Assembly: GCA_020621405.1 (NCBI GenBank)
Contig: JAHRYN010000005.1
Coordinates: 62,001-126,000, forward strand
Origin: Betaproteobacteria bacterium
GTDB lineage: Bacteria; Pseudomonadota; Gammaproteobacteria; Burkholderiales; Rhodocyclaceae
Direction of reading: 5' to 3'
DNA length: 64,000 bases
Part shown: positions 1-64,000 of the stretch, in pieces
How positions within the stretch are numbered: position 1 is the first letter of the stretch
Layout of the letters: every line of letters begins with the position of its first letter
Program-made: the position numbers and the translations under genes
Notes under the pieces: generated by a model
Database searches by the model: none
Seen by the model: the letters and a program-made list of their open reading frames with translations, nothing else
What the model was told of the DNA's origin: nothing

Positions 1-199
1 TTACGTGATCGCCGACGCCGGTACCGAGATGGAGGAGAGCGAAGGCGTGCACATCCTGCCGATGCCGGAGAATTACGGTCTGCTGTCGCCGGTACTGCAC
101 GTGATCCCGTTGCAGTTGCTGGCGTACCATGCGGCTCTGGTCAAGGGCACCGATGTCGACAAGCCGCGCAATCTGGCGAAATCGGTGACCGTCGAGTAA
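1..199 (+). CDS. glmS: Glutamine-fructose-6-phosphate aminotransferase, C-terminal end (partial)
   Basis: Open from the left edge of the window (frame beginning at base 2) to a TAA at 197-199. The visible tail contains [20 protein letters not shown] and ends [11 protein letters not shown], the characteristic C-terminus of GlmS, the enzyme that makes glucosamine-6-phosphate from fructose-6-phosphate and glutamine for cell-wall and LPS synthesis. Only the last part of the second sugar-isomerase domain is present; the glutaminase domain lies outside the window. Confidence 0.93.
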
Positions 200-245
200 C
201 AGGGGGCGGCGCGCATTCGCCCGGTCGGAGCACCGAGAAACATCC

Positions 246-581
246 GTGATCGAAGATCTGTATTCCTATTTTCTGTACTTCCTGGCCGCCTGGCTGACCG
301 CGCTGATCGCCTTGCTGTTCGGCGCATACGCCGGGCCCGGCGCACCGCACATCAAAGGCAGCATTGCTCCCAATCTTCTGATCTACCTTCAGGTGTGGGT
401 GATCGTCGCGCTGTCGAAGCTCGCCTTCGGCTATTTCGGCTACCTGATGCAATGGCGCCCGACGATACAGGCCATCTATCCGGAGTTCGCGTTTCCGCTG
501 CTGCTGGGCGCCTACCTTGCCCGCATCCTGCTGCGCATCCAGGCGCAGAAGACGGCACTGAAACGTACCGCTCAGTCCTGA
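246..581 (+). CDS. Small integral membrane protein, unknown function
   Basis: 111 residues from a GTG start (M-I-E-D-L-Y). Three hydrophobic stretches are visible at about residues 8-27, 45-63 and 80-97, with a basic C-terminal tail (RIQAQKTALKRTAQS), so a three-helix inner-membrane protein with a cytoplasmic tail is likely. It follows glmS by 46 bases on the same strand and may be cotranscribed. I do not recognise the family. The start is the weakest point, since the upstream purine-rich stretch is only moderate. Confidence 0.6.
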   Translation: MIEDLYSYFLYFLAAWLTALIALLFGAYAGPGAPHIKGSIAPNLLIYLQVWVIVALSKLAFGYFGYLMQWRPTIQAIYPEFAFPLLLGAYLARILLRIQAQKTALKRTAQS

Positions 582-587
582 GCGTCG

Positions 588-620
588 CCTTCAATCGTGG
601 CGTGCGCCACCGATTGAAGG
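588..620. terminator. Hairpin between convergent genes
   Basis: Arms CCTTCAATCG-TGGCG and CGCCA(C)CGATTGAAGG pair over about 15 bp with one bulged base and a two-base loop. It lies between the membrane protein and the convergent outer-membrane protein gene. A second GC-rich hairpin (642-650 with 661-667) follows. Neither has a strong U-tract on the plus strand. Confidence 0.5.
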
Positions 621-667
621 TCAGCAGGCCTGAGCCCGGGACTCCCCCCGGACGGAATTGCGGGGGG

Positions 668-1417
668 TCAGAACTCGTATTCGGTCTGTATCCGGAAGGT
701 GGTGCGTGCCGTGGCGTCGGTCGCGCCGAACAGCAGGGCAGCGTTGTACTTGATCGCCTGCTTCGCGCCGGTCCTGAACTTGCCGAAGATGGCCGGTCCG
801 ACCTTGTGCTCCTGTTTCGAGGAGCGTGCCCAGTCGTCCCACTGGCCGAATGATCCGAAGGCCTGGGCGCCCCACTCGAAGCGCTCCGATTCGCGATATT
901 TCACCTGCGCCTGGTAGTGCAGCTCGGTGTCGAAGTGCTGGCTGACGTCGATGTGCCTCTGGATCAGCAGGTTCAGGTTGCCTTGCAGCTTGCCCCATTC
1001 GGACTGCAGCAGCGGGCCATAGGTCAGTTCATAACCCTCGGAGCGGTCCTCGGGGCGCTCGATCTCGAACAGGAAGCCGATATCGATCGGGAAACGGCCG
1101 GTTTCGATCAGCTGAAAGCGGTTTTCCCATTCCCAGGCATCGAAGGAGTTCGATGAGCCCGGCTCGCGCTTGTATTTGGCGTACAGCTCGGTGAACCACC
1201 AGGACGTAGCGCCCCAGCCCAGGCCGATCGACGTGGCAGTGCCGCTGCCTTCGCCGTGGCGCAAGCGCTCTATGCCCCACTTGAAGTCGATCTCCTTCTC
1301 CCCCTCCTCCACCGTGGGCATGACGACGTATTCGTTCGGTGCTGCGTGCAGCAGCGGAGCGTGCAGCAGGACAGGGCACAGTGCGCAGAGCACTGCTGCC
1401 AGACGGGCGGGGTGCAT
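668..1417 (-). CDS. Putative outer-membrane beta-barrel protein of the iron-uptake cluster
   Basis: 249 residues from the ATG at 1417, chosen because GGAG lies about 8 bases upstream and a signal peptide follows directly (hydrophobic core ending LLHA-AP near residue 26). The mature part has alternating aromatic and polar strands (GLGWGATSWWFTELYAKYK, FEWGAQAFGSFGQWDDW) and ends in EYEF with a terminal Phe, the usual BAM-recognition feature of outer-membrane proteins. It lies 43 bases downstream of the FTR1 permease on the same strand, so it is probably the last gene of that operon. No named family is recognised; a role in outer-membrane passage or sensing of iron is inference from context. 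Confidence 0.65.
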   Translation of the reverse strand: MHPARLAAVLCALCPVLLHAPLLHAAPNEYVVMPTVEEGEKEIDFKWGIERLRHGEGSGTATSIGLGWGATSWWFTELYAKYKREPGSSNSFDAWEWENRFQLIETGRFPIDIGFLFEIERPEDRSEGYELTYGPLLQSEWGKLQGNLNLLIQRHIDVSQHFDTELHYQAQVKYRESERFEWGAQAFGSFGQWDDWARSSKQEHKVGPAIFGKFRTGAKQAIKYNAALLFGATDATARTTFRIQTEYEF

Positions 1418-1460
1418 GTGAAACTCCGGATCGGAAGAGAGGTGGGGAAATGGGTGACGG

Positions 1461-2303
1461 TCAGGTACCCAGAACAGGGTTGGGGTGCCAGCGGCGCGCC
1501 TGACGCAGCCGCATCTGGCGGGTTGCGATGCCGATGATCGCAATGGCGCAGACATAGAACGCCAGCTGCAGACCTGACGGCCTCGCGTCGTAGCCGATCA
1601 GCGCGTGCAGGAAGGTGCCCAGCGGCGAATCCGCCGCCAGCAGCCAGGAGCTGTCCCACAGCGAGTCCGACCAGACCGTGACCAGTCCGGATTGAGCGAG
1701 CGTGCGGGCAAGCTGGCTGGCCAGCGCTGCAGCCAGCAAGAGCACCAGCGTGTTGGTGACGGCAAACAGGCGGTGCGGCCTGATGCGGGACAGACCGAAA
1801 TACATCAGCAGGCCGAGCAGCGAACCGGCCAGCAGGCCGAGTGCCGAGCCGATCAGCATGGTGTGCGAACCGCTGCTCGAACCGGTGACGAAGCCGGACA
1901 CGAACAGCACGGTTTCGGCGCCTTCACGCAGCACGGCCAGCCCGACCGCCAGCGCAAGCGCCCATGGCGCGCGCTCGCCGTCGCGTGTCGAGGTACCCAG
2001 CTGCTTCGCCTCCTGCGACATTTCGCGGCCGTGGGTCGATACCCAGATGCAGTGCCACGCCAGCATCAGCAGCGCGATGGTCAGGATCCACACATTCACC
2101 AGATCCTGACCGATGCCGTCGGCCCAGGCGCCGATGCTTTCGGCACCGGCCGCGAGTGCGAGTGCGCCGACCATTCCCGACATCACGCCGGCCGACAGCC
2201 AGAGTGTCCGGCCGGCAATGCCACGGGTCGCTGCGGCAACGATGCCGATGAACAGTGCGGCTTCCAGCGTCTCTCGAAAGACGATCAGCGCGGTGGCAAA
2301 CAT
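1461..2303 (-). CDS. ftrC: FTR1/EfeU-family iron permease
   Basis: 280 residues, about seven hydrophobic helices. Two REXXE iron-translocation motifs of the FTR1 family are intact: RETLE at residues 10-14 in helix 1 and REGAE at 126-130 in helix 4. These glutamates carry Fe(III) across the inner membrane after oxidation of ferrous iron. The cupredoxin gene lies 24 bases upstream, the arrangement of ftrB-ftrC in the Bordetella/Brucella ferrous-iron system. The P19-like FtrA and the ferredoxin-like FtrD of that system are not seen here. The gene symbol is by analogy. Probable Fur control from the site at 2711-2729. Confidence 0.85.
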   Translation of the reverse strand: MFATALIVFRETLEAALFIGIVAAATRGIAGRTLWLSAGVMSGMVGALALAAGAESIGAWADGIGQDLVNVWILTIALLMLAWHCIWVSTHGREMSQEAKQLGTSTRDGERAPWALALAVGLAVLREGAETVLFVSGFVTGSSSGSHTMLIGSALGLLAGSLLGLLMYFGLSRIRPHRLFAVTNTLVLLLAAALASQLARTLAQSGLVTVWSDSLWDSSWLLAADSPLGTFLHALIGYDARPSGLQLAFYVCAIAIIGIATRQMRLRQARRWHPNPVLGT

Positions 2304-2327
2304 GAGAAGTCTTTCGGTGGGAGCTGC

Positions 2328-2684
2328 TTATTCGGCGACGACCACGCCCTTTGCGGTCGCTTCGTTGTATTCGCCCCAGAAGTCATAGCGACCGGGTTTC
2401 AGCGGACCGATGAAGATCACGACCTTCGAGCCCGGAGGCACCAGCTTTTCGCGGTTGAGCTGGTGGCTTTCGAACTCTTCCGGCGTGTCGTCCTGGTTAT
2501 GCACGGTCAGTTTCACGCGCTGGTTTGCCGGAATCTTCAGCTCGGCCGGGTCGAACCGGTGGTTCCTGATGACCAGATTTGCTTCCGGGTCGCCCGCATG
2601 TGCAAATGCGCAGGCGCTGAGCATCGCCGTCGCAAGCAGACATCGGAGCGAAACTCCAAGGGTGAATCCGGTGTTCATCGCCAT
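2328..2684 (-). CDS. ftrB: Periplasmic cupredoxin-domain protein (FtrB-like)
   Basis: 118 residues: signal peptide (about 1-30, ending AFAHA-GD) followed by a single cupredoxin-like domain of about 88 residues of the EfeO-cupredoxin type (VIRNHRFDPAELKIPANQRV, then VPPGSKVVIFIGPLKPGRYDF). In FTR1-type systems such proteins bind or oxidise Fe(II) before delivery to the permease. It is the first gene of a minus-strand set with the permease (24-base gap) and an outer-membrane protein. A Fur-like site begins about 27 bases upstream of the start. Confidence 0.8.
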   Translation of the reverse strand: MAMNTGFTLGVSLRCLLATAMLSACAFAHAGDPEANLVIRNHRFDPAELKIPANQRVKLTVHNQDDTPEEFESHQLNREKLVPPGSKVVIFIGPLKPGRYDFWGEYNEATAKGVVVAE

Positions 2685-2710
2685 CCCTTCCAGAAATTGG
2701 TTTTGCGAAT

Positions 2711-2729
2711 GCTAATGCGAGTTGTTCTC
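2711..2729 (-). promoter_or_regulatory. Candidate Fur box upstream of the FTR1 operon
   Basis: GCTAATGCGAGTTGTTCTC matches 12 of 19 positions of the Escherichia coli Fur consensus, and the wider stretch (2705-2736) has the GCGA...TTCTCA...TTGC look of betaproteobacterial Fur sites. It lies 27 bases upstream of the cupredoxin ATG, a position able to block transcription when iron is sufficient. Confidence 0.55.
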
Positions 2730-2800
2730 AATTGCAAGGGTGTTCCCGTATTTGCCGGTCGAGGCGTGCTGCCGACATTCGTCCGCCGGCAGTGCCACCG

Positions 2801-4165
2801 TCAGTGCGTCAGGGTCTTGAATATCAGGCCGAGTGCCGCGCATGCCCCGATGACATGGATGACGTTTCGCCTGAATCGGAACAGTGCGACAGCCGCCGCT
2901 GCGGCAATCAGGGCGGACGGCAGGTCGAATGCGCCGGCAAAGCCTTGCGGCCACAGTACGTGATACCCGAAGAACAGCGCCAGATTGAGGATGACGCCGA
3001 CCACTGCGGCGGTGATGGCGGTCAGCGGCGCGGTGAATTTCAGATCGCCGTGCGTGGTTTCCACCAGCGGGCCGCCGGCCAGGATGAACAGAAAGGACGG
3101 CAGGAAGGTGAACCAGGTCACCAGCGAGGCTGCGACCGCGCCGGCCAGGAACAGGCTGTCCGGACCGAACACCGCTTTCACATAGCCGCCGACGAAACCG
3201 ACGAAGGCCACCACCATGATCAGCGGTCCGGGGGTTGTCTCGCCGAGTGCCAGACCGTCGATCATCTGTGTCGGCGAGAGCCAGCCGTAGTGGCCGACCG
3301 CCCCCTGATAGACATAGGGCAGCACGGCATAGGCACCGCCGAAGGTCAGCAGTGCCGCCTTGGTGAAGAACCAGCCCATCTGCGTCAGCGTGTGCTCCCA
3401 TCCGTACAGTGCGGTCAGCGCCGCCATCGGCACGCTCCACAGCAGTGCTCCGATGCCGGCAAGTGAAACGAGCCGGTGCCAGCGGAACAGCGCGTGTTCC
3501 GGCGTCGGCGTGTCGTCGTCGATCAGCGCCCGCCCGAACGATTTGTCGGCCTTGCCGTGACCGCCGCCGGCTCGGAACCTGGCCGGCGCGACCCGTCCGC
3601 CGACGTAGCCGATGAGCGCAGCAACCGCGACGATGGCCGGGAAGGGGACGTCCAGCGCGAAGATTGCGACGAAGGACGCGCCGGCGATCGCCCACAGCAC
3701 ATTGTTCTTCAGCGCGCGCGAGCCGATGCGGTGGGCGGCCTGCAGCACGATGGCGGTCACCGCCGGCTTGATGCCATAGAACAGCCCGGCGACCAGGGGG
3801 ACGTTGCCGAAGGCGATGTAGACCCAGGACAACGCGATCAGCAGCAGCAGCGACGGCAGCACGAACAGCGCGCCCGCGACGACGCCGCCACGGGTACGGT
3901 GCATCAGCCAGCCGATATAGGTCGCCAGCTGCTGGGCTTCGGGGCCGGGCAGCACCATGCAGTAGTTGAGCGCATGCAGGAAGCGCCGCTCCGAGATCCA
4001 GCGCCGGTTCTCGACCAGTTCCTGATGCATGATCGAAATCTGTCCGGCCGGTCCGCCGAAGCTGATGAAGCCGAGCTTGAGCCAGAATAGGAAGGCCTCG
4101 CGGAAGCTGACTGCGGGCGGACGGGACGCCTCGCCGGCGCTGCTGCTGTCGGCAGGTGGGTTCAT
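2801..4165 (-). CDS. chrA: Chromate efflux transporter ChrA
   Basis: 454 residues with about twelve hydrophobic segments, the usual length for a two-domain CHR-family protein. Both halves carry the family motifs: FISFGGPAGQ and PGPEAQQLATYIG in the first half, LLTFGGAYAVLPY and TPGPLI in the second. ChrA expels chromate from the cytoplasm using the proton-motive force. Its ATG overlaps the chrB stop in an ATGA junction, so the two are translationally coupled. Confidence 0.93.
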   Translation of the reverse strand: MNPPADSSSAGEASRPPAVSFREAFLFWLKLGFISFGGPAGQISIMHQELVENRRWISERRFLHALNYCMVLPGPEAQQLATYIGWLMHRTRGGVVAGALFVLPSLLLLIALSWVYIAFGNVPLVAGLFYGIKPAVTAIVLQAAHRIGSRALKNNVLWAIAGASFVAIFALDVPFPAIVAVAALIGYVGGRVAPARFRAGGGHGKADKSFGRALIDDDTPTPEHALFRWHRLVSLAGIGALLWSVPMAALTALYGWEHTLTQMGWFFTKAALLTFGGAYAVLPYVYQGAVGHYGWLSPTQMIDGLALGETTPGPLIMVVAFVGFVGGYVKAVFGPDSLFLAGAVAASLVTWFTFLPSFLFILAGGPLVETTHGDLKFTAPLTAITAAVVGVILNLALFFGYHVLWPQGFAGAFDLPSALIAAAAAVALFRFRRNVIHVIGACAALGLIFKTLTH

Positions 4166-5103
4166 GGTGCGGGCATTCCTTTTTCAAATGTGATGAGCAG
4201 TCCGTCGAATACGGCACTGGCTGCCGTCAGCAGCGCGTCGTCGGAGTCAAGTTTGTCGCGCAGGCCGGCCAGCACGCTTTCGACGCCCGCTGCCTCGGCC
4301 GGCGGCGCGCCGCCCAGATCGAGGTAATGCACCAGTGTGCCCAGGCGTCGCAGCGCCGGCTGCGTCAGGCCGAAACTTGCCAGCAGCACTTCGAAAGTGA
4401 CCTGCGCACCGGCATGACTGAAGCTCGCACCATCGAAATCGAAGCCGAGTGCCCCCGCCGGACGGTCCCCGGGCGAGTCCAGCCAGACAAAACGCGCCTC
4501 CGGGTCGATGAAGTGCCGGATCAGCCAGGCGCTGGCCAGCCGGTCCACCCATGGGCGGCTCCGGGTGGCCCAGGTCCGCCCGCGGTAGTCGGCGATGTTC
4601 AGCCGGGCGACAAGCCGGCCGGCATCGCCGGGCTCGTCGGGCGCCATCATGCGCGCAACGGTCCGCTCGACATCCTGCAGCACGGCGTCGGCGTGCGCGC
4701 GCTCGTGGCCGGGGAAAAAATCGATCGCCGACACGCTGTCGAAAGTCTTGCGCAGACGTCGTACCTGCCGGAATGCTTCCGTGGCGTTCGTGCCTGGCAA
4801 CTGCCCGAGCATCGCTGCGCTGTCGGCGATCAGGCGTTCGTAGTCCGCCGCACGGTTGAACATGGCGGTGAAGCCGCCGTCGTCCGGTTCCTCGACGCGC
4901 AGTACGCAGGCGGTGCCGCCGCCGGTGCGCACCCCGGTCCGGAGATTCTCGAACACCGTCCGGTTGTCGTCGCGCTCCGGCAGCAGATAGACGCCGTCGC
5001 GCAATACGGCCGCCCCGGCAGCCTTCAGTGCCCGCCAGGCACGCATGCGGGTCGCCGCATGGCCGGTTGGCAGGCTGATGATCAGAGCAATCCACTGGTT
5101 CAT
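4162..5103 (-). CDS. chrB: Chromate resistance protein ChrB
   Basis: 313 residues from the ATG at 5103 (MNQWIALIISLP); the longer open frame upstream has no support. The N-terminal region matches the ChrB regulatory domain, and the C-terminal half contains WATRSRPWVDRLASAWLIRH and FIDPEARFVW, the conserved core of the ChrB C-terminal family. ChrB is a chromate-responsive regulator or accessory protein needed for full ChrA resistance. It is transcribed first and coupled to chrA by a 4-base overlap. Confidence 0.9.
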   Translation of the reverse strand: MNQWIALIISLPTGHAATRMRAWRALKAAGAAVLRDGVYLLPERDDNRTVFENLRTGVRTGGGTACVLRVEEPDDGGFTAMFNRAADYERLIADSAAMLGQLPGTNATEAFRQVRRLRKTFDSVSAIDFFPGHERAHADAVLQDVERTVARMMAPDEPGDAGRLVARLNIADYRGRTWATRSRPWVDRLASAWLIRHFIDPEARFVWLDSPGDRPAGALGFDFDGASFSHAGAQVTFEVLLASFGLTQPALRRLGTLVHYLDLGGAPPAEAAGVESVLAGLRDKLDSDDALLTAASAVFDGLLITFEKGMPAP

Positions 5104-5272
5104 GTACCGTACTCTACACAAGCTGAATACATCTCTACGTAAACGGTTTTGCAAGCCGGTGGTCGTCAAGAGGCGATGGCATCGCTCATCCGCGCGCGGC
5201 TGACGGAGACGCGCCGGCAGGCTATGCTTCGCGCCCAGAAATTGGCGTTCATCAAGGCGGAGTGACGGGATC

Positions 5273-6067
5273 ATGAACCAGCAAACAGCAAGTGCATCGA
5301 TGGTGTCGCAGCCGCAGGACGATCAGCCGGGCACGACGCTGGCAGCGGCGGTTGCCGCCAGCACGCTTGCAACCAGCCCGTGCGAGCATCTCTACATGCG
5401 CGAAGTGTTCTCGCGGCACTTCTACGAGAAGCTGCTGGCGCTGATGCCGGCGCGCGAGCGCTTCCATGATCTGCGCCACAAGGATGCGATGCGAGCCGAT
5501 GGCAGCAGTTCGCGGCTGCGTATGTATCTGTATCCGGAACACCTGTGGCGCCTGCCGCCGGAACAGCGCGCCCTGTGGCGCAGCGTGTCCGACGCGCTGC
5601 GCTCGCCTGCGCTGCAGACCGCGTTCAAGCTCAAGTTCCGCAAGTCGCTGGAGACGCGCTTCGGCCGCAGCATCGATCAACTCGATTTCTACCCGATTCC
5701 CATCCTGGTGTGCGACCTGCCGGGCTACTGCATCGGCATACATGCCGACGTGCCGGCCAAGGCGATCACTGTCCAGTTCTATCTGCCGAAGGACACGAGC
5801 CAGCGCCATCTGGGCACGGTATTCCACTACGGCCGCAGCGGCGAGGACGCCGAGCGCACGGTGGCGATGGATTTCATGCCGGCCAGCGGCTATTCGTTCG
5901 CGGTCGTGGAAACCGAAAGCTGGCACAGCGTGCGCCGCACGACCGAGGCTGATGGCGATCGGTATTCCATCATGCTGACCTACTATGTGCAGGACAGTCC
6001 GAAGGACTGGTGGAAGCGTCGCTACGACCGCTTCCGCAGCTTCCTCGGCTTCGGCCCCAAGGGCTGA
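5273..6067 (+). CDS. 2-oxoglutarate/Fe(II) oxygenase-like protein
   Basis: 264 residues. The C-terminal half has the arrangement of a double-stranded beta-helix oxygenase: H157-A-D159 (GIHADVPAKAITVQFYLP), then H218 (ESWHSV), then R230 (DRYSIMLTYYV), which would be the HxD...H iron triad and the 2-oxoglutarate-binding arginine. An N-terminal helical region of about 100 residues precedes it. Proteins with this shape often act on sugars or peptides, but no substrate can be read here. It is a single gene followed directly by a strong terminator. Its start lies 169 bases from the divergent chrB start. Confidence 0.6.
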   Translation: MNQQTASASMVSQPQDDQPGTTLAAAVAASTLATSPCEHLYMREVFSRHFYEKLLALMPARERFHDLRHKDAMRADGSSSRLRMYLYPEHLWRLPPEQRALWRSVSDALRSPALQTAFKLKFRKSLETRFGRSIDQLDFYPIPILVCDLPGYCIGIHADVPAKAITVQFYLPKDTSQRHLGTVFHYGRSGEDAERTVAMDFMPASGYSFAVVETESWHSVRRTTEADGDRYSIMLTYYVQDSPKDWWKRRYDRFRSFLGFGPKG

Positions 6068-6087
6068 TCCTCTCGCCGGTGCCACAC

Positions 6088-6127
6088 CCAAACAAACAGG
6101 GCCGCTGATGCGGCCCTGTTTGTTTGG
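6088..6127 (+). terminator. Strong hairpin terminator
   Basis: A perfect 18-bp stem (CCAAACAAACAGGGCCGC and its complement) with a TGAT loop. The descending arm is T-rich (CCCTGTTTGTTTGG). It lies 20 bases after the oxygenase-like gene. Confidence 0.8.
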
Positions 6128-6165
6128 CGCGGTGCTGCTGTCTGCGACATCTGCACCGGGAAAAA

Positions 6166-6183
6166 GCGAGACACCTGTCTCGC
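6166..6183. promoter_or_regulatory. Activator-binding palindrome (UAS) upstream of the lipoprotein gene
   Basis: GCGAGACA-CC-TGTCTCGC is a perfect 8+2+8 palindrome. Its GAGACA-N2-TGTCTC core is identical to that of the palindrome at 15346-15363 upstream of acoX. It lies about 140 bases upstream of the -12 element of the sigma-54 promoter at 6302-6317, normal for an enhancer. A weaker half-matching site (GCGACA-TC-TGCACC) is centred 24 bases upstream. The likely ligand is the AcoR-like activator encoded at 13177-15216. Confidence 0.65.
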
Positions 6184-6301
6184 CGCTGTACAGATGCCGC
6201 CATCGCACGCCCCCGGCTGCAACGGTCACCGGACTTGCTCCGCCTTGCCAATCAAGGCTTTCGCCCAGGTTGTTCCGGTCGCCCCGGCAGGTCCGATCAA
6301 G

Positions 6302-6317
6302 TGGCATGGATGCTGCA
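6302..6317 (+). promoter_or_regulatory. Sigma-54 promoter of the lipoprotein gene
   Basis: TGGCATGGATGCTGCA has GG at -24 and GC at -12 separated by exactly ten bases, with TGGCA and TGCA matching the consensus. It lies about 100 bases before the ATG at 6419. With the palindrome upstream this is a coherent enhancer-dependent promoter. The 351-base stretch 6068-6418 otherwise holds only the terminator and these sites. Confidence 0.65.
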
Positions 6318-6418
6318 GTCAACCTGTTGCGCGACGTCGGGTGGCCCGTCCCGTCGGGCCGACGTGAAAACCGTCGGCTGTCCGCCGGCCCGCGCATCCA
6401 CCACAAAAAGGATTACCC

Positions 6419-7033
6419 ATGAAACCATCACTGTTGTCCGGATCCATGATCGCGCTGGCGCTGCTGTCCGGGTGTGCCGACCTGAAGATGCCGTCCTTGC
6501 CGTCACTTCCCAAGGCGCCGGCACCGGCCGCTGGCGCGCCGGTCGATTCCAACAAGCAATACTGGGCGAAGTACGATCACTCGCTGCAACCCGCAGCGGC
6601 CACGCCAGCAACGCCTTTATTCAAGAGTGCCGCAGCGGCGGCAGCGCCAGTCGTGGTGGCACCTGCTGACGCTGCCAGGGTGAGTGCGTGCGCCGAACCG
6701 TCCCAGGACGTCACGCTGAAGCTCATTTCGTCGCTCGAGGCGTCGGCTGCGCGGCCCGCTGCAGGAAAGCCGGGTAACTCGGCGGAATTCGATGCGTCGG
6801 TTGTCCGGCTGGCGGAGCGCGCGCAGATGCTTGCCTTCCTGCGGGAATCGCTGCACCGGACCTGCGAGCGTGCCGCCAGCGGTCAGATCACGAAGGACGA
6901 GGCATCCGCCGCGTACGGCAGGGTGATGGATTCGGTGCACAGCATCATCGAAACCGACCGCGACCGTGCCAAGGAATCCGCGGCAAAGGCCCTGAAGGAA
7001 TTGTCGCCGGAGCAGATCCGCGCGTTGAAGTGA
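6419..7033 (+). CDS. Alanine-rich lipoprotein, unknown function
   Basis: 204 residues from an ATG preceded by AAGGAT. The N-terminus is a signal peptide with a lipobox (LLSGC, Cys at residue 19), so the protein is lipidated and anchored in an envelope membrane. Then comes a Pro/Ala-rich low-complexity linker (about 24-90). The C-terminal domain is helical and charged (about 95-204) with two cysteines (SACAEPS, HRTCERA) that could form a disulphide. No family recognised. It is a single gene between strong hairpins, and its upstream region has a sigma-54 promoter and an activator palindrome shared with the acetoin and porin promoters. Confidence 0.8.
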   Translation: MKPSLLSGSMIALALLSGCADLKMPSLPSLPKAPAPAAGAPVDSNKQYWAKYDHSLQPAAATPATPLFKSAAAAAAPVVVAPADAARVSACAEPSQDVTLKLISSLEASAARPAAGKPGNSAEFDASVVRLAERAQMLAFLRESLHRTCERAASGQITKDEASAAYGRVMDSVHSIIETDRDRAKESAAKALKELSPEQIRALK

Positions 7034-7035
7034 GT

Positions 7036-7075
7036 GGCCATATCAGCCGGCGAAGCTTCGCCGGCTGATATGGCC
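7036..7075. terminator. Perfect 40-base palindrome, bidirectional terminator
   Basis: Twenty bases (GGCCATATCAGCCGGCGAAG) are followed immediately by their exact reverse complement. It begins three bases after the lipoprotein stop, between convergent genes. No U-tract follows on the plus strand. Confidence 0.65.
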
Positions 7076-7118
7076 TTCGGTGCGGACAGGAGGAGGCCGC
7101 ACCGGCCCGGTTCGAAGG

Positions 7119-7162
7119 AAAGCCCCCGGACTGCCTCCAGGTGGAAGCGGTCCGGGGGCTTT
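7119..7162 (-). terminator. Terminator of thiC
   Basis: The 13-base arms AAAGCCCCCGGAC and GTCCGGGGGCTTT enclose an 18-base loop. Read on the minus strand the stem ends in GGGCTTTCC, just beyond the thiC stop codon at 7168. Confidence 0.65.
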
Positions 7163-7167
7163 GTCGC

Positions 7168-9192
<2,025 letters not shown>

Positions 9193-9331
9193 TCACCCAG
9201 CAAATCGCTTTTATGGGAGGGCCGGCGGATTCGCGCTGCATCGCCCGGGTTCGCGCGGTCAGCCGGAATGCCGTCTGCATCCGGCCCGCCCGGTGTTCGG
9301 TTCCATGGTCCCGCAGATGCACGTCGCGACT

Positions 9332-9379
9332 CGATACAGCTGTCGCAGATTTATACGTCTCAGTTGGACATCTGTCGCA
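9332..9379. promoter_or_regulatory. Tandem activator sites (UAS) in the thiC-porin intergenic region
   Basis: Two imperfect palindromes, CGATACA-GC-TGTCGCA (9332-9347) and TTGGACA-TC-TGTCGCA (9364-9379), share the ACA-N2-TGTC core seen at 6166 and 15346. Their centres are 32 bases apart, three helical turns, so a dimer pair would bind the same DNA face. They lie about 86 and 118 bases upstream of the porin -12 element. The 441-base gap 9100-9540 otherwise shows only the two promoter candidates. Confidence 0.55.
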
Positions 9380-9443
9380 ATTCTCGCCGGGCGAATCTCA
9401 TCGGGTTTGAAAAAAATCCCTTCCATTTCAACGGAGTGGGCTC

Positions 9444-9459
9444 TGGCATGGATCCTGCC
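9444..9459 (+). promoter_or_regulatory. Sigma-54 promoter of the porin/PQQ dehydrogenase unit
   Basis: TGGCATGGATCCTGCC has the -24 GG and -12 GC ten bases apart and shares the TGGCATGGAT stretch with the promoter at 6302. Transcription would begin near 9470, leaving a leader of about 70 bases before the porin ATG. Confidence 0.6.
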
Positions 9460-9540
9460 AAAGAGCCAGTCGATGCGGTGTGCCGGACACCGGTACCGCG
9501 TTGGGACGTTGATTATTCAAACTCGACAATCGGAGGGGAT

Positions 9541-10734
9541 ATGACAATTAAAATTCGAAACTCGCTCGGCAGGAATGCTGCAGCCGGTTCGCACAAACTC
9601 GCTGCCGGCGCTGCCGCAGCACTGCTGATTTCTCTTGCACCGGGACTGGCGAAGGCCGACATCCTGATCGGCGAAGTCGCGGATACCAAGCTGTCCATGT
9701 TCGGCATCATCGACGTCGGTCTGCTGTACAACAGCAAGGCTGGCGCCAATGACAACAGCAAGCTTTCGATGGAAACCAGCGGCCTGCGCCAGACCGTCAT
9801 CGGTTTCAAGGGTGAGCGCTACCTGCAGCCCAACCTGACGGCCTTCTTCAACCTGGAATCGCACTTCGATACCAACGACGGTTTCCTGCACGGCACCGGC
9901 GATGCGGCCGGTACCAAGCCGGGCGGCAACACACCGCTGTTCCGTCGTCAGGCGAATCTTGGCGTACGCGGTGATTGGGGTAGCCTGACTTTCGGCCGCC
10001 AGTACGGCCCGGCACTGCTGGCCCACATCGGTACCGAGCCGCGTGCGTTCAAGGAGCAGTTCTCGAACCTCTACGCCTGGGCGTACGGTCAGCTGTTCAC
10101 GACCGCCGGTGCCACCGGCGGGAACCGCAACACCAACAACGACGTCGGCATCTTCTTCAGCAATGCCGTGCAGTATCGTCACACGCTCGGCCCGGTCAGT
10201 TTCGGCGTGCTGTACGCCTTTGGCGGCCAGCCCGGCTCGGTCAAGGACAACAATGCCTATGCCGTCGGTGCGACCTACAACGGACCGATCGTCCTGTCCG
10301 CCTCCTATCAGGCGATGCGCGACGAACAGACCGGCAAGAACAACGTCGAGCACATGAGCTTCGGTTTCGCCGTGCCCTACGGTGACTTCACGCTCAAGAC
10401 CAATTACATGAACGCGAAGAACAATACCAAGACCGGTGCGGAGCAGGCCGATATCGATGGTATCGGCGTCGGTGTGGACTGGAAGTGGCACGCCAACAAT
10501 TCGGCCACCGTCGCCTTCTACCACAACAAGGACACGGCCCATCACTCCGACAAGACCAAGACGCTCGTGATCAGCAATGACTACCAGTGGCGCCCCGATA
10601 CGACGCTGTACATCCAGCTGGCCCGCGCGGATGCCGACGACGGCGCGACGCTGCGCACCAGCATTGTTGCGGGCGGCGTCAACCCCGGCGTCAAGAGCAC
10701 CCTGCTCAACGTCGGTCTGAATTTCAATTTCTGA
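9541..10734 (+). CDS. Gram-negative porin (betaproteobacterial type)
   Basis: 397 residues from the ATG at 9541, preceded by GGAGGGGAT; the frame stays open upstream but without a start signal. A long signal peptide ends LAPGLAKA-D near residue 40. The mature protein shows porin-4 features: FGIIDVGLLYNSKAG, SGLRQTVIGFKGERYLQPNL, RRQANLGVRGDWGSLTFGRQY, and a C-terminal LLNVGLNFNF ending in Phe. It forms a trimeric outer-membrane channel. As first gene before the PQQ alcohol dehydrogenase, behind a sigma-54 promoter, it probably admits the alcohol substrate or a related solute. Confidence 0.9.
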   Translation: MTIKIRNSLGRNAAAGSHKLAAGAAAALLISLAPGLAKADILIGEVADTKLSMFGIIDVGLLYNSKAGANDNSKLSMETSGLRQTVIGFKGERYLQPNLTAFFNLESHFDTNDGFLHGTGDAAGTKPGGNTPLFRRQANLGVRGDWGSLTFGRQYGPALLAHIGTEPRAFKEQFSNLYAWAYGQLFTTAGATGGNRNTNNDVGIFFSNAVQYRHTLGPVSFGVLYAFGGQPGSVKDNNAYAVGATYNGPIVLSASYQAMRDEQTGKNNVEHMSFGFAVPYGDFTLKTNYMNAKNNTKTGAEQADIDGIGVGVDWKWHANNSATVAFYHNKDTAHHSDKTKTLVISNDYQWRPDTTLYIQLARADADDGATLRTSIVAGGVNPGVKSTLLNVGLNFNF

Positions 10735-10755
10735 GTTTCGATCCGCTCAGGCAGA

Positions 10756-10776
10756 CGCCGGGAACTGAACCCGGCG
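10756..10776 (+). other. Intercistronic hairpin between porin and PQQ dehydrogenase
   Basis: CGCCGGG and CCCGGCG enclose a 7-base loop with no U-tract. It could protect the porin mRNA 3' end or reduce read-through rather than terminate fully. Confidence 0.4.
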
Positions 10777-10844
10777 ACACCATGGATTTCAGGTGGGAAG
10801 TCGAAGTCCGGCCCCACCGGATACAACATCTGGAGATTTGAAGC

Positions 10845-12536
10845 ATGAAAGCCTCAAGCCGCAAGAATTTCGGTGTCACGCCCGCTGCTGCAATGCTGGC
10901 AGGCGCCATCCTTTCCGCCTTCATCGCGACGCCCGCTGCCGCGCAGACCAAGCCCGGTTTCGAAGATCCGAACAACTGGCCGGAGTATCACCGCACAGGC
11001 AACGCCTGGCGCTTCAGCCCGCTCACGCAGATCAACAAGGACAACGTCAAGAAGCTGAAGGTGGCCTGGATCCATCAGCCGGGCAACATCACGCACGGCC
11101 TGCAGGCAACGCCGATCGAGATCGACGGCGTCCTGTACTACGTGTCCGCCAACAACAATGTCTGGGCGGTCGACGCAGCCAGTGGCAAGACGCTGTGGAA
11201 CTACGCACCGAAGCTGGCACCCATCGTCGGTCAGGTGTTCTACGGTGCTGCCAGCCGGGGCGTCACCGTCGGCCGCGGCAAGGTGTTCCTCGGCACGCTG
11301 GACGGCCGCTTCGTCGCGATCGACCAGAAGACCGGCAAGGAAGTCTGGTCGACCCAGCTGACCGATCCGAAGACGCAGTACGGCGCACTCTTCTCGGCAC
11401 CGCCGCAGCTTGCCGGCAACATCCTGTTCGGCGGCACCACCGGCGGCGATCAGCCGATCGCGGGCAAGATCTACGCGGTCAATGCCGACACCGGCAAGGC
11501 GGCGTGGACCTTCGACGTGATCAAGAACGATCCGAAGAGCTGGCCGGGCGGCAGCGGCAAGGTCGGCGGCGGCAGCGCCTGGATGCCGGGCACCTACGAC
11601 GCGAAGAGCGACACCATCTACATCGGTACCTCGAACGCGGCACCGGATTACTACAACTACGATCGCAAGGGCGACAACCTCTATACGGCATCGCTGCTGG
11701 CGCTTGATCCGAAGACCGGCAAGGTGAAGTGGCATCGCCAGGAAGTGCCGCACGACTCGTGGGACTACGACTCGGCCTATGAAGCGCTGGTGGTGCAGAA
11801 GGACGGCAAGGACGTCATCGTCCACCTGAACAAGGGCGGCTTCGTGTTCGTGATGGACAAGAAGGACGGCAAGCTCGAGAACGTATGGCAGTTCGCCGAG
11901 CACATGAACTGGGTCAAGGGCATCGATCCGAAGACCGGTGCGCTGATCGATCCGGTGTATCCGGAAATCGACAAGACCAAGACCTTCTGCCCGAACCTGC
12001 TGGGTGCGCGCAGCTGGAACCACGGTGCCTACAATCCGGGTACCGGCCTGTGGTACTCGCATGCGATGGAAGTCTGCAACGAGGTGGTGGCCGGCAAGGA
12101 CGATCCGGACAACCTGAAGGCCGTGTCGGCGCTGTCGCTGGGCATCGAATCGATCAAGCTGGTATCGCCGCCGAACGACAAGCCGTACGGCCGTCTCGAT
12201 GCACGTGACCCGATCACCGGCAAGCGCAAGTGGACCATCCGCTACGACATGCCGCCGCTGTCCAGCGTGCTGACCACGGCCGGTGGCCTGGTGATTACCG
12301 GCGACATGGAAGGCCACGTGTTCGCCTACGACGCCGATGACGGCAAGCAGCTGTGGACCTTCAGCGCCGGTTCCGGCCTGCGCGGCGGCCCGATCAGCTA
12401 CTCGGTCAATGGCAAGCAGTACATCGTGGTGCCGACCGGTCTGGGTTCGCATGCACCGGGCTTCCTGTCCGGCGCCTACCCGCAGATCAAGGACCTGCCG
12501 GGCGGTGCCGCACTGATCGCCTTCACGCTGGAATAG
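10845..12536 (+). CDS. PQQ-dependent alcohol dehydrogenase (quinoprotein), lanthanide-type residues
   Basis: 563 residues: signal peptide 1-33, then an eight-bladed propeller of tryptophan-docking repeats (NNVWAVDAASGKTLW, GRFVAIDQKTGKEVW, GKIYAVNADTGKAAW, GHVFAYDADDGKQLW). There is no C-terminal haem domain, so it needs a separate cytochrome. By alignment from memory with MxaF, N264 and D307 are the metal ligand and catalytic Asp. D309, two residues after D307 (WDYDS), is the extra Asp typical of lanthanide enzymes such as XoxF; MxaF has Ala there. D202 stands where Glu is usual. The vicinal Cys-Cys pair near residue 133 is absent (Tyr-Gly). Substrate is unknown; the link to acetoin genes suggests a diol or short alcohol. 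Confidence 0.88.
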   Translation: MKASSRKNFGVTPAAAMLAGAILSAFIATPAAAQTKPGFEDPNNWPEYHRTGNAWRFSPLTQINKDNVKKLKVAWIHQPGNITHGLQATPIEIDGVLYYVSANNNVWAVDAASGKTLWNYAPKLAPIVGQVFYGAASRGVTVGRGKVFLGTLDGRFVAIDQKTGKEVWSTQLTDPKTQYGALFSAPPQLAGNILFGGTTGGDQPIAGKIYAVNADTGKAAWTFDVIKNDPKSWPGGSGKVGGGSAWMPGTYDAKSDTIYIGTSNAAPDYYNYDRKGDNLYTASLLALDPKTGKVKWHRQEVPHDSWDYDSAYEALVVQKDGKDVIVHLNKGGFVFVMDKKDGKLENVWQFAEHMNWVKGIDPKTGALIDPVYPEIDKTKTFCPNLLGARSWNHGAYNPGTGLWYSHAMEVCNEVVAGKDDPDNLKAVSALSLGIESIKLVSPPNDKPYGRLDARDPITGKRKWTIRYDMPPLSSVLTTAGGLVITGDMEGHVFAYDADDGKQLWTFSAGSGLRGGPISYSVNGKQYIVVPTGLGSHAPGFLSGAYPQIKDLPGGAALIAFTLE

Positions 12537-12550
12537 TCGTTTCCTCCCAA

Positions 12551-12574
12551 CCCGTCGCGCATGTGCGCGACGGG
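12551..12574 (+). terminator. Hairpin after PQQ dehydrogenase
   Basis: An 11-bp perfect stem CCCGTCGCGCA/TGCGCGACGGG with a two-base loop, 14 bases after the stop. It is followed by a second hairpin with a T-run. Confidence 0.65.
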
Positions 12575-12594
12575 CTCTCGTCGTCTCCTCATTT

Positions 12595-12630
12595 ACAGGC
12601 GGTCACGGGAATGCCGCCTGTCCTTTTTTT
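12595..12630 (+). terminator. Rho-independent terminator
   Basis: ACAGGCGG and CCGCCTGT pair over 8 bp around an 11-base loop, followed by CCTTTTTTT. It separates the PQQ dehydrogenase from the cytochrome gene, so the cytochrome probably has its own promoter or depends on partial read-through. Confidence 0.75.
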
Positions 12631-12693
12631 CATTTTTGAATTTGTCCGGCAATATCGCCGGATCGTATCGAAACAGTTCAGGGAAACAGAGCA

Positions 12694-13101
12694 ATGACTG
12701 CCAACCGATTCAGGAACCGCGTGTGCGCCAGCCTGTGCGCCATCCTTCTGACCTGCGGCGCTGGCATGACCTGTGTGGCAGCCGCCGGACCATCGGACGC
12801 CGGCGACGAAGAGGCGCACGTGCCGGCACCGGCGACCTTCGATCTGACGGACCCGGCGCGTATCGCCGTCGGGCGCAGGCGCTTCGACAAGATATGTGCC
12901 GCGTACTGTCACGGCAAGGAAGGTGTCGGCGGACGGGCTCCCGACTTCAAGGGCCGCAAGGATCTGCCGGACGAAGACGCTTACAAGACCATCTTCTACG
13001 GGCGTCGCAACGCCGACGTGATGCCGCCATGGGGCGAGGCTTTCACCAGTGACCAGATATGGGAACTGGTGGCCTACATCAAGTTTCTCGGTACGCAGTG
13101 A
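12694..13101 (+). CDS. Periplasmic monohaem cytochrome c with CX3CH motif
   Basis: 135 residues with a signal peptide (about 1-31). The haem-binding site is C68-A-A-Y-C72-H73, that is CX3CH instead of CX2CH; the codons are unambiguous. M110 (NADVMPPWG) is the probable sixth haem ligand, and the C-terminal helix DQIWELVAYIKFLG is typical of class I cytochromes c. Its place 157 bases after the PQQ dehydrogenase makes it the likely electron acceptor for that enzyme. CX3CH needs either an unusual fit to the normal maturation system or a special one. Confidence 0.85.
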   Translation: MTANRFRNRVCASLCAILLTCGAGMTCVAAAGPSDAGDEEAHVPAPATFDLTDPARIAVGRRRFDKICAAYCHGKEGVGGRAPDFKGRKDLPDEDAYKTIFYGRRNADVMPPWGEAFTSDQIWELVAYIKFLGTQ

Positions 13102-13145
13102 CCTGTCGTTGCTCGGCTACCGTCAATCGGGCCGATGCAACAACG

Positions 13146-13169
13146 GGAGGCGCAGATCGCTGCGCCTCC
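13146..13169. terminator. Hairpin between convergent cytochrome and regulator genes
   Basis: GGAGGCGCAG and CTGCGCCTCC-type arms form a 10-bp stem with a 4-base loop. It lies 45 bases after the cytochrome stop and just beyond the regulator stop on the other strand, so it may serve both. Confidence 0.55.
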
Positions 13170-13176
13170 ACCGGTC

Positions 13177-15216
13177 TCAATTATTGCTTGCCATCCGTTC
13201 GTCGCCGTCGCGGTAATTCGGCGCCACGATGCGCAGCCGGGACATCTTGCGATAGAAGGTGGCGCGCGACATGCCGAGTTGCCGGGCTGTTTCCGTCACC
13301 TTCCAGTGATTCCGGCGCAGTGCATCGAGCATCTTCTGGCGCAGCAGCAGACATTTTTCGCCCAGCGGTTCGCCGTCGCGCAGTTCGGCAGGATCGGCGA
13401 CCGCGGACAGCGCCAGCCGGGCTTGAGGCGGAGCACCCAGGATGGGCGCGCCCCGCGTGCGCAGCTCATGCGGGAAATGATCGATCAGCAGTTGCGGGCC
13501 GTCGACGATGGCACATGCGTAACGGATGGCGTGCCTGAGCTGGCGGATGTTGCCGGGCCAGCTGTAGGCCAGCAGCAAGTCCATCGTCGCATGCTCGATC
13601 GTCAGCGCGGTCCGCTCCATCGCGCTGCATTCCTCCTGCAATACCTGCAGGATCAGTTCGCGCCTGTCTTCGCGATCGCGCAGCGCCGGCAGCATGAACG
13701 ATGCGCCATTCAGCCGGTAGAACAGATCCTCGCGGAAACGTCCCTGACGAACCAGGTCCGGCAGGTCCTGATGGGTTGCACAGATGACATGAAGATTGAC
13801 CGGAATCGGCTGCTCGGCACCCAGCGGCACGACTTCGCCCTCCGCCAGCACGCGCAGCAGACGGCACTGCAGTGACAGCGGCATGTCGCCGATTTCGTCC
13901 AGGAACAGCGTGCCGCCGTCCGACTGCAGGATCTTTCCCTTCGAGCCCTTGTTGCGTGCGCCGGTGAAGGCACCGTCGCGGTAGCCGAACAGCTCGCTCT
14001 CGATCAGGCTTTCCGGAATCGCTGCGCAGTTGAGCGCGACGAAGGGTTGTTTTGCGCGCGTGCTGTAATCGTGAATGGCCCGCGCAAACGCTTCCTTGCC
14101 GGTGCCGGTCTCTCCCAGCAGCATGACGGGAATGTCGCGGTTGGCCACCTTGACTGCGCAGGCGACATTGGCCCGCAGACGCGGGTCGCCGAGTGCCAGG
14201 TGGCGGAATCCGCGCGGTGCATCGACCTCGTCGGCAATCACCGCCGGCTTGCTCGCGACCTGCTGCTGCGAACGCGCGTGAGGTGCACGCAGCGTGGCGA
14301 ACAGCCGGGTGCCGGTGGCGAACATGCGCAGCGGGAACGGCACGCCCGGACTGGCGTGGGCCGCAATCAGGATGTCGTTTGCGGTGCACTCGAAAAGATC
14401 GTGCAGGAACTCCGCGCGACGGCCCTTGTGATTGATCAGATCGTTCCTGGCGCGACGGTTGCCGCCGACTATCCGTCCATCATCATCGAAGGCGATCAGG
14501 TAGTCGGTTTCCACCGGCAGGAATTCGGCCAGGCGACCCAGTTGCAGTATCCAGTGCTTGCGCAGGCTGTAGTGCGTGTAGGCGTCCTCGATCAGTCGCG
14601 CCTTCTCGACCACCATCTGATAGACCAGCAGCTGGCTCTCGCGATGCTCCGGCGAGTACAGCGCCGACGCGTCGAGCACGGCGATCTGTTCGTCGTCCGG
14701 GCCGACGATCGGGGCAGAGCTGCAGGTGAAGCTGATGTTGTGGGAACGGAAATGTTCGGAACGATGGACCAGCGTCGGCTGCCGGTCGGTCAGGGTGGTG
14801 CCGATGCCGCAGGTACCTTCGCTTTCCTCGGACCAGCAGGTGCCGAGGCGAAAGCCTTCCATGCGGAAATCCCGCTCGAGGTGGGGCACCGTGCGGTAGT
14901 CCACCGTCACGCCGGCAGCGTCGGTCATCAGCACGCAGTAGTTGGCGGGCAGCAGTTCGCGGTGCAGTCGCTCAACGCCTTCGTGCGCGATGCGCATGAA
15001 GGTTTCCAGGCGGTCGCGGTGCTCGCGCAGTTCATAGGCTGTCACGACCTTGGGAACCGTCGACAGGCCGGGGTCGATCGAATGCTTGTTCAGCGAACGA
15101 CGCCAGGAATTGGTCAGCCTGTCTGCAGCAGGGTCGCTGGGCGGGGTGCGTGAACGCCCTTCCACCACCTTCAGTACCCGTTCTATGTGGGCCGCAACTT
15201 CGCGTCCTTGTCTCAT
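13177..15216 (-). CDS. acoR: AcoR-like sigma-54-dependent transcriptional activator
   Basis: 679 residues from the ATG at 15216, preceded by GGAGGAG. The N-terminal sensor region (about 1-330) has a GAF-type domain. The AAA+ domain carries Walker A GETGTGKE (368-375), the sigma-54 contact loop GAFTGA (415-420) and Walker B GGTLFLDEIGD (434-444). A Fis-type helix-turn-helix lies near the C-terminus (VTETARQLGMSRATFYRKM). This is the architecture of AcoR, the activator of acetoin catabolism. It is divergent from acoX and convergent with the porin/dehydrogenase/cytochrome block. The 330-base gap to acoX carries the palindromes and a sigma-54 promoter. It probably also controls the sites at 6166 and 9332. 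Confidence 0.9.
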   Translation of the reverse strand: MRQGREVAAHIERVLKVVEGRSRTPPSDPAADRLTNSWRRSLNKHSIDPGLSTVPKVVTAYELREHRDRLETFMRIAHEGVERLHRELLPANYCVLMTDAAGVTVDYRTVPHLERDFRMEGFRLGTCWSEESEGTCGIGTTLTDRQPTLVHRSEHFRSHNISFTCSSAPIVGPDDEQIAVLDASALYSPEHRESQLLVYQMVVEKARLIEDAYTHYSLRKHWILQLGRLAEFLPVETDYLIAFDDDGRIVGGNRRARNDLINHKGRRAEFLHDLFECTANDILIAAHASPGVPFPLRMFATGTRLFATLRAPHARSQQQVASKPAVIADEVDAPRGFRHLALGDPRLRANVACAVKVANRDIPVMLLGETGTGKEAFARAIHDYSTRAKQPFVALNCAAIPESLIESELFGYRDGAFTGARNKGSKGKILQSDGGTLFLDEIGDMPLSLQCRLLRVLAEGEVVPLGAEQPIPVNLHVICATHQDLPDLVRQGRFREDLFYRLNGASFMLPALRDREDRRELILQVLQEECSAMERTALTIEHATMDLLLAYSWPGNIRQLRHAIRYACAIVDGPQLLIDHFPHELRTRGAPILGAPPQARLALSAVADPAELRDGEPLGEKCLLLRQKMLDALRRNHWKVTETARQLGMSRATFYRKMSRLRIVAPNYRDGDERMASNN

Positions 15217-15324
15217 ACCTCATCTCCTCCATCCCGGTAATTTTTTAATTGGCCCGTTGATCGTCTATGCGGTCGTAAGACTCTTGTTTGACTGTAGGGT
15301 AAGCCTTGGTCTGTGCGAAATCAA

Positions 15325-15363
15325 CGTGACGTATGTCTCTGAAAAATGAGACAGATGTCTCAT
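15325..15363. promoter_or_regulatory. Tandem activator sites (UAS) upstream of acoX
   Basis: ATGAGACA-GA-TGTCTCAT (15346-15363) is a perfect 8+2+8 palindrome. A weaker copy, GTGACG-TA-TGTCTC (15325-15340), is centred 22 bases upstream, about two helical turns. They lie about 150-175 bases before the acoX -12 element and about 130 bases from the divergent acoR start, so autoregulation is possible. Confidence 0.65.
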
Positions 15364-15493
15364 TTGAGGCGGTCTGCGAGGCGGGCCGCTGGAGGGCTGC
15401 ATACGCCGGATATCCACCTCGCAATTCCGTATCGGAGAAGAGCACTTAAGAATCATCCGTTTGCCCGGTTGCAGTCAAAAACCGGAGGGCTGC

Positions 15494-15509
15494 TGGCACG
15501 CTGGATGCA
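15494..15509 (+). promoter_or_regulatory. Sigma-54 promoter of the acoX operon
   Basis: TGGCACGCTGGATGCA matches the sigma-54 consensus at nearly every defined position, with GG (15495-15496) and GC (15507-15508) ten bases apart. Transcription would start near 15520, about 27 bases before the GTG of acoX. Confidence 0.75.
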
Positions 15510-15546
15510 ATGACGCTGGAACATCCCGTTCCGGAGTCGCATCGCC

Positions 15547-16587
15547 GTGCCAGCCAAATCATCCCGCCCGACCGTAGTCGGCATCATCGCCAACCCGGCG
15601 TCGGGCAGGGACATCCGTCGGCTCACCTCCCGTGCCTCGGTGTTTCCGAATGCGGAGAAGGCCAGCATGATCGTGCGTGCCATCGCCGGCCTGGAAGCGG
15701 CCGGCGTGCGCGACGTGCTGGTCATGCCGGACAACGGCTCGATCTCGGGCATCGTGTTCCGCGCGCTCGGCCTGTCAGGCGATCAGACCGCCGCCGGTCC
15801 GCGCTTCGTCGACATGCCGGTCGATGGATCGGCGGCCGACACGCTGCGCGCCACCGAACACATGTGCGAAGCCGGTGCCACCGCACTCATCGTGCTCGGT
15901 GGCGACGGCACGCACCGTGCGGTCGCTGCGCGCTGCGGCAAGGTTCCTCTGCTCGCCTTGTCCACCGGCACCAACAATGCCTTTCCCGAAATGCGCGAGG
16001 CGACGGTCGCCGGTCTGGCTGCCGGACTGGTCGCCAGTGGTGCAGTGCCGCCGGCAGCCGGTGTGCGCCAGAACAAGCTGTTGCGCGTGTCCTGCGACGG
16101 ACGCGACGACATCGCGCTGGTCGATGTCTGCGTCACGGCGCATCCCTACGTCGGCTCGCGTGCCGTGTGGGACTGCGCGCAGGTCGAGGATCTGTTCGTC
16201 ACGTTTGCCGGCGCCGACGGCATAGGCCTGTCGGCCATCGCCGGTCAGCTGGAACCCGTTTCGCGCGCCGCGCTGCACGGACTGCACGTGCGCTGTGCGC
16301 TGCCGGCGCAGACGCCGCGCCGCGTGCTGGCAGCCATCGCCCCCGGCCTGGTGGCCGAAGTCGGCGTGCGCGATTACAGCAGGCTGATGCCGCATGTGCG
16401 CACGGTGCTGACCGGACGCAGCGGCACCATCGCACTCGACGGCGAGCGCGAGATCGAATTCGACGCCGCCAGCCACATCGAGGTGAGGCTAGATCCGCAC
16501 GGCCCGCTGACCATCGACGTCGCCGCCACGCTCACTTACGCCGCGCAGCACCGCCTGCTGCGCGGCTACATCGGAGATGCGGCATGA
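15547..16587 (+). CDS. acoX: AcoX, NAD-kinase-like protein of acetoin operons
   Basis: 346 residues from a GTG start with CCGGAG about 10 bases upstream. The N-terminal region VVGIIANPASGRDIRRL and the block ALIVLGGDGTHRAV (the GGDG of NAD and lipid kinases), followed by STGTNNAFPE, mark the ATP-NAD kinase-like AcoX family. AcoX is regularly found at the head of aco operons, but its role is not settled. It is the first gene after the sigma-54 promoter. A 142-base gap with GC-rich hairpin potential separates it from acoA. Confidence 0.88.
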   Translation: MPAKSSRPTVVGIIANPASGRDIRRLTSRASVFPNAEKASMIVRAIAGLEAAGVRDVLVMPDNGSISGIVFRALGLSGDQTAAGPRFVDMPVDGSAADTLRATEHMCEAGATALIVLGGDGTHRAVAARCGKVPLLALSTGTNNAFPEMREATVAGLAAGLVASGAVPPAAGVRQNKLLRVSCDGRDDIALVDVCVTAHPYVGSRAVWDCAQVEDLFVTFAGADGIGLSAIAGQLEPVSRAALHGLHVRCALPAQTPRRVLAAIAPGLVAEVGVRDYSRLMPHVRTVLTGRSGTIALDGEREIEFDAASHIEVRLDPHGPLTIDVAATLTYAAQHRLLRGYIGDAA

Positions 16588-16729
16588 AGCGCGCATCCCG
16601 GTTGTTCACTCTCCAGGGGGCGGCCGGCGGTACGCGCCGGCGTCTGCCCCTCACCCGGCTTGTTCAGCCATCCGCCCGCAGCTGCCGGAGATCAGCGGGC
16701 ATTTCAGTCCACAAAGAAGAGGAGCATTC

Positions 16730-17704
16730 ATGAGCAGTCCTTTGACCAGGGAAGGCCTCCTGCAGGCCTACCGGACCATGCGCACGATCCGGGATTTCGA
16801 AGAGCGCGTGCACGTCGATTTCGCCACCGGCGAAATACCGGGTTTCGTCCATCTGTATGCCGGCGAGGAAGCTTCGGCGACCGGCATCTGCATGCACCTG
16901 AACCGTGACGACTACATCGCCAGCACGCACCGCGGCCATGGCCACTGCATCGCCAAGGGTGTCGATCCGGTCGGCATGATGGCCGAGATCTGGGGCAAGC
17001 GTACCGGCACCTGCAAGGGCAAGGGCGGCTCGATGCACATTGCCGACCTCGAGGTCGGCATGCTCGGCGCCAACGGCATCGTCGGTGGCGGCGGGCCGCT
17101 GATCTGCGGTACCGCGCTGGCCTCCAAGCTGCGCGGCACCAACAACGTGGGCATCTGCTTCTTCGGCGACGGCGCCTCGAACCAGGGCACGATCTTCGAG
17201 GCGATGAACCTCGCCACCGTGTGGAAGCTGCCGGTCATTTTCGTGGCCGAAAACAACGGCTACGCCGAAGCGACGTCGAGCAACTTCTCGGTCGCCGTCG
17301 AGAACATCGCCGACCGTGCCGGCGCCTTCGGCATGCCGGGCGTCATCGTCGACGGATTCGACTTCTTCGCCGTGCACGAAGCGGCCGGCGAAGCCATCAG
17401 GCGCGCTCGCGAAGGCCACGGTCCGACCCTGCTCGAGGTGAAGCTGTCGCGCTACTACGGCCACTTCGAAGGCGACCAGCAGACCTACCGCGCTCCGGGC
17501 GAGGTGCAGAAGCTGCGCGACACCAAGGACTGCCTGATGCAGTTCGCCAAGCGCGTGACCTCGCGCGGCGAGCTGTCGATGGCCGACATCGAGGCCATCG
17601 ACCGCGAAGTCAAAACGATGATCGACGACTCGGTGGTCCAGGCCAAGGCAGCGCCGCTGCCGCTGCCGGAAGACCTGATGACCGACGTCTACGTCTCTTA
17701 CTGA
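16730..17704 (+). CDS. acoA: Acetoin dehydrogenase E1 alpha subunit
   Basis: 324 residues from the ATG at 16730 with AGAGGAG upstream; the frame is open further upstream but without a start signal. The thiamine-diphosphate motif is present (FFGDGASNQGTIFEAMN, then FVAENN). Other hallmarks of E1-alpha are PGFVHLYAGEEA, STHRGHGH and GGSMHI. With AcoB it forms the TPP-dependent E1 that cleaves acetoin, releasing acetaldehyde and passing an acetyl group to lipoate. Belongs to the acoX-SDR operon. Confidence 0.96.
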   Translation: MSSPLTREGLLQAYRTMRTIRDFEERVHVDFATGEIPGFVHLYAGEEASATGICMHLNRDDYIASTHRGHGHCIAKGVDPVGMMAEIWGKRTGTCKGKGGSMHIADLEVGMLGANGIVGGGGPLICGTALASKLRGTNNVGICFFGDGASNQGTIFEAMNLATVWKLPVIFVAENNGYAEATSSNFSVAVENIADRAGAFGMPGVIVDGFDFFAVHEAAGEAIRRAREGHGPTLLEVKLSRYYGHFEGDQQTYRAPGEVQKLRDTKDCLMQFAKRVTSRGELSMADIEAIDREVKTMIDDSVVQAKAAPLPLPEDLMTDVYVSY

Positions 17705-17737
17705 ACACACGCCAAACGCTGACAGGAGAAATATCAG

Positions 17738-18748
17738 ATGGCCAGAAAGATCACTTACCAGCAAGCCATCAACGAGGCGCTGGATCAGGAAATGTCGCGT
17801 GACCCGAGCGTCATCGTGATGGGCGAGGACGTGGCCGGCGGTGCTGGCGCACCGGGCGACGACGACGCGTGGGGCGGTGTGCTCGGCGTCACCAAGGGCC
17901 TGTACGCCAAGCATCCGGGACGCGTGCTCGACACGCCCATCTCGGAGTCGGGCTATGTCGGTGCCGCCGTCGGTGCCGCGTGCAACGGACTGCGTCCGGT
18001 CGCCGAACTGATGTTCATCGACTTCATGGGTGTGTGCTTCGACCAGATCTTCAACCAGGCAGCCAAGTTCCGCTACATGTTCGGCGGCAAGGCGAAGACG
18101 CCGGTGGTCATCCGCGCCATGTACGGCGCCGGCTTCCGCGCCGCTGCGCAGCACTCGCAGTGCCTGTACAACATCTTCACCCACATCCCCGGGCTGAAGG
18201 TGGTGATTCCGTCGAATCCGTATGACGCGAAGGGCCTGCTGATCCAGTCCATCCGCGACAACGATCCGGTCATATTCCTCGAGCACAAGGCGCTGTACAC
18301 GATGGAAGGCGACGTGCCGGAAGAGAGCTATGTCGTTCCGTTCGGCGAAGCCGCCGTGGTGCAGGAGGGCGACGACGTGACCATCGTGGCGATGGGCCGC
18401 ATGGTCAATTACGCGAAGGACGCCGCAGCCAGCCTGCGCAAGCGCGGCATCCAGTGCGAAATCATCGATCCGCGCACCACCTCGCCGCTGGACACCGACA
18501 CCATTCTCGAAAGCGTCGAGCGCACCGGTCGCCTGGTGGTGGTCGACGAATCGCACCCGCGCTGCAGCATGGCGTCGGACATTTCCGGCTTCATCGCCCA
18601 GGAAGCCTTCGGCGCGCTCAAGGCGCCGATCCAGATGGTGACTGCGCCGCACGTGCCGGTGCCGTTCGCCGCTTCGCTTGAAGAGCTTTACATCCCGAGT
18701 CCGGCCCGTATCGAAGAGGCCGTGATGAAGGTCAAGGAGTACCGCTGA
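17738..18748 (+). CDS. acoB: Acetoin dehydrogenase E1 beta subunit
   Basis: 336 residues with GGAG 9 bases upstream. It contains the E1-beta signatures VIVMGEDVAGGAG, DTPISESGYVGAAVGAA and RCSMASDISGFIAQEAF. It completes the TPP site together with AcoA and docks on the E2 core. It starts 33 bases after acoA, and its stop overlaps the acoC start by one base (TGATG). Confidence 0.96.
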   Translation: MARKITYQQAINEALDQEMSRDPSVIVMGEDVAGGAGAPGDDDAWGGVLGVTKGLYAKHPGRVLDTPISESGYVGAAVGAACNGLRPVAELMFIDFMGVCFDQIFNQAAKFRYMFGGKAKTPVVIRAMYGAGFRAAAQHSQCLYNIFTHIPGLKVVIPSNPYDAKGLLIQSIRDNDPVIFLEHKALYTMEGDVPEESYVVPFGEAAVVQEGDDVTIVAMGRMVNYAKDAAASLRKRGIQCEIIDPRTTSPLDTDTILESVERTGRLVVVDESHPRCSMASDISGFIAQEAFGALKAPIQMVTAPHVPVPFAASLEELYIPSPARIEEAVMKVKEYR

Positions 18749-19860
18749 TGTCCGCAATCTTTACCGTCACCATGCCCAAGTGGGGCCTTTCCATGCAGGA
18801 AGGGAAGGTCAACCTGTGGCTGAAGGAAGTCGGTGACACGATCAACCCCGGCGAGGAAATCATCGAGGTCGAGAGCGAGAAGATTTCCGGCGCGGTCGAA
18901 GCCGCGACCAGCGGCGTGCTGCGCCGTCAGGTCGCCCAGCCGGACGAAGTGCTGCCGGTCGGCGCATTGCTCGGCGTCATCGCCGATGCCGATGTGTCGG
19001 ACGAGCTGATCGACGATCTGGTCACGCGTTTCCAGGCCGAATTCGTGCCGCCCACCGAGGACGAGGCCGATGCCGGCCCGCAGACACAGACCGTGCAGGT
19101 CGGTGGCGTGCAGCTGCGCTACCTGAAGCTGGGTGCGGATGCGGCGGGTGCGGTACCGCTGCTGCTGATCCACGGCTTCGGCGGCGACCTCAACAACTGG
19201 CTGTTCAACCATGAGCCGCTGTCGGCGTCGCGCGCGGTGTATGCGCTCGATCTGCCGGGGCACGGCAGTTCGACCAAGGACACCGGGATTGCATCGCTCG
19301 ATGCACTGGCCGAAGTCGTGGTCGGTTTCATGGACGCGGTCGGCATTGAGTGCGCGCATCTGGCCGGGCATTCGATGGGCGGCGGCGTGTGCCTGGCCGT
19401 GACGCGCCGGGCGCCGCAGAAGGTCAAGTCGCTGTCGCTGATCGCCAGTGCCGGACTCGGTGCCGAGATCAACGGCGGCTACATCGACGGTTTCGTCGCG
19501 GCGGCCTCGCGCAACGCCTTCAAGCCGGTGCTCCAGCAGCTGTACTCGGACGCCGATCTGGTCACCCGCTCGATGATCGACGACATGCTCAAGTACAAGC
19601 GTCTCGAAGGTGTCGAAGCGGCACTGACCAAGCTGTCCGCCGGGCTGTTCGCCGGTGGCGTCCAGTCGGAGCAGCTGGCATCTGCTGTCAGCGGCAAGCC
19701 GGTGCTGGTGATCTGGGGCGAGCACGACCGCATCATTCCGGCGTCGCATGCCAGTGCGATTCCGGGGGCGACGGTGAAGGTGTTGCCGGGTCAGGGCCAC
19801 ATGGTCCAGCTGGAAGCGGCAAGCGAAGTCAACAAGCTGATCGAGTCCTTCATCGGCTGA
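18748..19860 (+). CDS. acoC: Acetoin dehydrogenase E2, lipoyl domain fused to alpha/beta hydrolase
   Basis: 370 residues. The N-terminal lipoyl domain (about 4-80) has the modification site ESEKISG. The C-terminal domain (about 120-370) is an alpha/beta hydrolase with GHSMGGG, an Asp/His pair consistent with catalysis (GEHDR, GHMVQ) and a preceding LLIHGFGGD oxyanion region. This lipoyl-hydrolase fusion is the known AcoC arrangement and differs from pyruvate-type E2. It transfers the acetyl group to CoA. No E3 gene is in the operon, so a lipoamide dehydrogenase must come from elsewhere. Confidence 0.94.
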   Translation: MSAIFTVTMPKWGLSMQEGKVNLWLKEVGDTINPGEEIIEVESEKISGAVEAATSGVLRRQVAQPDEVLPVGALLGVIADADVSDELIDDLVTRFQAEFVPPTEDEADAGPQTQTVQVGGVQLRYLKLGADAAGAVPLLLIHGFGGDLNNWLFNHEPLSASRAVYALDLPGHGSSTKDTGIASLDALAEVVVGFMDAVGIECAHLAGHSMGGGVCLAVTRRAPQKVKSLSLIASAGLGAEINGGYIDGFVAAASRNAFKPVLQQLYSDADLVTRSMIDDMLKYKRLEGVEAALTKLSAGLFAGGVQSEQLASAVSGKPVLVIWGEHDRIIPASHASAIPGATVKVLPGQGHMVQLEAASEVNKLIESFIG

Positions 19861-19869
19861 TGCACCACC

Positions 19870-19897
19870 GGCCGCCGCGGCGTATGTCGCGGCGGCC
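19870..19897 (+). other. Intercistronic hairpin between acoC and lipA
   Basis: GGCCGCCGCG and CGCGGCGGCC form a 10-bp perfect stem with an 8-base loop in the 54-base gap, without a U-tract. It could stabilise the acoABC message or lower expression of the following cofactor genes. Confidence 0.45.
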
Positions 19898-19914
19898 ACT
19901 GAACGGACACCATC

Positions 19915-20868
19915 ATGAGTTCTGCTGTTGCTGGAGAAGGACTGCGCGGGCGCGAAAAGCTGGCGCGCATCCCGGTGAAGGTGCGCGACGATGTCGCGTC
20001 ACCGGCGAAGCCCGGGTGGCTGCGCGGCCGCGATCAGGACACGCCTGCCGTGCGCGCGCTGCAGGGTGTGCTGCGCGAACATGCGCTGCATACCGTGTGC
20101 GAGGAAGCCGCCTGCCCGAACATCGGCGAATGCTTCGGCAGCGGTACCGCGACCTTCATGATCCTCGGCGCGATCTGCACGCGGCGTTGCCCTTTCTGCG
20201 ACGTGTCGCACGGCCGGCCGCTGCCGCCGGATGGCGACGAACCGACGCGTCTGGCGCGCGTGGTCGCGGCGATGAAGCTGCGCTACGTGGTCATCACCTC
20301 GGTCGATCGCGACGACCTGCGCGACGGCGGCGCCGGGCACTTCGCCCGCTGCATCGCCGCCATCCGTGCGCTGAGTCCGGCCATCACGGTCGAGGTGCTG
20401 ACGCCCGACTTCCGCGGCCGCGAGTCTGCCGCGCTGGACGCACTCGAAGCCGCACCGCCGGACGTGTTCAACCACAACATGGAAACCGTGCCGCGTCTGT
20501 ACCGCGAGGTCAGACCGGGCGCGGACTACCGCGGATCGCTGGCGCTGATCCGCGACTTCGGTGCGCGCTTTCCGGGCGTGCCGACCAAGACCGGCCTGAT
20601 GCTCGGCCTCGGCGAAACCGAAGAGGAAGTGGTCGAGGTGATGCGCGATCTGCGCGCGCACGGCTGCGACCTGCTGACGCTGGGCCAGTACCTGCGTCCG
20701 TCGCCGGCGCATCTGCCGGTGATCGAGTATGTCGCGCAGGCGCGTTTCGATGCCTTGCGCCAGCGCGGCCTCGAACTGGGGTTCAGCGAGGTGGCGGCGG
20801 GGCCGCTGGTGCGCTCGTCCTATCGCGCGGACCAGCTGCACGAAGCGCATGGTCACCACCATGACTGA
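19915..20868 (+). CDS. lipA: Lipoyl synthase within the acetoin operon
   Basis: 317 residues. The auxiliary cluster cysteines CX4CX5C lie at C62, C67 and C73 ([12 protein letters not shown]), and the radical-SAM CX3CX2C at C88, C92 and C95 (CTRRCPFC). The C-terminal PLVRSSYRA serine/arginine motif is present. LipA inserts two sulphurs into octanoyl groups to make lipoate on E2 proteins. Its place after acoC suggests a dedicated or supplementary copy that lipoylates AcoC under inducing conditions. Whether a second lipA exists elsewhere cannot be seen. Its end overlaps the possible first thiS start. Confidence 0.96.
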
Positions 20869-20875
20869 GGTCCGC

Positions 20876-21079
20876 ATGCACACCGTCAACGTCAATGGCC
20901 AGTGCGAGCCGCTGGACACCGACATGAAGGTCGGCGACCTGCTGGCGCGCATGGCACTGCGCGACCGGCGCATCGCCGTCGAGCGCAATGGCGAGATCGT
21001 GCCGCGCAGCGCCTTCGATCAAGTCCTGCTGCATGACGGCGACCGCATCGAAATCGTCATCGCCGTCGGAGGAGGCTGA
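20876..21079 (+). CDS. thiS: Sulphur carrier protein ThiS
   Basis: 67 residues from the ATG at 20876 (MHTVNVNG), chosen over the in-frame ATG at 20861 because the TGAGG site fits it and ThiS proteins are usually 65-67 long. The fold is ubiquitin-like ([26 protein letters not shown]) and the protein ends VGGG, supplying the C-terminal Gly-Gly that becomes a thiocarboxylate and donates sulphur to thiazole formation. It lies 7 bases after lipA and is followed at once by thiG. Confidence 0.9.
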
Positions 21080-21080
21080 C

Positions 21081-21887
21081 ATGAACGCACCCTACAAGGA
21101 GTCGCTGACCGATCCGCTGGTCATCGGCGGCCAGTATTTCGGCTCGCGCCTGCTGGTCGGTACCGGCAAGTACCGCAACCTGACGGAAACCGCGCGTGCA
21201 CTCGACGCCAGCGGTGCCGAGATCGTCACCGTGGCGATCCGCCGCATGCCGCTCACCGCGACCGACGGCGAGCCCGGCCTGCTCGACGTGCTGCCGCCGA
21301 AGCGCTACACGCTGCTGCCCAATTCCGCCGGCTGCTACACCGCGGACGACGCGGTGCGCACGCTGCGCCTCGCACGCGAACTGCTCGATGGCCACGATCT
21401 GGTGAAGCTGGAGGTGCTGGGCGATCAGAAGACACTGTTCCCCAACATGCCGGAAACGCTGCGCGCGGCCGAAGTGCTGATCCGCGACGGCTTCCGCGTG
21501 ATGGTCTATTGCTCGGACGACCCGATACAGGCACGCGTGCTGGAAAACATGGGCTGTGTTGCCGTCATGCCGCTGGCCAGCCTGATCGGCTCCGGCATGG
21601 GCATCCTCAACCCGTGGAACCTGAAGATCATCATCGCCGAAGCGAAGGTGCCGGTCATCGTCGATGCCGGCATCGGCACCGCATCGGATGCTGCCGTGGC
21701 GATGGAACTGGGCTGCGACGGCGTGCTGATGAACACCGCCATCGCGCATGCGCGCAATCCGGTACTGATGGCGACGGCGATGCGTCACGCCGTCAGCGCA
21801 GGCCGTCTGGCCTTTCTGGCTGGCCGCATGGCGTCGGTGCCGTATCGCGCCGTCGCCTCGTCACCGCAGACCGGACTCATCGAATGA
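21081..21887 (+). CDS. thiG: Thiazole synthase ThiG
   Basis: 268 residues from the ATG at 21081 preceded by GGAGG. It has the TIM-barrel blocks of Thi[27 protein letters not shown] with the Schiff-base lysine, [14 protein letters not shown] and [14 protein letters not shown]. It forms the thiazole phosphate of thiamine from ThiS thiocarboxylate, dehydroglycine and deoxyxylulose phosphate. thiSG lies inside the acetoin operon rather than with other thi genes, and its product ends up as the TPP cofactor of AcoAB. Confidence 0.95.
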
Positions 21888-21913
21888 CACGAACAACACA
21901 AGGAGGAAGTCAG

Positions 21914-22654
21914 ATGTCCGCACATTCACCCCGCAGAGTGGCGCTTGTCACCGGCGCCTCGCGCGGCATCGGGGCCGCGATCGCCCGGCGTCTCGCACGC
22001 GACGGCTTTCACGTCGTCCTGCACTACGGCAGCGGCGAGGCGGAGGCTCGCGATGTGTGCGCCGCCATCGAACGCGATGGCGGCAGTGCCTCGCTGGTCC
22101 AGGCGGACCTCGCTGCCCGCGACGGTGCCGCACGGCTGGCCGCCGGTCTGGCCGAACCACACATCGACGTGCTGGTGAACAACGCCGGCATCGCGCCCTT
22201 CATGTCCATCGAGGAGATGGATGTCGATACCTATGACCAGCTGTCCAACATCAACATGCGGGCGGTGTTCTTCGTCACGCAGCAGATGCTCGGCCGGCTG
22301 CGCGCAGGCGGCCGCATCGTGAACCTGTCGTCGGTGGTCGCCCGCACCGCCTTCGCCGGCATTCCGGCGTATTCGGCGACCAAAGGCTTCGTCGACGTGC
22401 TGACGCTGCAGCTGGCGGCCGAACTCGGTCCGCGCGGCATCACCGTCAACGCGGTGGCACCGGGCGTCATCGAAACGCGCATGACCACCGGTCTGCTCGA
22501 GAACGGTGGCGCGGACGCGGTGCAGTCGATGCAGGCGCTGGCCGGCATCGGCACGCCCGATCGTGTCGCCGGCGTCGTGTCCTTCCTGGTCGGCCCGGAC
22601 GGCGCGTGGACCACCGGCCAGACGGTCGATGTCAGCGGCGGCACCAAGCTCTGA
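21914..22654 (+). CDS. Short-chain dehydrogenase, last gene of the acetoin operon
   Basis: 246 residues from the ATG at 21914 with AGGAGGAAG upstream. The NAD(P)-binding motif TGASRGIG, the NNAG motif, and a catalytic Ser/Tyr/Lys set (NLSSVVAR..., YSATK) are all present, so this is an active classical SDR. The operon position suggests a carbonyl-reducing or alcohol-oxidising step on acetoin, diacetyl or butanediol, but sequence alone cannot separate this from a FabG-like reductase. Ends 12 bases from the convergent DUF218 gene. Confidence 0.88.
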   Translation: MSAHSPRRVALVTGASRGIGAAIARRLARDGFHVVLHYGSGEAEARDVCAAIERDGGSASLVQADLAARDGAARLAAGLAEPHIDVLVNNAGIAPFMSIEEMDVDTYDQLSNINMRAVFFVTQQMLGRLRAGGRIVNLSSVVARTAFAGIPAYSATKGFVDVLTLQLAAELGPRGITVNAVAPGVIETRMTTGLLENGGADAVQSMQALAGIGTPDRVAGVVSFLVGPDGAWTTGQTVDVSGGTKL

Positions 22655-22666
22655 TCTGGTACGGTT

Positions 22667-23428
22667 TCATGTTCCGCGCAGGGCCAGCGCGGCCCAGCCG
22701 AGCCATTCATGCAGTGCGGCGCCGGACTGCTGCAGCGCGCGCGTGCCGGGGATGAAATCGGCGGCTTCGAGATTGCCGGCCCGCTTGATCAGGGTCGGTA
22801 CGGCGATCGGTTCGAGGCCGGCGCGGCGGAATTCCTCCATCGAGCGGCGCATGTGGAAGGCGTGGGTGACCAGCGCCACGCGGCTCAGCCGGGCCGCGTG
22901 CAGCAGGGCAGCCGATTCGCGGGCGTTGTCGGCGGTATCGCGCGAGCGCGGTTCCACCCAGCGCACCGGCACGCCGAATTCGTCCATCACCTCCTTCATC
23001 ATGTCGGCCTCCGGCCGGCCGTCCCACACGACGCCGCCACTGACCAGCACCGGCAGCCGCGTGGTCCGTGCCAGATGCGCACCGGCGCGCAGCCGCTCCA
23101 GCGCGTAGCCATTGACGGTCTGTCCGCCATAGTCGACGAGCTTGTCGGTGGTGCCGGCGCCGAGGATGACGATGACCTGGGCATGCGCCAGCTCTCCGGG
23201 GGATGCAGCCGCCTGTGCCGGATAGGTCGACCTTTCGAGCCAGCCGGACAGTGCCGGCGTGCACAGCGCGTACAGAAGCAGCAACCCGCCGCCCGCCAGC
23301 GCCAGCCCGGTCCCGCGGCGGCGCAGCGCGAGCAGCAGTCCGGTGGCCGATATCAGCAGCGGGCTTGCCGGCGGCAGCAGCAATGCCGCGACGAGCTTCT
23401 TGAGCACGAACAGCAGAGAAGCCAGCAT
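22667..23428 (-). CDS. DUF218 (YdcF/ElyC-like) membrane protein
   Basis: 253 residues with two N-terminal membrane helices (about 5-35 and 41-62), then a periplasmic DUF218 domain: VIVILGAGT, ALERLRAGAHLA, LPVLVSGGV, EPRSRDTADNA and VALVTHAFHMRRS. Members such as ElyC and SanA act in envelope integrity or undecaprenyl-carrier metabolism; which applies here is not known. It is convergent with the aco operon and divergent from the DUF2802/SPOR pair. Confidence 0.85.
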   Translation of the reverse strand: MLASLLFVLKKLVAALLLPPASPLLISATGLLLALRRRGTGLALAGGGLLLLYALCTPALSGWLERSTYPAQAAASPGELAHAQVIVILGAGTTDKLVDYGGQTVNGYALERLRAGAHLARTTRLPVLVSGGVVWDGRPEADMMKEVMDEFGVPVRWVEPRSRDTADNARESAALLHAARLSRVALVTHAFHMRRSMEEFRRAGLEPIAVPTLIKRAGNLEAADFIPGTRALQQSGAALHEWLGWAALALRGT

Positions 23429-23541
23429 GGGCGCTTACCTGTCCAAAAAGCCTTATTATCCGGGCCAACACGCCGCACGGCGGCCACAACAACGCTTATG
23501 CGACGCAGTTCCCGCGTCGGCGGCTATCACGGAGCGCGCTT

Positions 23542-24006
23542 TTGATCGATCTGTCGGCAATCGGCTGGAAGGAGGCGGCGCTGGTCGCACTCGTCATACT
23601 GGCCGCCTACATGGGTTACGCGCTGATGCGCCTGTCCATGATGAATGCCCGCCAGCCACCGCCGCAACTGCCGTCGTCGGCCGAACTGGCCAGACGCGCG
23701 CTGACGCCCGATGATGTCGAGGTCCAGCTGGACGCGCTGCTCGACAACCGGCTGGCGCCGCTGATGCAGGCACTGGAAGCCCGTCTCGACCTGATCGAGG
23801 ACCGCATCGACGGCGTGTGCCGCCGCATCGAGACGGTCAATCAGTTGCCTCCGGTGGCGCCGCAGTACAGCGAGGCGCTGTCGCTGGCGGCGCGCGGCCT
23901 GAGTGCGGAAGACATCGCCGATCAGTGCGACATGTCGGTCGGCGAGGCGGAGCTGGTTCGCACGTTGGCAAAGAGCCGGGGCATGACCGGAGAGGGGACG
24001 GCATGA
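23542..24006 (+). CDS. DUF2802-type membrane-anchored protein
   Basis: 154 residues from a TTG start. One N-terminal membrane helix (about 12-30) is followed by a helical region likely to form a coiled coil (EVQLDALLDNRLAPLMQALEARLDLIEDRIDGV). A C-terminal helix-turn-helix-like segment follows (ALSLAARGLSAEDIADQCDMSVGEAELVRTL) as in DUF2802. Its stop overlaps the SPOR gene start in ATGA, so the two are translationally coupled. Function unknown. Confidence 0.75.
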   Translation: MIDLSAIGWKEAALVALVILAAYMGYALMRLSMMNARQPPPQLPSSAELARRALTPDDVEVQLDALLDNRLAPLMQALEARLDLIEDRIDGVCRRIETVNQLPPVAPQYSEALSLAARGLSAEDIADQCDMSVGEAELVRTLAKSRGMTGEGTA

Positions 24007-24746
24007 GCGGGCAGCCCGGCAAGGCTACGGCGGACGAACAGGGCGAACAGCGCACGGCGCTGCTGCGGCGCGTGGCGGTGGCTGGCGGCATGATCGCCAT
24101 GCTGATCGGCGCGCTGGCCGTGTTCGATGCCAGCCGGCGCCCGAAGGAAGAGGCGCCCGCTCCGCAGGCGAAGCCGGAAGCGCCGGTATCCGTGCCAACC
24201 GCGGTCGCGGAAGCACCGCCGCTGCCGCCGGCCGAGGAAACACCGGTCGAGGCATCGCCGGTCAATCTGCAGGAATTGCCGCCACCGTTGCCCGAAGGCA
24301 CGGCTCTGCCGGACAAGGCTGAAACGGCGCAGATGCCGGAAAGGCAGGAAAAACCGGGCAAGGCGGACAGGCCGGAAACCGCGGCACCCGCGCCGGCGCC
24401 GATACCGCGCACGGCTGCGCCGACCACCGGCAGACTGGTGATCGGCCACGAAACGCCTGCACCGGCCGCTCCTGTGCCGGCGATTTCGCGCGCACCTGCG
24501 CCGCAGCCGACCGGGCCCGTACAGGGGTATGTGGTGCAGGTCGGTGTGTTCAGCAGTGTTGCCAACGCCGAGGAAGTCCGCGCCAGACTGGCGCTGAACG
24601 GCATTCCGTCGCAGATCGAGGCCCGGGTGCACGTCGGGCCCTTCAAATCCCGTGCCGAGGCCGATGCAGCACGCGTCCGGCTGCGCGCCATCGGCATGGA
24701 CAGCGGTACGCCGGCGCCGGTAAGGAGTCCGGCCGCGCGCCCCTGA
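24003..24746 (+). CDS. SPOR-domain membrane protein
   Basis: 247 residues from the ATG at 24003. A cytoplasmic N-terminus and one membrane helix (about 25-43, GGMIAMLIGALAVF) lead into a long Pro/Ala/Glu-rich linker (about 48-175). A C-terminal SPOR domain follows (about 178-240: GYVVQVGVFSSVANAEEVRARL ... VHVGPFKSRAEADAARVRLRAIG). SPOR domains bind denuded glycan strands at the division septum, so a role in septal peptidoglycan or division is likely. Confidence 0.88.
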   Translation: MSGQPGKATADEQGEQRTALLRRVAVAGGMIAMLIGALAVFDASRRPKEEAPAPQAKPEAPVSVPTAVAEAPPLPPAEETPVEASPVNLQELPPPLPEGTALPDKAETAQMPERQEKPGKADRPETAAPAPAPIPRTAAPTTGRLVIGHETPAPAAPVPAISRAPAPQPTGPVQGYVVQVGVFSSVANAEEVRARLALNGIPSQIEARVHVGPFKSRAEADAARVRLRAIGMDSGTPAPVRSPAARP

Positions 24747-24814
24747 ATAACTCAAGCCGTGCGTACCTGCGTCGTTAACCCGGATATCCGTTCAACACGA
24801 AGAGGACCGGGCAT

Positions 24815-25936
24815 ATGGCGGTATTGGGGTGGATCAGGAAGCGCGAGCTCGATGCGGCTCGCGCGGAATGTGCGCAGCGGGATCAGGAGATCGCTGCGCT
24901 GAGGGCCGAGGTGGATCGTCTGAATGACGAGCACGGGCAGCTGCTGCAATCGCATGACGCAAATCAGGTGCGCAGCGACTTCGATGCCGGCCTGCTGCAG
25001 AACATGACGGCCTACGCGGATTCCTTCCAGCGCTTCCGGGCAACCCTGGCGGCACTGGCCGGGGTTGTCACGAACGAGGCCGGGCGCGCCGCCGAAACGG
25101 CGACACAGTGCGCCGAGACGGCTCACGGCAGCCGCAACATCGCGACCAGCCTGCATGACTATTCGGCGCGCCTGCAGGAGACCGCGCACAGCGTGGACAC
25201 GCTGCGCGAACGTGCCGGGCAGATCGGCGGCATCGTGCGGCTGATCCGTGAGATCGCCGACCAGACCAATCTGCTGGCGCTGAACGCGGCGATCGAAGCG
25301 GCGCGTGCCGGTGAGCAGGGGCGCGGTTTCGCTGTGGTGGCCGACGAGGTGCGCAAGCTGGCCGAGCGCACCGGCGCCGCGACCACGGAAATCTCCGGGC
25401 TGGTCAGCGGCATCCAGAACGACACCATCCAGGCCACCGGGCGCATGCATGAAAATGCGACCGACGCCGAGCGGTATTCGGCGGAAGGTCTGGAAGCCAG
25501 CGCCAGGATGGATGCGCTGAGCACGCAGGCCGGTGTCAATGGCGCGCACATGGCGACCACGTCCTTGCGCACCTTTGCCGAACTCGCCAAGGTCGATCAC
25601 CTTGCCTACAAGATGGACATCTATCAGGCGGCTTCCGGTCATTCCGGACGCAAGCCCGACAGCTTCGCCGGGCATTGCGACTGCCGTCTGGGCAAGTGGT
25701 ACTACGAGGGTGAGGGACGGCTGCGTCACAGCCATCTGAGCGGTTTCCGCGAACTCGAGGCGCCGCACGAAGCGTTTCACCGTGTGGGTGCCGAAGCGCT
25801 CGGGCAGGCGCTCGACGGCAACTTCGACGCCGCGCTCGATGGCATCGCGCGCATGGAAGCACTCAGTCTGGACGTGATCAGCCTGCTCGACCGGATAAGC
25901 GATGCCGCCGAACAGGTGGGTGCCCCGCATCGATAA
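24815..25936 (+). CDS. Soluble chemoreceptor with C-terminal CZB zinc-binding domain
   Basis: 373 residues with no membrane helix. It begins with a coiled coil (about 8-50), followed by a methyl-accepting signalling domain whose hairpin tip (about 145-200) reads [20 protein letters not shown] and [18 protein letters not shown]. The C-terminal CZB domain (about 265-350) keeps the 3-His/1-Cys zinc set: H in VDHLAY, C in [10 protein letters not shown], and H residues in HSHLSGF and PHEAFH. TlpD-like CZB receptors sense zinc or hypochlorous acid in the cytoplasm. It stands alone. Confidence 0.9.
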
Positions 25937-26015
25937 TCCGCGATAATCCGGCGTTGTCGGGCGCGCCCTAGGCGTGCTCACGCACATTCACCCAACAACG
26001 TCCGGAGATATTTCC

Positions 26016-26396
26016 ATGCCGCGCACCATCGTTTCGACCCCCAATGCCCCGGCCGCCATCGGTACTTACTCGCAGGCGGTGAAGACCGGCAATACCGTCT
26101 ACATGTCCGGCCAGATCGGGCTGGACCCGGTCACCATGAGCATGGCCGACGGCATCGACGCGCAGATCAGGCAGGTGTTCGACAATCTGGAAGCCGTCGC
26201 CAAGGCAGCCGGCGCAACGCTCGACAACGCGGCCAAGGTGAATGTCTATCTGACCGATCTGGGCAATTTCACCAAGGTCAACGAAGCCATGACCCGTTAC
26301 TTCAACCAGCCCTTCCCGGCGCGTGCCGCAGTGGGTGTCGCCGCGCTGCCGCGCGGTGCCATGGTCGAAGTCGATGCCGTGCTGGTGATCGACTGA
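26016..26396 (+). CDS. ridA: RidA family reactive enamine/imine deaminase
   Basis: 126 residues from the ATG at 26016 preceded by CCGGAGAT. It has the family signature ATLDNAAKVNVYLTDL and the substrate-binding arginine in FPARAAVGVAALPRGAMVEVD. RidA hydrolyses 2-aminoacrylate and other toxic imines formed by PLP enzymes. It lies 46 bases upstream of recG. Confidence 0.92.
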   Translation: MPRTIVSTPNAPAAIGTYSQAVKTGNTVYMSGQIGLDPVTMSMADGIDAQIRQVFDNLEAVAKAAGATLDNAAKVNVYLTDLGNFTKVNEAMTRYFNQPFPARAAVGVAALPRGAMVEVDAVLVID

Positions 26397-26442
26397 TCCG
26401 CTCCGGCCGGAAGCAGTTACTCCGGCCGGTCCGTCGACGCCA

Positions 26443-28467
26443 TTGAGTACCCGAAGCGAAGCGCTCGCCAGTGCGCTGGACAAGCTCGGCCTGGGTTCGG
26501 ATGCCGCGCTCGTGCTGCACTTCCCGCTGCGCTACGAGGATGAGACACGCCTGACGCCGGTGGCGCAGGCGCGCGCCGGCGCGCCGGTGCAGGTCGAGGT
26601 CGAAGTGACGCAGGCCGAGGTCAAGTTCCGGCCGCGGCGCCAGCTGGTGGTCACCGCGGCCGACGACAGCGGCACCGTCACGCTGCGCTTCTTCAACTTC
26701 TATCCGTCGCAGCAGAAGCAGCTGGCGCCCGGTCGGCGCGTGCGGCTGTTCGGCGACATCAATCCCGGCTTCTTCGGCGCCGAAATGCTGCATCCGCGCG
26801 TGCGCAGCGTGGGTGAGGACACGGCGCTGCCGGACCGGCTGACGCCGGTCTATCCGGCGACCGCCGGCCTGTCGCAGACCAGCCTGCGCCGCGCGATCGA
26901 GGAGGCACTCGGCCGCGTCGCGCTCGACGACAGCCTCCCGGATGCGCTGCGCCGCCGGTACGCGCTGCCGGCCTTCGCCGACGCGGTGCAGGCGCTGCAT
27001 CATCCGCGGCCGGGCGAGTCGCTGCGTGACCTGGACGAGCGCCTGGCACCGGCCTGGCGGCGCATCAAGTTCGACGAGCTGCTGGCCCAGCAGCTGAGCC
27101 TGAAGCGTGCGCACGACGCGCGCCGCGGTCGCGACGCCCCGGTGCTGGCCGGCAGTGGCGAGCTGATCGGCCGCTTTGCCGCGGTGCTGCCGTTCGCGCT
27201 GACCGGTGCGCAGAAGCGTGCCTGGGCGGAAATCTCGGTCGATCTGGCGAATCCGTACCCGATGCAGCGCCTGCTGCAGGGTGACGTCGGCTCGGGCAAG
27301 ACGGTGGTTGCCGCGCTGGCCTGCCTGCGTGCGGTCGAGAGCGGCTACCAGGCCGCGTTCATGGCGCCGACCGAGATACTGGCCGAGCAGCACTACCGCA
27401 AGCTGGCCGGCTGGCTGGAGCCGCTGGGCATCCGCCTGGCCTGGCTGTCGGGCAGCCTGAAGGTGCGTGACAAGCGTGCGATGAAGGCCGCCATCGCCAG
27501 CGGCGAGGCGCAGATCGCGGTCGGCACGCACGCCCTGATCGAGGACGCCGTCGACTTCGCCCGGCTCGGCATGGCGGTGGTCGACGAACAGCACCGCTTC
27601 GGCGTGCGCCAGCGCCTCGCGCTGCGTGCCAAGGCGGGCGGCGCCAGCCCGCACCAGCTGATGATGAGCGCCACCCCCATTCCTCGCACGCTGGCGATGA
27701 GCTACTACGCCGATCTGGACGTGTCGGTGATCGACGAACTGCCACCCGGCCGCACGCCGGTGCTGACCAAGCTGATTTCCGCCGCCCGGCGCGAACAGGT
27801 GGTGGCGCGCGTGCGCGACGCCTGTGCCGGCGGCGCCCAGGCCTACTGGGTGTGTCCGCTGATCGAGGAATCCGAAACCCTGCAGCTGCAGACCGCGATC
27901 GACACCCACGCGCAGCTGATGGTGTCCTGCGGCGAGCTGCAGGTCGGGCTGGTGCACGGCCGCATGAAGCCGGACGAGAAGGCCGCCGTGATGGCCGCGT
28001 TCGTCGCCGGCGACATCCAGTTGCTGGTCGCCACCACCGTCATCGAGGTTGGCGTCGATGTGCCCAATGCCAGCCTGATGGTGATCGAGCACGCCGAGCG
28101 CTTCGGCCTGTCGCAGCTGCACCAGCTGCGTGGCCGGGTCGGCCGCGGCAGTCGAGAATCCGCCTGCGTGCTGCTGTACGAGGGACCGCTGTCGCAGACC
28201 GCGCGCGAGCGGCTGCGCGTAATCCACGCTTACACCGACGGTTTCCTGATCGCCGCTGAGGACCTCAAGCTGCGTGGACCGGGCGAATTCATCGGCAGCC
28301 GCCAGTCGGGGCAGCCGCTGCTGCGCTTCGCCGATCTGCTGCTGGACGAGGCGCTGGTCGAACTGGCGCGCGAGGCGGCCGAGACGCTGCTGCGGGAGGA
28401 TGTCGCCGCGGCCGACCGCCATCTGGCGCGCTGGCTGTCCGGGCGCGAGGATCTGCTCAAGGCCTGA
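26443..28467 (+). CDS. recG: ATP-dependent DNA helicase RecG
   Basis: 674 residues from a TTG start. The N-terminal wedge/OB-fold region is about 1-235. Walker A GDVGSGKT is near residue 282 and the RecG-specific DEQHRFG near 378, followed by the helicase C domain with VGVDVPNASLMVIEHAERFGLSQLHQLRGRVGR and the C-terminal TRG-like region. RecG regresses stalled forks and branch-migrates junctions. The length is normal for the family. Confidence 0.96.
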   Translation: MSTRSEALASALDKLGLGSDAALVLHFPLRYEDETRLTPVAQARAGAPVQVEVEVTQAEVKFRPRRQLVVTAADDSGTVTLRFFNFYPSQQKQLAPGRRVRLFGDINPGFFGAEMLHPRVRSVGEDTALPDRLTPVYPATAGLSQTSLRRAIEEALGRVALDDSLPDALRRRYALPAFADAVQALHHPRPGESLRDLDERLAPAWRRIKFDELLAQQLSLKRAHDARRGRDAPVLAGSGELIGRFAAVLPFALTGAQKRAWAEISVDLANPYPMQRLLQGDVGSGKTVVAALACLRAVESGYQAAFMAPTEILAEQHYRKLAGWLEPLGIRLAWLSGSLKVRDKRAMKAAIASGEAQIAVGTHALIEDAVDFARLGMAVVDEQHRFGVRQRLALRAKAGGASPHQLMMSATPIPRTLAMSYYADLDVSVIDELPPGRTPVLTKLISAARREQVVARVRDACAGGAQAYWVCPLIEESETLQLQTAIDTHAQLMVSCGELQVGLVHGRMKPDEKAAVMAAFVAGDIQLLVATTVIEVGVDVPNASLMVIEHAERFGLSQLHQLRGRVGRGSRESACVLLYEGPLSQTARERLRVIHAYTDGFLIAAEDLKLRGPGEFIGSRQSGQPLLRFADLLLDEALVELAREAAETLLREDVAAADRHLARWLSGREDLLKA

Positions 28468-28489
28468 GGCATCATGGCTGCCGGCGCAT

Positions 28490-28503
28490 TTGACGTGCAT
28501 CAA
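28490..28503. promoter_or_regulatory. Candidate FNR/ANR box upstream of the Usp-ADH pair
   Basis: TTGAC-GTGC-ATCAA matches the FNR-type consensus TTGAT-N4-ATCAA at nine of ten defined positions. Its centre is about 65 bases upstream of the universal stress protein start, which fits a class II site at -41.5 with a short leader. Confidence 0.6.
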
Positions 28504-28561
28504 CGCGGTACGGGGCCGGGCGCCTTACCGTGATTTCCGGCTTCATTCGCGAGGGCTGACC

Positions 28562-29398
28562 ATGGATACGCTGAAATCGATACTGGTGCACGCGGATGCG
28601 TCGCCGCACACCCTGCAGCGCCTGCAGTTCGCGGGTCGGCTGGCGCAGCGGCACGGCGCCAGCGTGACCGCGCTGTACGCGACCCTGCCGGTGGCCATCC
28701 AGTATGCGAGCACGTTTGCGCTGGGCGTCGAGATTGCGCCGCTGATGCTCGAATACGAGAGCGAGCGGCTGGCGCGCGCCCGCGCGCAGTTCGAGCCGGC
28801 GGCAGCGGCCATGACGCCGCGTCCGGACTGGCTCGAAAGTTCGGGCGAGCCGGTGTATTGCGTCGCGCAGCAGGCGCTGTGTTCCGACCTGGTCATCCTC
28901 GGCCAGCGCGATCCCGGCAGTGATGCCGTGTCCGACCTGCCGGTCGATTTCGTCGAGTCGGTGGTCATTGCCAGCGGCCGGCCGGTGCTGGTCGTGCCGC
29001 GTCATCCGGTGGCGCAGGACGATCCTGCGCGCGTCATCGTCGTCGCGTGGAAGGCCACGCGCGAAGCCGCGCGTGCCGTGACCGCAGCGCTGCCGCTGCT
29101 CCGGTGCGCCGCACAGGTGCATGTCGCGACCTGGCAGGACGGTTCCGCGGCGCAGGGCGAGGATGTTCCCGACATCGAAGCCTGGCTGCGCAGCCATGGT
29201 GTCGCTGTGGTCATGCATCGCAGTGCGGAGCGTCCGGATGACGTCGGCGACGCGTTGCTGGGTTTGTCGCGGGCACTCGGCGCCGATCTGCTGGTGATGG
29301 GCTGCTATGGCCACAGCCGGGCGCGCGAGTGGGTGCTCGGCGGGGCGACGCGCTCGGTGCTCGGATCGATGCACCTGCCGGTCCTGCTGGTTCACTGA
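28562..29398 (+). CDS. Tandem universal stress protein
   Basis: 278 residues from the ATG at 28562, containing two UspA domains. The first (about 5-150) is degenerate. The second (about 155-278) keeps the ATP-binding GxxGxS-type ending (VMGCYGHSRAREWVLGGATRSVLGSMHLPVLLVH). Usp proteins of this type support survival under oxygen limitation or stasis. It is followed 22 bases later by a zinc alcohol dehydrogenase and preceded by an FNR-type box. Confidence 0.88.
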   Translation: MDTLKSILVHADASPHTLQRLQFAGRLAQRHGASVTALYATLPVAIQYASTFALGVEIAPLMLEYESERLARARAQFEPAAAAMTPRPDWLESSGEPVYCVAQQALCSDLVILGQRDPGSDAVSDLPVDFVESVVIASGRPVLVVPRHPVAQDDPARVIVVAWKATREAARAVTAALPLLRCAAQVHVATWQDGSAAQGEDVPDIEAWLRSHGVAVVMHRSAERPDDVGDALLGLSRALGADLLVMGCYGHSRAREWVLGGATRSVLGSMHLPVLLVH

Positions 29399-29420
29399 AC
29401 GCGGCGTTGGCCGGATCGCG

Positions 29421-30443
29421 ATGAATACCCTGCCCGGCCGCTATCTGGCGATGGCGCTGGTCGATCCGGCCAGCCACGCGCTCGAACAGATCGATCGCGA
29501 GCTGGTGATGCCGACCGGCAGCCAGGTGCTGCTGCGGGTGTCGACCTGCGGCGTGTGCCGCACCGATCTGCACATCGTCGATGGCGATCTGACGCCCTCT
29601 CATCTGCCCCGGGTGCCCGGACACGAGGTGGTCGGCGTGGTTGCCGCGCTCGGTCCCGGTTGCATGCGCTTTCGCCTGGGCGACCGGCTGGGCGTGCCCT
29701 GGCTGTACGGCAGTTGCGGCCACTGCGCCTGCTGCGCCGGCGGCCGCGAGAACCTGTGTGCGGACGCGACCTTCACCGGTTTTTCCGCCGATGGCGGCTA
29801 TGCGGAATACGTGCTGGCCGACGAGTCCTACTGTTTCCTGCTGCCCGACCGGTACAGCGACGAGCAGGCCGCGCCGCTGCTGTGCGCCGGTCTGATCGGC
29901 TACCGCGCGCTGCGCATGGCCGGCGACGCGCGGCGTCTGGGCATCTACGGTTTTGGTGCGGCGGGCCACCTGATCGCCCAGGTGGCGCTGGCACAGGGCC
30001 GCACCGTGTTCGCCTTCACCCGTCCGGGCGACCTTGCGGCGCAGACGCTGGCACGCGCGCTCGGCGTGCACTGGGCCGGCGGCTCGGATCAGGCGCCACC
30101 GCAGGACATGGATGCGGCCATCCTGTTCGCGCCGGCCGGCGAACTGGTGCCGGCTGCGCTGGGCAGGCTCGAGCGCGGCGGGGTCGTGGTGTGCGCCGGC
30201 ATCCACATGAGCGACATTCCGTCCTTTCCGTACAGCCTGCTGTGGGGTGAGCGCTGCGTCCGGTCGGTGGCCAACCTGACCCGTCGTGACGGCGACGAGT
30301 TCTTTGCCTGGGCGGCGGTGCACGAACTGCGGCTGAGCGTTGAAACCTTTCCGCTGCGCGACGCGAATCGGGCGTTGCAGAAGCTGCGTGCGGGCGACAT
30401 CGTCGGCGCGGCGGTTCTGCGCTGCGCTCCCGGAGCCTTGTGA
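29421..30443 (+). CDS. Zinc-dependent alcohol dehydrogenase (AdhP-like)
   Basis: 340 residues from the ATG at 29421. Catalytic zinc ligands lie in CGVCRTDLH and GHEVVG. The structural zinc cysteines are in CGHCACCAGGRENLC. The NAD-binding Rossmann motif is GIYGFGAAGH. The family oxidises or reduces small alcohols and aldehydes. Pairing with a Usp gene behind an FNR box suggests fermentative redox balancing at low oxygen. Confidence 0.9.
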   Translation: MNTLPGRYLAMALVDPASHALEQIDRELVMPTGSQVLLRVSTCGVCRTDLHIVDGDLTPSHLPRVPGHEVVGVVAALGPGCMRFRLGDRLGVPWLYGSCGHCACCAGGRENLCADATFTGFSADGGYAEYVLADESYCFLLPDRYSDEQAAPLLCAGLIGYRALRMAGDARRLGIYGFGAAGHLIAQVALAQGRTVFAFTRPGDLAAQTLARALGVHWAGGSDQAPPQDMDAAILFAPAGELVPAALGRLERGGVVVCAGIHMSDIPSFPYSLLWGERCVRSVANLTRRDGDEFFAWAAVHELRLSVETFPLRDANRALQKLRAGDIVGAAVLRCAPGAL

Positions 30444-30464
30444 CGATGACCCGGAAGGTAAACG

Positions 30465-30485
30465 AAAAAGGGGGCCGAAGCCCCC
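30465..30485 (-). terminator. Rho-independent terminator of the PEP-CTERM gene
   Basis: On the minus strand GGGGGC-TTCG-GCCCCC is followed by TTTTT: a GC stem with a UUCG tetraloop and a U-tract, 22 bases after the stop. Confidence 0.85.
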
Positions 30486-30506
30486 CGAATGCCTTGCTGC
30501 AGAAGC

Positions 30507-31970
30507 TCAGCGGCGAGTCCGGCGGCGGGCCATCATGCCCAGCATGCCCAGACCGGCCAGGAACATGGCGTAGCTTTCCGGCTCCGGCACGGCGGTGATC
30601 TGGATCGTGCGATCCACGCCGTCGCCCGGGTGCTGGATGTTTACATAGGCGATGTTCGGGTTGGTCTTGTCGAAGTACAGGCCGGTGAATTCCGAACCCG
30701 GCGTGCCGTTGGTCGCCCAGCGTGCGATGCCTTCGCCGGCGTCGAGCAGGTCGCCGTCCTTGTTGAGGTCCCTGGCGATCCAGATGTCGTCATCGACGGC
30801 GCCATCGCGATCCTCAATGATGTACATGTTGCCATTGGCATCGATGGCCAGGTTGTCGGCATTGCGCAGGCCACCGCCGACCGAGAGACCGGTCGCCAGA
30901 TCAATCGTGCTGGCGTCGGCGAACAGCTTCACCTCGGCGGTATTGATGTCGAAGCTGTAGATGCGGCTGCGGCCGTCGCCGGTGTTGGCGTTGGTGTCCG
31001 AATCCGTGGTCGTGAAATAGACGCGCTGCGAACCGTTGGCGGTCTGGATTTCCAGGTCTTCCGGACGGTTGTAGCCGGTACCGCCCACCAGGCTGGCAGC
31101 CTTGCGGCCATCGAGCGCGAAGTTGCCGCCGCCCAGGTTGACCATCGCGCTGAAGGTGGCCGCGTTGGCGGTGCCAGTCGCGGTGGTGATCGCTTCCCAA
31201 GTGGCCGCACCGGTAATCGACGGACCGTTGTTGCCTTCGAACTGGCCGCCTGCGCCGACCTTGAGCACGAAGGTCTGGCCCTTGTCGAAGTAGGCATCGC
31301 CGGTGGCGGCGTTCGGGTTGGCCGACACGTACTTGTAGACCGAGCCGCCGTTCAGTTCGTCGACGAAGTAGAAGTTGTTCTGGTTGTCGAAAGCCAGGCC
31401 TTCATGCGACACGCGCGGGATCACGTTGCGCTGCACGAAAGCGCCGCCATTGGCACCTGCAGTGGTGGCATTGGTCACTTCGAACAGACGGCCCTTGCTG
31501 CTGCCGCTGCCCCACGACTCTTCGGCCGTCAGGTAGCTGCCCCACGGCGTCCAGCGGGATGCGTCGCCCGAGACGAAACCCTGGGTGCCGGGCGCGACGA
31601 TGGTGACCGTACGCGTGTTGTAGTTGCTGTTCCACAGGTCGATGCGCTGCACGCCGCCGGTACCGGTTTCGTACGGCATGAACAGGTAACGGCCAGCGTC
31701 GGGACCGGATTCGTTGGCGGTGATCATGTCCCAGTTGCCGGAGTTCGAACCCGGCACCAGCGTGTTCTGGGTGGCGCGGTCGGCGATGGTCTTCTGCGAG
31801 AAGAAGGGCGACGACAGCGTGATCGGGGTGGCCGGCGTGGCGGTTGCGCCTGCCGAGCTGCCCAGCGGCGTGAAGTTGTCGAAGTAGGTCAGGTCGGCAG
31901 CGGAGGCCTGCTGGGCGGCGGTGCCCATCAGGGCGATCGCAGCGGCGATGGCGAGTTTGCGGTTGTTCAT
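30507..31970 (-). CDS. PhoX-like (DUF839) protein with PEP-CTERM sorting signal
   Basis: 487 residues: signal peptide 1-24 (QQASA-AD), then a long propeller-like domain with features of the alkaline phosphatase PhoX/DUF839 family (RVSHEGLAFDNQNNFYFVDE, YNRPEDLEI, RNADNLAIDANGNMYIIED). It ends with a PEP-CTERM sorting tail (VPEPESYAMFLAGLGMLG plus MMARRRTRR). The tail is cut by an exosortase and the protein is likely surface-attached or exported with exopolysaccharide. Single gene with its own terminator. Phosphatase activity is not proven by the sequence. Confidence 0.75.
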   Translation of the reverse strand: MNNRKLAIAAAIALMGTAAQQASAADLTYFDNFTPLGSSAGATATPATPITLSSPFFSQKTIADRATQNTLVPGSNSGNWDMITANESGPDAGRYLFMPYETGTGGVQRIDLWNSNYNTRTVTIVAPGTQGFVSGDASRWTPWGSYLTAEESWGSGSSKGRLFEVTNATTAGANGGAFVQRNVIPRVSHEGLAFDNQNNFYFVDELNGGSVYKYVSANPNAATGDAYFDKGQTFVLKVGAGGQFEGNNGPSITGAATWEAITTATGTANAATFSAMVNLGGGNFALDGRKAASLVGGTGYNRPEDLEIQTANGSQRVYFTTTDSDTNANTGDGRSRIYSFDINTAEVKLFADASTIDLATGLSVGGGLRNADNLAIDANGNMYIIEDRDGAVDDDIWIARDLNKDGDLLDAGEGIARWATNGTPGSEFTGLYFDKTNPNIAYVNIQHPGDGVDRTIQITAVPEPESYAMFLAGLGMLGMMARRRTRR

Positions 31971-32146
31971 GAGAAAGCTCCCTGGGAATGCGGTAGGCCT
32001 TGCGACTTACAAGGTGATCCTAGGGTGCGCCCGGCGCGTTTCACCCGCGTGATGACGAGGGTGTCCCGACGTAGTCCGTTCGGCGCATTTCCGCTCCGCC
32101 GGCTCGGGTAGCGGGGCCGGTCAGCGGGCGGTGACAGCCCGGTGGC

Positions 32147-32992
32147 TCAGGGAATTTTGAAGTCGAGCTCGAACTTCGCGCCGTCATCGACCGCCAGCGT
32201 GCGGGTGAGCCAGGGCATGACGGTTTTCAGGACGACCGGTAGCGTCCACGGCGGGTTGACGATGAACAGTCCGCTGCCGTGCATGCCGAAACCATCCGGC
32301 GACGGCTTGTTCGTGGTCAGCGACACGTGCAGCCAGGCCGGTACCGGCAGGCGCTTGAGCCTGGCCGGCAGATCGCGCGACTCCATGCGCTGCAGCTGCG
32401 GATACCACAGGCAGTAGGTGCCGCTCGGGAAGCGCGTATTGGCCTCGCGCAGCGTCTCGAAGGCCAGCCGGTAATCCTCGCGGATTTCGTAGGGCGGGTC
32501 GATCAGCACCAGGGCGCGTTTCGGCGCTGGCGGCAGCAGTGCGCGCAGCCCGGAAAAGCCATCTGCCTTCTCGATCTTGACGCTGCGGCCGGCGTCGGCG
32601 AAGGCGGCATTGAGCAGCCGGTTGTCGGTGCTGTGCAGCTCGAACAGCCGCATGCGGTCGTCGTCACGCAGCAGTGCGCGCGCGATCATCGGCGAACCGG
32701 GATAGGCGCGCAGCTTTTCACCGGTGTTGAAGGCGCGAACGATGTCGACATAGGTGGACAGTTGCGACGGCAGATCCTTTGCCGACCACAGTTTCGAGAT
32801 GCCGCCGCTGTATTCGGCGTTCTTGGACGCGTAGCGGCTGTCCAGCGCGTAGCCGCCGGCGCCGGCGTGCGTGTCGATGTACCAGTAGGGTTTGTCCTTC
32901 TGGTTGAGGTGCTGCAGCAGTTCGACCAGCACGAAGTGCTTGAGGACGTCGGCCGGGTTTCCGGCGTGGAAGGCGTGGCGGTAGCTGAGCAT
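32147..32992 (-). CDS. rlmJ: 23S rRNA (adenine-2030-N6)-methyltransferase RlmJ
   Basis: 281 residues from the ATG at 32992 (MLSYRHAFHAGNPADVLKH, the conserved RlmJ N-terminus). The SAM-binding YIDTHAGAGGY and the catalytic DPPYE motif are present. It methylates A2030 of 23S rRNA (E. coli numbering). Single gene. Confidence 0.94.
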   Translation of the reverse strand: MLSYRHAFHAGNPADVLKHFVLVELLQHLNQKDKPYWYIDTHAGAGGYALDSRYASKNAEYSGGISKLWSAKDLPSQLSTYVDIVRAFNTGEKLRAYPGSPMIARALLRDDDRMRLFELHSTDNRLLNAAFADAGRSVKIEKADGFSGLRALLPPAPKRALVLIDPPYEIREDYRLAFETLREANTRFPSGTYCLWYPQLQRMESRDLPARLKRLPVPAWLHVSLTTNKPSPDGFGMHGSGLFIVNPPWTLPVVLKTVMPWLTRTLAVDDGAKFELDFKIP

Positions 32993-33098
32993 GGCGGGTC
33001 TGCGAATATGAGCGCGGAGTATACGCCGCGCAGCACGGGCCAAGCCGAAGCGCTGACCGGCCATGTTGCGGGAGCCCGTGTGGCTCCCGGATGGAACT

Positions 33099-35135
33099 TC
33101 AGATCACGAAGCGGCCGACGTTGTCCTGCAGTTGCCGGGCCAGTGCCTCAAGGCCCTGTGTTTCCTGGTCTGTGTGGCGCGTGATGCCCGCGTTCCGCTC
33201 TGCCATGACGGCGATGCGCTCCACGCCCTGCGCCACGCTCTGGCTGGCGCTGCTCTGTTCGCGCGTGGCGGCGGCGATTTCCATCATCGTGGCCGCCGTG
33301 CGCTCGCTCTGGTCGCTGATGACATGCAGCACTTCACCGGCCTCGCGGGCAAGACCGACGCCAGCGTCGACTTCGCCGCTCACCTCGCTGATCCGGCGCA
33401 CCACCTGATCGGCATCGCCCTGCACGCTGGCCACCATGCCGGCGATTTCCCGGGTCGAGGCAGCAGTGCGCTCGGCCAGTTTGCGCACTTCATCGGCCAC
33501 GACCGCGAAGCCGCGTCCCGATTCGCCGGCGCGTGCCGCCTCGATGGCCGCGTTCAGCGCCAGCAGATTGGTCTGTTCGGCGATTTCCTGGATGATGCGG
33601 CCGACATTGGAAATTTCCCGGGTGCGGTTCGCCAGTCCGGCCACGGCGGCCGACGCGTCGCTGATTTCGGTGGCGATCCGCTGCATGTTCTCGCCCATGC
33701 CGGCCAGCTTGCGTTCTCCTTCGAGCGCCGCCGAACGTGCTTCGCGGGTGATGCGGTCGGCGGTGCCGGCGCTGTCGGCGACATGACTGATGCTGACCGA
33801 CAGTTGCTCGATGGCCGCCGCCAGTCCGGCTGCGGCGCTGCTCTGCTCGGTCGAGCCATCGACCACCGCACCCGAATCGGCGCGCAGCGATCGCGCAGCG
33901 TCGCCAACTGCCCGCGCCGCCTCGGCGGTGGCGGCGATCAGTGCCGCGGTCCGGCTCGTTGCGTCGTTGATCTGTACCGTGATCCGGTCCAGCTCGTTGT
34001 TGCTGTCGCCAGCCACGACCGCCAGATGCTGGCTGAAATCGCCATTGCCCAGGCGCGTCATCGCGGCCGATACGTCCTGCAGTCGCGCCAGACGAGTGCG
34101 CGCCAGCCACCAGGTCAGGCCGGCCAGCAGAATCGCGCCGGCGATGCAGATCAGGATCAGCCGGTTGCGCAGGGCGATGCCCTCTGCCGTGAATTCGTCG
34201 AGGTGCGCACCGTACGAAACGATCCAGTTCCACTTGTCGGAGCTGCGGAACGCCGTGATCTTCGGTGCCATGGCACCGTCGGCGCGCGGCCAGTCATAGA
34301 TGAACTGCCCGCTCCGGCTTTCGATCTGCCGTCCGACGACCTCGGTCAGCACCGGATTGCCGATGTCCGCCAGTGTCTTTCCGGCCAGCGTCGGGTGCAT
34401 GATCATTTCGCTGTCGTCGGCAGATTTGCCCGGCTTCACGATGTAGACATAGCCGGTCTGTCCGATGCGCAGCGATTTCAGCGATTCGAACAGGCGGTCT
34501 ATGTCCTGCTGCACGTCGACGCGGGCGGACAGCGCGCCCACGACCCGGCCCGACGCATCGGTGATCGGCTCCAGCGACGAGATGAAATAGCGTCCGTTGC
34601 GCTGTACCACGCCGGTGTAGGTCTTGCCCGCCAGCAGGGCTTCGGTGTCCTTGCCGCTGTTGATGGGTTTGCCGGCCATCGACTTGCCGTCCTTGTCCTT
34701 GAGCAGTGTCGCCACGCGCACGAAGTCGTCGCCGACGCGCACCATGACCGCCGGATCGGTGCCGGTCAGCTCGCGCAGCGTCGTCATGCGGCTGGTGTCG
34801 CCATTGATCGTGCTGCTGCCGATGCGGGCGATCCGCACCGCGCCGTATCCGCCCATCGGCATCGTGTCCTCGCCGATCACGATATCGCCGCCCAGACCGT
34901 GCTTGAGTGCGCGCATGCCCTTGGCGGCGCTGGACAGCGCGTTTTCGTAGCTCAGGTCGAACAGCTTGATGTTGGCGTCAGCCAGTTCGCCGAGCCGGAT
35001 TTCGGTCTGATGCCGCGCGGTGTCGCGGGTGGATATCGATACGATCGCGATCAGCAGCGAAAACACGACGGCGCACAGCAGCGCGATCGAAATCGACAGC
35101 TGATGGACCACCGACAGGCGGTTGAATGCGTTCAT
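33099..35135 (-). CDS. Methyl-accepting chemotaxis protein with Cache sensor
   Basis: 678 residues from the ATG at 35135 ([20 protein letters not shown]); a start 16 codons upstream has less support. Membrane helices lie at about 10-32 and 325-347. Between them is a periplasmic Cache3-Cache2-type sensor ([35 protein letters not shown]). A HAMP domain follows, then a signalling domain with [20 protein letters not shown] and [15 protein letters not shown]. It would sense a small periplasmic ligand for chemotaxis. No che genes are adjacent. Confidence 0.93.
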
Positions 35136-35225
35136 GGGCGTTCTCCGGCGACGCCCGGCAAGGGCCGGGCCGGCAGACGGCAATGCCTGCTGTGTGACTT
35201 ACGGCACACCCGGAAGAAACTGAAA

Positions 35226-36110
35226 TCAGACGACTTTTTCGATCGAGCAGCCGGCGTCGTGCAGCCGCGCGAGCACGCCGTCATGGCCGGTCAGGTGCGC
35301 CGCGCCGAATGCGGCGAACACGCCGCCCTGCCGGATTTCGGGCAGCAGTCGCTGCACGAAGCGCGGGTTGCGCTGCGTCAGCAGTGCGTTCATCAGGCGC
35401 TGTGCGTGCCGGCGCAGCGCCGGGTCGTCGCCGATGAGACGGGTATTGATGCGCGCCAGTTCGTCGATGTCGCCGGCCAGCCACGCTTCTATCATCGGTG
35501 CGACCCCGGCCTGAAGGGTGTCATGGCGCCGTGCCGTGTCGATCAGCAGCGCGATCTGTGTCGCCGCCGGCAGTGTGGCGAGGGCGTCTATCTGTTCCTG
35601 CACCTGCTCGATCGGCTGTACCGGCCGGTTCAGCGCCTGTGCGTTGCGGATCAGCAGTTCATCGAGCGTGGTCTGTGCCGGCCCGAGCGGCTGCAGCAGC
35701 GTCACCAGCGCGGCCCATGGGCGCAGTCGCGACTGCATGCGCGCATCGATGCCGTGCAGCGTCAGCGTCTGCGCCACGCGCGGCCAGTGCTTGCGGCCGA
35801 CCAGTCGCGGCAGGTCGTCGCCGCCGGAAGTGCTGGCCGCCATGAAGGTATTGACCGCATCGGCATCGGTCACCAGCTCCGGCATGAAGACGCGGGCGCC
35901 AGCCAGCAGATCCTGCAGCGTGCGTGCCCGCTCGAGCACGCGTGCGTCGCCGCTGTGCAGGGTGCCGAACAGGTGGCTGGGCGGGGCGTCGCCGATGCCC
36001 ACCCGCCACAGCAGCCCTTGTCCATAGGGTTCGGAACCCTGTGCCCGGGCCAGCGCCGGGCTGAGGATCAGCGCGGCGATCTGCTGCAGGAAGAGGCGTC
36101 GGCCGGTCAC
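35226..36110 (-). CDS. TraB/GumN family protein
   Basis: 294 residues from a GTG at 36110 that overlaps the stop of the upstream Nudix gene (GTGA), so the pair is coupled. A signal peptide is present (about 1-20, LILSPALARAQG). The TraB/GumN fold is recognised by LFGTLHSGD near the N-terminus and FAAFGAAHLTGHDGVLARL near the C-terminus. Eukaryotic relatives are metalloproteases; the bacterial role is unknown. Confidence 0.8.
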   Translation of the reverse strand: MTGRRLFLQQIAALILSPALARAQGSEPYGQGLLWRVGIGDAPPSHLFGTLHSGDARVLERARTLQDLLAGARVFMPELVTDADAVNTFMAASTSGGDDLPRLVGRKHWPRVAQTLTLHGIDARMQSRLRPWAALVTLLQPLGPAQTTLDELLIRNAQALNRPVQPIEQVQEQIDALATLPAATQIALLIDTARRHDTLQAGVAPMIEAWLAGDIDELARINTRLIGDDPALRRHAQRLMNALLTQRNPRFVQRLLPEIRQGGVFAAFGAAHLTGHDGVLARLHDAGCSIEKVV

Positions 36111-37066
36111 GACCAGGCGCTGCGGATGGCTGCGATGCCGTGCGCCCCGCAGGCGTGTGCCCGGGCTTCGTGCGAGCCGTCGAGCCCGCCGATGGCGAAC
36201 ACCGGAATCGCGCAGCCGGCGATCAGGTCGGTCAGCGCGTCCCAGCCGAGTACCGGCGCACCGGGATGGGTCGCGGTCGGCAGTACCGGTCCGACTACCG
36301 CATAGTCGAGTCCGAGCCGCTGTGCATGCGCCAGATCGTCGGTCGTGTGGCAGGACGCGCCGACCCAGTCCAGCGGCGGACGGGCGTCGAGCGTGGCCAG
36401 TTGCGCCGATTTCAGATGCACGCCGTCGGCGCCCAGCGACCGCGCCGCGTCGATGTCGCCGTTGATCACCGTCAGCGAGCCGGCGCTGCGGGCGATCCGG
36501 ATCGCCTCGGCCGCGAAGGCGCGCGTGCCGTCGTCGAACACCGGCTCGCGGATCTGCAGCAGCAGCGGGCGGGCGGCACAGGCGCGGCGGATTGCGTCGA
36601 GCTGGACGGCGGCGCCGATCTGCCAGGCGTGGCTGACCGCCATCCGGCCGGGCAGCCTCAGCGACTTGAGCACCGGTCCGTTGGCCGGCAGCATCGGCCC
36701 GACCGTCAGCGTGTCGGCACGCTGCCAGCACAGCGCGCTGTGCACGTGGTCGTGCAGTTCGCCGCTCCACGCCTTGACGCGGAAGAAGTGCAGCCGGACG
36801 AATGCGTGTTCGTACTCGTGCGACAGCGTGATCCAGGGCGAGCATTCGAGCACGCGGATGCCCAGTTCCTCGTCCAGTTCGCGCACCAGCGCGTCCACCG
36901 GACGTTCGCCCGGCTCGACCTTGCCGCCCGGAAACTCCCAGTAACCAGGGTAGAAGGTGCCGGGCGCACGCTGGCCGAGCAGGAATTCGCGCTCCTGAGC
37001 CCGGCCCTGCGGCCCGTCGCGGAAGATGACGGCCGCCGCGACGGCGACCTGCTTGCGTCCGCTCAT
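36107..37066 (-). CDS. mutT: Nudix hydrolase fused to ThiE-like domain
   Basis: 319 residues. The N-terminal Nudix domain (about 5-135) has a complete Nudix box GGKVEPGERPVDALVRELDE-ELG, suggesting 8-oxo-dGTP hydrolysis. The C-terminal domain (about 145-319) resembles thiamine-phosphate synthase (GADGVHLKSAQL, WVGASCHTTDDLAHAQRLGLDYAVVGPVLPT, PVFAIGGLD). This fusion is common in beta- and gammaproteobacteria; whether the ThiE part is active is uncertain. Coupled to the TraB-like gene downstream and 25 bases from the DUF815 gene upstream. Confidence 0.9.
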   Translation of the reverse strand: MSGRKQVAVAAAVIFRDGPQGRAQEREFLLGQRAPGTFYPGYWEFPGGKVEPGERPVDALVRELDEELGIRVLECSPWITLSHEYEHAFVRLHFFRVKAWSGELHDHVHSALCWQRADTLTVGPMLPANGPVLKSLRLPGRMAVSHAWQIGAAVQLDAIRRACAARPLLLQIREPVFDDGTRAFAAEAIRIARSAGSLTVINGDIDAARSLGADGVHLKSAQLATLDARPPLDWVGASCHTTDDLAHAQRLGLDYAVVGPVLPTATHPGAPVLGWDALTDLIAGCAIPVFAIGGLDGSHEARAHACGAHGIAAIRSAWS

Positions 37067-37091
37067 CGATCAGCCGCCCTTGCCGCGAGGG

Positions 37092-37967
37092 TCATTGTTT
37101 CTCCGCATGCTGTCCGGCCCAGTCGCGGGCGAACTGCCAGGCGACGCGACCGCTGCGCGAACCGCGCTCCAGCGTCCAGCGCAGCGCGTCGGCACGTGCC
37201 GCCTCGATCTGCTCCGGCGGCACACCGAGCTTCTTCAGCCAGTGGCGCACGATGTCCAGATACGCTTCCTGGTCGAACGGGTAGAAGGACAGCCACAGGC
37301 CGAAGCGTTCCGACAGCGATATCTTTTCCTCGATCGCCTCGCCCGGATGCACCTCGCCATCGACATGCTTCGCCTCGTTGTTTTCCGAGAAGTACTCGGG
37401 CATCAGGTGGCGCCGGTTCGACGTGGCGTAGATCAGCACGTTTTCGAGTACCGCCGACACCGAGCCGTCGAGGATGCTCTTGAGCGCCTTGTAGCCCGGC
37501 TCGCCGGATTCGAACGACAGGTCGTCGCAGTAGATGATGAAGCGTTCCGGCCGCCCGGCGATCAGGTCGGTGATGTCGGGCAGATCGACCAGGTCATCGC
37601 GGTCGACCTCGATCAGGCGCAGGCCTTTTTTTGCGTAGTCGTTCAGCAGCGCTTTCACCAGCGAACTCTTGCCGGTGCCGCGTGCGCCGGTCAGCAGCAC
37701 GTTGTTGGCCGGCTTGCCCTCGACGAACTGCTTGGTGTTGGCGTTGATGCGCGCCTTCTGCACGTCGATGTCGCGCAGATCGGACAGACGCAGCTTGTGC
37801 GGATGGGCGACCGGTTCGAGCCGGCCGCGGCCGTTGCTGCGGCGCCAGCGGTAGGCGATCGCCTTCCAGTCGGGGGCTGCCGGTGGCGCCGGCAGGATAT
37901 GTTCGAGGCGGTCGAACAGCGCGTGCGCGCGTGCGATCAGGCTTTCGAAACCATCACGGTTGGTCAT
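37092..37967 (-). CDS. DUF815 AAA+ ATPase
   Basis: 291 residues from the ATG at 37967. Walker A is LTGARGTGKSS (about 90-100) and a Walker-B-like FIIYCDDLSFE follows, with a sensor ATSNRRHLMPEYF. This is the typical DUF815 arrangement. The start overlaps the end of a 49-codon gene by 14 bases. Function unknown. Confidence 0.85.
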   Translation of the reverse strand: MTNRDGFESLIARAHALFDRLEHILPAPPAAPDWKAIAYRWRRSNGRGRLEPVAHPHKLRLSDLRDIDVQKARINANTKQFVEGKPANNVLLTGARGTGKSSLVKALLNDYAKKGLRLIEVDRDDLVDLPDITDLIAGRPERFIIYCDDLSFESGEPGYKALKSILDGSVSAVLENVLIYATSNRRHLMPEYFSENNEAKHVDGEVHPGEAIEEKISLSERFGLWLSFYPFDQEAYLDIVRHWLKKLGVPPEQIEAARADALRWTLERGSRSGRVAWQFARDWAGQHAEKQ

Positions 37968-38103
37968 GGCCGTCTTTCTTGTCAGTGAGCGCCTTCGGCG
38001 GCTCGGAGTGTGCGGATTCGTCGTGGCTGCGCGGCCGCGTCCACCACAGGATGAACAGGAACAGCGCCAGCGCAGTACCGGATTCGAGCAGGAATATCCA
38101 CAT
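37954..38103 (-). CDS. 49-residue single-helix membrane protein
   Basis: A short frame from the ATG at 38103 to a TGA at 37954, in a different frame from the DUF815 gene and overlapping its start by 14 bases. It has one strong membrane helix (MWIFLLESGTALALFLFILWW) and a charged tail (TRPRSHDESAHSEPPKALTD). AAGGAAACC lies upstream of the ATG. Translational coupling to the ATPase is likely. Too short to assign to a family. Confidence 0.55.
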   Translation of the reverse strand: MWIFLLESGTALALFLFILWWTRPRSHDESAHSEPPKALTDKKDGHDQP

Positions 38104-38204
38104 GGAGCGGGGTTTCCTTTGTCAGGGCGCCGGTCGGTGCGACCGGCGCTCGTTATCATTGCGCCCTCAGCGCTTGCGGGCGCGCCAATCTAAAGCACAT
38201 CACG

Positions 38205-39482
38205 ATGTTCGAGCAAATCCGTCTGCGTCTGGCCACCTTCGTTTGCGCGCTGCTGCTGGCTGCCTGCGCCTCGGCGCCGAAGCCGGACGCGACACCTGCC
38301 GTCGGGCCGGCCTGTCCCGCGGCACCCGGCCACGCACCGACCGCACAAGCCTGTCCTGCCTGCCCGGCCTGTGCCGCGTGTCCGGCCTGTCCCGCTCCGG
38401 TACCCGAAGCCAAGCCGCTGCCGCCGCGGCTGGTCGCCGCCGGGTGGTCGGCGCTCGAAGGCTGGACCGACGACGATCTGCGCGAGGCGCTGCCGGCGCT
38501 GCGTGCGTCGTGCAGCGCGCTCGCCTCGAAGCCGGGCTGGACGGAGGCCTGCGCGGCAAGCACGCGGCTCGATCAGGGAGACAACGCGGCGATCCGGGCG
38601 TTCTTCGAATCCGCTTTCCGGCCGTGGCAGCTGCTCAACGGCGACGGCAGCGACCAGGGCCTGGTCACCGGTTACTACGAGCCGCTGCTGCGCGCCAGCC
38701 GCACGCGCACCGGCAGCTACCGGCATCCGATCTATGCGGTGCCGGACGATCTGCTGGTGATCGACCTGGCCAGCGTCAATCCGGATCTGAAGAACATGCG
38801 CCTGCGCGGCCGGCTGGACGGGCGGAAGATCGTGCCCTACTGGTCACGTGGCGAACTGGAGGCGAGGGCGCCCGAACTCGACCGCAAGGCGCTGTTCTGG
38901 GCGGCCGACGCGCTCGACGTGTTCTTCCTGCAGGTGCAGGGTTCGGGCCAGATCGAACTGCCGGAAGGCGGGCGCGTGCGCGTGGGCTATGCCGATCAGA
39001 ACGGCCACCCCTACCAGTCGGTTGGCCGCTGGCTGGTCGATCAGGGCGAGCTGAAGCTGGAGCAGGCGTCGATGCAGGGCATACGCGACTGGGCGCGCGC
39101 CAATCCGTCGCGTGTGGCGACCATGATGGCGGCCAATCCGAGCTATGTGTTCTTCCGCGAACTACCGATCGGCAAGCAGGCGCCCGGATTGCCCGAGGGG
39201 CCGCTCGGTGCGCTGGGCGTGCCGCTCGCCGGCAGCCGGGCGATTGCGGTCGATCCGCGCAGCGTGCCGCTCGGCGCGCCGGTGTGGCTGGACACCACAC
39301 GCCCGAACAGCAGCCAGCCGCTGCGTCGCCTCGTGATGGCACAGGACACCGGCGGCGCAATCCGCGGCGGTGTGCGTGCCGACTTCTTCTGGGGCTTCGG
39401 CCCGGACGCCGGCGCACAGGCCGGTCGCATGCGCCAGCAGGGACGCATGTGGGTGCTGCTGCCGGTGGGCATCACGCCCTGA
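38205..39482 (+). CDS. mltA: Membrane-bound lytic murein transglycosylase A with Cys-rich linker
   Basis: 425 residues. A lipoprotein signal with lipobox LLAAC (Cys at about residue 21) is followed by a linker of CPAC-type repeats (about 45-62: ACPACPACAACPACP). Then comes the MltA domain (LVTGYYEPLL, FFLQVQGSGQIELPEGG, VGYADQNGHPYQSVGRWL) and the C-terminal 3D domain (AQDTGGAIRGGVRADFFWG), which contains the catalytic Asp. It cleaves glycan strands to 1,6-anhydro products. The repeated Cys linker is not a normal part of MltA. Confidence 0.93.
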   Translation: MFEQIRLRLATFVCALLLAACASAPKPDATPAVGPACPAAPGHAPTAQACPACPACAACPACPAPVPEAKPLPPRLVAAGWSALEGWTDDDLREALPALRASCSALASKPGWTEACAASTRLDQGDNAAIRAFFESAFRPWQLLNGDGSDQGLVTGYYEPLLRASRTRTGSYRHPIYAVPDDLLVIDLASVNPDLKNMRLRGRLDGRKIVPYWSRGELEARAPELDRKALFWAADALDVFFLQVQGSGQIELPEGGRVRVGYADQNGHPYQSVGRWLVDQGELKLEQASMQGIRDWARANPSRVATMMAANPSYVFFRELPIGKQAPGLPEGPLGALGVPLAGSRAIAVDPRSVPLGAPVWLDTTRPNSSQPLRRLVMAQDTGGAIRGGVRADFFWGFGPDAGAQAGRMRQQGRMWVLLPVGITP

Positions 39483-39575
39483 CGGGCGAGATGCAGGACT
39501 CAAGCGGCAAGTTGCAAGGTTCATGCGATGCGACGACCTCGCCGCCTGCATCCTGCCACTTGCCACCAACGACGC

Positions 39576-40289
39576 TTACTTGATGTTGGCGATCCGCTGT
39601 TCCAGCTGCGCCACCGGGACATAGCCCGGAATGCGTTCGCCGGTGCTCAGGAAGATGGTCGGCGTGCCGCGCACGCGGTACTTCTCGCCCAGCGCGACCG
39701 AGCGCTGCAGGCCTGCGGTGTCGCAGCTCGCCGTGGCGGCAGCCGGCACGACGTTGGTGGTCATCCAGTCGCTCCAGGTCTTGGCGCGATCGGCCGAACA
39801 CCAGATGGCTTCGGCCTTCTTCTGCGAATCCGGGCCGAGCACCGGCGTCAGGAAGGTGTAGATGGTCACGTCCTTCATGCCCAGCAGTTCCTTCGCCAGC
39901 TTCTTGCAGTAGCCGCAGTTCGGGTCCTCGAAGGTAGCGATCACGCGCTTGCCGTTGCCGCGCACCTGCTTGATCGCGATGTCCAGCGGCAGTTCGGCGA
40001 AGTTGATCGCCGAAATCTGGTTCACCCGCTGCTGCGTGATGTTCTGGCGTGTCTTCGTGTCGAGGATTTCACCGAGAATCAGGTAGTTGGCCTTGTCATC
40101 GGTGTAGACGATTTCACCGCCGACCCGGACTTCGTAAAGGCCCAAGTAGGGCGTCTTCACCACGCCTTCGACCTTGGCCCCGTTGCCGAGTGCGGCCTCG
40201 ACGGCGGCCTTGATCGACTCTTCCGGCCCTGCCTGTGCGGCCGATGCGGCCAGAGCGCACAGCAGTGCGGCGGTGTACTTGATGGACAT
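39576..40289 (-). CDS. dsbC: Thiol:disulphide interchange protein DsbC
   Basis: 237 residues from the ATG at 40289: signal peptide (1-20, ASAAQA-G), N-terminal dimerisation domain, then a thioredoxin fold with active site CGYC (DPNCGYCKK) and the cis-Pro loop RGTPTIF. DsbC isomerises wrong disulphides in the periplasm. It lies 38 bases downstream of the ubiH-like gene on the same strand. Confidence 0.95.
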   Translation of the reverse strand: MSIKYTAALLCALAASAAQAGPEESIKAAVEAALGNGAKVEGVVKTPYLGLYEVRVGGEIVYTDDKANYLILGEILDTKTRQNITQQRVNQISAINFAELPLDIAIKQVRGNGKRVIATFEDPNCGYCKKLAKELLGMKDVTIYTFLTPVLGPDSQKKAEAIWCSADRAKTWSDWMTTNVVPAAATASCDTAGLQRSVALGEKYRVRGTPTIFLSTGERIPGYVPVAQLEQRIANIK

Positions 40290-40327
40290 GAAAACTCCCG
40301 TTGTGGCACGCCTCATTGGCGTGCCGG

Positions 40328-41494
40328 TTATCCGAGCGCGTAGCGTACCAGCGCGTTCCGTAGGACAGGCATGCGTTGTGTCAGGTTCAGTCCGGTATTG
40401 CGCAGCCAGGACAGGGCCGGCCATTCCGGCCGGAACAGTTCGTGCAGTGCGTGCGTCGTCAGCTGCAGCGCGTTCACCTCTTCCGCACGCTTGCGTTCGT
40501 AGCGGCGCAGCACGCGCGGATCGCCGAGCACACTGCGGTCCTGCCCCGCCAGCACGCCGGCCAGCACGCGCACGTCGGCAAAGCCGAGATTGATGCCGTG
40601 TCCGGACAGCGGGTGGATGGCGTGCGCCGCGTCGCCGACCAGCGCCACGCCCGGCGCGATGACTTTCGGCACCTGCATCAGGCGCAGCGGAAAGCCGGCA
40701 GCGGGTGTCACCACTTCCAGCGCGCCCAGCTTGTGCTCGCCCGCTTCGGCCACCCGTGCAGCGAGCGTAGCCGCGTCATGTTGCAGAAGTTCGCGTCCGG
40801 TTGCTTCGGGCGCCGACCACACCATGGACATGTGCTGGCCGGGCAGCGGCAGGAAGGCGAGCACGCCGTCCGGGCGGAACCACTGCCAGGCGCAGCCCAG
40901 ATGAGGCTTCTCGCAGCGGAAGTTGGCCACCACGCCCAGTTCGCCGTAATCGGTGAAACGTGCTTCCAGCGCGGTCTGGGCGCGTACCCAGGAGTTGACG
41001 CCGTCGGCACCGACCACCAGCGCCGCGTTCAGGCGGCGACCGTCTTCCAGTTCGAGCAGCGAACGGCCGTCCGCGTGGTTCAGACTGGCGGGCCGGGCCG
41101 GGCACAGCAGCGTCACATTGGCCTGGCGCTTGACGCCTTCCCACAGTTCGCGCGCCAGCAGGCTGGATTCGGCGATCCACGCCAGTTCGCCGACGCCGAC
41201 CTCGAAGGCCGAAAAGTCGAGCCGGGCAGCGCGGTCGCCATAGACCTCGATGCGGGTCAGCGCCTGCAGGCGGGTGTGGTCAAGATGCGCCCAGGCGCCG
41301 ATTTCATCGAGAAAGCGTGCGCTGGACGGACTGATCGCATAGACGCGTGCGTCCCAGCCGCCGACCGGCCACTCGGGCATGCGGCCCTCGACCAGCGCGA
41401 TCGACAGCCGCTCGCGGCGCAGCGCCGCGCACAGCGCCAGCCCCGCCAGTCCTGCGCCCACGACCACGACGTCGAAATCCAGATCCTGCGGCAT
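40328..41494 (-). CDS. ubiH: UbiH/UbiF family FAD-dependent monooxygenase
   Basis: 388 residues from the ATG at 41494. The FAD motif GAGLAGLALCAAL is at the N-terminus. A second FAD/NAD block VVGADGVNSWVR follows, then GVALVGDAAHAIHPLSGHGINLGFADV, the family hallmark. It hydroxylates the ubiquinone ring. Which of UbiH, UbiF or UbiI it represents cannot be told from sequence alone. Confidence 0.88.
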   Translation of the reverse strand: MPQDLDFDVVVVGAGLAGLALCAALRRERLSIALVEGRMPEWPVGGWDARVYAISPSSARFLDEIGAWAHLDHTRLQALTRIEVYGDRAARLDFSAFEVGVGELAWIAESSLLARELWEGVKRQANVTLLCPARPASLNHADGRSLLELEDGRRLNAALVVGADGVNSWVRAQTALEARFTDYGELGVVANFRCEKPHLGCAWQWFRPDGVLAFLPLPGQHMSMVWSAPEATGRELLQHDAATLAARVAEAGEHKLGALEVVTPAAGFPLRLMQVPKVIAPGVALVGDAAHAIHPLSGHGINLGFADVRVLAGVLAGQDRSVLGDPRVLRRYERKRAEEVNALQLTTHALHELFRPEWPALSWLRNTGLNLTQRMPVLRNALVRYALG

Positions 41495-41595
41495 GGCTCG
41501 ATCCGATCCTGTCTGAAGTAACCCGCGATTGTCCGGCCGCTGCGTCATTCTTGACAAGACCCGCACGCTCCCCGACAATCCACGGCCTTCCAAAT

Positions 41596-41672
41596 GGTGA
41601 TGTAGCTCAGCTGGTTAGAGCGACGGATTCATAATCCGTAGGTCGAGGGTTCAAGTCCCCCCATCACCACCA
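41596..41672 (+). tRNA. tRNA with CAU anticodon (probably elongator Met)
   Basis: 77 bases with encoded CCA. The acceptor stem is GGTGATG/CATCACC, the D-arm AGCTCAGCTGGTTAGAGC, the anticodon stem ACGGA/TCCGT around TTCATAA (anticodon CAT), and the T-loop TTCAAGT. The 5' end is G:C paired, so it is not the initiator. Elongator Met is most likely; tRNA-Ile2, modified by TilS, has the same anticodon and cannot be excluded. Confidence 0.92.
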
Positions 41673-41681
41673 GTATTCAAG

Positions 41682-41707
41682 CGGCCCGCAGCGATGCGGG
41701 CCGTTTT
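41682..41707 (+). terminator. Terminator after the tRNA
   Basis: CGGCCCGCA-GCGA-TGCGGGCCG forms a 9-bp stem with a 4-base loop followed by TTTT, ten bases after the CCA end. Confidence 0.8.
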
Positions 41708-41822
41708 CGTTTGTGTAATCTGGCAGGCGTGCTTATGTGATGCGCGCGAGATCACCGGTATCCGCTGCGTGGTCCGCCGATCTGGCCGCGGCGGGGCCGC
41801 ATCTGCCGCCAAAGGAGATTTC

Positions 41823-42227
41823 ATGCCCGGACCCGCACGAGCAGGCGCGCTTCTATATGCGAAGGACGTCGAGCGGCTGGCCTCGTTCTACGAAAAATTG
41901 CTGCCGATGGCGCGGATTCACGCGGCGGCCGACCTGATCGTTCTGGAGTCGCCGGACTTTCAGCTGGTGGTGCATGCCATGCCACCCGACCGGGCTTCGC
42001 AGGTCGTCGTGGCCTCGCCGCCGTTGCGGCGCGAGCAGAGTGCGCTCAGGCTGTTCTTTACCGTGCCCGGTCTGCAGGACGCGCGCGCCACTGCCGCCCG
42101 GCTGGGTGGCGCGGTGTTTTCCGAGATATGGCATGGTCCGGGCTTCAATGTCAGCAATGCCTGCGATCCGGAGGGCAATGTCTTTCAGTTGCGCGAGCTG
42201 ACCTGCCGAGCGACCGCCAGTCCCTGA
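41823..42227 (+). CDS. VOC (glyoxalase/bleomycin-resistance) superfamily protein
   Basis: 134 residues from the ATG at 41823 with AAAGGAG upstream. The VOC fold is suggested by ALLYAKDVERLASFYEKLL at the start and SNACDPEGNVFQLRE at the end, with two beta-alpha-beta modules. The substrate is unknown. Its stop codon is immediately followed by the BLUF gene ATG, so the two are probably cotranslated. Confidence 0.75.
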   Translation: MPGPARAGALLYAKDVERLASFYEKLLPMARIHAAADLIVLESPDFQLVVHAMPPDRASQVVVASPPLRREQSALRLFFTVPGLQDARATAARLGGAVFSEIWHGPGFNVSNACDPEGNVFQLRELTCRATASP

Positions 42228-42674
42228 ATGCTGCATCCCGTGTCCGACATGTCAGACCTGCAAGCCGTCGTGTATGTCAGTACCGCCACCCAACTGATGG
42301 GGGTGTCGCGGCTCGAATCGCTGTTGATCGAGTCGCGGGATCTCAATCTGGAAAGTGGCGTGACCGGGGTGCTGCTCTACAGCGACGGCGTGTTCATGCA
42401 GTACTTCGAGGGTACGGAAGCGGCCGTGCAGGTGACCTACGAGCGGATCCGGGGCAGTCGCAGGCACAAGGGCATCGTGGAACTGCTCAATGAGCCAGTC
42501 GCCCGGCGCAGCTTTCCTGACTGGCAGATGGGGTTTGCGCAGCCCGCGCGTTCGGAGTTGCTGGCGATGTCGACGGCGCGCTGGCGGCACATGGTCAACG
42601 AAGTGCGGGATCCTTCGGCGACATCGCAGGGCCTCATGCTGCTGCATTCTTTCTGGAAAAACGCCCGGCGATGA
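42228..42674 (+). CDS. BLUF-domain blue-light sensor
   Basis: 148 residues; starts directly after the VOC gene stop (a second in-frame ATG lies at 42249). The BLUF residues are present: Tyr in VVYVSTA, Asn in LNLESGVTGVLLY, Gln in GVFMQYFEG, and the Trp/Met pair in FPDWQMGFA. It binds FAD and changes hydrogen bonding upon blue light. No output domain is attached, so it must act on a partner protein. The C-terminal helices (about 100-148) could mediate that. Confidence 0.9.
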   Translation: MLHPVSDMSDLQAVVYVSTATQLMGVSRLESLLIESRDLNLESGVTGVLLYSDGVFMQYFEGTEAAVQVTYERIRGSRRHKGIVELLNEPVARRSFPDWQMGFAQPARSELLAMSTARWRHMVNEVRDPSATSQGLMLLHSFWKNARR

Positions 42675-42760
42675 GGGCAGGACCGGCGGGTTCCCGGTAG
42701 CATCGGCCGGTGTGCCGGGTGCCGCCTGCAGCGGCCCGGCCTTACCGAAAAGCGATTTTA

Positions 42761-43186
42761 ATGGTTCCCTGGTTCTGGTACGCAATCGGTGCTGCCGTTC
42801 TGTACGGTGCCCACCAGATATTCACTCGCCTTGCGTCAGAGCGCATTGGCGACGGTGTCGGCGGACTCGTGGTCGAGGTCGTCGCCGCGCTGACCATCCT
42901 GCTCTATCTTGCTGTGCTGTGGTTCAGCGGCAACTGGAACCAGAAGTTTTCGCTGTCCGGGGTCAGCTATTCGGCGCTCACGGGCGTCTGCGTAGGCGCG
43001 GGTACAGTGGCTTTTTTCCTGCTGTTCCAGAACGGTGGCCCCGTGTCCGCGGTGCCGGCCATCCTCGCCGGCGGAGCGGCCCTGATGGCGATTGCAGGCA
43101 TATTTTTCTTTCAGGAACCTGCCTCGTGGCAGCGCGTTCTCGGCATCGTGCTGTCGATCAGCGGGTTGTTCCTGCTGCGGCGTTGA
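42761..43186 (+). CDS. Small EamA-type (DMT) membrane protein
   Basis: 141 residues from the ATG at 42761. About five hydrophobic helices form one EamA-like half (YGAHQIFTRLASERIG, GPVSAVPAILAGGAALMAIAGIFFFQEPASWQRVLGIVLSISGL). Half-size DMT proteins work as dimers. Substrate unknown. Confidence 0.75.
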   Translation: MVPWFWYAIGAAVLYGAHQIFTRLASERIGDGVGGLVVEVVAALTILLYLAVLWFSGNWNQKFSLSGVSYSALTGVCVGAGTVAFFLLFQNGGPVSAVPAILAGGAALMAIAGIFFFQEPASWQRVLGIVLSISGLFLLRR

Positions 43187-43272
43187 AGTTCCGGCGCCGG
43201 GCTGAAGGGAGCCGGCCTGCGCAGGGCGTCGACTGTTCGAAGCCGCCGCGGCGGCGCGGTTAGAATTGCCGG

Positions 43273-45504
43273 ATGAACGCCAACCCACTCCTCAGCGGTC
43301 TGAACGATCCGCAGTTTCAGGCCGTCACGCTGCCCTCGACCTCGGCGCTCATCCTTGCCGGCGCCGGATCGGGCAAGACGCGCGTGCTGACCACGCGGCT
43401 TGCCTGGCTCATTTCGACCGGCCAGGTGTCGCCGCACGGCATCCTCGCGGTCACCTTCACCAACAAGGCGGCGAAGGAAATGCTGGCTCGGCTGACCGCG
43501 ATGCTGCCGATGAATGCACGCGGACTGTGGATCGGCACCTTCCACGGCCTGTGCAACCGCATGCTGCGCGCGCACTGGAAGGAAGCCGGGCTGCCGCAGC
43601 TGTTCCAGATACTGGACAGTGCCGACCAGCTGTCGGCGATCAAGCGCCTGCTCAAGGCGCTGAACATCGACGACGAGAAGTTTCCGGCGCGCGACCTGAT
43701 GTATTTCATCAATTCGGCCAAGGAGCAGGGGCTGCGTCCGCACGAGGTCGAGGCCTTCGACGATTTCGCGCGCCGGCGGGTCGGGCTGTATCAGGCCTAC
43801 GAGGCGCAGTGCCAGCGCGAAGGCGTGGTCGATTTTGCCGAGTTGCTGCTGCGCTGCTACGAACTGCTGATGCGCAACGAGCCCATACGTGCGCACTACC
43901 AGCGCCGCTTCCGCCACATTCTGGTCGATGAATTCCAGGACACCAACGTGCTGCAGTACCGCTGGCTCAAGCTGCTGGCCGGACTGGGTACCGAACATCA
44001 GGCCGCGGTGATGGCGGTCGGCGACGACGACCAGAGCATCTACCGCTTCCGCGGCGCCGAGGTCGGCAACATGCGCGACTTCGAACGCGAGTTCCGTGTC
44101 GACAGCGTCATCCGCCTGGAACAGAACTACCGCTCGCACGGCAACATCCTCGACGCGGCCAATGCCGTCATCAAGCGCAACACGGGCCGGCTGGGCAAGA
44201 ACCTGTGGACCGAAGCCGGCAGCGGCGAACCGCTGCGCGTGTACGAGGCGTTCAACGACATCGAGGAAGCGCGCTGGGTGGTCGAGGAGATCAAGGCGCT
44301 GATCGCCGACGGCGCGGCGCGCTCCGACATCGCGCTGCTCTACCGCAGCAACGCCCAGTCGCGCGTGCTCGAGCACGCACTGTTCTCGGCCGGCATTCCC
44401 TATCGCGTCTACGGCGGCCTGCGTTTCTTCGAGCGGCAGGAGGTCAAGCACGCGCTGGCCTACATGAGGCTGATCGCCAATCCGCATGACGACACGGCGT
44501 TCACCCGCGTAGTCAATTTCCCGACGCGCGGCATCGGCGCCCGCTCGCTGGAACAGCTGCAGGATGCGGCCCAGGCCCACGGCACCAGCCTGTATGGTGC
44601 GCTGAACTTGCTGACCGGCAAGGCGGCGCAGTCGGTTGGTCACTTCATCGATCTGGTCGACCAGCTGCGCTTCGCCTGCGAAGGTCTGAAACTGCCGGAA
44701 ATGGTGGAACAGGTACTCGAACTGTCCGGTCTGCGCGCCCATTACAAGAGCGAGAAGGAAGGACAGGAACGCATCGCCAACCTCGACGAAGTCATCAACG
44801 CGGCCGCCAACTTCATTTCCGAAGAGGGCTATGCGCAGGTCGCCGCGGAAGACGAAAGTGCGCCGCCCGACCCGCTGTCCGCCTTCCTGTCGCATGCCTC
44901 GCTGGAAGCCGGCGAGCATCAGGCGGATGCCGGTCAGTCGGCGGTGCAGCTGATGACGGTGCATTCGGCCAAGGGTCTGGAATTCGATGCGGTATTCCTC
45001 GGTGGTCTCGAGGAGGGCCTGTTCCCGCACGAGAACTCGGTGCTCGAGCGCGACGGACTGGAGGAGGAGCGCCGGCTGATGTACGTCGCCATCACCCGCG
45101 CGCGCAAGCGGCTCTACCTGTCATTCGCGCAGTCGCGCATGCTGCACGGCCAGACCCGCTACAACCTGCGCAGCCGCTTTTTCGACGAAATTCCGGCCGA
45201 ACTGATGAAGTGGCTGACGCCGCCGGCTTCGGCCAAGGGCTACGGCAGTTTCGGCAGCTACGGCGCCAGCTCCCAGGAGCGGGTGGCCAGCGCGAATCCG
45301 CGCGCCTTCGGCAGCGGGCGCAAGACGTCCGCGACCGACGACGGCGGTTTCCGCGTCGGCCAGCAGGTGAGCCACGCCAAGTTCGGGGCCGGGGTCATCG
45401 TCAACGCCGAGGGGTCGGGGTCGGATGCCCGGGTCCAAGTCAACTTCGGTCGCGAGGGCGTCAAGTGGCTGGCGCTGTCGGTGGCCAAACTGAGCGCGGC
45501 CTGA
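43273..45504 (+). CDS. uvrD: DNA helicase II (UvrD/Rep superfamily 1A)
   Basis: 743 residues. Walker A GAGSGKT is at residues 30-36, motif II DEFQDTN near 218, then GDDDQSIYRFRGA, QNYRS and the C-terminal motifs LMTVHSAKGLEFDAVFLGGLEEGLFPH and YVAITRARKRLYL. It ends with the UvrD tail (VGQQVSHAKFGAGVIVNAEG). It unwinds DNA in excision and mismatch repair. The Sel1 gene begins one base after its stop. Confidence 0.95.
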   Translation: MNANPLLSGLNDPQFQAVTLPSTSALILAGAGSGKTRVLTTRLAWLISTGQVSPHGILAVTFTNKAAKEMLARLTAMLPMNARGLWIGTFHGLCNRMLRAHWKEAGLPQLFQILDSADQLSAIKRLLKALNIDDEKFPARDLMYFINSAKEQGLRPHEVEAFDDFARRRVGLYQAYEAQCQREGVVDFAELLLRCYELLMRNEPIRAHYQRRFRHILVDEFQDTNVLQYRWLKLLAGLGTEHQAAVMAVGDDDQSIYRFRGAEVGNMRDFEREFRVDSVIRLEQNYRSHGNILDAANAVIKRNTGRLGKNLWTEAGSGEPLRVYEAFNDIEEARWVVEEIKALIADGAARSDIALLYRSNAQSRVLEHALFSAGIPYRVYGGLRFFERQEVKHALAYMRLIANPHDDTAFTRVVNFPTRGIGARSLEQLQDAAQAHGTSLYGALNLLTGKAAQSVGHFIDLVDQLRFACEGLKLPEMVEQVLELSGLRAHYKSEKEGQERIANLDEVINAAANFISEEGYAQVAAEDESAPPDPLSAFLSHASLEAGEHQADAGQSAVQLMTVHSAKGLEFDAVFLGGLEEGLFPHENSVLERDGLEEERRLMYVAITRARKRLYLSFAQSRMLHGQTRYNLRSRFFDEIPAELMKWLTPPASAKGYGSFGSYGASSQERVASANPRAFGSGRKTSATDDGGFRVGQQVSHAKFGAGVIVNAEGSGSDARVQVNFGREGVKWLALSVAKLSAA

Positions 45505-45505
45505 C

Positions 45506-46408
45506 ATGAACGCCCGCCTCTGCATGCTGCTGACCGGCCTGTTTGGCGCGATTGCCGCTGATGCGCACGGGGCCGAAGAGTGGCGTACGGCGCATCTGCG
45601 CGGTGAGTGCGCACCGGCGCTGGCGGATGTGCGTGCGGCGGCGGACGCCAACGACGCGGAAGCGCTGCTGCAGATGTCGGACTGGCATTTCTTCGGCACC
45701 TGTCTGGAGAAGGACGACGCAGCATCCGCACGCTATGCACTGCAGGCGGCGCAGACCGGCCTGGCGCGCGCCCAGGTCGTGGCCGGTCAGATCAATGCGC
45801 GCGGTCTCGGTGTCGAGCGCAATGACGCGGAGGCACGCCGCTGGTTCACGCTGGCGGCCGAAGCCGGTGACGCCGAGGCCATGCTGCTGCTGGCGCGCCA
45901 TATCGAAGCCGAGACCGGCAACCCGCTGTCAGCCGAACTGGCGCTGGCCTGGGCCAACCGGGCGGCGGATAAGGGTTATGCGCCGGCCTATGTCCATCTG
46001 GCGTCGCTGTACAGCGGTGGCGGTACGCAGACCGACTACGAAAAGGCGGCGCAGTGGCTCAGCCGAGCCATCGAATCCGGCTACAAGGACAATTCCGTGT
46101 GGGTGGCCTACTCATGGGCCTGCCTCAATCTCGGGCGCTACGATGACGTGCTGCAAGCGGCGCAGCGGGTGCCGAAGACGGCACCCGAATTCAAGGCGGC
46201 ACAGATCAACATCGCACACGCGCTCGTACTCAACGGCCAGATCGGCAATGCGCGGGAGCTCTATGCGGCGAACATGGCCTTGCGCGGCCAGGCGGAGTTC
46301 CGCCGCGTCCTGCGTGACGATTTCGCCGAACTGCGCCGCTCCGGCCGGGCCCATCCCGGCATGACGCGCATCGAACACCTGTTCCTGGACGCGCCTCCTC
46401 GGAAATGA
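45506..46408 (+). CDS. Secreted Sel1/TPR-like repeat protein
   Basis: 300 residues with a signal peptide (1-22, AADAHG-AE). Sel1-like repeats follow (AQVVAGQINARGLGVERNDAEARRWFTLAAEAGDAEAMLLLARH, then AYVHLASLYSGGGTQTDYEKAAQWLSRAIESGY). It is probably a periplasmic scaffold. It starts one base after uvrD, so it is in the same transcript, but no functional link is evident. Confidence 0.78.
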   Translation: MNARLCMLLTGLFGAIAADAHGAEEWRTAHLRGECAPALADVRAAADANDAEALLQMSDWHFFGTCLEKDDAASARYALQAAQTGLARAQVVAGQINARGLGVERNDAEARRWFTLAAEAGDAEAMLLLARHIEAETGNPLSAELALAWANRAADKGYAPAYVHLASLYSGGGTQTDYEKAAQWLSRAIESGYKDNSVWVAYSWACLNLGRYDDVLQAAQRVPKTAPEFKAAQINIAHALVLNGQIGNARELYAANMALRGQAEFRRVLRDDFAELRRSGRAHPGMTRIEHLFLDAPPRK

Positions 46409-46504
46409 GCGTCGCGGTACTCCCGCGTGTGGCGAGCGTGGATGTCCGCGGCAATTGTATCGGGTCGTTTTTCATCCAAAGCGGTGGCATGAGGGCGCGC
46501 TAGA

Positions 46505-47380
46505 ATGCATGTCCGCCCGTACCAGCGAGCCGTCATGCGTATCCCCTATCTGCTGGCCGCCGCCGTTGTCGTGATCGTCGCCGCCGTACTCGGCTGGTTG
46601 ATCCAGTCCGATGCGCCGGTACGCGAGGGCGGCAGGCCCTTGCGTGCGCTGTATGCGATCGAGCCGCCATTCGCCTTCATCGACCGAAACGGTCGGGTCA
46701 CCGGCGAGGCGCCTGAAGTGCTGCGGGTGCTGGCCTACCGCGCCGGGCTGGGTGAAGTCGAGTTCGTGCATGCCGAGTTCGGTCAGCTGATGCACGAACT
46801 GGCGTCCGGACGCGGCGACGTCATTGCCAGCGGGCTGTTCGCGACGCCGGAGCGTGCGCTGCGCCTGCGCCTGCGCTTCACGCGCCCGAGCGCGCTGGTG
46901 GGTACCGGCATGCTGGTCGCCAAGGGCAACCCGATGCAGCTGCACAGCTTCGAGGACGTCGCCGCCCGGTCCGATGCGCAGCTGGCCGTGGTCGACGGCG
47001 CGGTGGAGCAGGTGCAGGCAAGCCGCGCCGGCGTGCCGGCCGCGCGCATCCAGCTGCACGGTGACGCCGCCAGCGCCGTGGTGGCAGTGATCGAAGGCCG
47101 TGCCGACGCATTTGCGCTGTCCGACGTGTCCCTGCACTACATGATGGCCAATTCGGGCTTTACCGGCGTCGAACTGGCGACACCGTTCGTGCGGCCGCAA
47201 CGCGACGGACAACCCGATGCCGGCCGGCCCGCGTTTGCGGTGCGCCCCGAAGACGAGGCGCTGGCGCGACGCCTCGACCAGGCCATGGCCGGCTATCTGG
47301 GCAGTGCGGAGCACCGGGCGCTGGTGGCGCACTTCGGTTTCGGCGTCGACAACATTGCGCCTGCAGCGGGTGCGCGATGA
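46505..47380 (+). CDS. Membrane-anchored solute-binding protein (SBP family 3)
   Basis: 291 residues (281 if the in-frame ATG at 46535 is used). An uncleaved-looking N-terminal helix (about 14-33) leads into a periplasmic SBP_bac_3-type domain: LRALYAIEPPFAFIDRNGRVTGEAPEVLR, LASGRGDVIASGLFATPERA, VIEGRADAFALSD. Such domains bind amino acids or small acids. Its stop overlaps the start of the GGDEF-EAL gene in ATGA and there is no permease nearby, so it more likely senses than transports. Confidence 0.78.
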   Translation: MHVRPYQRAVMRIPYLLAAAVVVIVAAVLGWLIQSDAPVREGGRPLRALYAIEPPFAFIDRNGRVTGEAPEVLRVLAYRAGLGEVEFVHAEFGQLMHELASGRGDVIASGLFATPERALRLRLRFTRPSALVGTGMLVAKGNPMQLHSFEDVAARSDAQLAVVDGAVEQVQASRAGVPAARIQLHGDAASAVVAVIEGRADAFALSDVSLHYMMANSGFTGVELATPFVRPQRDGQPDAGRPAFAVRPEDEALARRLDQAMAGYLGSAEHRALVAHFGFGVDNIAPAAGAR

Positions 47381-50300
47381 ACGTGCCGCCCCCGACCCGA
47401 TCGAAGGCGCTGCCGTCCTGGCGGCTGGTGCTCGCGCCGTCGCTGCTCGGCCTGTCCTTCGTCCTGTGCGCATGCATGGCGCTGATGGCGCTGGCGCACT
47501 GGCGCTGGGACGAAAGCCTGCGCTCCGTGCTGGCCGCGCGCGACAATCTGGCGCAGTCGCGGCGCTTTGCCCTGCTGGCTCAGCTCAATACCGAACGCCT
47601 GCTCGCCGGCGACAACACCTTGCCGCGTACGCTGGTGATCGCCGATCTCGACCGTGCGCTGACCAGCGCACGAGATCTCAGGCAGGGGCGGGGATCGATG
47701 GCCGGCTTTTCCATCCGTGTGCCGGTGACCGGCGAACTGGCCGCGGCCACGGAGGGATATCTGGCGGCCTTGACGCAGGCGCGCACCATCATGGAAGGAC
47801 AGCTGGGCGGCTTCGATGCGGGTGGCGGTGCACTGCGGCTGGCGCAGCGCGCGATCGATGCGCGGGCCGTGGCGGTCGAGGCCGCGCTGCTGAATCATCT
47901 CGCGGCGCGTCGTGCGTTGCTGCGCCGGCACGACATGGTGACGCTCGCCATGGTGGGCCTGCTCGGTCTGCTGGTGATGAGCTACCTGTACCTTGCCCAC
48001 CGCCGACGCGACGCGGCGGTGGATGCCCTGATCGACAGCGAATCGCGCCTGCGCGCTTTCGCCGACAGCCTGCCCGAGGCCGCATTCATGCTGGACAGGG
48101 AAGGGCGCTACATCGAAGCCTTCGGCAACGGGCAGGGCCTGTTAGCGGATGCGGTCGAGACACTTGCCGGACGCACGCTGGATGACGTCTTTCCGGCTGA
48201 TCTCAGCAGCCGCTTTCTCGCGGTTGTGCAGCAGGCGCTGATCCGGCAGGCCACCCAGTCCCATGAATACGAACTGAAAATCGGCGGCCGCGCGTGCATG
48301 TTCGATGCGCGGGTGTCTCCGGTACCCGGCACGGACTGCGTCGTGTGGGTGGCCTGGGACGTCACCGCCCGGCGCCGTGCGGAGGCGCACGTACGTGCGC
48401 TGAGCCGGCTCTACAACTTCCTGAGCCAGGTCAATCAGACCATTGTCTGGGCGGCGACCGAGCAGGACCTGTTCCAGCGCATCTGTCGCGTCGCCATCGA
48501 ATTCGGCGGTTACCGCTGTGCGTGGCTGATGACCGGCGAGCCGTACGGGGAAGAACTGGCGTTGCGTGCCAGCGCGGGCACGACCTCGACTGGAGAGGCG
48601 CTGTCCGATTGCATGCGGTCCGCTGACGGGGCCGATCTTGCCCGCCGTGTCATGCTTTCCGGCGCGGCGCTCAGGCTGGGCTCGCGCGACGGAGACGAAT
48701 CCTGGACGCGGCTGGCGCAGGCGGTCGGGTGCTCCGGTTACGTCGGTCTGCCGATCAGGCTCAACGAGCAGGTGGTGGCCGTGTTTGCCATGTTGGCGGA
48801 CGAGATGGATCCGGACGACGCCGATGAGGGACGGCTGTTCGAGGAAGTGGCGCTCGACCTGTCCTTCGCCATGCGGCGCCTGCGCGACGAAGCGGAGCGG
48901 GTGCGCGCGGAACAGGCCGAACGGCTGCTGGCGGCGGCGTTGCGCAGCACGCGCGACGGCGTCGTGGTGAGCGGGCTCGATGGCGTCATCGTGTCGGTGA
49001 ACAAGGCTTTCTGCGACCTCAGCCGCCACGCCGAAGCCGAATGGATCGGCCGCCGGCTGCCCGACCTGCTGTCGATTGCCGGTGCGCCGGCGGCATTCGA
49101 GGCCATTGCGGCCGCTCTCGACCGGGATGGCTTCTGGCAGGGTGAGGTTTCGGTCAGGCAGATCGACGGCGAGCACCGCGATGTCTGGCTGTCATACGGC
49201 ACGGTGCACGACAACGATGGTCGTGCGACGCACCGCGTGGCGGTGCTGACCGACATCACCCGCATCCGGCGTACCGAGGAAATGCTGCAGCATCTGGCGC
49301 AATACGATCAGCTGACCGACCTGCCGAACCGGGTGCTGATGCACTCCCGGCTGACGCACGCGCTCGGTGCCGCAGCGCGGCAGAACACGCAGCTTGCGGT
49401 GATGCTGCTCGATCTGGACAACTTCAAGACGATCAACGACGGGCTCGGCCACGCGGCCGGCGACGAGGTGCTGTCGGAGGTCGCGCGGCGCCTGCGCAGC
49501 CGACTGCGCGCGCAGGACGCGCTGGGTCGTCAGGGCGGCGACGAATTCATGCTGGTGCTCGAGGGGCTGTCGCATCCGAATGATGCGGCGTTGGTGGCCC
49601 AGGACATGTTCGATTGCCTGTCGCCGCCGGTCGGTCTGACGACCGGTCAGGACATTTACGTGCAGGCCAGCATCGGCATCGCGATCTACCCGGAGAACGG
49701 AGACCGGGCCGAGGACCTGATGCGCGACGCGGACGCGGCGATGTACCAGGCCAAGCGGGCCGGCCGCAACGCCATGCGCTTCTATACCGATGTGCTGACA
49801 GTCGAGGCGACACAGCGCCTGTCGCTGGAAACGCGGCTGCGCCGCGCGCTCGAGAACGATGCGTTCGACCTGCGCTATCAGCCGCTGGTGAGCATCCGCG
49901 ACAACAGCCTGATCGGGGCGGAAGTGCTGGTGCGCCTGGCTGACGGTGAGCCGCTGGCGCTGGGACCGACAGAATTCATCCCCATCATGGAGAACAACGG
50001 CCTGATCGTGCAGCTCGGCGACCGGGTGCGCGAACAGGCGTGCCGGCAGGGACGGGCTTGGATCGACGCCGGGCTGCAGCCCGGCACGCTGGCGGTCAAC
50101 CTGTCGGTGACCGAAATACGCCGCGGCGGACTCGATCAGCGCATCGAACGCATGCTTGGCGACACCGGTTTCCCGGCTGCCGCGCTGGAGCTGGAAATGA
50201 CCGAATCCAGCCTGATGGACCAGGGCGAGCACGCGCAGCTGTTTCTCGCCGGGCTGAAGCGGCTCGGACTGCGCCTGTCGATCGACGACTTCGGCACGGG

Positions 50301-50583
50301 CTATTCGTCGCTGTCCTATCTGAAGCGCCTGCCGGTGGACAAGCTCAAGATCGACCGCAGCTTCATCCGCGACATTCCGGCCGATACCGGCGACATGGAA
50401 CTGGCATCCACCATCATCGCGCTCGGTCACATCCTTGGGCTGACCGTGCTGGCCGAAGGGGTCGAAACCCAGGCGCAGCTCGACGCGCTGCGCGAGCGCG
50501 GCTGCGATGCCTACCAGGGTTATCTGTACAGCGAGCCGCTGACGGCGGCAGACTTCGAGCGGCGCTTCCTGCGGAGGGCATAA
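47377..50583 (+). CDS. Membrane PAS-GAF-PAS-GGDEF-EAL protein
   Basis: 1068 residues. Membrane helices lie at about 20-40 and 188-208 with a periplasmic loop. PAS is at about 220-335, GAF about 345-500, PAS about 525-635, GGDEF about 645-800 with an intact RQGGDEF near 718-724, and EAL about 820-1065. The EAL motif is EVLVR (E849), and the DDFGTGYSS, KIDRSF and EGVE motifs remain. Both c-di-GMP synthesis and breakdown are therefore possible. Coupled by ATGA to the solute-binding protein, suggesting ligand-controlled c-di-GMP signalling. Confidence 0.92.
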   Translation: MNVPPPTRSKALPSWRLVLAPSLLGLSFVLCACMALMALAHWRWDESLRSVLAARDNLAQSRRFALLAQLNTERLLAGDNTLPRTLVIADLDRALTSARDLRQGRGSMAGFSIRVPVTGELAAATEGYLAALTQARTIMEGQLGGFDAGGGALRLAQRAIDARAVAVEAALLNHLAARRALLRRHDMVTLAMVGLLGLLVMSYLYLAHRRRDAAVDALIDSESRLRAFADSLPEAAFMLDREGRYIEAFGNGQGLLADAVETLAGRTLDDVFPADLSSRFLAVVQQALIRQATQSHEYELKIGGRACMFDARVSPVPGTDCVVWVAWDVTARRRAEAHVRALSRLYNFLSQVNQTIVWAATEQDLFQRICRVAIEFGGYRCAWLMTGEPYGEELALRASAGTTSTGEALSDCMRSADGADLARRVMLSGAALRLGSRDGDESWTRLAQAVGCSGYVGLPIRLNEQVVAVFAMLADEMDPDDADEGRLFEEVALDLSFAMRRLRDEAERVRAEQAERLLAAALRSTRDGVVVSGLDGVIVSVNKAFCDLSRHAEAEWIGRRLPDLLSIAGAPAAFEAIAAALDRDGFWQGEVSVRQIDGEHRDVWLSYGTVHDNDGRATHRVAVLTDITRIRRTEEMLQHLAQYDQLTDLPNRVLMHSRLTHALGAAARQNTQLAVMLLDLDNFKTINDGLGHAAGDEVLSEVARRLRSRLRAQDALGRQGGDEFMLVLEGLSHPNDAALVAQDMFDCLSPPVGLTTGQDIYVQASIGIAIYPENGDRAEDLMRDADAAMYQAKRAGRNAMRFYTDVLTVEATQRLSLETRLRRALENDAFDLRYQPLVSIRDNSLIGAEVLVRLADGEPLALGPTEFIPIMENNGLIVQLGDRVREQACRQGRAWIDAGLQPGTLAVNLSVTEIRRGGLDQRIERMLGDTGFPAAALELEMTESSLMDQGEHAQLFLAGLKRLGLRLSIDDFGTGYSSLSYLKRLPVDKLKIDRSFIRDIPADTGDMELASTIIALGHILGLTVLAEGVETQAQLDALRERGCDAYQGYLYSEPLTAADFERRFLRRA

Positions 50584-50595
50584 CGGTTGCGCAGG

Positions 50596-51093
50596 TCAGC
50601 TGCCGCTGCGCAGCGGCGCGGCCAGATCGCCAGCGCAGTTGAGGTACTGCCCGGTCACGTCGCGCGATGCCGGCCCGGTAAAGCCGATCTCCAGATCGCC
50701 GCCGACGTTGCCGAGCACCAGCGTGCCGCCGAAGAACAGGAAGTTGCGCATCAGCGTGGCCCAGTCCAGCCGGTTGTCGGCTTCGAAGCCCGGAAGCGTC
50801 AGCCGGCCGTTCTGCGGCACCAGCAGTACGGCCGGCCTGAATTCACCGATTTCCAGCCGGGCCACTACCGGCAGAGCCGGGGCGCCGGGCGGAGGCTGTA
50901 CCTCGACACGCGCCACGATGTCCGCGCCGACCCGCTCGCGCATGATGCGGATGTCCCAGCCCGAGGCGCTGACTGCGCCACCGCAGGCGCGCGGCCAGCC
51001 GCCCTGAAGTTCGATCACGCTGCGATAGAGGTCTGCGCCGGCTGCCGGCAGAGCGACCAGAAGGAGGGCGGCAAGCAGGGACGGACGTGGCAT
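50596..51093 (-). CDS. Secreted protein of unknown function
   Basis: 165 residues with a signal peptide (1-20, ALPAAGA-D). The mature part has a beta-rich pattern and two cysteines (PRACGGAV, YLNCAGD) that could pair. No family recognised. It lies convergent to the GGDEF-EAL gene and 48 bases downstream of the ParA-like gene on the same strand. Confidence 0.65.
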   Translation of the reverse strand: MPRPSLLAALLLVALPAAGADLYRSVIELQGGWPRACGGAVSASGWDIRIMRERVGADIVARVEVQPPPGAPALPVVARLEIGEFRPAVLLVPQNGRLTLPGFEADNRLDWATLMRNFLFFGGTLVLGNVGGDLEIGFTGPASRDVTGQYLNCAGDLAAPLRSGS

Positions 51094-51141
51094 GGCCGAT
51101 GTGACACCGGTTCGACGGCTGTGTTCCGGGACCGGCCGGTG

Positions 51142-51909
51142 TCAGCGGCTTTCCAGCAACTCGTACAGCGCGACGAATTCCTGCGCCAGCTTGTGCGTCG
51201 GCGCGAAGTGGATCAGCGGCTGGGCCGCTTCATGCGACTCCTTGACCTTGACCGACGACGACAGCGTGGCGTCCAGTACTGGCAACCCTTCGTCGCGCAG
51301 TTCCTGCACCACGCGCACCGGCAGGCTGGAGCGAGCCTGGAACTGGTTGACCACGATGCCTTCGAGTTTCAGCGTCTCGTTGTGGTCGGTCCTGATTTCC
51401 TCGATGTTGTCGATCAGCGTGTACAGCGCCTTGCGCGAGAAGTCGTCGCAGTCGAACGGGATCAGCACCGACTCGGCGGCGATCAGCGCGCAGCGCGAGT
51501 AGAAGTTCAGCGCCGGCGGCGTGTCGATGTAGATGTTGTCGAACTGGTCGAGCGCTTCCAGCGCCTCGCGCAGCTTGTATATCTTGTAGCGCGACTCGAG
51601 CTTGCCTTCGAGCTCCGCCAACTGCGGACTGGCGGTCATGATGGACAGGCCGGGATGGCCGGTTTCGGTGATGAACTCCGCGGTGTCGCGCGGCGTCAGC
51701 TTGAAGTTGAGTATCTGGTCGAAGAAGTCCGCTGCACCCAGTTCCACCTGGTCGGCACGGTCGCCCAGCAGGTAGTGGCTGGAATTGCACTGCGTGTCGA
51801 GATCGATCACCAGTGTCCGTTTGCCGCGTGCTGCGCTGATCGCGGCGAGATTGCAGGTGATGGTGGATTTGCCTACGCCACCTTTCTGATTGAACACGAC
51901 GCGACGCAT
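51142..51909 (-). CDS. Orphan ParA-family ATPase
   Basis: 255 residues starting MRRVVFNQKGGVGKST, a deviant Walker A with the signature lysine. Switch motifs VIDLDTQCNSSHY and YIDTPPALNFYSR follow. No parB gene or parS-like repeats are adjacent, so it is not the chromosomal partition locus. Orphan ParA proteins position cargo such as chemoreceptor clusters, storage granules or conjugative machinery. Confidence 0.88.
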   Translation of the reverse strand: MRRVVFNQKGGVGKSTITCNLAAISAARGKRTLVIDLDTQCNSSHYLLGDRADQVELGAADFFDQILNFKLTPRDTAEFITETGHPGLSIMTASPQLAELEGKLESRYKIYKLREALEALDQFDNIYIDTPPALNFYSRCALIAAESVLIPFDCDDFSRKALYTLIDNIEEIRTDHNETLKLEGIVVNQFQARSSLPVRVVQELRDEGLPVLDATLSSSVKVKESHEAAQPLIHFAPTHKLAQEFVALYELLESR

Positions 51910-52030
51910 GGCGGACTCCGGGGTGAGTGTTCAGGATGCAGGATGGCGCATTCTGCCAAATCCTTCGATGCAGTGCACAATGCCTTGAGCCGGTAGAATC
52001 CGGCGCCATGTCCTTACAGGCGGAGTTGTC

Positions 52031-53014
52031 ATGACGGATTTCGCTGTACGCCTGCATCGCACCGGCGGTCCGGAGGTGATGCAGTACGAGGCGGTCGATG
52101 TGCCCGCGCCCGCGCCGGGCGAGGCGCGCGTGCGTCAGCACGCCGTCGGCGTCAATTTCATCGACATCTATCAGCGCTCCGGGCTTTACCACATTCCGCT
52201 GCCCGGCGGGCTGGGGCAGGAGGCGGCTGGCGTGGTCGAGGCGGTCGGCGCCGGCGTCACCGGCCTGGTGCCGGGCGATCGCGTTGCTTACGCAGGCGGT
52301 GCGCCCGGTGCTTACGCGCAGGTGCGCAACATGCCCGCCGACCGGCTGGTCCGGCTGCCGGTCGGCATCGATTTCGAGACCGCTGCGGCGCTGATGCTCA
52401 AGGGGCTGACCGTGCAGTATCTGCTGCGTCGCACCTGCCGGGTCGAGCCGGGTGATGCGGTGCTGATCCATGCGGCGGCCGGCGGTGTCGGCCTGCTCGC
52501 CTGCCAGTGGGCGCGTGCGCTGGGTGCGACCGTGATCGGCACCGTCAGCACGCCGGAAAAGGCGGCGCTGGCGCAGGCCAATGGCTGCGAGCACGTGCTG
52601 ACCGGGCTGGCGCCAGCCGATCTGCCGGCGCAGGTGCGCGCGCTGACCAGTGGCCGCGGCGTGCGGGTCGTCTACGACGGGGTGGGGCGCGACACTTTCA
52701 TGGCGTCGCTCGACTGCCTGGCGCCGCTCGGCATGATGGTGAGCTTCGGCAACGCGTCCGGCCCGGTGGCGCCGTTCGAGCCCGGCCTGCTGGCGCAGAA
52801 GGGCTCACTGTTCCTGACCCGGCCGTCGCTGTTCCACTACACCGCACAGCGTGCCGATCTGCTGGCGATGGCCGACGAACTGTTCGCCCGCGTGCTCGAC
52901 GGCACACTGCGTGTCACCGTCAGCCACCGTCATGCGTTGTCGGACTGTGTCCGCGCGCACGAGGAACTCGCCGCGCGCAGGACCACGGGTTCCACCATCC
53001 TGTTGCCGAACTGA
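52031..53014 (+). CDS. qor: NADPH:quinone reductase (zeta-crystallin-like)
   Basis: 327 residues. MDR family without zinc cysteines. QOR features: GVNFIDIYQRSGLY, LGQEAAGVVEAVGAGV, the dinucleotide motif HAAAGGVGLLACQWARALGA and VVYDGVGRDTF. It reduces quinones one electron at a time with NADPH. Single gene; a small secreted protein follows 71 bases later. Confidence 0.93.
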   Translation: MTDFAVRLHRTGGPEVMQYEAVDVPAPAPGEARVRQHAVGVNFIDIYQRSGLYHIPLPGGLGQEAAGVVEAVGAGVTGLVPGDRVAYAGGAPGAYAQVRNMPADRLVRLPVGIDFETAAALMLKGLTVQYLLRRTCRVEPGDAVLIHAAAGGVGLLACQWARALGATVIGTVSTPEKAALAQANGCEHVLTGLAPADLPAQVRALTSGRGVRVVYDGVGRDTFMASLDCLAPLGMMVSFGNASGPVAPFEPGLLAQKGSLFLTRPSLFHYTAQRADLLAMADELFARVLDGTLRVTVSHRHALSDCVRAHEELAARRTTGSTILLPN

Positions 53015-53085
53015 ACCATGCCTGCCGGGCGGGCCGTGCACCTGTGCGCGTCCGCCCGGCAGGCACACTATCCGGAGCATTTTCG

Positions 53086-53424
53086 ATGAAGTTTCTGTTG
53101 TCGCTGCTCGCCTGCTGCTGCATGCTCTCGTCCGCCGTGGCACAAACGCCGGCGCAAGCCACTTTCCTCAAGGCGGAGACGCGCCGGGTGGAAGACCAGT
53201 TCGTGCGCCGGGTGATGGACATCACCCGGCTGCCAGAGCGGCAGGTCCGCGCGGCGATGCCGGCGGAAGGCCGCATCACCGATCCGGCGGCGCGCGTCGT
53301 GGCCGCGATCGAACAGCAGCGTGGCCAGCCGCTGACGGACGAACAGAAGCAGGCGATCGCGCAAGCGGACGAAGAACGCCGCAGCGCGCTGGTCGCGGTG
53401 CGGGAGGCGGCGAAGAACCGCTGA
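53086..53424 (+). CDS. Small secreted helical protein, unknown
   Basis: 112 residues from the ATG at 53086 with CCGGAG upstream. Signal peptide 1-19 (SSAVA-QT), then a charged helical domain (VEDQFVRRVMDITRLPERQVRAAMP, LTDEQKQAIAQADEERRSALVAVREAAKNR). No family recognised. Confidence 0.7.
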   Translation: MKFLLSLLACCCMLSSAVAQTPAQATFLKAETRRVEDQFVRRVMDITRLPERQVRAAMPAEGRITDPAARVVAAIEQQRGQPLTDEQKQAIAQADEERRSALVAVREAAKNR

Positions 53425-53461
53425 TCAAATACAGGGCGCAGCAGGTCGGGGAGAGAGCGAT

Positions 53462-54121
53462 ATGGGGTCGAAGGTGTGCGCCATCGTCGGCATGGGAACC
53501 GGGGTGGGCGCGGCAGTCGCGCGGCGCTTCGGTGCCGAGGGCTACTGCGTGGCGATGATTTCGCGCAATGCGGGCAAGCTGGAGCGCTACGAGCACGAAC
53601 TCGCGGCGCGTGGCGTGACTGCCCAGGGTTTCGTGGCCGATGCCGGCAGCGATGAATCCATCGTGTCGGCGATCGAGGTGATGCGGCAGGCCATGCCGCC
53701 GCCCGAGGTCCTGGTGTTCAATGCATCGGTGCCGCGCGAAGGCGCGCCATCGGTACTCGATCCGGAGGCGCTGGCGGCCGATCTGCGCATCGGCGTGCTC
53801 GGCGCGCTGATCGCGGCGCGCGCCGTGCTGCCGGCGATGCGCGCGTCCGGCCAGGGCAGCATCCTGTTCACCGGCGGTGGCCTGGCGATGGAACCGGTCG
53901 CCGCGGCCGCCTCGCTGTCGGTGCAGAAGGCGGCGCTGCGCAATCTGGTGTTCAGCCTGCATCAGGAACTGTCGCCGGCCGGCGTGCATGCGGCCATCGT
54001 GACGATAGCCGGCGTGCTGCGCGAAGGCAGTCTGCTCGATTCGGCCCGGGTCGCCGACGCCTTCTGGACGCTGCATTCGCAGCCGGGCGGACAGTTCGCC
54101 CGGGAAATCGTGCTTTCATGA
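53462..54121 (+). CDS. SDR-fold protein lacking the catalytic Ser and Tyr
   Basis: 219 residues with a Rossmann motif GMGTGVGAAVARRF, so NAD(P) binding is likely. In the active-site region (ILFTGGGLAM...SLSVQKAALRNL) K156 is kept, but the expected Tyr is L152 and the expected Ser is G139. The usual NNAG reads FNAS. Oxidoreductase activity by the normal SDR mechanism is therefore doubtful; a binding or regulatory role is possible. Its stop overlaps the next gene (ATGA). Confidence 0.75.
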   Translation: MGSKVCAIVGMGTGVGAAVARRFGAEGYCVAMISRNAGKLERYEHELAARGVTAQGFVADAGSDESIVSAIEVMRQAMPPPEVLVFNASVPREGAPSVLDPEALAADLRIGVLGALIAARAVLPAMRASGQGSILFTGGGLAMEPVAAAASLSVQKAALRNLVFSLHQELSPAGVHAAIVTIAGVLREGSLLDSARVADAFWTLHSQPGGQFAREIVLS

Positions 54122-54747
54122 TGTACAGCGTACTGGTCGCCAATCCCAAGGGTGGCGCGGGCAAGAGCACGCTGGCCACCAATGTCGCGGCGCATTACGC
54201 GACCCAGGGTGCGCGCGTGATGCTGGGCGACATCGACCGCCAGCAGTCGGCGCGTCACTGGCTGGCGCTGCGTTCTCCGTTGCTCGCCCCGATTTCCGGC
54301 TGGGACATCGAGCCTGACCAGCCGGCGCGTCCGCCACGCGGAACGACGCATGTCGTGCTCGACACGCCGGCCGGCCTGCACGGCAAGCGGCTCGACAGTG
54401 TGCTCAGGATGGTGGATCGCGTACTGGTGCCGGTGCAGCCATCGATCTTCGACATCCTCGCCACCGGCGACTTTCTGCGCGAACTGACGGCGCACAAGCG
54501 CGTGGCGTCGGCACGGGTGCGCATCGGCGTGGTCGGCATGCGGGTGGATCCGCGCACCCGCGCGGCGCATGAACTCGAACGCTTCTGTTCCGGTCTTGAC
54601 CTGCCCGTGCTCGGCTATCTTCGCGATTCGCAGCTCTACGTGCAGACGGCGGCGCACGGCATGAGCATTTTCGACCTGTCGCGCTCGCGCGCCCAGACCG
54701 ACAGGCAACAGTGGCAAACCATCATTGACTGGCTCGATTCCCCATGA
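54118..54747 (+). CDS. ParA/MinD-like ATPase
   Basis: 209 residues beginning MMYSVLVANPKGGAGKST (deviant Walker A), then GDIDRQQSARHW and HVVLDTPAGLHG. It is shorter than standard ParA. Coupled by ATGA overlaps to the SDR-like gene before and the FMN reductase after, forming a three-gene unit. A second ParA-like ATPase lies 2.2 kb upstream on the other strand. The cargo is not apparent. Confidence 0.85.
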   Translation: MMYSVLVANPKGGAGKSTLATNVAAHYATQGARVMLGDIDRQQSARHWLALRSPLLAPISGWDIEPDQPARPPRGTTHVVLDTPAGLHGKRLDSVLRMVDRVLVPVQPSIFDILATGDFLRELTAHKRVASARVRIGVVGMRVDPRTRAAHELERFCSGLDLPVLGYLRDSQLYVQTAAHGMSIFDLSRSRAQTDRQQWQTIIDWLDSP

Positions 54748-55379
54748 ATACTCGCAACAGCAAAAGTCTGGCCGTCGTGCGCAACAGCTCGGAAGAGGAA
54801 GTCCGCAAGGCCCGCATCCTGTGCTTTGCCGGCAGCACGCGCGAAGCGTCATTCAACCGCCGGCTGGCCCAGGCCGCCGCGCGCGCGGTCGAGGAAGCAG
54901 GCGGTGAAGCCACGCTGATGGACCTGCGGGACCACCCGCTGCCGCTGTACGACGGTGATCTGGAGGCATCGGCCGGCCTGCCGCTGGGCGTGCGTCCGCT
55001 GAAGGAACTGTTCAAGTCGCACGACGGCCTGTTCGTCGTGTCGCCCGAGTACAACGGGTCGATGAGCGCGGTACTGAAGAACACGCTGGACTGGGTGTCG
55101 CGTCCCGCCGGTGAAGAAGCGGGCACCGTGCCCTACGCCGGCAAGGTCGCCGCGCTGGCGGCGGCGTCGCCGGGCGCGCTTGGCGGTCTGCGCGGCCTGG
55201 TGCATCTGCGTGCGGTGCTGCAGTCGGTCGGTGCGCTGGTGCTGTCCGAACAGCTGGCGCTTGGCAACGCCGCCACCGCCTTTACCGATGAAGGCCGGCT
55301 GACCGACGAGCGCATGCAGCAAATGCTGGACAAGACAGCTGCGCGGCTGGTCGACGTTGCCTTGCGCCTGCGTGACTGA
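54744..55379 (+). CDS. NADPH-dependent FMN reductase family protein
   Basis: 211 residues with an N-terminal extension of about 20 residues. The flavodoxin-like fold is shown by ILCFAGSTREASFNRRLA, DLRDHPLPLYDGDLE and VVSPEYNGSMSAVLKNTLDWVSRP (FMN-binding PEYNGS). It probably reduces quinones, azo compounds or chromate with NADPH. Last gene of the coupled SDR-ParA-reductase unit. Confidence 0.9.
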   Translation: MNTRNSKSLAVVRNSSEEEVRKARILCFAGSTREASFNRRLAQAAARAVEEAGGEATLMDLRDHPLPLYDGDLEASAGLPLGVRPLKELFKSHDGLFVVSPEYNGSMSAVLKNTLDWVSRPAGEEAGTVPYAGKVAALAAASPGALGGLRGLVHLRAVLQSVGALVLSEQLALGNAATAFTDEGRLTDERMQQMLDKTAARLVDVALRLRD

Positions 55380-55557
55380 GCGGTCCGGTCATCGCCTGTA
55401 GCCGGCTCTGCGGGGCCGGCCTGCCGTTCGATCGCAAGCGGTCGCACGCACGATGGCGACGCGGCATGTGTCCCGACGGACCTGTCCCGCGTCTGCCGAA
55501 GCTGTTCTTGCCGACCTGCATCAACCCTGCAAGCCGGCGTCTGGTGCATGCTTGATC

Positions 55558-57279
55558 ATGGACGTCCAAACCGGCCTGCCACATCTGCAACCCATCCTGC
55601 TGTTCCTGGCCATCGCCGGTCTGGTGATGCCGCTGCTTGCGCGCGCCCGGATCAGTCAGGTGGCCGCCTTCCTGGTCATCGGTGCGCTGGTCGGTCCGCA
55701 CGGGCTCGGCCGGCTGGCGGCAGGGCGGCCGTGGCTGTCGCCGCTGACCATTGCCGACGGTCAGGGCGTGCAGGTGCTGGCCGAACTGGGCGTCGTGTTC
55801 ATGCTGTTCGTGATCGGCCTGGAATTGCCGGCGCCCCAGCTGTGGTCCTTGCGGCGCTGGGTGCTTGGCGTCGGCAGCCTGCAGTGGCTGGGTTGCGGCG
55901 CGCTGATCGGCGGCATCGCGCTCGCCTTCGGCAATGGCCACGAGGCGGCGCTGGTACTTGGCCTCGGTCTTGCGATGTCGTCCACCGCGGTGGTGATGCA
56001 GTTGCTCGCCGAATCAGGCCAGACGCGCTCGACTGTCGGGCGCATGAGTTTTGCCGTGCTGCTGCTGCAGGACCTGGCGGTGGTGCCGCTGCTCATCCTG
56101 CTCGGCCTGCTCGGTGCCGGCGGCAGCACCGACGACGATTTCTTCATGCTGCTGCTGACGGCGCTCGGCAAGGCAGCCGTTGCCGTCGTGCTCATCCTGC
56201 TGCTCGGACGCAATGTCCTGACGCCCCTGTTCCGGCGGGTTTCGGTCACCACGCAGGCCGACAGCTTCATGGCTCTGACGCTGCTGGCCACGCTGGGCGT
56301 GGCTGCGCTGACCGGCGTCGCCGGGCTGTCGATGGCGCTGGGAGCCTTCCTGGCCGGCCTGATGCTGGCGGAAACTGAATACCGGCACGCGGCGTTGCTC
56401 GCCATCGAACCGTTCAAGGGCCTGCTGATGGGTCTGTTCTTCGTGTCGGTCGGCATGAGCCTCGATCCGCTGGACGTGCTCGGGGAAGCCGGCTGGCTGG
56501 TGGCTTCGGTACTCGGTCTGTACGCGATCAAGAGCGCGACCATGTACGGCCTGTTCCGCTGGGCGGGCCTGCCCCGTGGCGACGCTGCGGAAACCGCGCT
56601 GCTGCTCGGTCAGGCCGGAGAATTCGCGCTCATCGTGATCGGCATCGCGATGACCTCGGGCCTGCTGGCGCGTCCGGTCGGCAATTTCATGCTGCTGGTG
56701 ACCACGCTGAGCATGTTCATCACGCCGCTGGCGGCCGGCGCCGGGCGTGCGCTGCGTCGGCACATCGACCGTACCGGCAACGAACTGCCATCGACCGATG
56801 GATTGCCCGACAGCGACGGCGTGGTCATCATTGCCGGCTTCGGCCGGGTCGGCCAGCAGGTGGCGAAACTGCTGGAACGTGCCGACATCCGCTGGCTGGC
56901 CATCGAGCGGCATGTGGCGGCGGTGGCACGGCATCACGCGAACGGCCTGCCGGTCATTGTCGGCGACGCCGGCCGGCCGTCGCTGCTGCATCATCTGGGC
57001 GCCGGGCAGGCGCGGGCCATCGTCGTCACGATGGACGACCCGGCCGGTGCCCGTCACGTCGTGCGCAGCCTGCGTGCGGAATTTCCGTCACTGCCGCTGA
57101 TCGCCCGCGCGCGCGACGGCGCCCACGCGACCGAACTGCTGCAGGCGGGCGCCAGCGAGGTGATACCGGAAGCGCTCGAAGCGGCGCTGCAGATGGGAGC
57201 GCACGTGCTGGCGCGTGTCGGTGTCGACGACGACATCAGCAGCGCCCTGATTGCCGCCGAACGCGTCAGCGCGTCGTGA
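55558..57279 (+). CDS. CPA2 cation:proton antiporter with TrkA-N domain (KefB-like)
   Basis: 573 residues from the ATG at 55558. About twelve membrane helices (1-400) carry the family core (VFMLFVIGLEL, LGLAMSSTAVVMQLL, AGLSMALGAFLAGLMLAETEY, FFVSVGMSLDP). A cytoplasmic TrkA-N/RCK nucleotide-binding domain follows (VVIIAGFGRVGQQVAKLLER). KefB/KefC exchange potassium for protons under electrophile stress. The flavodoxin-like reductase just upstream resembles the KefF-KefC arrangement. Confidence 0.92.
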   Translation: MDVQTGLPHLQPILLFLAIAGLVMPLLARARISQVAAFLVIGALVGPHGLGRLAAGRPWLSPLTIADGQGVQVLAELGVVFMLFVIGLELPAPQLWSLRRWVLGVGSLQWLGCGALIGGIALAFGNGHEAALVLGLGLAMSSTAVVMQLLAESGQTRSTVGRMSFAVLLLQDLAVVPLLILLGLLGAGGSTDDDFFMLLLTALGKAAVAVVLILLLGRNVLTPLFRRVSVTTQADSFMALTLLATLGVAALTGVAGLSMALGAFLAGLMLAETEYRHAALLAIEPFKGLLMGLFFVSVGMSLDPLDVLGEAGWLVASVLGLYAIKSATMYGLFRWAGLPRGDAAETALLLGQAGEFALIVIGIAMTSGLLARPVGNFMLLVTTLSMFITPLAAGAGRALRRHIDRTGNELPSTDGLPDSDGVVIIAGFGRVGQQVAKLLERADIRWLAIERHVAAVARHHANGLPVIVGDAGRPSLLHHLGAGQARAIVVTMDDPAGARHVVRSLRAEFPSLPLIARARDGAHATELLQAGASEVIPEALEAALQMGAHVLARVGVDDDISSALIAAERVSAS

Positions 57280-57306
57280 TCCGCGCAGCGCGCACGTCGC
57301 AGCCGC

Positions 57307-57699
57307 TCAGGGCTTGACGCCCGGCGGCAGCGCGGGTTTTGCCTCGGTGGCCGAAGGCGGCATGTGATCGTGCCCCTCGACGGCCGGATGCTCGTAGCCG
57401 GCATGAACCTTGTGGTGCGAAGGTTCAACGCCCGGCGGCAATGCAGGCTTGTTCTCGGTGGCCAGCGGTGGCGGGTGATCATGGCCTTCGACCGCCGGAT
57501 GTTCGTAGCCGGCGTGTACCTTGTGATCCGCAGGGTGGACGCCGGGTGGCAGTGCCGGCTTGTCGACGATGTTGGCCGGCTTCCTGCCCTGGACCGCGTC
57601 GGCCGGGTGTTCCGAACCGGCGTGGCCGGCAGCGGCATCGGCCCAGGCACCGCCGCTCAGCGCGGCGCCGAGCATGGCGGCGAACAGTATCCTTTTCAT
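57307..57699 (-). CDS. Histidine-rich periplasmic repeat protein
   Basis: 130 residues. A signal peptide (1-20, GGAWA-DA) is followed by two nearly identical 37-residue repeats (47-83 and 84-120) and a partial third (121-130). Each unit reads KPALPPGVxPxxHKVHAGYE then HPAVEGHDHxPPxATE. The mature protein is rich in His, Pro, Asp and Glu and would bind divalent metals, though this is inference. No family recognised. It stands between the antiporter and an alpha/beta hydrolase. Confidence 0.8.
   Translation of the reverse strand: MKRILFAAMLGAALSGGAWADAAAGHAGSEHPADAVQGRKPANIVDKPALPPGVHPADHKVHAGYEHPAVEGHDHPPPLATENKPALPPGVEPSHHKVHAGYEHPAVEGHDHMPPSATEAKPALPPGVKP
57310..57561 (-). repeat. Tandem 111-bp coding repeat
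   Basis: Two full units (57451-57561 and 57340-57450) and a 30-base partial unit (57310-57339), in frame within the histidine-rich gene. Each encodes 37 residues. The near identity between copies points to recent duplication or gene conversion, so copy number may vary between strains. Confidence 0.85.
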
Positions 57700-57824
57700 G
57701 ATGGCTTCCTTCCGGGTGATGTCTGATTGAAATCAGTCTGCGCCTCATGCCGGGCGCTCTTCTTGACTTTCCTCAAGGCGTTGTGCGGTGCAATATCGAC
57801 GCTTGCGGCAAACTGCACGGTGCC

Positions 57825-58634
57825 ATGAACAGTCCTTCCTTGCCTATCGTTTTCCTGCACGCCAACGGCTATCCGGCAGGAGTTTATCGGGCTTTTCTCG
57901 ATGAACTCCAGCGTCGTCATCCGGTACGCGCCATCGATGCGATCGGGGTCGATCCGGCGCATCGTCCGGGACCGGGCTGGCAGCGCATGCTGACCCAGGT
58001 GGTGGCCCATGTCGACGCGCTGCCCGACCCGCGGGTGGCGCTGGTCGGGCATTCGATGGGCGGCTATCTCGCGGCCATGGCCGGGATACGCCTTCCGGAA
58101 CGGGTGGCACAGGTGGTGCTGATCGACTCTCCCGTCGTGCTGGGCTGGCGCGGCGCATTCGTTTCTGCCGCACGCGCGACCGGCATGAGCCGGCGCATCG
58201 GTCCGGCACCGATCGCTGCGCGCCGCCGACAGCACTGGCCGTCGCGCGACGAGGCACGCCGGCATCTCGGTGCCAAGGCTTTCGTGCAGCGCTGGGCACC
58301 CGGGGTACTCGACGACTTCCTGAATGCCGGTTTGCGCGACGATCCGGCCGGCGGCGTCACGCTGACCATCCCGCGCGACACCGAGCGCGACATCTACGCC
58401 ACGCTGGCACACCGCGAGGCGCTGCGGGCGCTGCGCCAGCTGCGCAGGCGCGGTGTGCCGGTCGGTTTCGTCGCCGGCGGCAGGTCCGAGGAAATCCGGC
58501 TGGCCGGACGCGAACAGAACCGCCGGTTCTGGGGCGCCGACCAGGTGGACGTGCCGCAGGCCGGTCACCTGATTCCGCTCGAAGCGCCGGCCGCCTGCGC
58601 GCGGGCGGTCGAACGCCTACTCGGACGCCGCTGA
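57825..58634 (+). CDS. Alpha/beta hydrolase
   Basis: 269 residues from the ATG at 57825 (MNSPSLPIVFLHANGYP). The nucleophile elbow is GHSMGGY, with the oxyanion HANG motif and a C-terminal His in AGHLIPLEAP. Esterase-type activity is likely, substrate unknown. Its 3' end overlaps the convergent TRAP permease gene by 18 bases. Confidence 0.88.
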   Translation: MNSPSLPIVFLHANGYPAGVYRAFLDELQRRHPVRAIDAIGVDPAHRPGPGWQRMLTQVVAHVDALPDPRVALVGHSMGGYLAAMAGIRLPERVAQVVLIDSPVVLGWRGAFVSAARATGMSRRIGPAPIAARRRQHWPSRDEARRHLGAKAFVQRWAPGVLDDFLNAGLRDDPAGGVTLTIPRDTERDIYATLAHREALRALRQLRRRGVPVGFVAGGRSEEIRLAGREQNRRFWGADQVDVPQAGHLIPLEAPAACARAVERLLGRR

Positions 58635-60287
58635 ATCCTGGTCCAGCGCTTCGGCGCGCTCGATGGCGGCTTCCAGCGCGGCATCCGGATGCCCCGCCGG
58701 CAGCTGCGGCCGCCCGGCCGGCCGATCAAAAAGCGCGTCGTCGGCATTGCCGGAACTGCCCACGCCGCGCGCGGCGTGGTCCAGATTGGCGGTGACCAGC
58801 TGCGGTACCGCCAGCACGAGTGCGACCATCGCAAGCTGGATGCCGACAAAGGGCACGGCACCCCAGTAGATGTCGCGTGTCGGCAGGCTTTTCGGCGCCA
58901 CCGAGCGCAGGTAGAACAGCGCGAAGCCGAACGGCGGGTGCATGAACGAGGTCTGCATGTTGACCGCGAGCAGCACGCCGAACCACACCAGATCGATGCC
59001 CAGCTTGTCGGCCACCGGCACCAGCAGCGGCACGATGATGAAGGCCAGTTCGAAGAAGTCGAGGAAGAAGGCCAGCAGGAACACCAGCACCATGGTCGCG
59101 ATCAGGAAGCCGGTGGCGCCGCCGGGCAGCCCGAGCAGCAGATGTTCGACCCACAGGTGGCCGTTGATGCCGTAGAAGGTCAGCGAGAACACGCGCGCGC
59201 CGATCAGGATGAACAGCACGAAGGTGGTCAGCCTGACCGTGCGGTCCAGCGCCTCGACGAGCAGTGGGCGCGACAGCCGGCGCCGGCTCACGCCCATGAC
59301 GAGCGCGCCGGCTGCCCCCATCGCGCCGCCTTCGGTCGGCGTTGCCAGTCCGAGGTAGATGGTGCCCAGCACGAGGAAGATTAGCGCCAGCGGCGGCATC
59401 AGCACGAAGGCGACGCGGCGTGCCAGATCGGGCAGCAGGCCGAGGCCGAGCAGGCGGTCGGCCAGTGCCAGCAGCCAGGCTAAGCCGCCGCCGGCCGTGA
59501 CGGCCAGCAGTGTGCGTGCGTCGAGCGCATAGGACTGCATCGCCGGCAGCTGGCTGACCACGCCACCCGCCAGCATGGCCAGACCGAGCAGCAGCGCGAC
59601 ACCGCGCCGCTCGGCACCGTCGTGATGGTCGGCCTCCGGCAGCACAGGCGCCGCTGCCGGTCTCAGCCATGCCAGCGTGCATACATAGACGAGATAGAGG
59701 CCGGTCAGCACCAGCCCGGGCAGCAGCGCGCCGCGGTACATGTCGCCGACCGGCCGGCCGAGCTGGTCGCCGAGCACGATCAGCACCAGCGAGGGCGGAA
59801 TGATCTGCGCCAGCGTGCCCGAGGCGCAGATGACACCCGCCGCCAGTCGCCGGTCGTAGCCGGCGCGCAGCATGATGGGCAGCGAAATCAGCCCCATCGA
59901 AATGACCGACGCCGCGACCACGCCGGTGGTGGCGGCCAGCATTGCGCCGACCAGCACCACTGCCACGGCCAGCCCGCCGCGCACGGCGCCGAACAGGCGG
60001 CCGATCGTGTCGAGCAGGTCCTCGGCCATGCCGGAACGCTCCAGCACCAGTCCCATGAAAGTGAAGAAGGGGATGGCAAGCAGGGTGTCGTTGCTCATGA
60101 CGCCCCAGACCCGGTCGGGCATGGCCTGCACCAGAGAAGGCGACAGCAGGCCCAGTTCGATGCCGATCAGCCCGAACGCGATGCCGCAGGCGGCCAGCGC
60201 GAAAGCCACCGGCACACCCGACAGCAGGAACAGCACCATGGCGCCGAACATCAGCGGCGCGAGGTTTGCCACCAGCCAGGCACTCAT
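58617..60287 (-). CDS. dctM: TRAP transporter large permease (DctM-like)
   Basis: 556 residues from the ATG at 60287. About twelve membrane helices carry DctM hallmarks (IPFFTFMGLVLERSGMAEDLLDTIGRLFG, GVVAASVISMGLISLPIMLRAGYDRRLAAGVI, LAQIIPPSLVLIVLGDQLG, TPTEGGAMGA, MQTSFMHPPFGFALFYLRS). The length and extra C-terminal tail (about 515-556) suggest the larger FcbT3/TakP-type subfamily. Coupled to the small subunit by ATGA. No substrate-binding DctP gene is adjacent. Confidence 0.93.
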   Translation of the reverse strand: MSAWLVANLAPLMFGAMVLFLLSGVPVAFALAACGIAFGLIGIELGLLSPSLVQAMPDRVWGVMSNDTLLAIPFFTFMGLVLERSGMAEDLLDTIGRLFGAVRGGLAVAVVLVGAMLAATTGVVAASVISMGLISLPIMLRAGYDRRLAAGVICASGTLAQIIPPSLVLIVLGDQLGRPVGDMYRGALLPGLVLTGLYLVYVCTLAWLRPAAAPVLPEADHHDGAERRGVALLLGLAMLAGGVVSQLPAMQSYALDARTLLAVTAGGGLAWLLALADRLLGLGLLPDLARRVAFVLMPPLALIFLVLGTIYLGLATPTEGGAMGAAGALVMGVSRRRLSRPLLVEALDRTVRLTTFVLFILIGARVFSLTFYGINGHLWVEHLLLGLPGGATGFLIATMVLVFLLAFFLDFFELAFIIVPLLVPVADKLGIDLVWFGVLLAVNMQTSFMHPPFGFALFYLRSVAPKSLPTRDIYWGAVPFVGIQLAMVALVLAVPQLVTANLDHAARGVGSSGNADDALFDRPAGRPQLPAGHPDAALEAAIERAEALDQDSAASE

Positions 60288-60790
60288 CGCTGCGGTTCGC
60301 CGAGTTCGGCGATGCGGCGGATCAGCAGTGCGGCGGCCTGGGCGGACAGCAGCGCGAAGCCGGCCGGCACCAGGAAGCGCGCCGGCCACAGCGGCAGTCC
60401 GCCGGCACTGGCAGACACCTCGTGACTGGTCCATGACGCGACGAACCAGGGCCAGGACAGCCACAGCATCAGCAGCGCGACCGGCAGCACCATCAGCACC
60501 AGACCGGCGATGTCGGCCAGCAGCCGGCCGCGCGGGGACAGCCGGGCGGTCAGCAGATCGATGCGCACGTGTTCGTCCAGCCTGAGTACGCGCCCGGCAC
60601 CGAGCAGGAACACAGCCGACACCAGATACCACTGTGCTTCGAGCAACGCATTCGATCCGGAATCGAACTTGCGGGCCACGGCGTTGCCGACCGCCAGCAG
60701 CACCGCCGCCAGCACGGCCCAGGGCAGCAGGCGACCGCAGGCGTCATTGGTCCGGTCAATCAGGTCGGCTACAGGAATCAGTGCGCGCAT
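60284..60790 (-). CDS. dctQ: TRAP transporter small permease (DctQ-like)
   Basis: 168 residues with four hydrophobic helices and the DctQ motif region (NALLEAQWYLVSAVFLLGAGRVLRLDEHVRIDLL). It pairs with DctM. Its start at 60790 is divergent from the phosphatase gene, so the binding protein must be encoded elsewhere. Confidence 0.9.
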   Translation of the reverse strand: MRALIPVADLIDRTNDACGRLLPWAVLAAVLLAVGNAVARKFDSGSNALLEAQWYLVSAVFLLGAGRVLRLDEHVRIDLLTARLSPRGRLLADIAGLVLMVLPVALLMLWLSWPWFVASWTSHEVSASAGGLPLWPARFLVPAGFALLSAQAAALLIRRIAELGEPQR

Positions 60791-60974
60791 GCCGGTGCGT
60801 GGTCGTCAGGTCGAAGGCGCGATGGTAGCCGCTGGCGTGCCGCACGCGGCGATCCGGGCGACGAATTGAATGCCGGATGGCATGCGGGATCGGTGCCGGC
60901 CGGTGTCCGGGAGGTTGCGGCTGCCGTCAGCTGTGGTTTACTTGCACCGGATACTGCATTGCACAAGGATTCTC

Positions 60975-61616
60975 ATGACCGCCACCCGCTTCTGCCTCGT
61001 CCGCCACGGCGAAACCACCTGGAATGTCGACCGGCGCATACAGGGGCAGCAGGACGTCGCGCTGAACGAGCACGGCCTGCTGCAGGCACGCGCCACTGCC
61101 CAGGCGCTGCTGGGCGCGCACATCGACGCGATCTACAGCTCCGACCTCGCGCGTGCCTGGGTCACGGCCGGACGCATTGCGGTGCCGCGCGGCCAGGCAG
61201 TGATGCCCGAGCCGGCGCTGCGCGAGCGTCACTATGGCGCCTTCCAGTGTCTGACCTATGCCGAGGCCGAAGCCCGGCATCCGGCCGAATTTCACCGTTT
61301 CGAGGCACGCGAGGCCGACGCGGCATTTCCGGGCGGCACCGGCGAAAGTCTCGCCGCGCTGGACGCACGGGTCTGGGGGCTGGTCGAGGCGTTGCGCGCG
61401 CGTCATGCCGGCCATACGGTGCTGCTGGTGACGCACGGCGGCGTGCTCGACGTGGTGGTGCGCCGCGTGCGCAAGCTCGGCCTGGCCGGCCGGCGCGATT
61501 TCGAGATATCCAACTGCGCGCTGAACTGGATCGTGCACGACGAAGCTGGCTGGCGTGTCGACAGCTGGGGTGACGTCGCACACCTCGACGCCGCGCTGGA
61601 CGAGCTGCCGGCCTGA
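60975..61616 (+). CDS. Histidine phosphatase family protein (GpmB/CobC-like)
   Basis: 213 residues from the ATG at 60975 with AAGGATT upstream. It has the phosphohistidine motif LVRHGETTWN, SSDLARAWVTA, ERHYG and the second catalytic His in LLVTHGGVLD. It could be a phosphoglycerate mutase-like or alpha-ribazole phosphatase; the sequence alone does not decide. Confidence 0.9.
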   Translation: MTATRFCLVRHGETTWNVDRRIQGQQDVALNEHGLLQARATAQALLGAHIDAIYSSDLARAWVTAGRIAVPRGQAVMPEPALRERHYGAFQCLTYAEAEARHPAEFHRFEAREADAAFPGGTGESLAALDARVWGLVEALRARHAGHTVLLVTHGGVLDVVVRRVRKLGLAGRRDFEISNCALNWIVHDEAGWRVDSWGDVAHLDAALDELPA

Positions 61617-61863
61617 TTCCAGCGTGTCCCCCGGTCGGGGCGTGCCGAGCAGGCATGGACGCGGCCGTAGCCACGCCCGTGCGCACTTCGGGCAATAATC
61701 GCGATGCGCCGGGGCAGGTCTGCGTACGGTGACAGAAAACAAGGAGGATGGCGGACTGGCCTGCAGGAGCCAGCCGACCGGTCCCGGAGGAGGCGTCGGG
61801 GTTCAGCCCTCAGGCCATGTCGAATTTCCGGTGTGCGTCGCGCGCCGGCACGTGGAATGAACC

Positions 61864-63567
61864 ATGAAGCAAGCGCAGGCAAGCGCCAGGCAACCCGGAC
61901 AGGGCGAACTGCAACCGGTGTTCGCGCTGTACAACGCAGGCCGTCTGGCCGAAGCGGCGAATGCAGCCAGACAGCTGATCCGCCGCTATCCGTCCGCCAT
62001 CGTGCTGCACAGCGTGCTCGGCTCGGCGCTGGCCGGGCAGGGCCGGCTGGATGAGGCGGAGCAGGCCTTCCGCGACGCGGTGGCCGCCAATCCAGGCTCG
62101 GCCGAGCTGCTCAGCAATCTCGGTCTGGTGCAGCAGCAACGCGGCCGGCCGGAACAGGCGCTCGCCACCTATCGGCGCGCATTGGCGATCAGGCCGGCCT
62201 TTCCCGAGCTGCTCTACAACATGGGCGTGGTGCAGGACGCGCTCGGCCAGCCCGACGACGCGGTGGCCAGCTACCGCAAGGCGTTGGCGCTGCAGCCGGG
62301 GATGGCGGTGGCGCACTTCAATCTGGGCAGCGTGCTCGATCGTCAGCACCGGATGGACGAAGCGATCGGCGCCTACCGCAGTGCGATCGACTGCGAACCC
62401 GGCTTTGTCGAGGCGCACGCCAATCTGGGCGCCGCGCTGCAGAAGCGGGGCCGGCACGATGAGGCGGTGGCGAGCTACCGCCGCGCGCTGGCAATCCAGC
62501 CGAACGCGACTGCCTGGTTCAGCCTCGGCAGCGCGCAGCGCGACCTCGGACTGCTGAACGACGCGGCCACCAGCTACCGTCAGGCTCTGGCGCTGCAGCC
62601 CGACCACGCCGACGCGTACAGCAATCTGGGCGAGGTGCTGCGCGACCTGGGCGACGCCGACGCCACCGTGGCTGCCTTCGAGGCGGCGCTGGCACTCGAT
62701 CCCGACCATGGCGAGGCGAACTACAACCTCGGGCTGTTCCACTATGACATGGGGCAGCTCGATCGCGCCGTGCCCTGTTTCGAGCGTTCGCGCATCCGCG
62801 ACTGGCAGGAGCGCGTGCTCTACTGCCTGTACAAGACCGAAAGGTATGACGCCTTCCGCGAGCGACTGGCGCCGCTGATGGCGCCGCGCAACAACTCGCC
62901 GATGGTGGCCACGCTGTCGGCGCACCATGCTGCCAATTTCGGCGTGGCTGACGGCTATGGCTTCTGCCCGGATCCGCTCGCCTTCGTGCATCACGGCCAC
63001 CTCGATGCCTTGTCCGATGCGGCCGATCCGCTGCTGCAGGATCTGCTGCGCGACATCACGCATGCGGAGATCGAGGAGCGCCGCCAGGGGCGTTTGCATC
63101 ACGGCATACAGTCGTCGGGCAACCTGTTCCGGCGCAGCGAGCCGTCGTTCGCCCGGCTGGTCGCGCTGATCCGCGCACAGATCGAACGCTATCGCGCGGG
63201 TCTGGCGTCAGCGTCCTGCGTGTTCGCGCAGGATTTCCCGCAGGTCAGCGAATTCAGCAGTTCGTGGTACGTGAAGATGCATCAGGGCGGCCACCTGACC
63301 TCGCACATACACGAAACCGGCTGGCTGAGCGGTGTGGTCTATCTGGCGGTGCCGCGCGATCGCGCGGCGGACAGCGCGGCCGGCGGCATCGAATTCAGCA
63401 CCGACGGCGACGGCTACCCGCGGCGGCACGACGGCTTTCCGAAGAAAACGCTGCGGCCGGAGGTCGGCGACATCGTGTTCTTCCCGTCGTCGCTGTTCCA
63501 CCGCACCATCCCGTTCGAGTCGGACGAGCAGCGCATCTGCGTGGCGTTCGACGTCAGGCCCGGCTGA
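61864..63567 (+). CDS. TPR protein with C-terminal 2OG-Fe(II) oxygenase-like domain
   Basis: 567 residues. About eight tetratricopeptide repeats fill residues 15-310 (for example YNMGVVQDALGQPDDAVASYRKALALQP). After a linker, a C-terminal domain (about 400-567) shows WYVKMHQGGHLTSHIHETGWLSG, LRPEVGDIVFFPSSLFHRTIPF and RICVAFDV. This places HxH, a distal His and an Arg as in the putative 2OG-Fe(II) oxygenase family often fused to TPRs. It may hydroxylate a protein partner bound by the TPRs; substrate unknown. Confidence 0.82.
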   Translation: MKQAQASARQPGQGELQPVFALYNAGRLAEAANAARQLIRRYPSAIVLHSVLGSALAGQGRLDEAEQAFRDAVAANPGSAELLSNLGLVQQQRGRPEQALATYRRALAIRPAFPELLYNMGVVQDALGQPDDAVASYRKALALQPGMAVAHFNLGSVLDRQHRMDEAIGAYRSAIDCEPGFVEAHANLGAALQKRGRHDEAVASYRRALAIQPNATAWFSLGSAQRDLGLLNDAATSYRQALALQPDHADAYSNLGEVLRDLGDADATVAAFEAALALDPDHGEANYNLGLFHYDMGQLDRAVPCFERSRIRDWQERVLYCLYKTERYDAFRERLAPLMAPRNNSPMVATLSAHHAANFGVADGYGFCPDPLAFVHHGHLDALSDAADPLLQDLLRDITHAEIEERRQGRLHHGIQSSGNLFRRSEPSFARLVALIRAQIERYRAGLASASCVFAQDFPQVSEFSSSWYVKMHQGGHLTSHIHETGWLSGVVYLAVPRDRAADSAAGGIEFSTDGDGYPRRHDGFPKKTLRPEVGDIVFFPSSLFHRTIPFESDEQRICVAFDVRPG

Positions 63568-63611
63568 TGCCGCCAGCGGTCCGCGGTGCGGACCGCTGGC
63601 GTGTCGAACGG

Positions 63612-63977
63612 TCAGGCGCTGTCGCGTCCCGAGCCGTATTCGTCCTTGACGGCCAGCGTGCCGGCAGCCTGTCCGCGGACGTATTCGGACACTGCGGCTT
63701 CGAAGGTCGCATTGCCGGTCTTCATGCAGGAGATGTAGTACTCCCAGAACTCCGGATTGTTGGTGACCGCGATCAGCGCCGCCGACTTCATCGCGAACAC
63801 TTCGTCCTCGGCCTTGGTCCGGATCTTGGTGGGCGTGCACAGCACGTAGGTTTCGCCGTGCGCGTAGATTTCCTTCGCCAGCGCAAGCCATTCCTCCGCG
63901 GCCGTGTAGGTCACGCGGAAATTCGGCGTGTTGATCTGCGGTCCGGTCGGCCCGTTCGGGTCTATCCGGGTACGCAT
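63612..63977 (-). CDS. Conserved-looking small protein, unknown
   Basis: 121 residues from the ATG at 63977 (MRTRIDPNGPTGPQINTPNF). The frame stays open to the window edge through a GTG at 63995, so a longer start cannot be excluded. It is soluble and mostly helical in its second half (EEWLALAKEIYAHGETYVLCT, FWEYYISCMKTGNATFEAAVSEYVRGQAAG). No family recognised. It is convergent with the TPR-oxygenase gene (44-base gap). Confidence 0.6.
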   Translation of the reverse strand: MRTRIDPNGPTGPQINTPNFRVTYTAAEEWLALAKEIYAHGETYVLCTPTKIRTKAEDEVFAMKSAALIAVTNNPEFWEYYISCMKTGNATFEAAVSEYVRGQAAGTLAVKDEYGSGRDSA

Positions 63978-64000
63978 TGCCTGATCCCGGGGCACGGACT

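Follow-up and report, generated by a model that had tools for sequence, protein, structure and literature searches.

A vicinal pair of cysteines beside PQQ is usual in type I PQQ-dependent alcohol dehydrogenases (PQQ-ADHs), without being universal. Both the lanthanide-dependent ethanol dehydrogenase PedH/ExaF (6ZCV/6ZCW) and the methanol dehydrogenase XoxF (6DAM) have this pair, together with a Glu among the metal ligands and a catalytic Asp followed, after one residue, by a second Asp (D-x-D). The type II quinohaemoprotein ADH 1KV9, which presumably contains a fused haem domain, has Cys-Cys, Glu, and D-x-T. Five proteins of solved structure, 4CVB (a quinone-dependent alcohol dehydrogenase from Pseudogluconobacter saccharoketogenes), 7WMD and 22VI (DON dehydrogenases), 9M2C, and 4MH1 (sorbose dehydrogenase), have sequences without the Cys pair, and loss of the disulfide is thus already known; for 4CVB, Rozeboom is said to have reported it in 2015. 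These five carry D-x-E, not D-x-D, and a different stretch at the Glu position, so that the absence of the pair, D-x-D, and loss of the Glu are not seen together in any of them. D-x-D is taken as a marker of lanthanide use (PMC11996626, in excerpt). As to substrates, the P. putida enzymes PedE and PedH act on (2S,3S)-2,3-butanediol (PMC8427195, in excerpt), which makes butanediol oxidation known quinoprotein chemistry. Acetoin is handled by the acoXABC/AcoR system, in which acoX, acoA, acoB, and acoC follow in this order beside a sigma-54 activator.

The window analysed here (the whole stretch of 64,000 nucleotides) contains such an acetoin operon in the same order, but with genes for a porin, a quinoprotein, and a cytochrome on the far side of acoR (table 1). 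The activator is named AcoR because of its position beside acoXABC, and AcoC scores well above the cut-off of its equivalog model.

Table 1. Features of the locus and of two kinds of related locus (positions are those of the window unless a locus is named)
Feature	Position	Strand	Basis
Outer-membrane porin, immediately upstream of the quinoprotein gene, start provisional	9517..10734	+	PF13609 141.9 bits on 9571-10734
PQQ-dependent dehydrogenase, 563 aa, likely periplasmic	10845..12536	+	PF01011, TIGR03075, predicted fold
Phe132-Tyr133, at the vicinal Cys-pair position of XoxF, PedH, 1kv9	11238..11243	+	alignment, codons
Asp202, replacing the metal-ligand Glu	11448..11450	+	alignment
Asp307-Tyr-Asp309, catalytic Asp plus a second Asp of the lanthanide type	11763..11771	+	alignment
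Partner c-type cytochrome, 135 aa	12694..13101	+	PF13442 52.4 bits; model matches cytochrome c folds
CAAYCH (CX3CH haem motif, one residue longer than CXXCH)	12895..12912	+	
AcoR-like sigma-54 activator	13177..15216	-	PF00158 216.4 bits and HTH_8
sigma-54-like -24/-12 site ahead of acoX	15494..15509	+	score 11/12; 1/300 shuffles reaches it
acoX (NAD-kinase-like)	15547..16587	+	PF01513 50.8 bits
acoA, E1 alpha	16724..17704	+	PF00676 319.5 bits
acoB, E1 beta	17738..18748	+	PF02779 168.4 bits, PF02780 139.1 bits
acoC, acetoin dehydrogenase E2	18748..19860	+	NF011457 483.8 bits (cut-off 307)
Paralogue locus, same genome (C12)	L073 869-11360		
Zoogloea loci with a glucose-dehydrogenase-like PQQ protein before acoR	L025 6541-9314; L026 5345-8127; L034 3949-6611		

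Fold and active site of the quinoprotein

The quinoprotein (P0001) begins with a signal-like stretch and matches the Pfam profile PF01011 at 271.4 bits (cut-off 26.7), while its score with the NCBI subfamily model TIGR03075, 429.5 bits, lies under the cut-off of 480.05. Its top phmmer match in the PDB is 1KV9, and its nearest named relatives belong to the genus Methyloversatilis. The AlphaFold2 model, built on an alignment 24 sequences deep (pLDDT 79.1, pTM 0.84), has PedH as its top structural match (6zcw; Z 48.2, rmsd 1.9, 517 residues aligned), and its 27 best matches are all PQQ dehydrogenases (Z 42.4-48.2). The predicted fold, the eight-bladed propeller of the PQQ-ADHs, is beyond doubt; model confidence is modest at the active site, with 64 for the block of residues 131-140 and 63 for the block 301-310.

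Positions of the active site are named here after residue roles in MxaF/MDH (metal ligands, catalytic base, PQQ contacts), which we take to carry over. Alignment with XoxF (6dam), PedH (6zcv), and 1kv9 bore out most of what the first-pass annotation had claimed from the sequence of this protein. D307-Y-D309, read there as lanthanide-type, is aligned to the D-x-D motif shared by XoxF and PedH, with D309 on the second Asp. D202 (in TTGGDQP), proposed to stand for the Glu ligand, is aligned to the Glu of XoxF, PedH, and 1kv9 (SGGE, AGGE, GGAE). The adjacent cysteines are indeed missing, but the residues in their place had been given as Y133-G134; counted from the conserved Arg (R138, the Arg of 'NRG'), the pair aligns to F132-Y133, one residue off. 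The protein has the catalytic Asp (D307) and the ligand Asn (N264) expected of a type I PQQ-ADH, both shared with PedH, and lacks the ligand Glu and Cys-Cys. W246, R138, and K330 are also retained, Ser390 stands where PedH and 1kv9 carry Asn, and a second Cys pair, C382/C411, is aligned to two cysteines of XoxF. Judged from these substitutions, both the metal site and the PQQ contact would be altered, as the annotation had suggested.

A conserved branch and its metal site

To place the protein in its family, we collected 119 matches, dropped five short ones and then duplicates to leave 81, and afterwards removed one sequence identical to P0001 (L006) and one fragment (L043); the final alignment had 83 rows. 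The combination of no Cys pair, Asp for the metal Glu, and D-x-D occurs in 48 of them, P0001 counted. The other classes are no pair, Gly, and D-x-D (7 rows); no pair, Glu, and D-x-D (5 rows, 3 of them within the P0001 clade); Cys pair, Glu, and D-x-D (8 rows, including the XoxF and PedH chains); Cys pair, Asp, and D-x-D (4 rows); and mixed (11 rows). Every row with an identity of about 65% or higher (43 rows, P0001 counted) lacks the pair and keeps both D202 and D-x-D, and the recurrence of these traits in 43 close rows from many assemblies rules out sequencing error or chance as their source.

Thinning this set to 39 rows gave a maximum-likelihood tree in which P0001 belongs to a clade of 20 rows with full support (100/100), and the same clade is recovered with 38 rows in a 59-row tree (SH-aLRT 100); both trees contain long rows and carry warnings on that account. 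The suspicion that this was an atypical branch of the family is thus supported. The clade stands apart from XoxF (31% identity to P0001), PedH (34%), the type II quinohaemoproteins, and the 4CVB/sorbose proteins, and membership in any of these groups is excluded by the tree. Its nearest named neighbour is the 1KV9 clade (fork 89/91); 4cvb, 4mh1, and 22vi cluster together elsewhere in the tree (100/99), away from P0001. Among the matches listed in a literature search, titles and the openings of abstracts gave no description of this quinoprotein clade; it is a real and conserved branch of a known enzyme family for which we found no earlier description.

Catalytic Asp, second Asp, Asn, and Trp are present in every aligned row of the clade. 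By contrast, the metal-Glu position varies within its 20 rows: Asp in 13, no acid in 5, and Glu in 2, which are basal and one of which is a plasmid copy from Rhodococcus. The seven Gly rows of the alignment have Gly at this position or, after a shift of one column, Ile or Met, and are non-acidic both ways. Asp for Glu also occurs in one group outside the clade, since a separate set of proteins that keep the Cys pair (L038, L040, L042, and L046) has Asp together with D-x-D.

Two further variants were observed in the course of this census. A PQQ protein of the same genome (L004, on C1) has the Cys pair, Lys at the metal Glu, and G-x-D at the catalytic Asp, and is possibly non-catalytic. An XoxF-like protein (L100 3787-5697) has Gly both at the Glu position and at that of the second Asp.

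Lanthanide use is plausible for this quinoprotein, as far as aligned residues can tell, and we take it to be likelier than calcium use because D-x-D is the marker generally accepted. The lanthanide enzymes aligned here, XoxF and PedH, have Glu, not Asp, at position 202. Instead, D309 could be a relic in a site that the shortened Asp202 has adapted to calcium, or to some other divalent ion, which would make the protein a calcium enzyme comparable to the 4CVB type. This finds some backing in 4CVB itself, which has no Cys pair, has no Glu in the corresponding stretch, and binds calcium, and in the m-GDH enzymes, which can complex Ca, Mg, Zn, and Sr with D-x-D in place (both from PMC11996626, in excerpt). 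We nevertheless hold it to be unlikely: D-x-D is fixed in all 48 rows with no Cys pair and Asp and in all 7 Gly rows of the clade, the Cys-pair-less 4cvb, 7wmd, 9m2c, 22vi, and 4mh1 have D-x-E in its stead, and two PedH-like paralogues and one XoxF-like paralogue encoded in the same genome are D-x-D too.

Acetoin genes and the proposed function

We propose that the quinoprotein is a periplasmic PQQ-dependent secondary-alcohol dehydrogenase of a disulfide-less clade, which most likely converts 2,3-butanediol, or a close vicinal diol, into acetoin; we give this reading a probability of about one half. The porin would admit the diol, which the quinoprotein would oxidise at PQQ with D307 as the catalytic base. 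The metal would be held by D307, D309, N264, and the shortened acid D202, and is more probably a lanthanide than calcium. The neighbouring CX3CH cytochrome c would take up the electrons from PQQ and hand them on to the respiratory chain; acetoin, once inside the cell, would be cleaved by AcoABC, with AcoR controlling the aco operon. PqqC is encoded in the genome. Of the three substrates that had been suggested for assay, 2,3-butanediol, ethanol, and methanol, the first is favoured over the other two by the acetoin genes in the context. In M. universalis FAM5, acetoin genes are among the modules that are silent on methanol and methylamine (PMC5023235, in excerpt), which fits a role outside C1 metabolism.

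P0001 retrieved 39 loci, and the conservation of this arrangement was followed in 37 of them (L009-L045), the two more distant loci being set aside. A cytochrome c gene follows the quinoprotein gene in all 37, and the porin is in the same position in many. Downstream, acoR at 60% identity or more is present in 21 loci, in 7 of them some kb further on or past a second PQQ gene (L025, L026, L033, L034, L035, L040, and L043); acoA at 80% or more is present in 16, and several contigs end before it. Loci with aco genes span Methyloversatilis, Zoogloea, Aromatoleum, Azoarcus, and others. The 16 loci without an acoR of at least 60% comprise 7 with another, divergent E1 alpha/beta pair upstream (about 42-50% identity; domains checked in L017) and 9 where the surroundings differ or the contig stops; in one of these 9, a 50% acoR piece sits at the end of the contig.

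Two local variants may be mentioned. In a Zoogloeaceae locus (L017 1042-7069), genes for a GMC oxidoreductase and a 2-oxoacid dehydrogenase acyltransferase accompany the divergent E1 alpha/beta pair. In Zoogloea, the enzyme/cytochrome pair is separated from acoR by a second PQQ protein, which is glucose-dehydrogenase-like and has a CAAFCH cytochrome of its own.

The same association was seen across 61 related genomes, the enzyme being counted at 65% identity or more: enzyme and acoC are both present in 13 and both absent from 47, with acoC alone in one (enzyme 13/61, acoC 14/61) and the enzyme alone in none. The sole Methyloversatilis genome without the enzyme also lacks acoC, and two genomes (G052 and G058) have relatives of the enzyme at 42-48% and no acoC. 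As 12 of the 13 genomes with both belong to one genus, the independent events behind these counts are few.

It is possible, though we think doubtful, that the enzyme acts on some other secondary alcohol or diol, with acoXABC a mere neighbour of a conserved unit made of porin, dehydrogenase, and cytochrome. The 16 loci without an acoR of at least 60% point in this direction, as do the different E1 pair in 7 of them and the Skermanella copy, which, like the Rhodococcus plasmid copy, has no adjoining aco genes. Against this, the enzyme and acoC are jointly present or absent in 60 of the 61 genomes, the double-negative Methyloversatilis included, and we retain 2,3-butanediol as the preferred substrate.

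Co-regulation of the quinoprotein by AcoR may also be envisaged. All 13 loci scanned have a sigma-54-like site before acoX that scores 10-11 out of 12 and is matched by no more than 5 of 300 shuffles. Ahead of the porin, 15 loci were scanned; their top sites score 9-11, and the number of shuffles, out of 300, that do as well ranges from 0 to 77: at most 9 in 7 loci, and 35 to 77 in 8 loci, among them the window, whose own pre-porin site is weak (43/300). No such site was found directly before the quinoprotein gene in the window. A scan of the whole window was no richer than chance (28 sites, 35.6 expected), and we have therefore used only the positionally conserved site before acoX.

A paralogue encoded elsewhere in the same genome (54% identity to P0001 over the whole alignment, 56.5% by blastp) likewise has no Cys pair, Asp for the metal Glu, and D-x-D. 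For its neighbours the best matches are ApcA, ApcC, and ApcD, subunits of acetophenone carboxylase, with scores far under the curated cut-offs in each case. Both copies thus adjoin a system that would consume a ketone, and for this reason we read the clade as one of secondary-alcohol dehydrogenases. In the Gly branch, a brief look at the surroundings revealed no ketone-consuming neighbour. An acetone carboxylase beside the paralogue was considered and rejected, the models matched being those of ApcA, ApcC, ApcD, and caprolactamase subunits, all below cut-off.

The partner cytochrome

The cytochrome encoded after the quinoprotein is a second oddity of the locus, absent from the first-pass annotation and new here. 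Its haem motif, CAAYCH, departs from the CXXCH expected of a class I cytochrome, and the best PDB alignments gap one residue at this motif. In the fold, on the other hand, the protein agrees with that class: the 50 structural matches listed for its predicted model are cytochrome c proteins or complexes holding one, with Z of 9.9-12.3, values that are weak for helical folds (under about 13), and the invariant M110 is a possible distal ligand.

All 37 loci carry CX3CH, as CAGYCH or CAAYCH, and in 23 of them the open frame that encodes it also contains a canonical CXXCH domain, which is missing in the other 14; in the 135-residue protein of the window, CX3CH is the only haem motif, and the CX3CH cytochrome of this genus is single-haem. 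Within the genome the motif is unique among 30 cytochrome loci scanned (4 further weak matches gave no locus), the PedF-type cytochrome, for instance, having a canonical CARCH. Elsewhere, it recurs in the Gly branch (CGGYCH in 4, CAGYCH in 1) and in the Zoogloea glucose-dehydrogenase-like pair. Normal CXXCH partners are found with the paralogue (CAYCH), with five other relatives (L094-L097 and L107), and with the Rhodococcus copy. The haem-motif scan detected no cytochrome beside the enzyme at L098 and L103, which are on short contigs, or at L104 and L105, which are Glu rows, so that the pairing as observed covers part of the clade. The Skermanella and Rhodococcus plasmids (L107 8887-11879 and L108 8887-11893) encode relatives that lack the Cys pair, and next to them come a cytochrome c and then a periplasmic binding protein, an order that resembles xoxFGJ.

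The cytochrome tree (31 CX3CH and 16 CX2CH rows, 91 columns), which also contains long rows and carries the corresponding warning, requires two motif changes and cannot tell gain from loss of CX3CH. When the cytochrome was used to search 398 genomes of the phylum (E 1e-12), it turned up solely in this genome, a weak census given the short query. The motif has been reported in ImcH and two CymA homologues, all multihaem (PMC6295460, in excerpt). Titles and abstract openings among the literature matches listed mention no CX3CH cytochrome beside a PQQ enzyme.

These data also bear on whether the cytochrome might be defective in maturation, or not a haem protein at all, with electrons leaving through another cytochrome. 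The canonical domain that shares the open frame in 23 of 37 loci could then be the true acceptor. Such a scheme appears improbable, because CX3CH is the sole haem motif in the other 14 loci and in the window's own protein, because no aligned sequence departs from the two Cys, the His, M110, P111, or W113, and because ImcH and the CymA homologues are reported with the same motif. Still less credible is an empty quinoprotein, a propeller with neither PQQ binding nor catalysis. In its favour, the Cys pair and Glu are lost, Ser390 replaces Asn, and the acido-empty model TIGR04528 gives 329.8 bits. Against it, this score is far under the cut-off of 650, the protein retains D307, W246, N264, R138, and K330, and a cytochrome accompanies it in every one of the 37 loci.

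Our preferred reading of the locus, a butanediol dehydrogenase that passes electrons to the CX3CH cytochrome, lends itself to a wider and much more tentative one, on balance unlikely. The clade as a whole may consist of lanthanide-dependent secondary-alcohol dehydrogenases that gave up the disulfide and the ligand Glu and hold the metal through D-x-D, serving butanediol/acetoin and ketone modules, with the aco branch passing electrons to a CX3CH cytochrome. If so, the Glu would have become Asp in one part of the clade and been left without an acidic replacement in another, and a single-haem cytochrome would carry a motif described, in the literature consulted here, only in multihaem proteins (PMC6295460, in excerpt). 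The clade is a natural experiment: its second Asp never varies, and the position of the Glu ligand holds Glu, Asp, or no acid. Its enzymes could show whether electron transfer from PQQ requires the vicinal disulfide, and the CX3CH cytochromes how much extra loop can be accommodated in a simple electron carrier when haem is attached.
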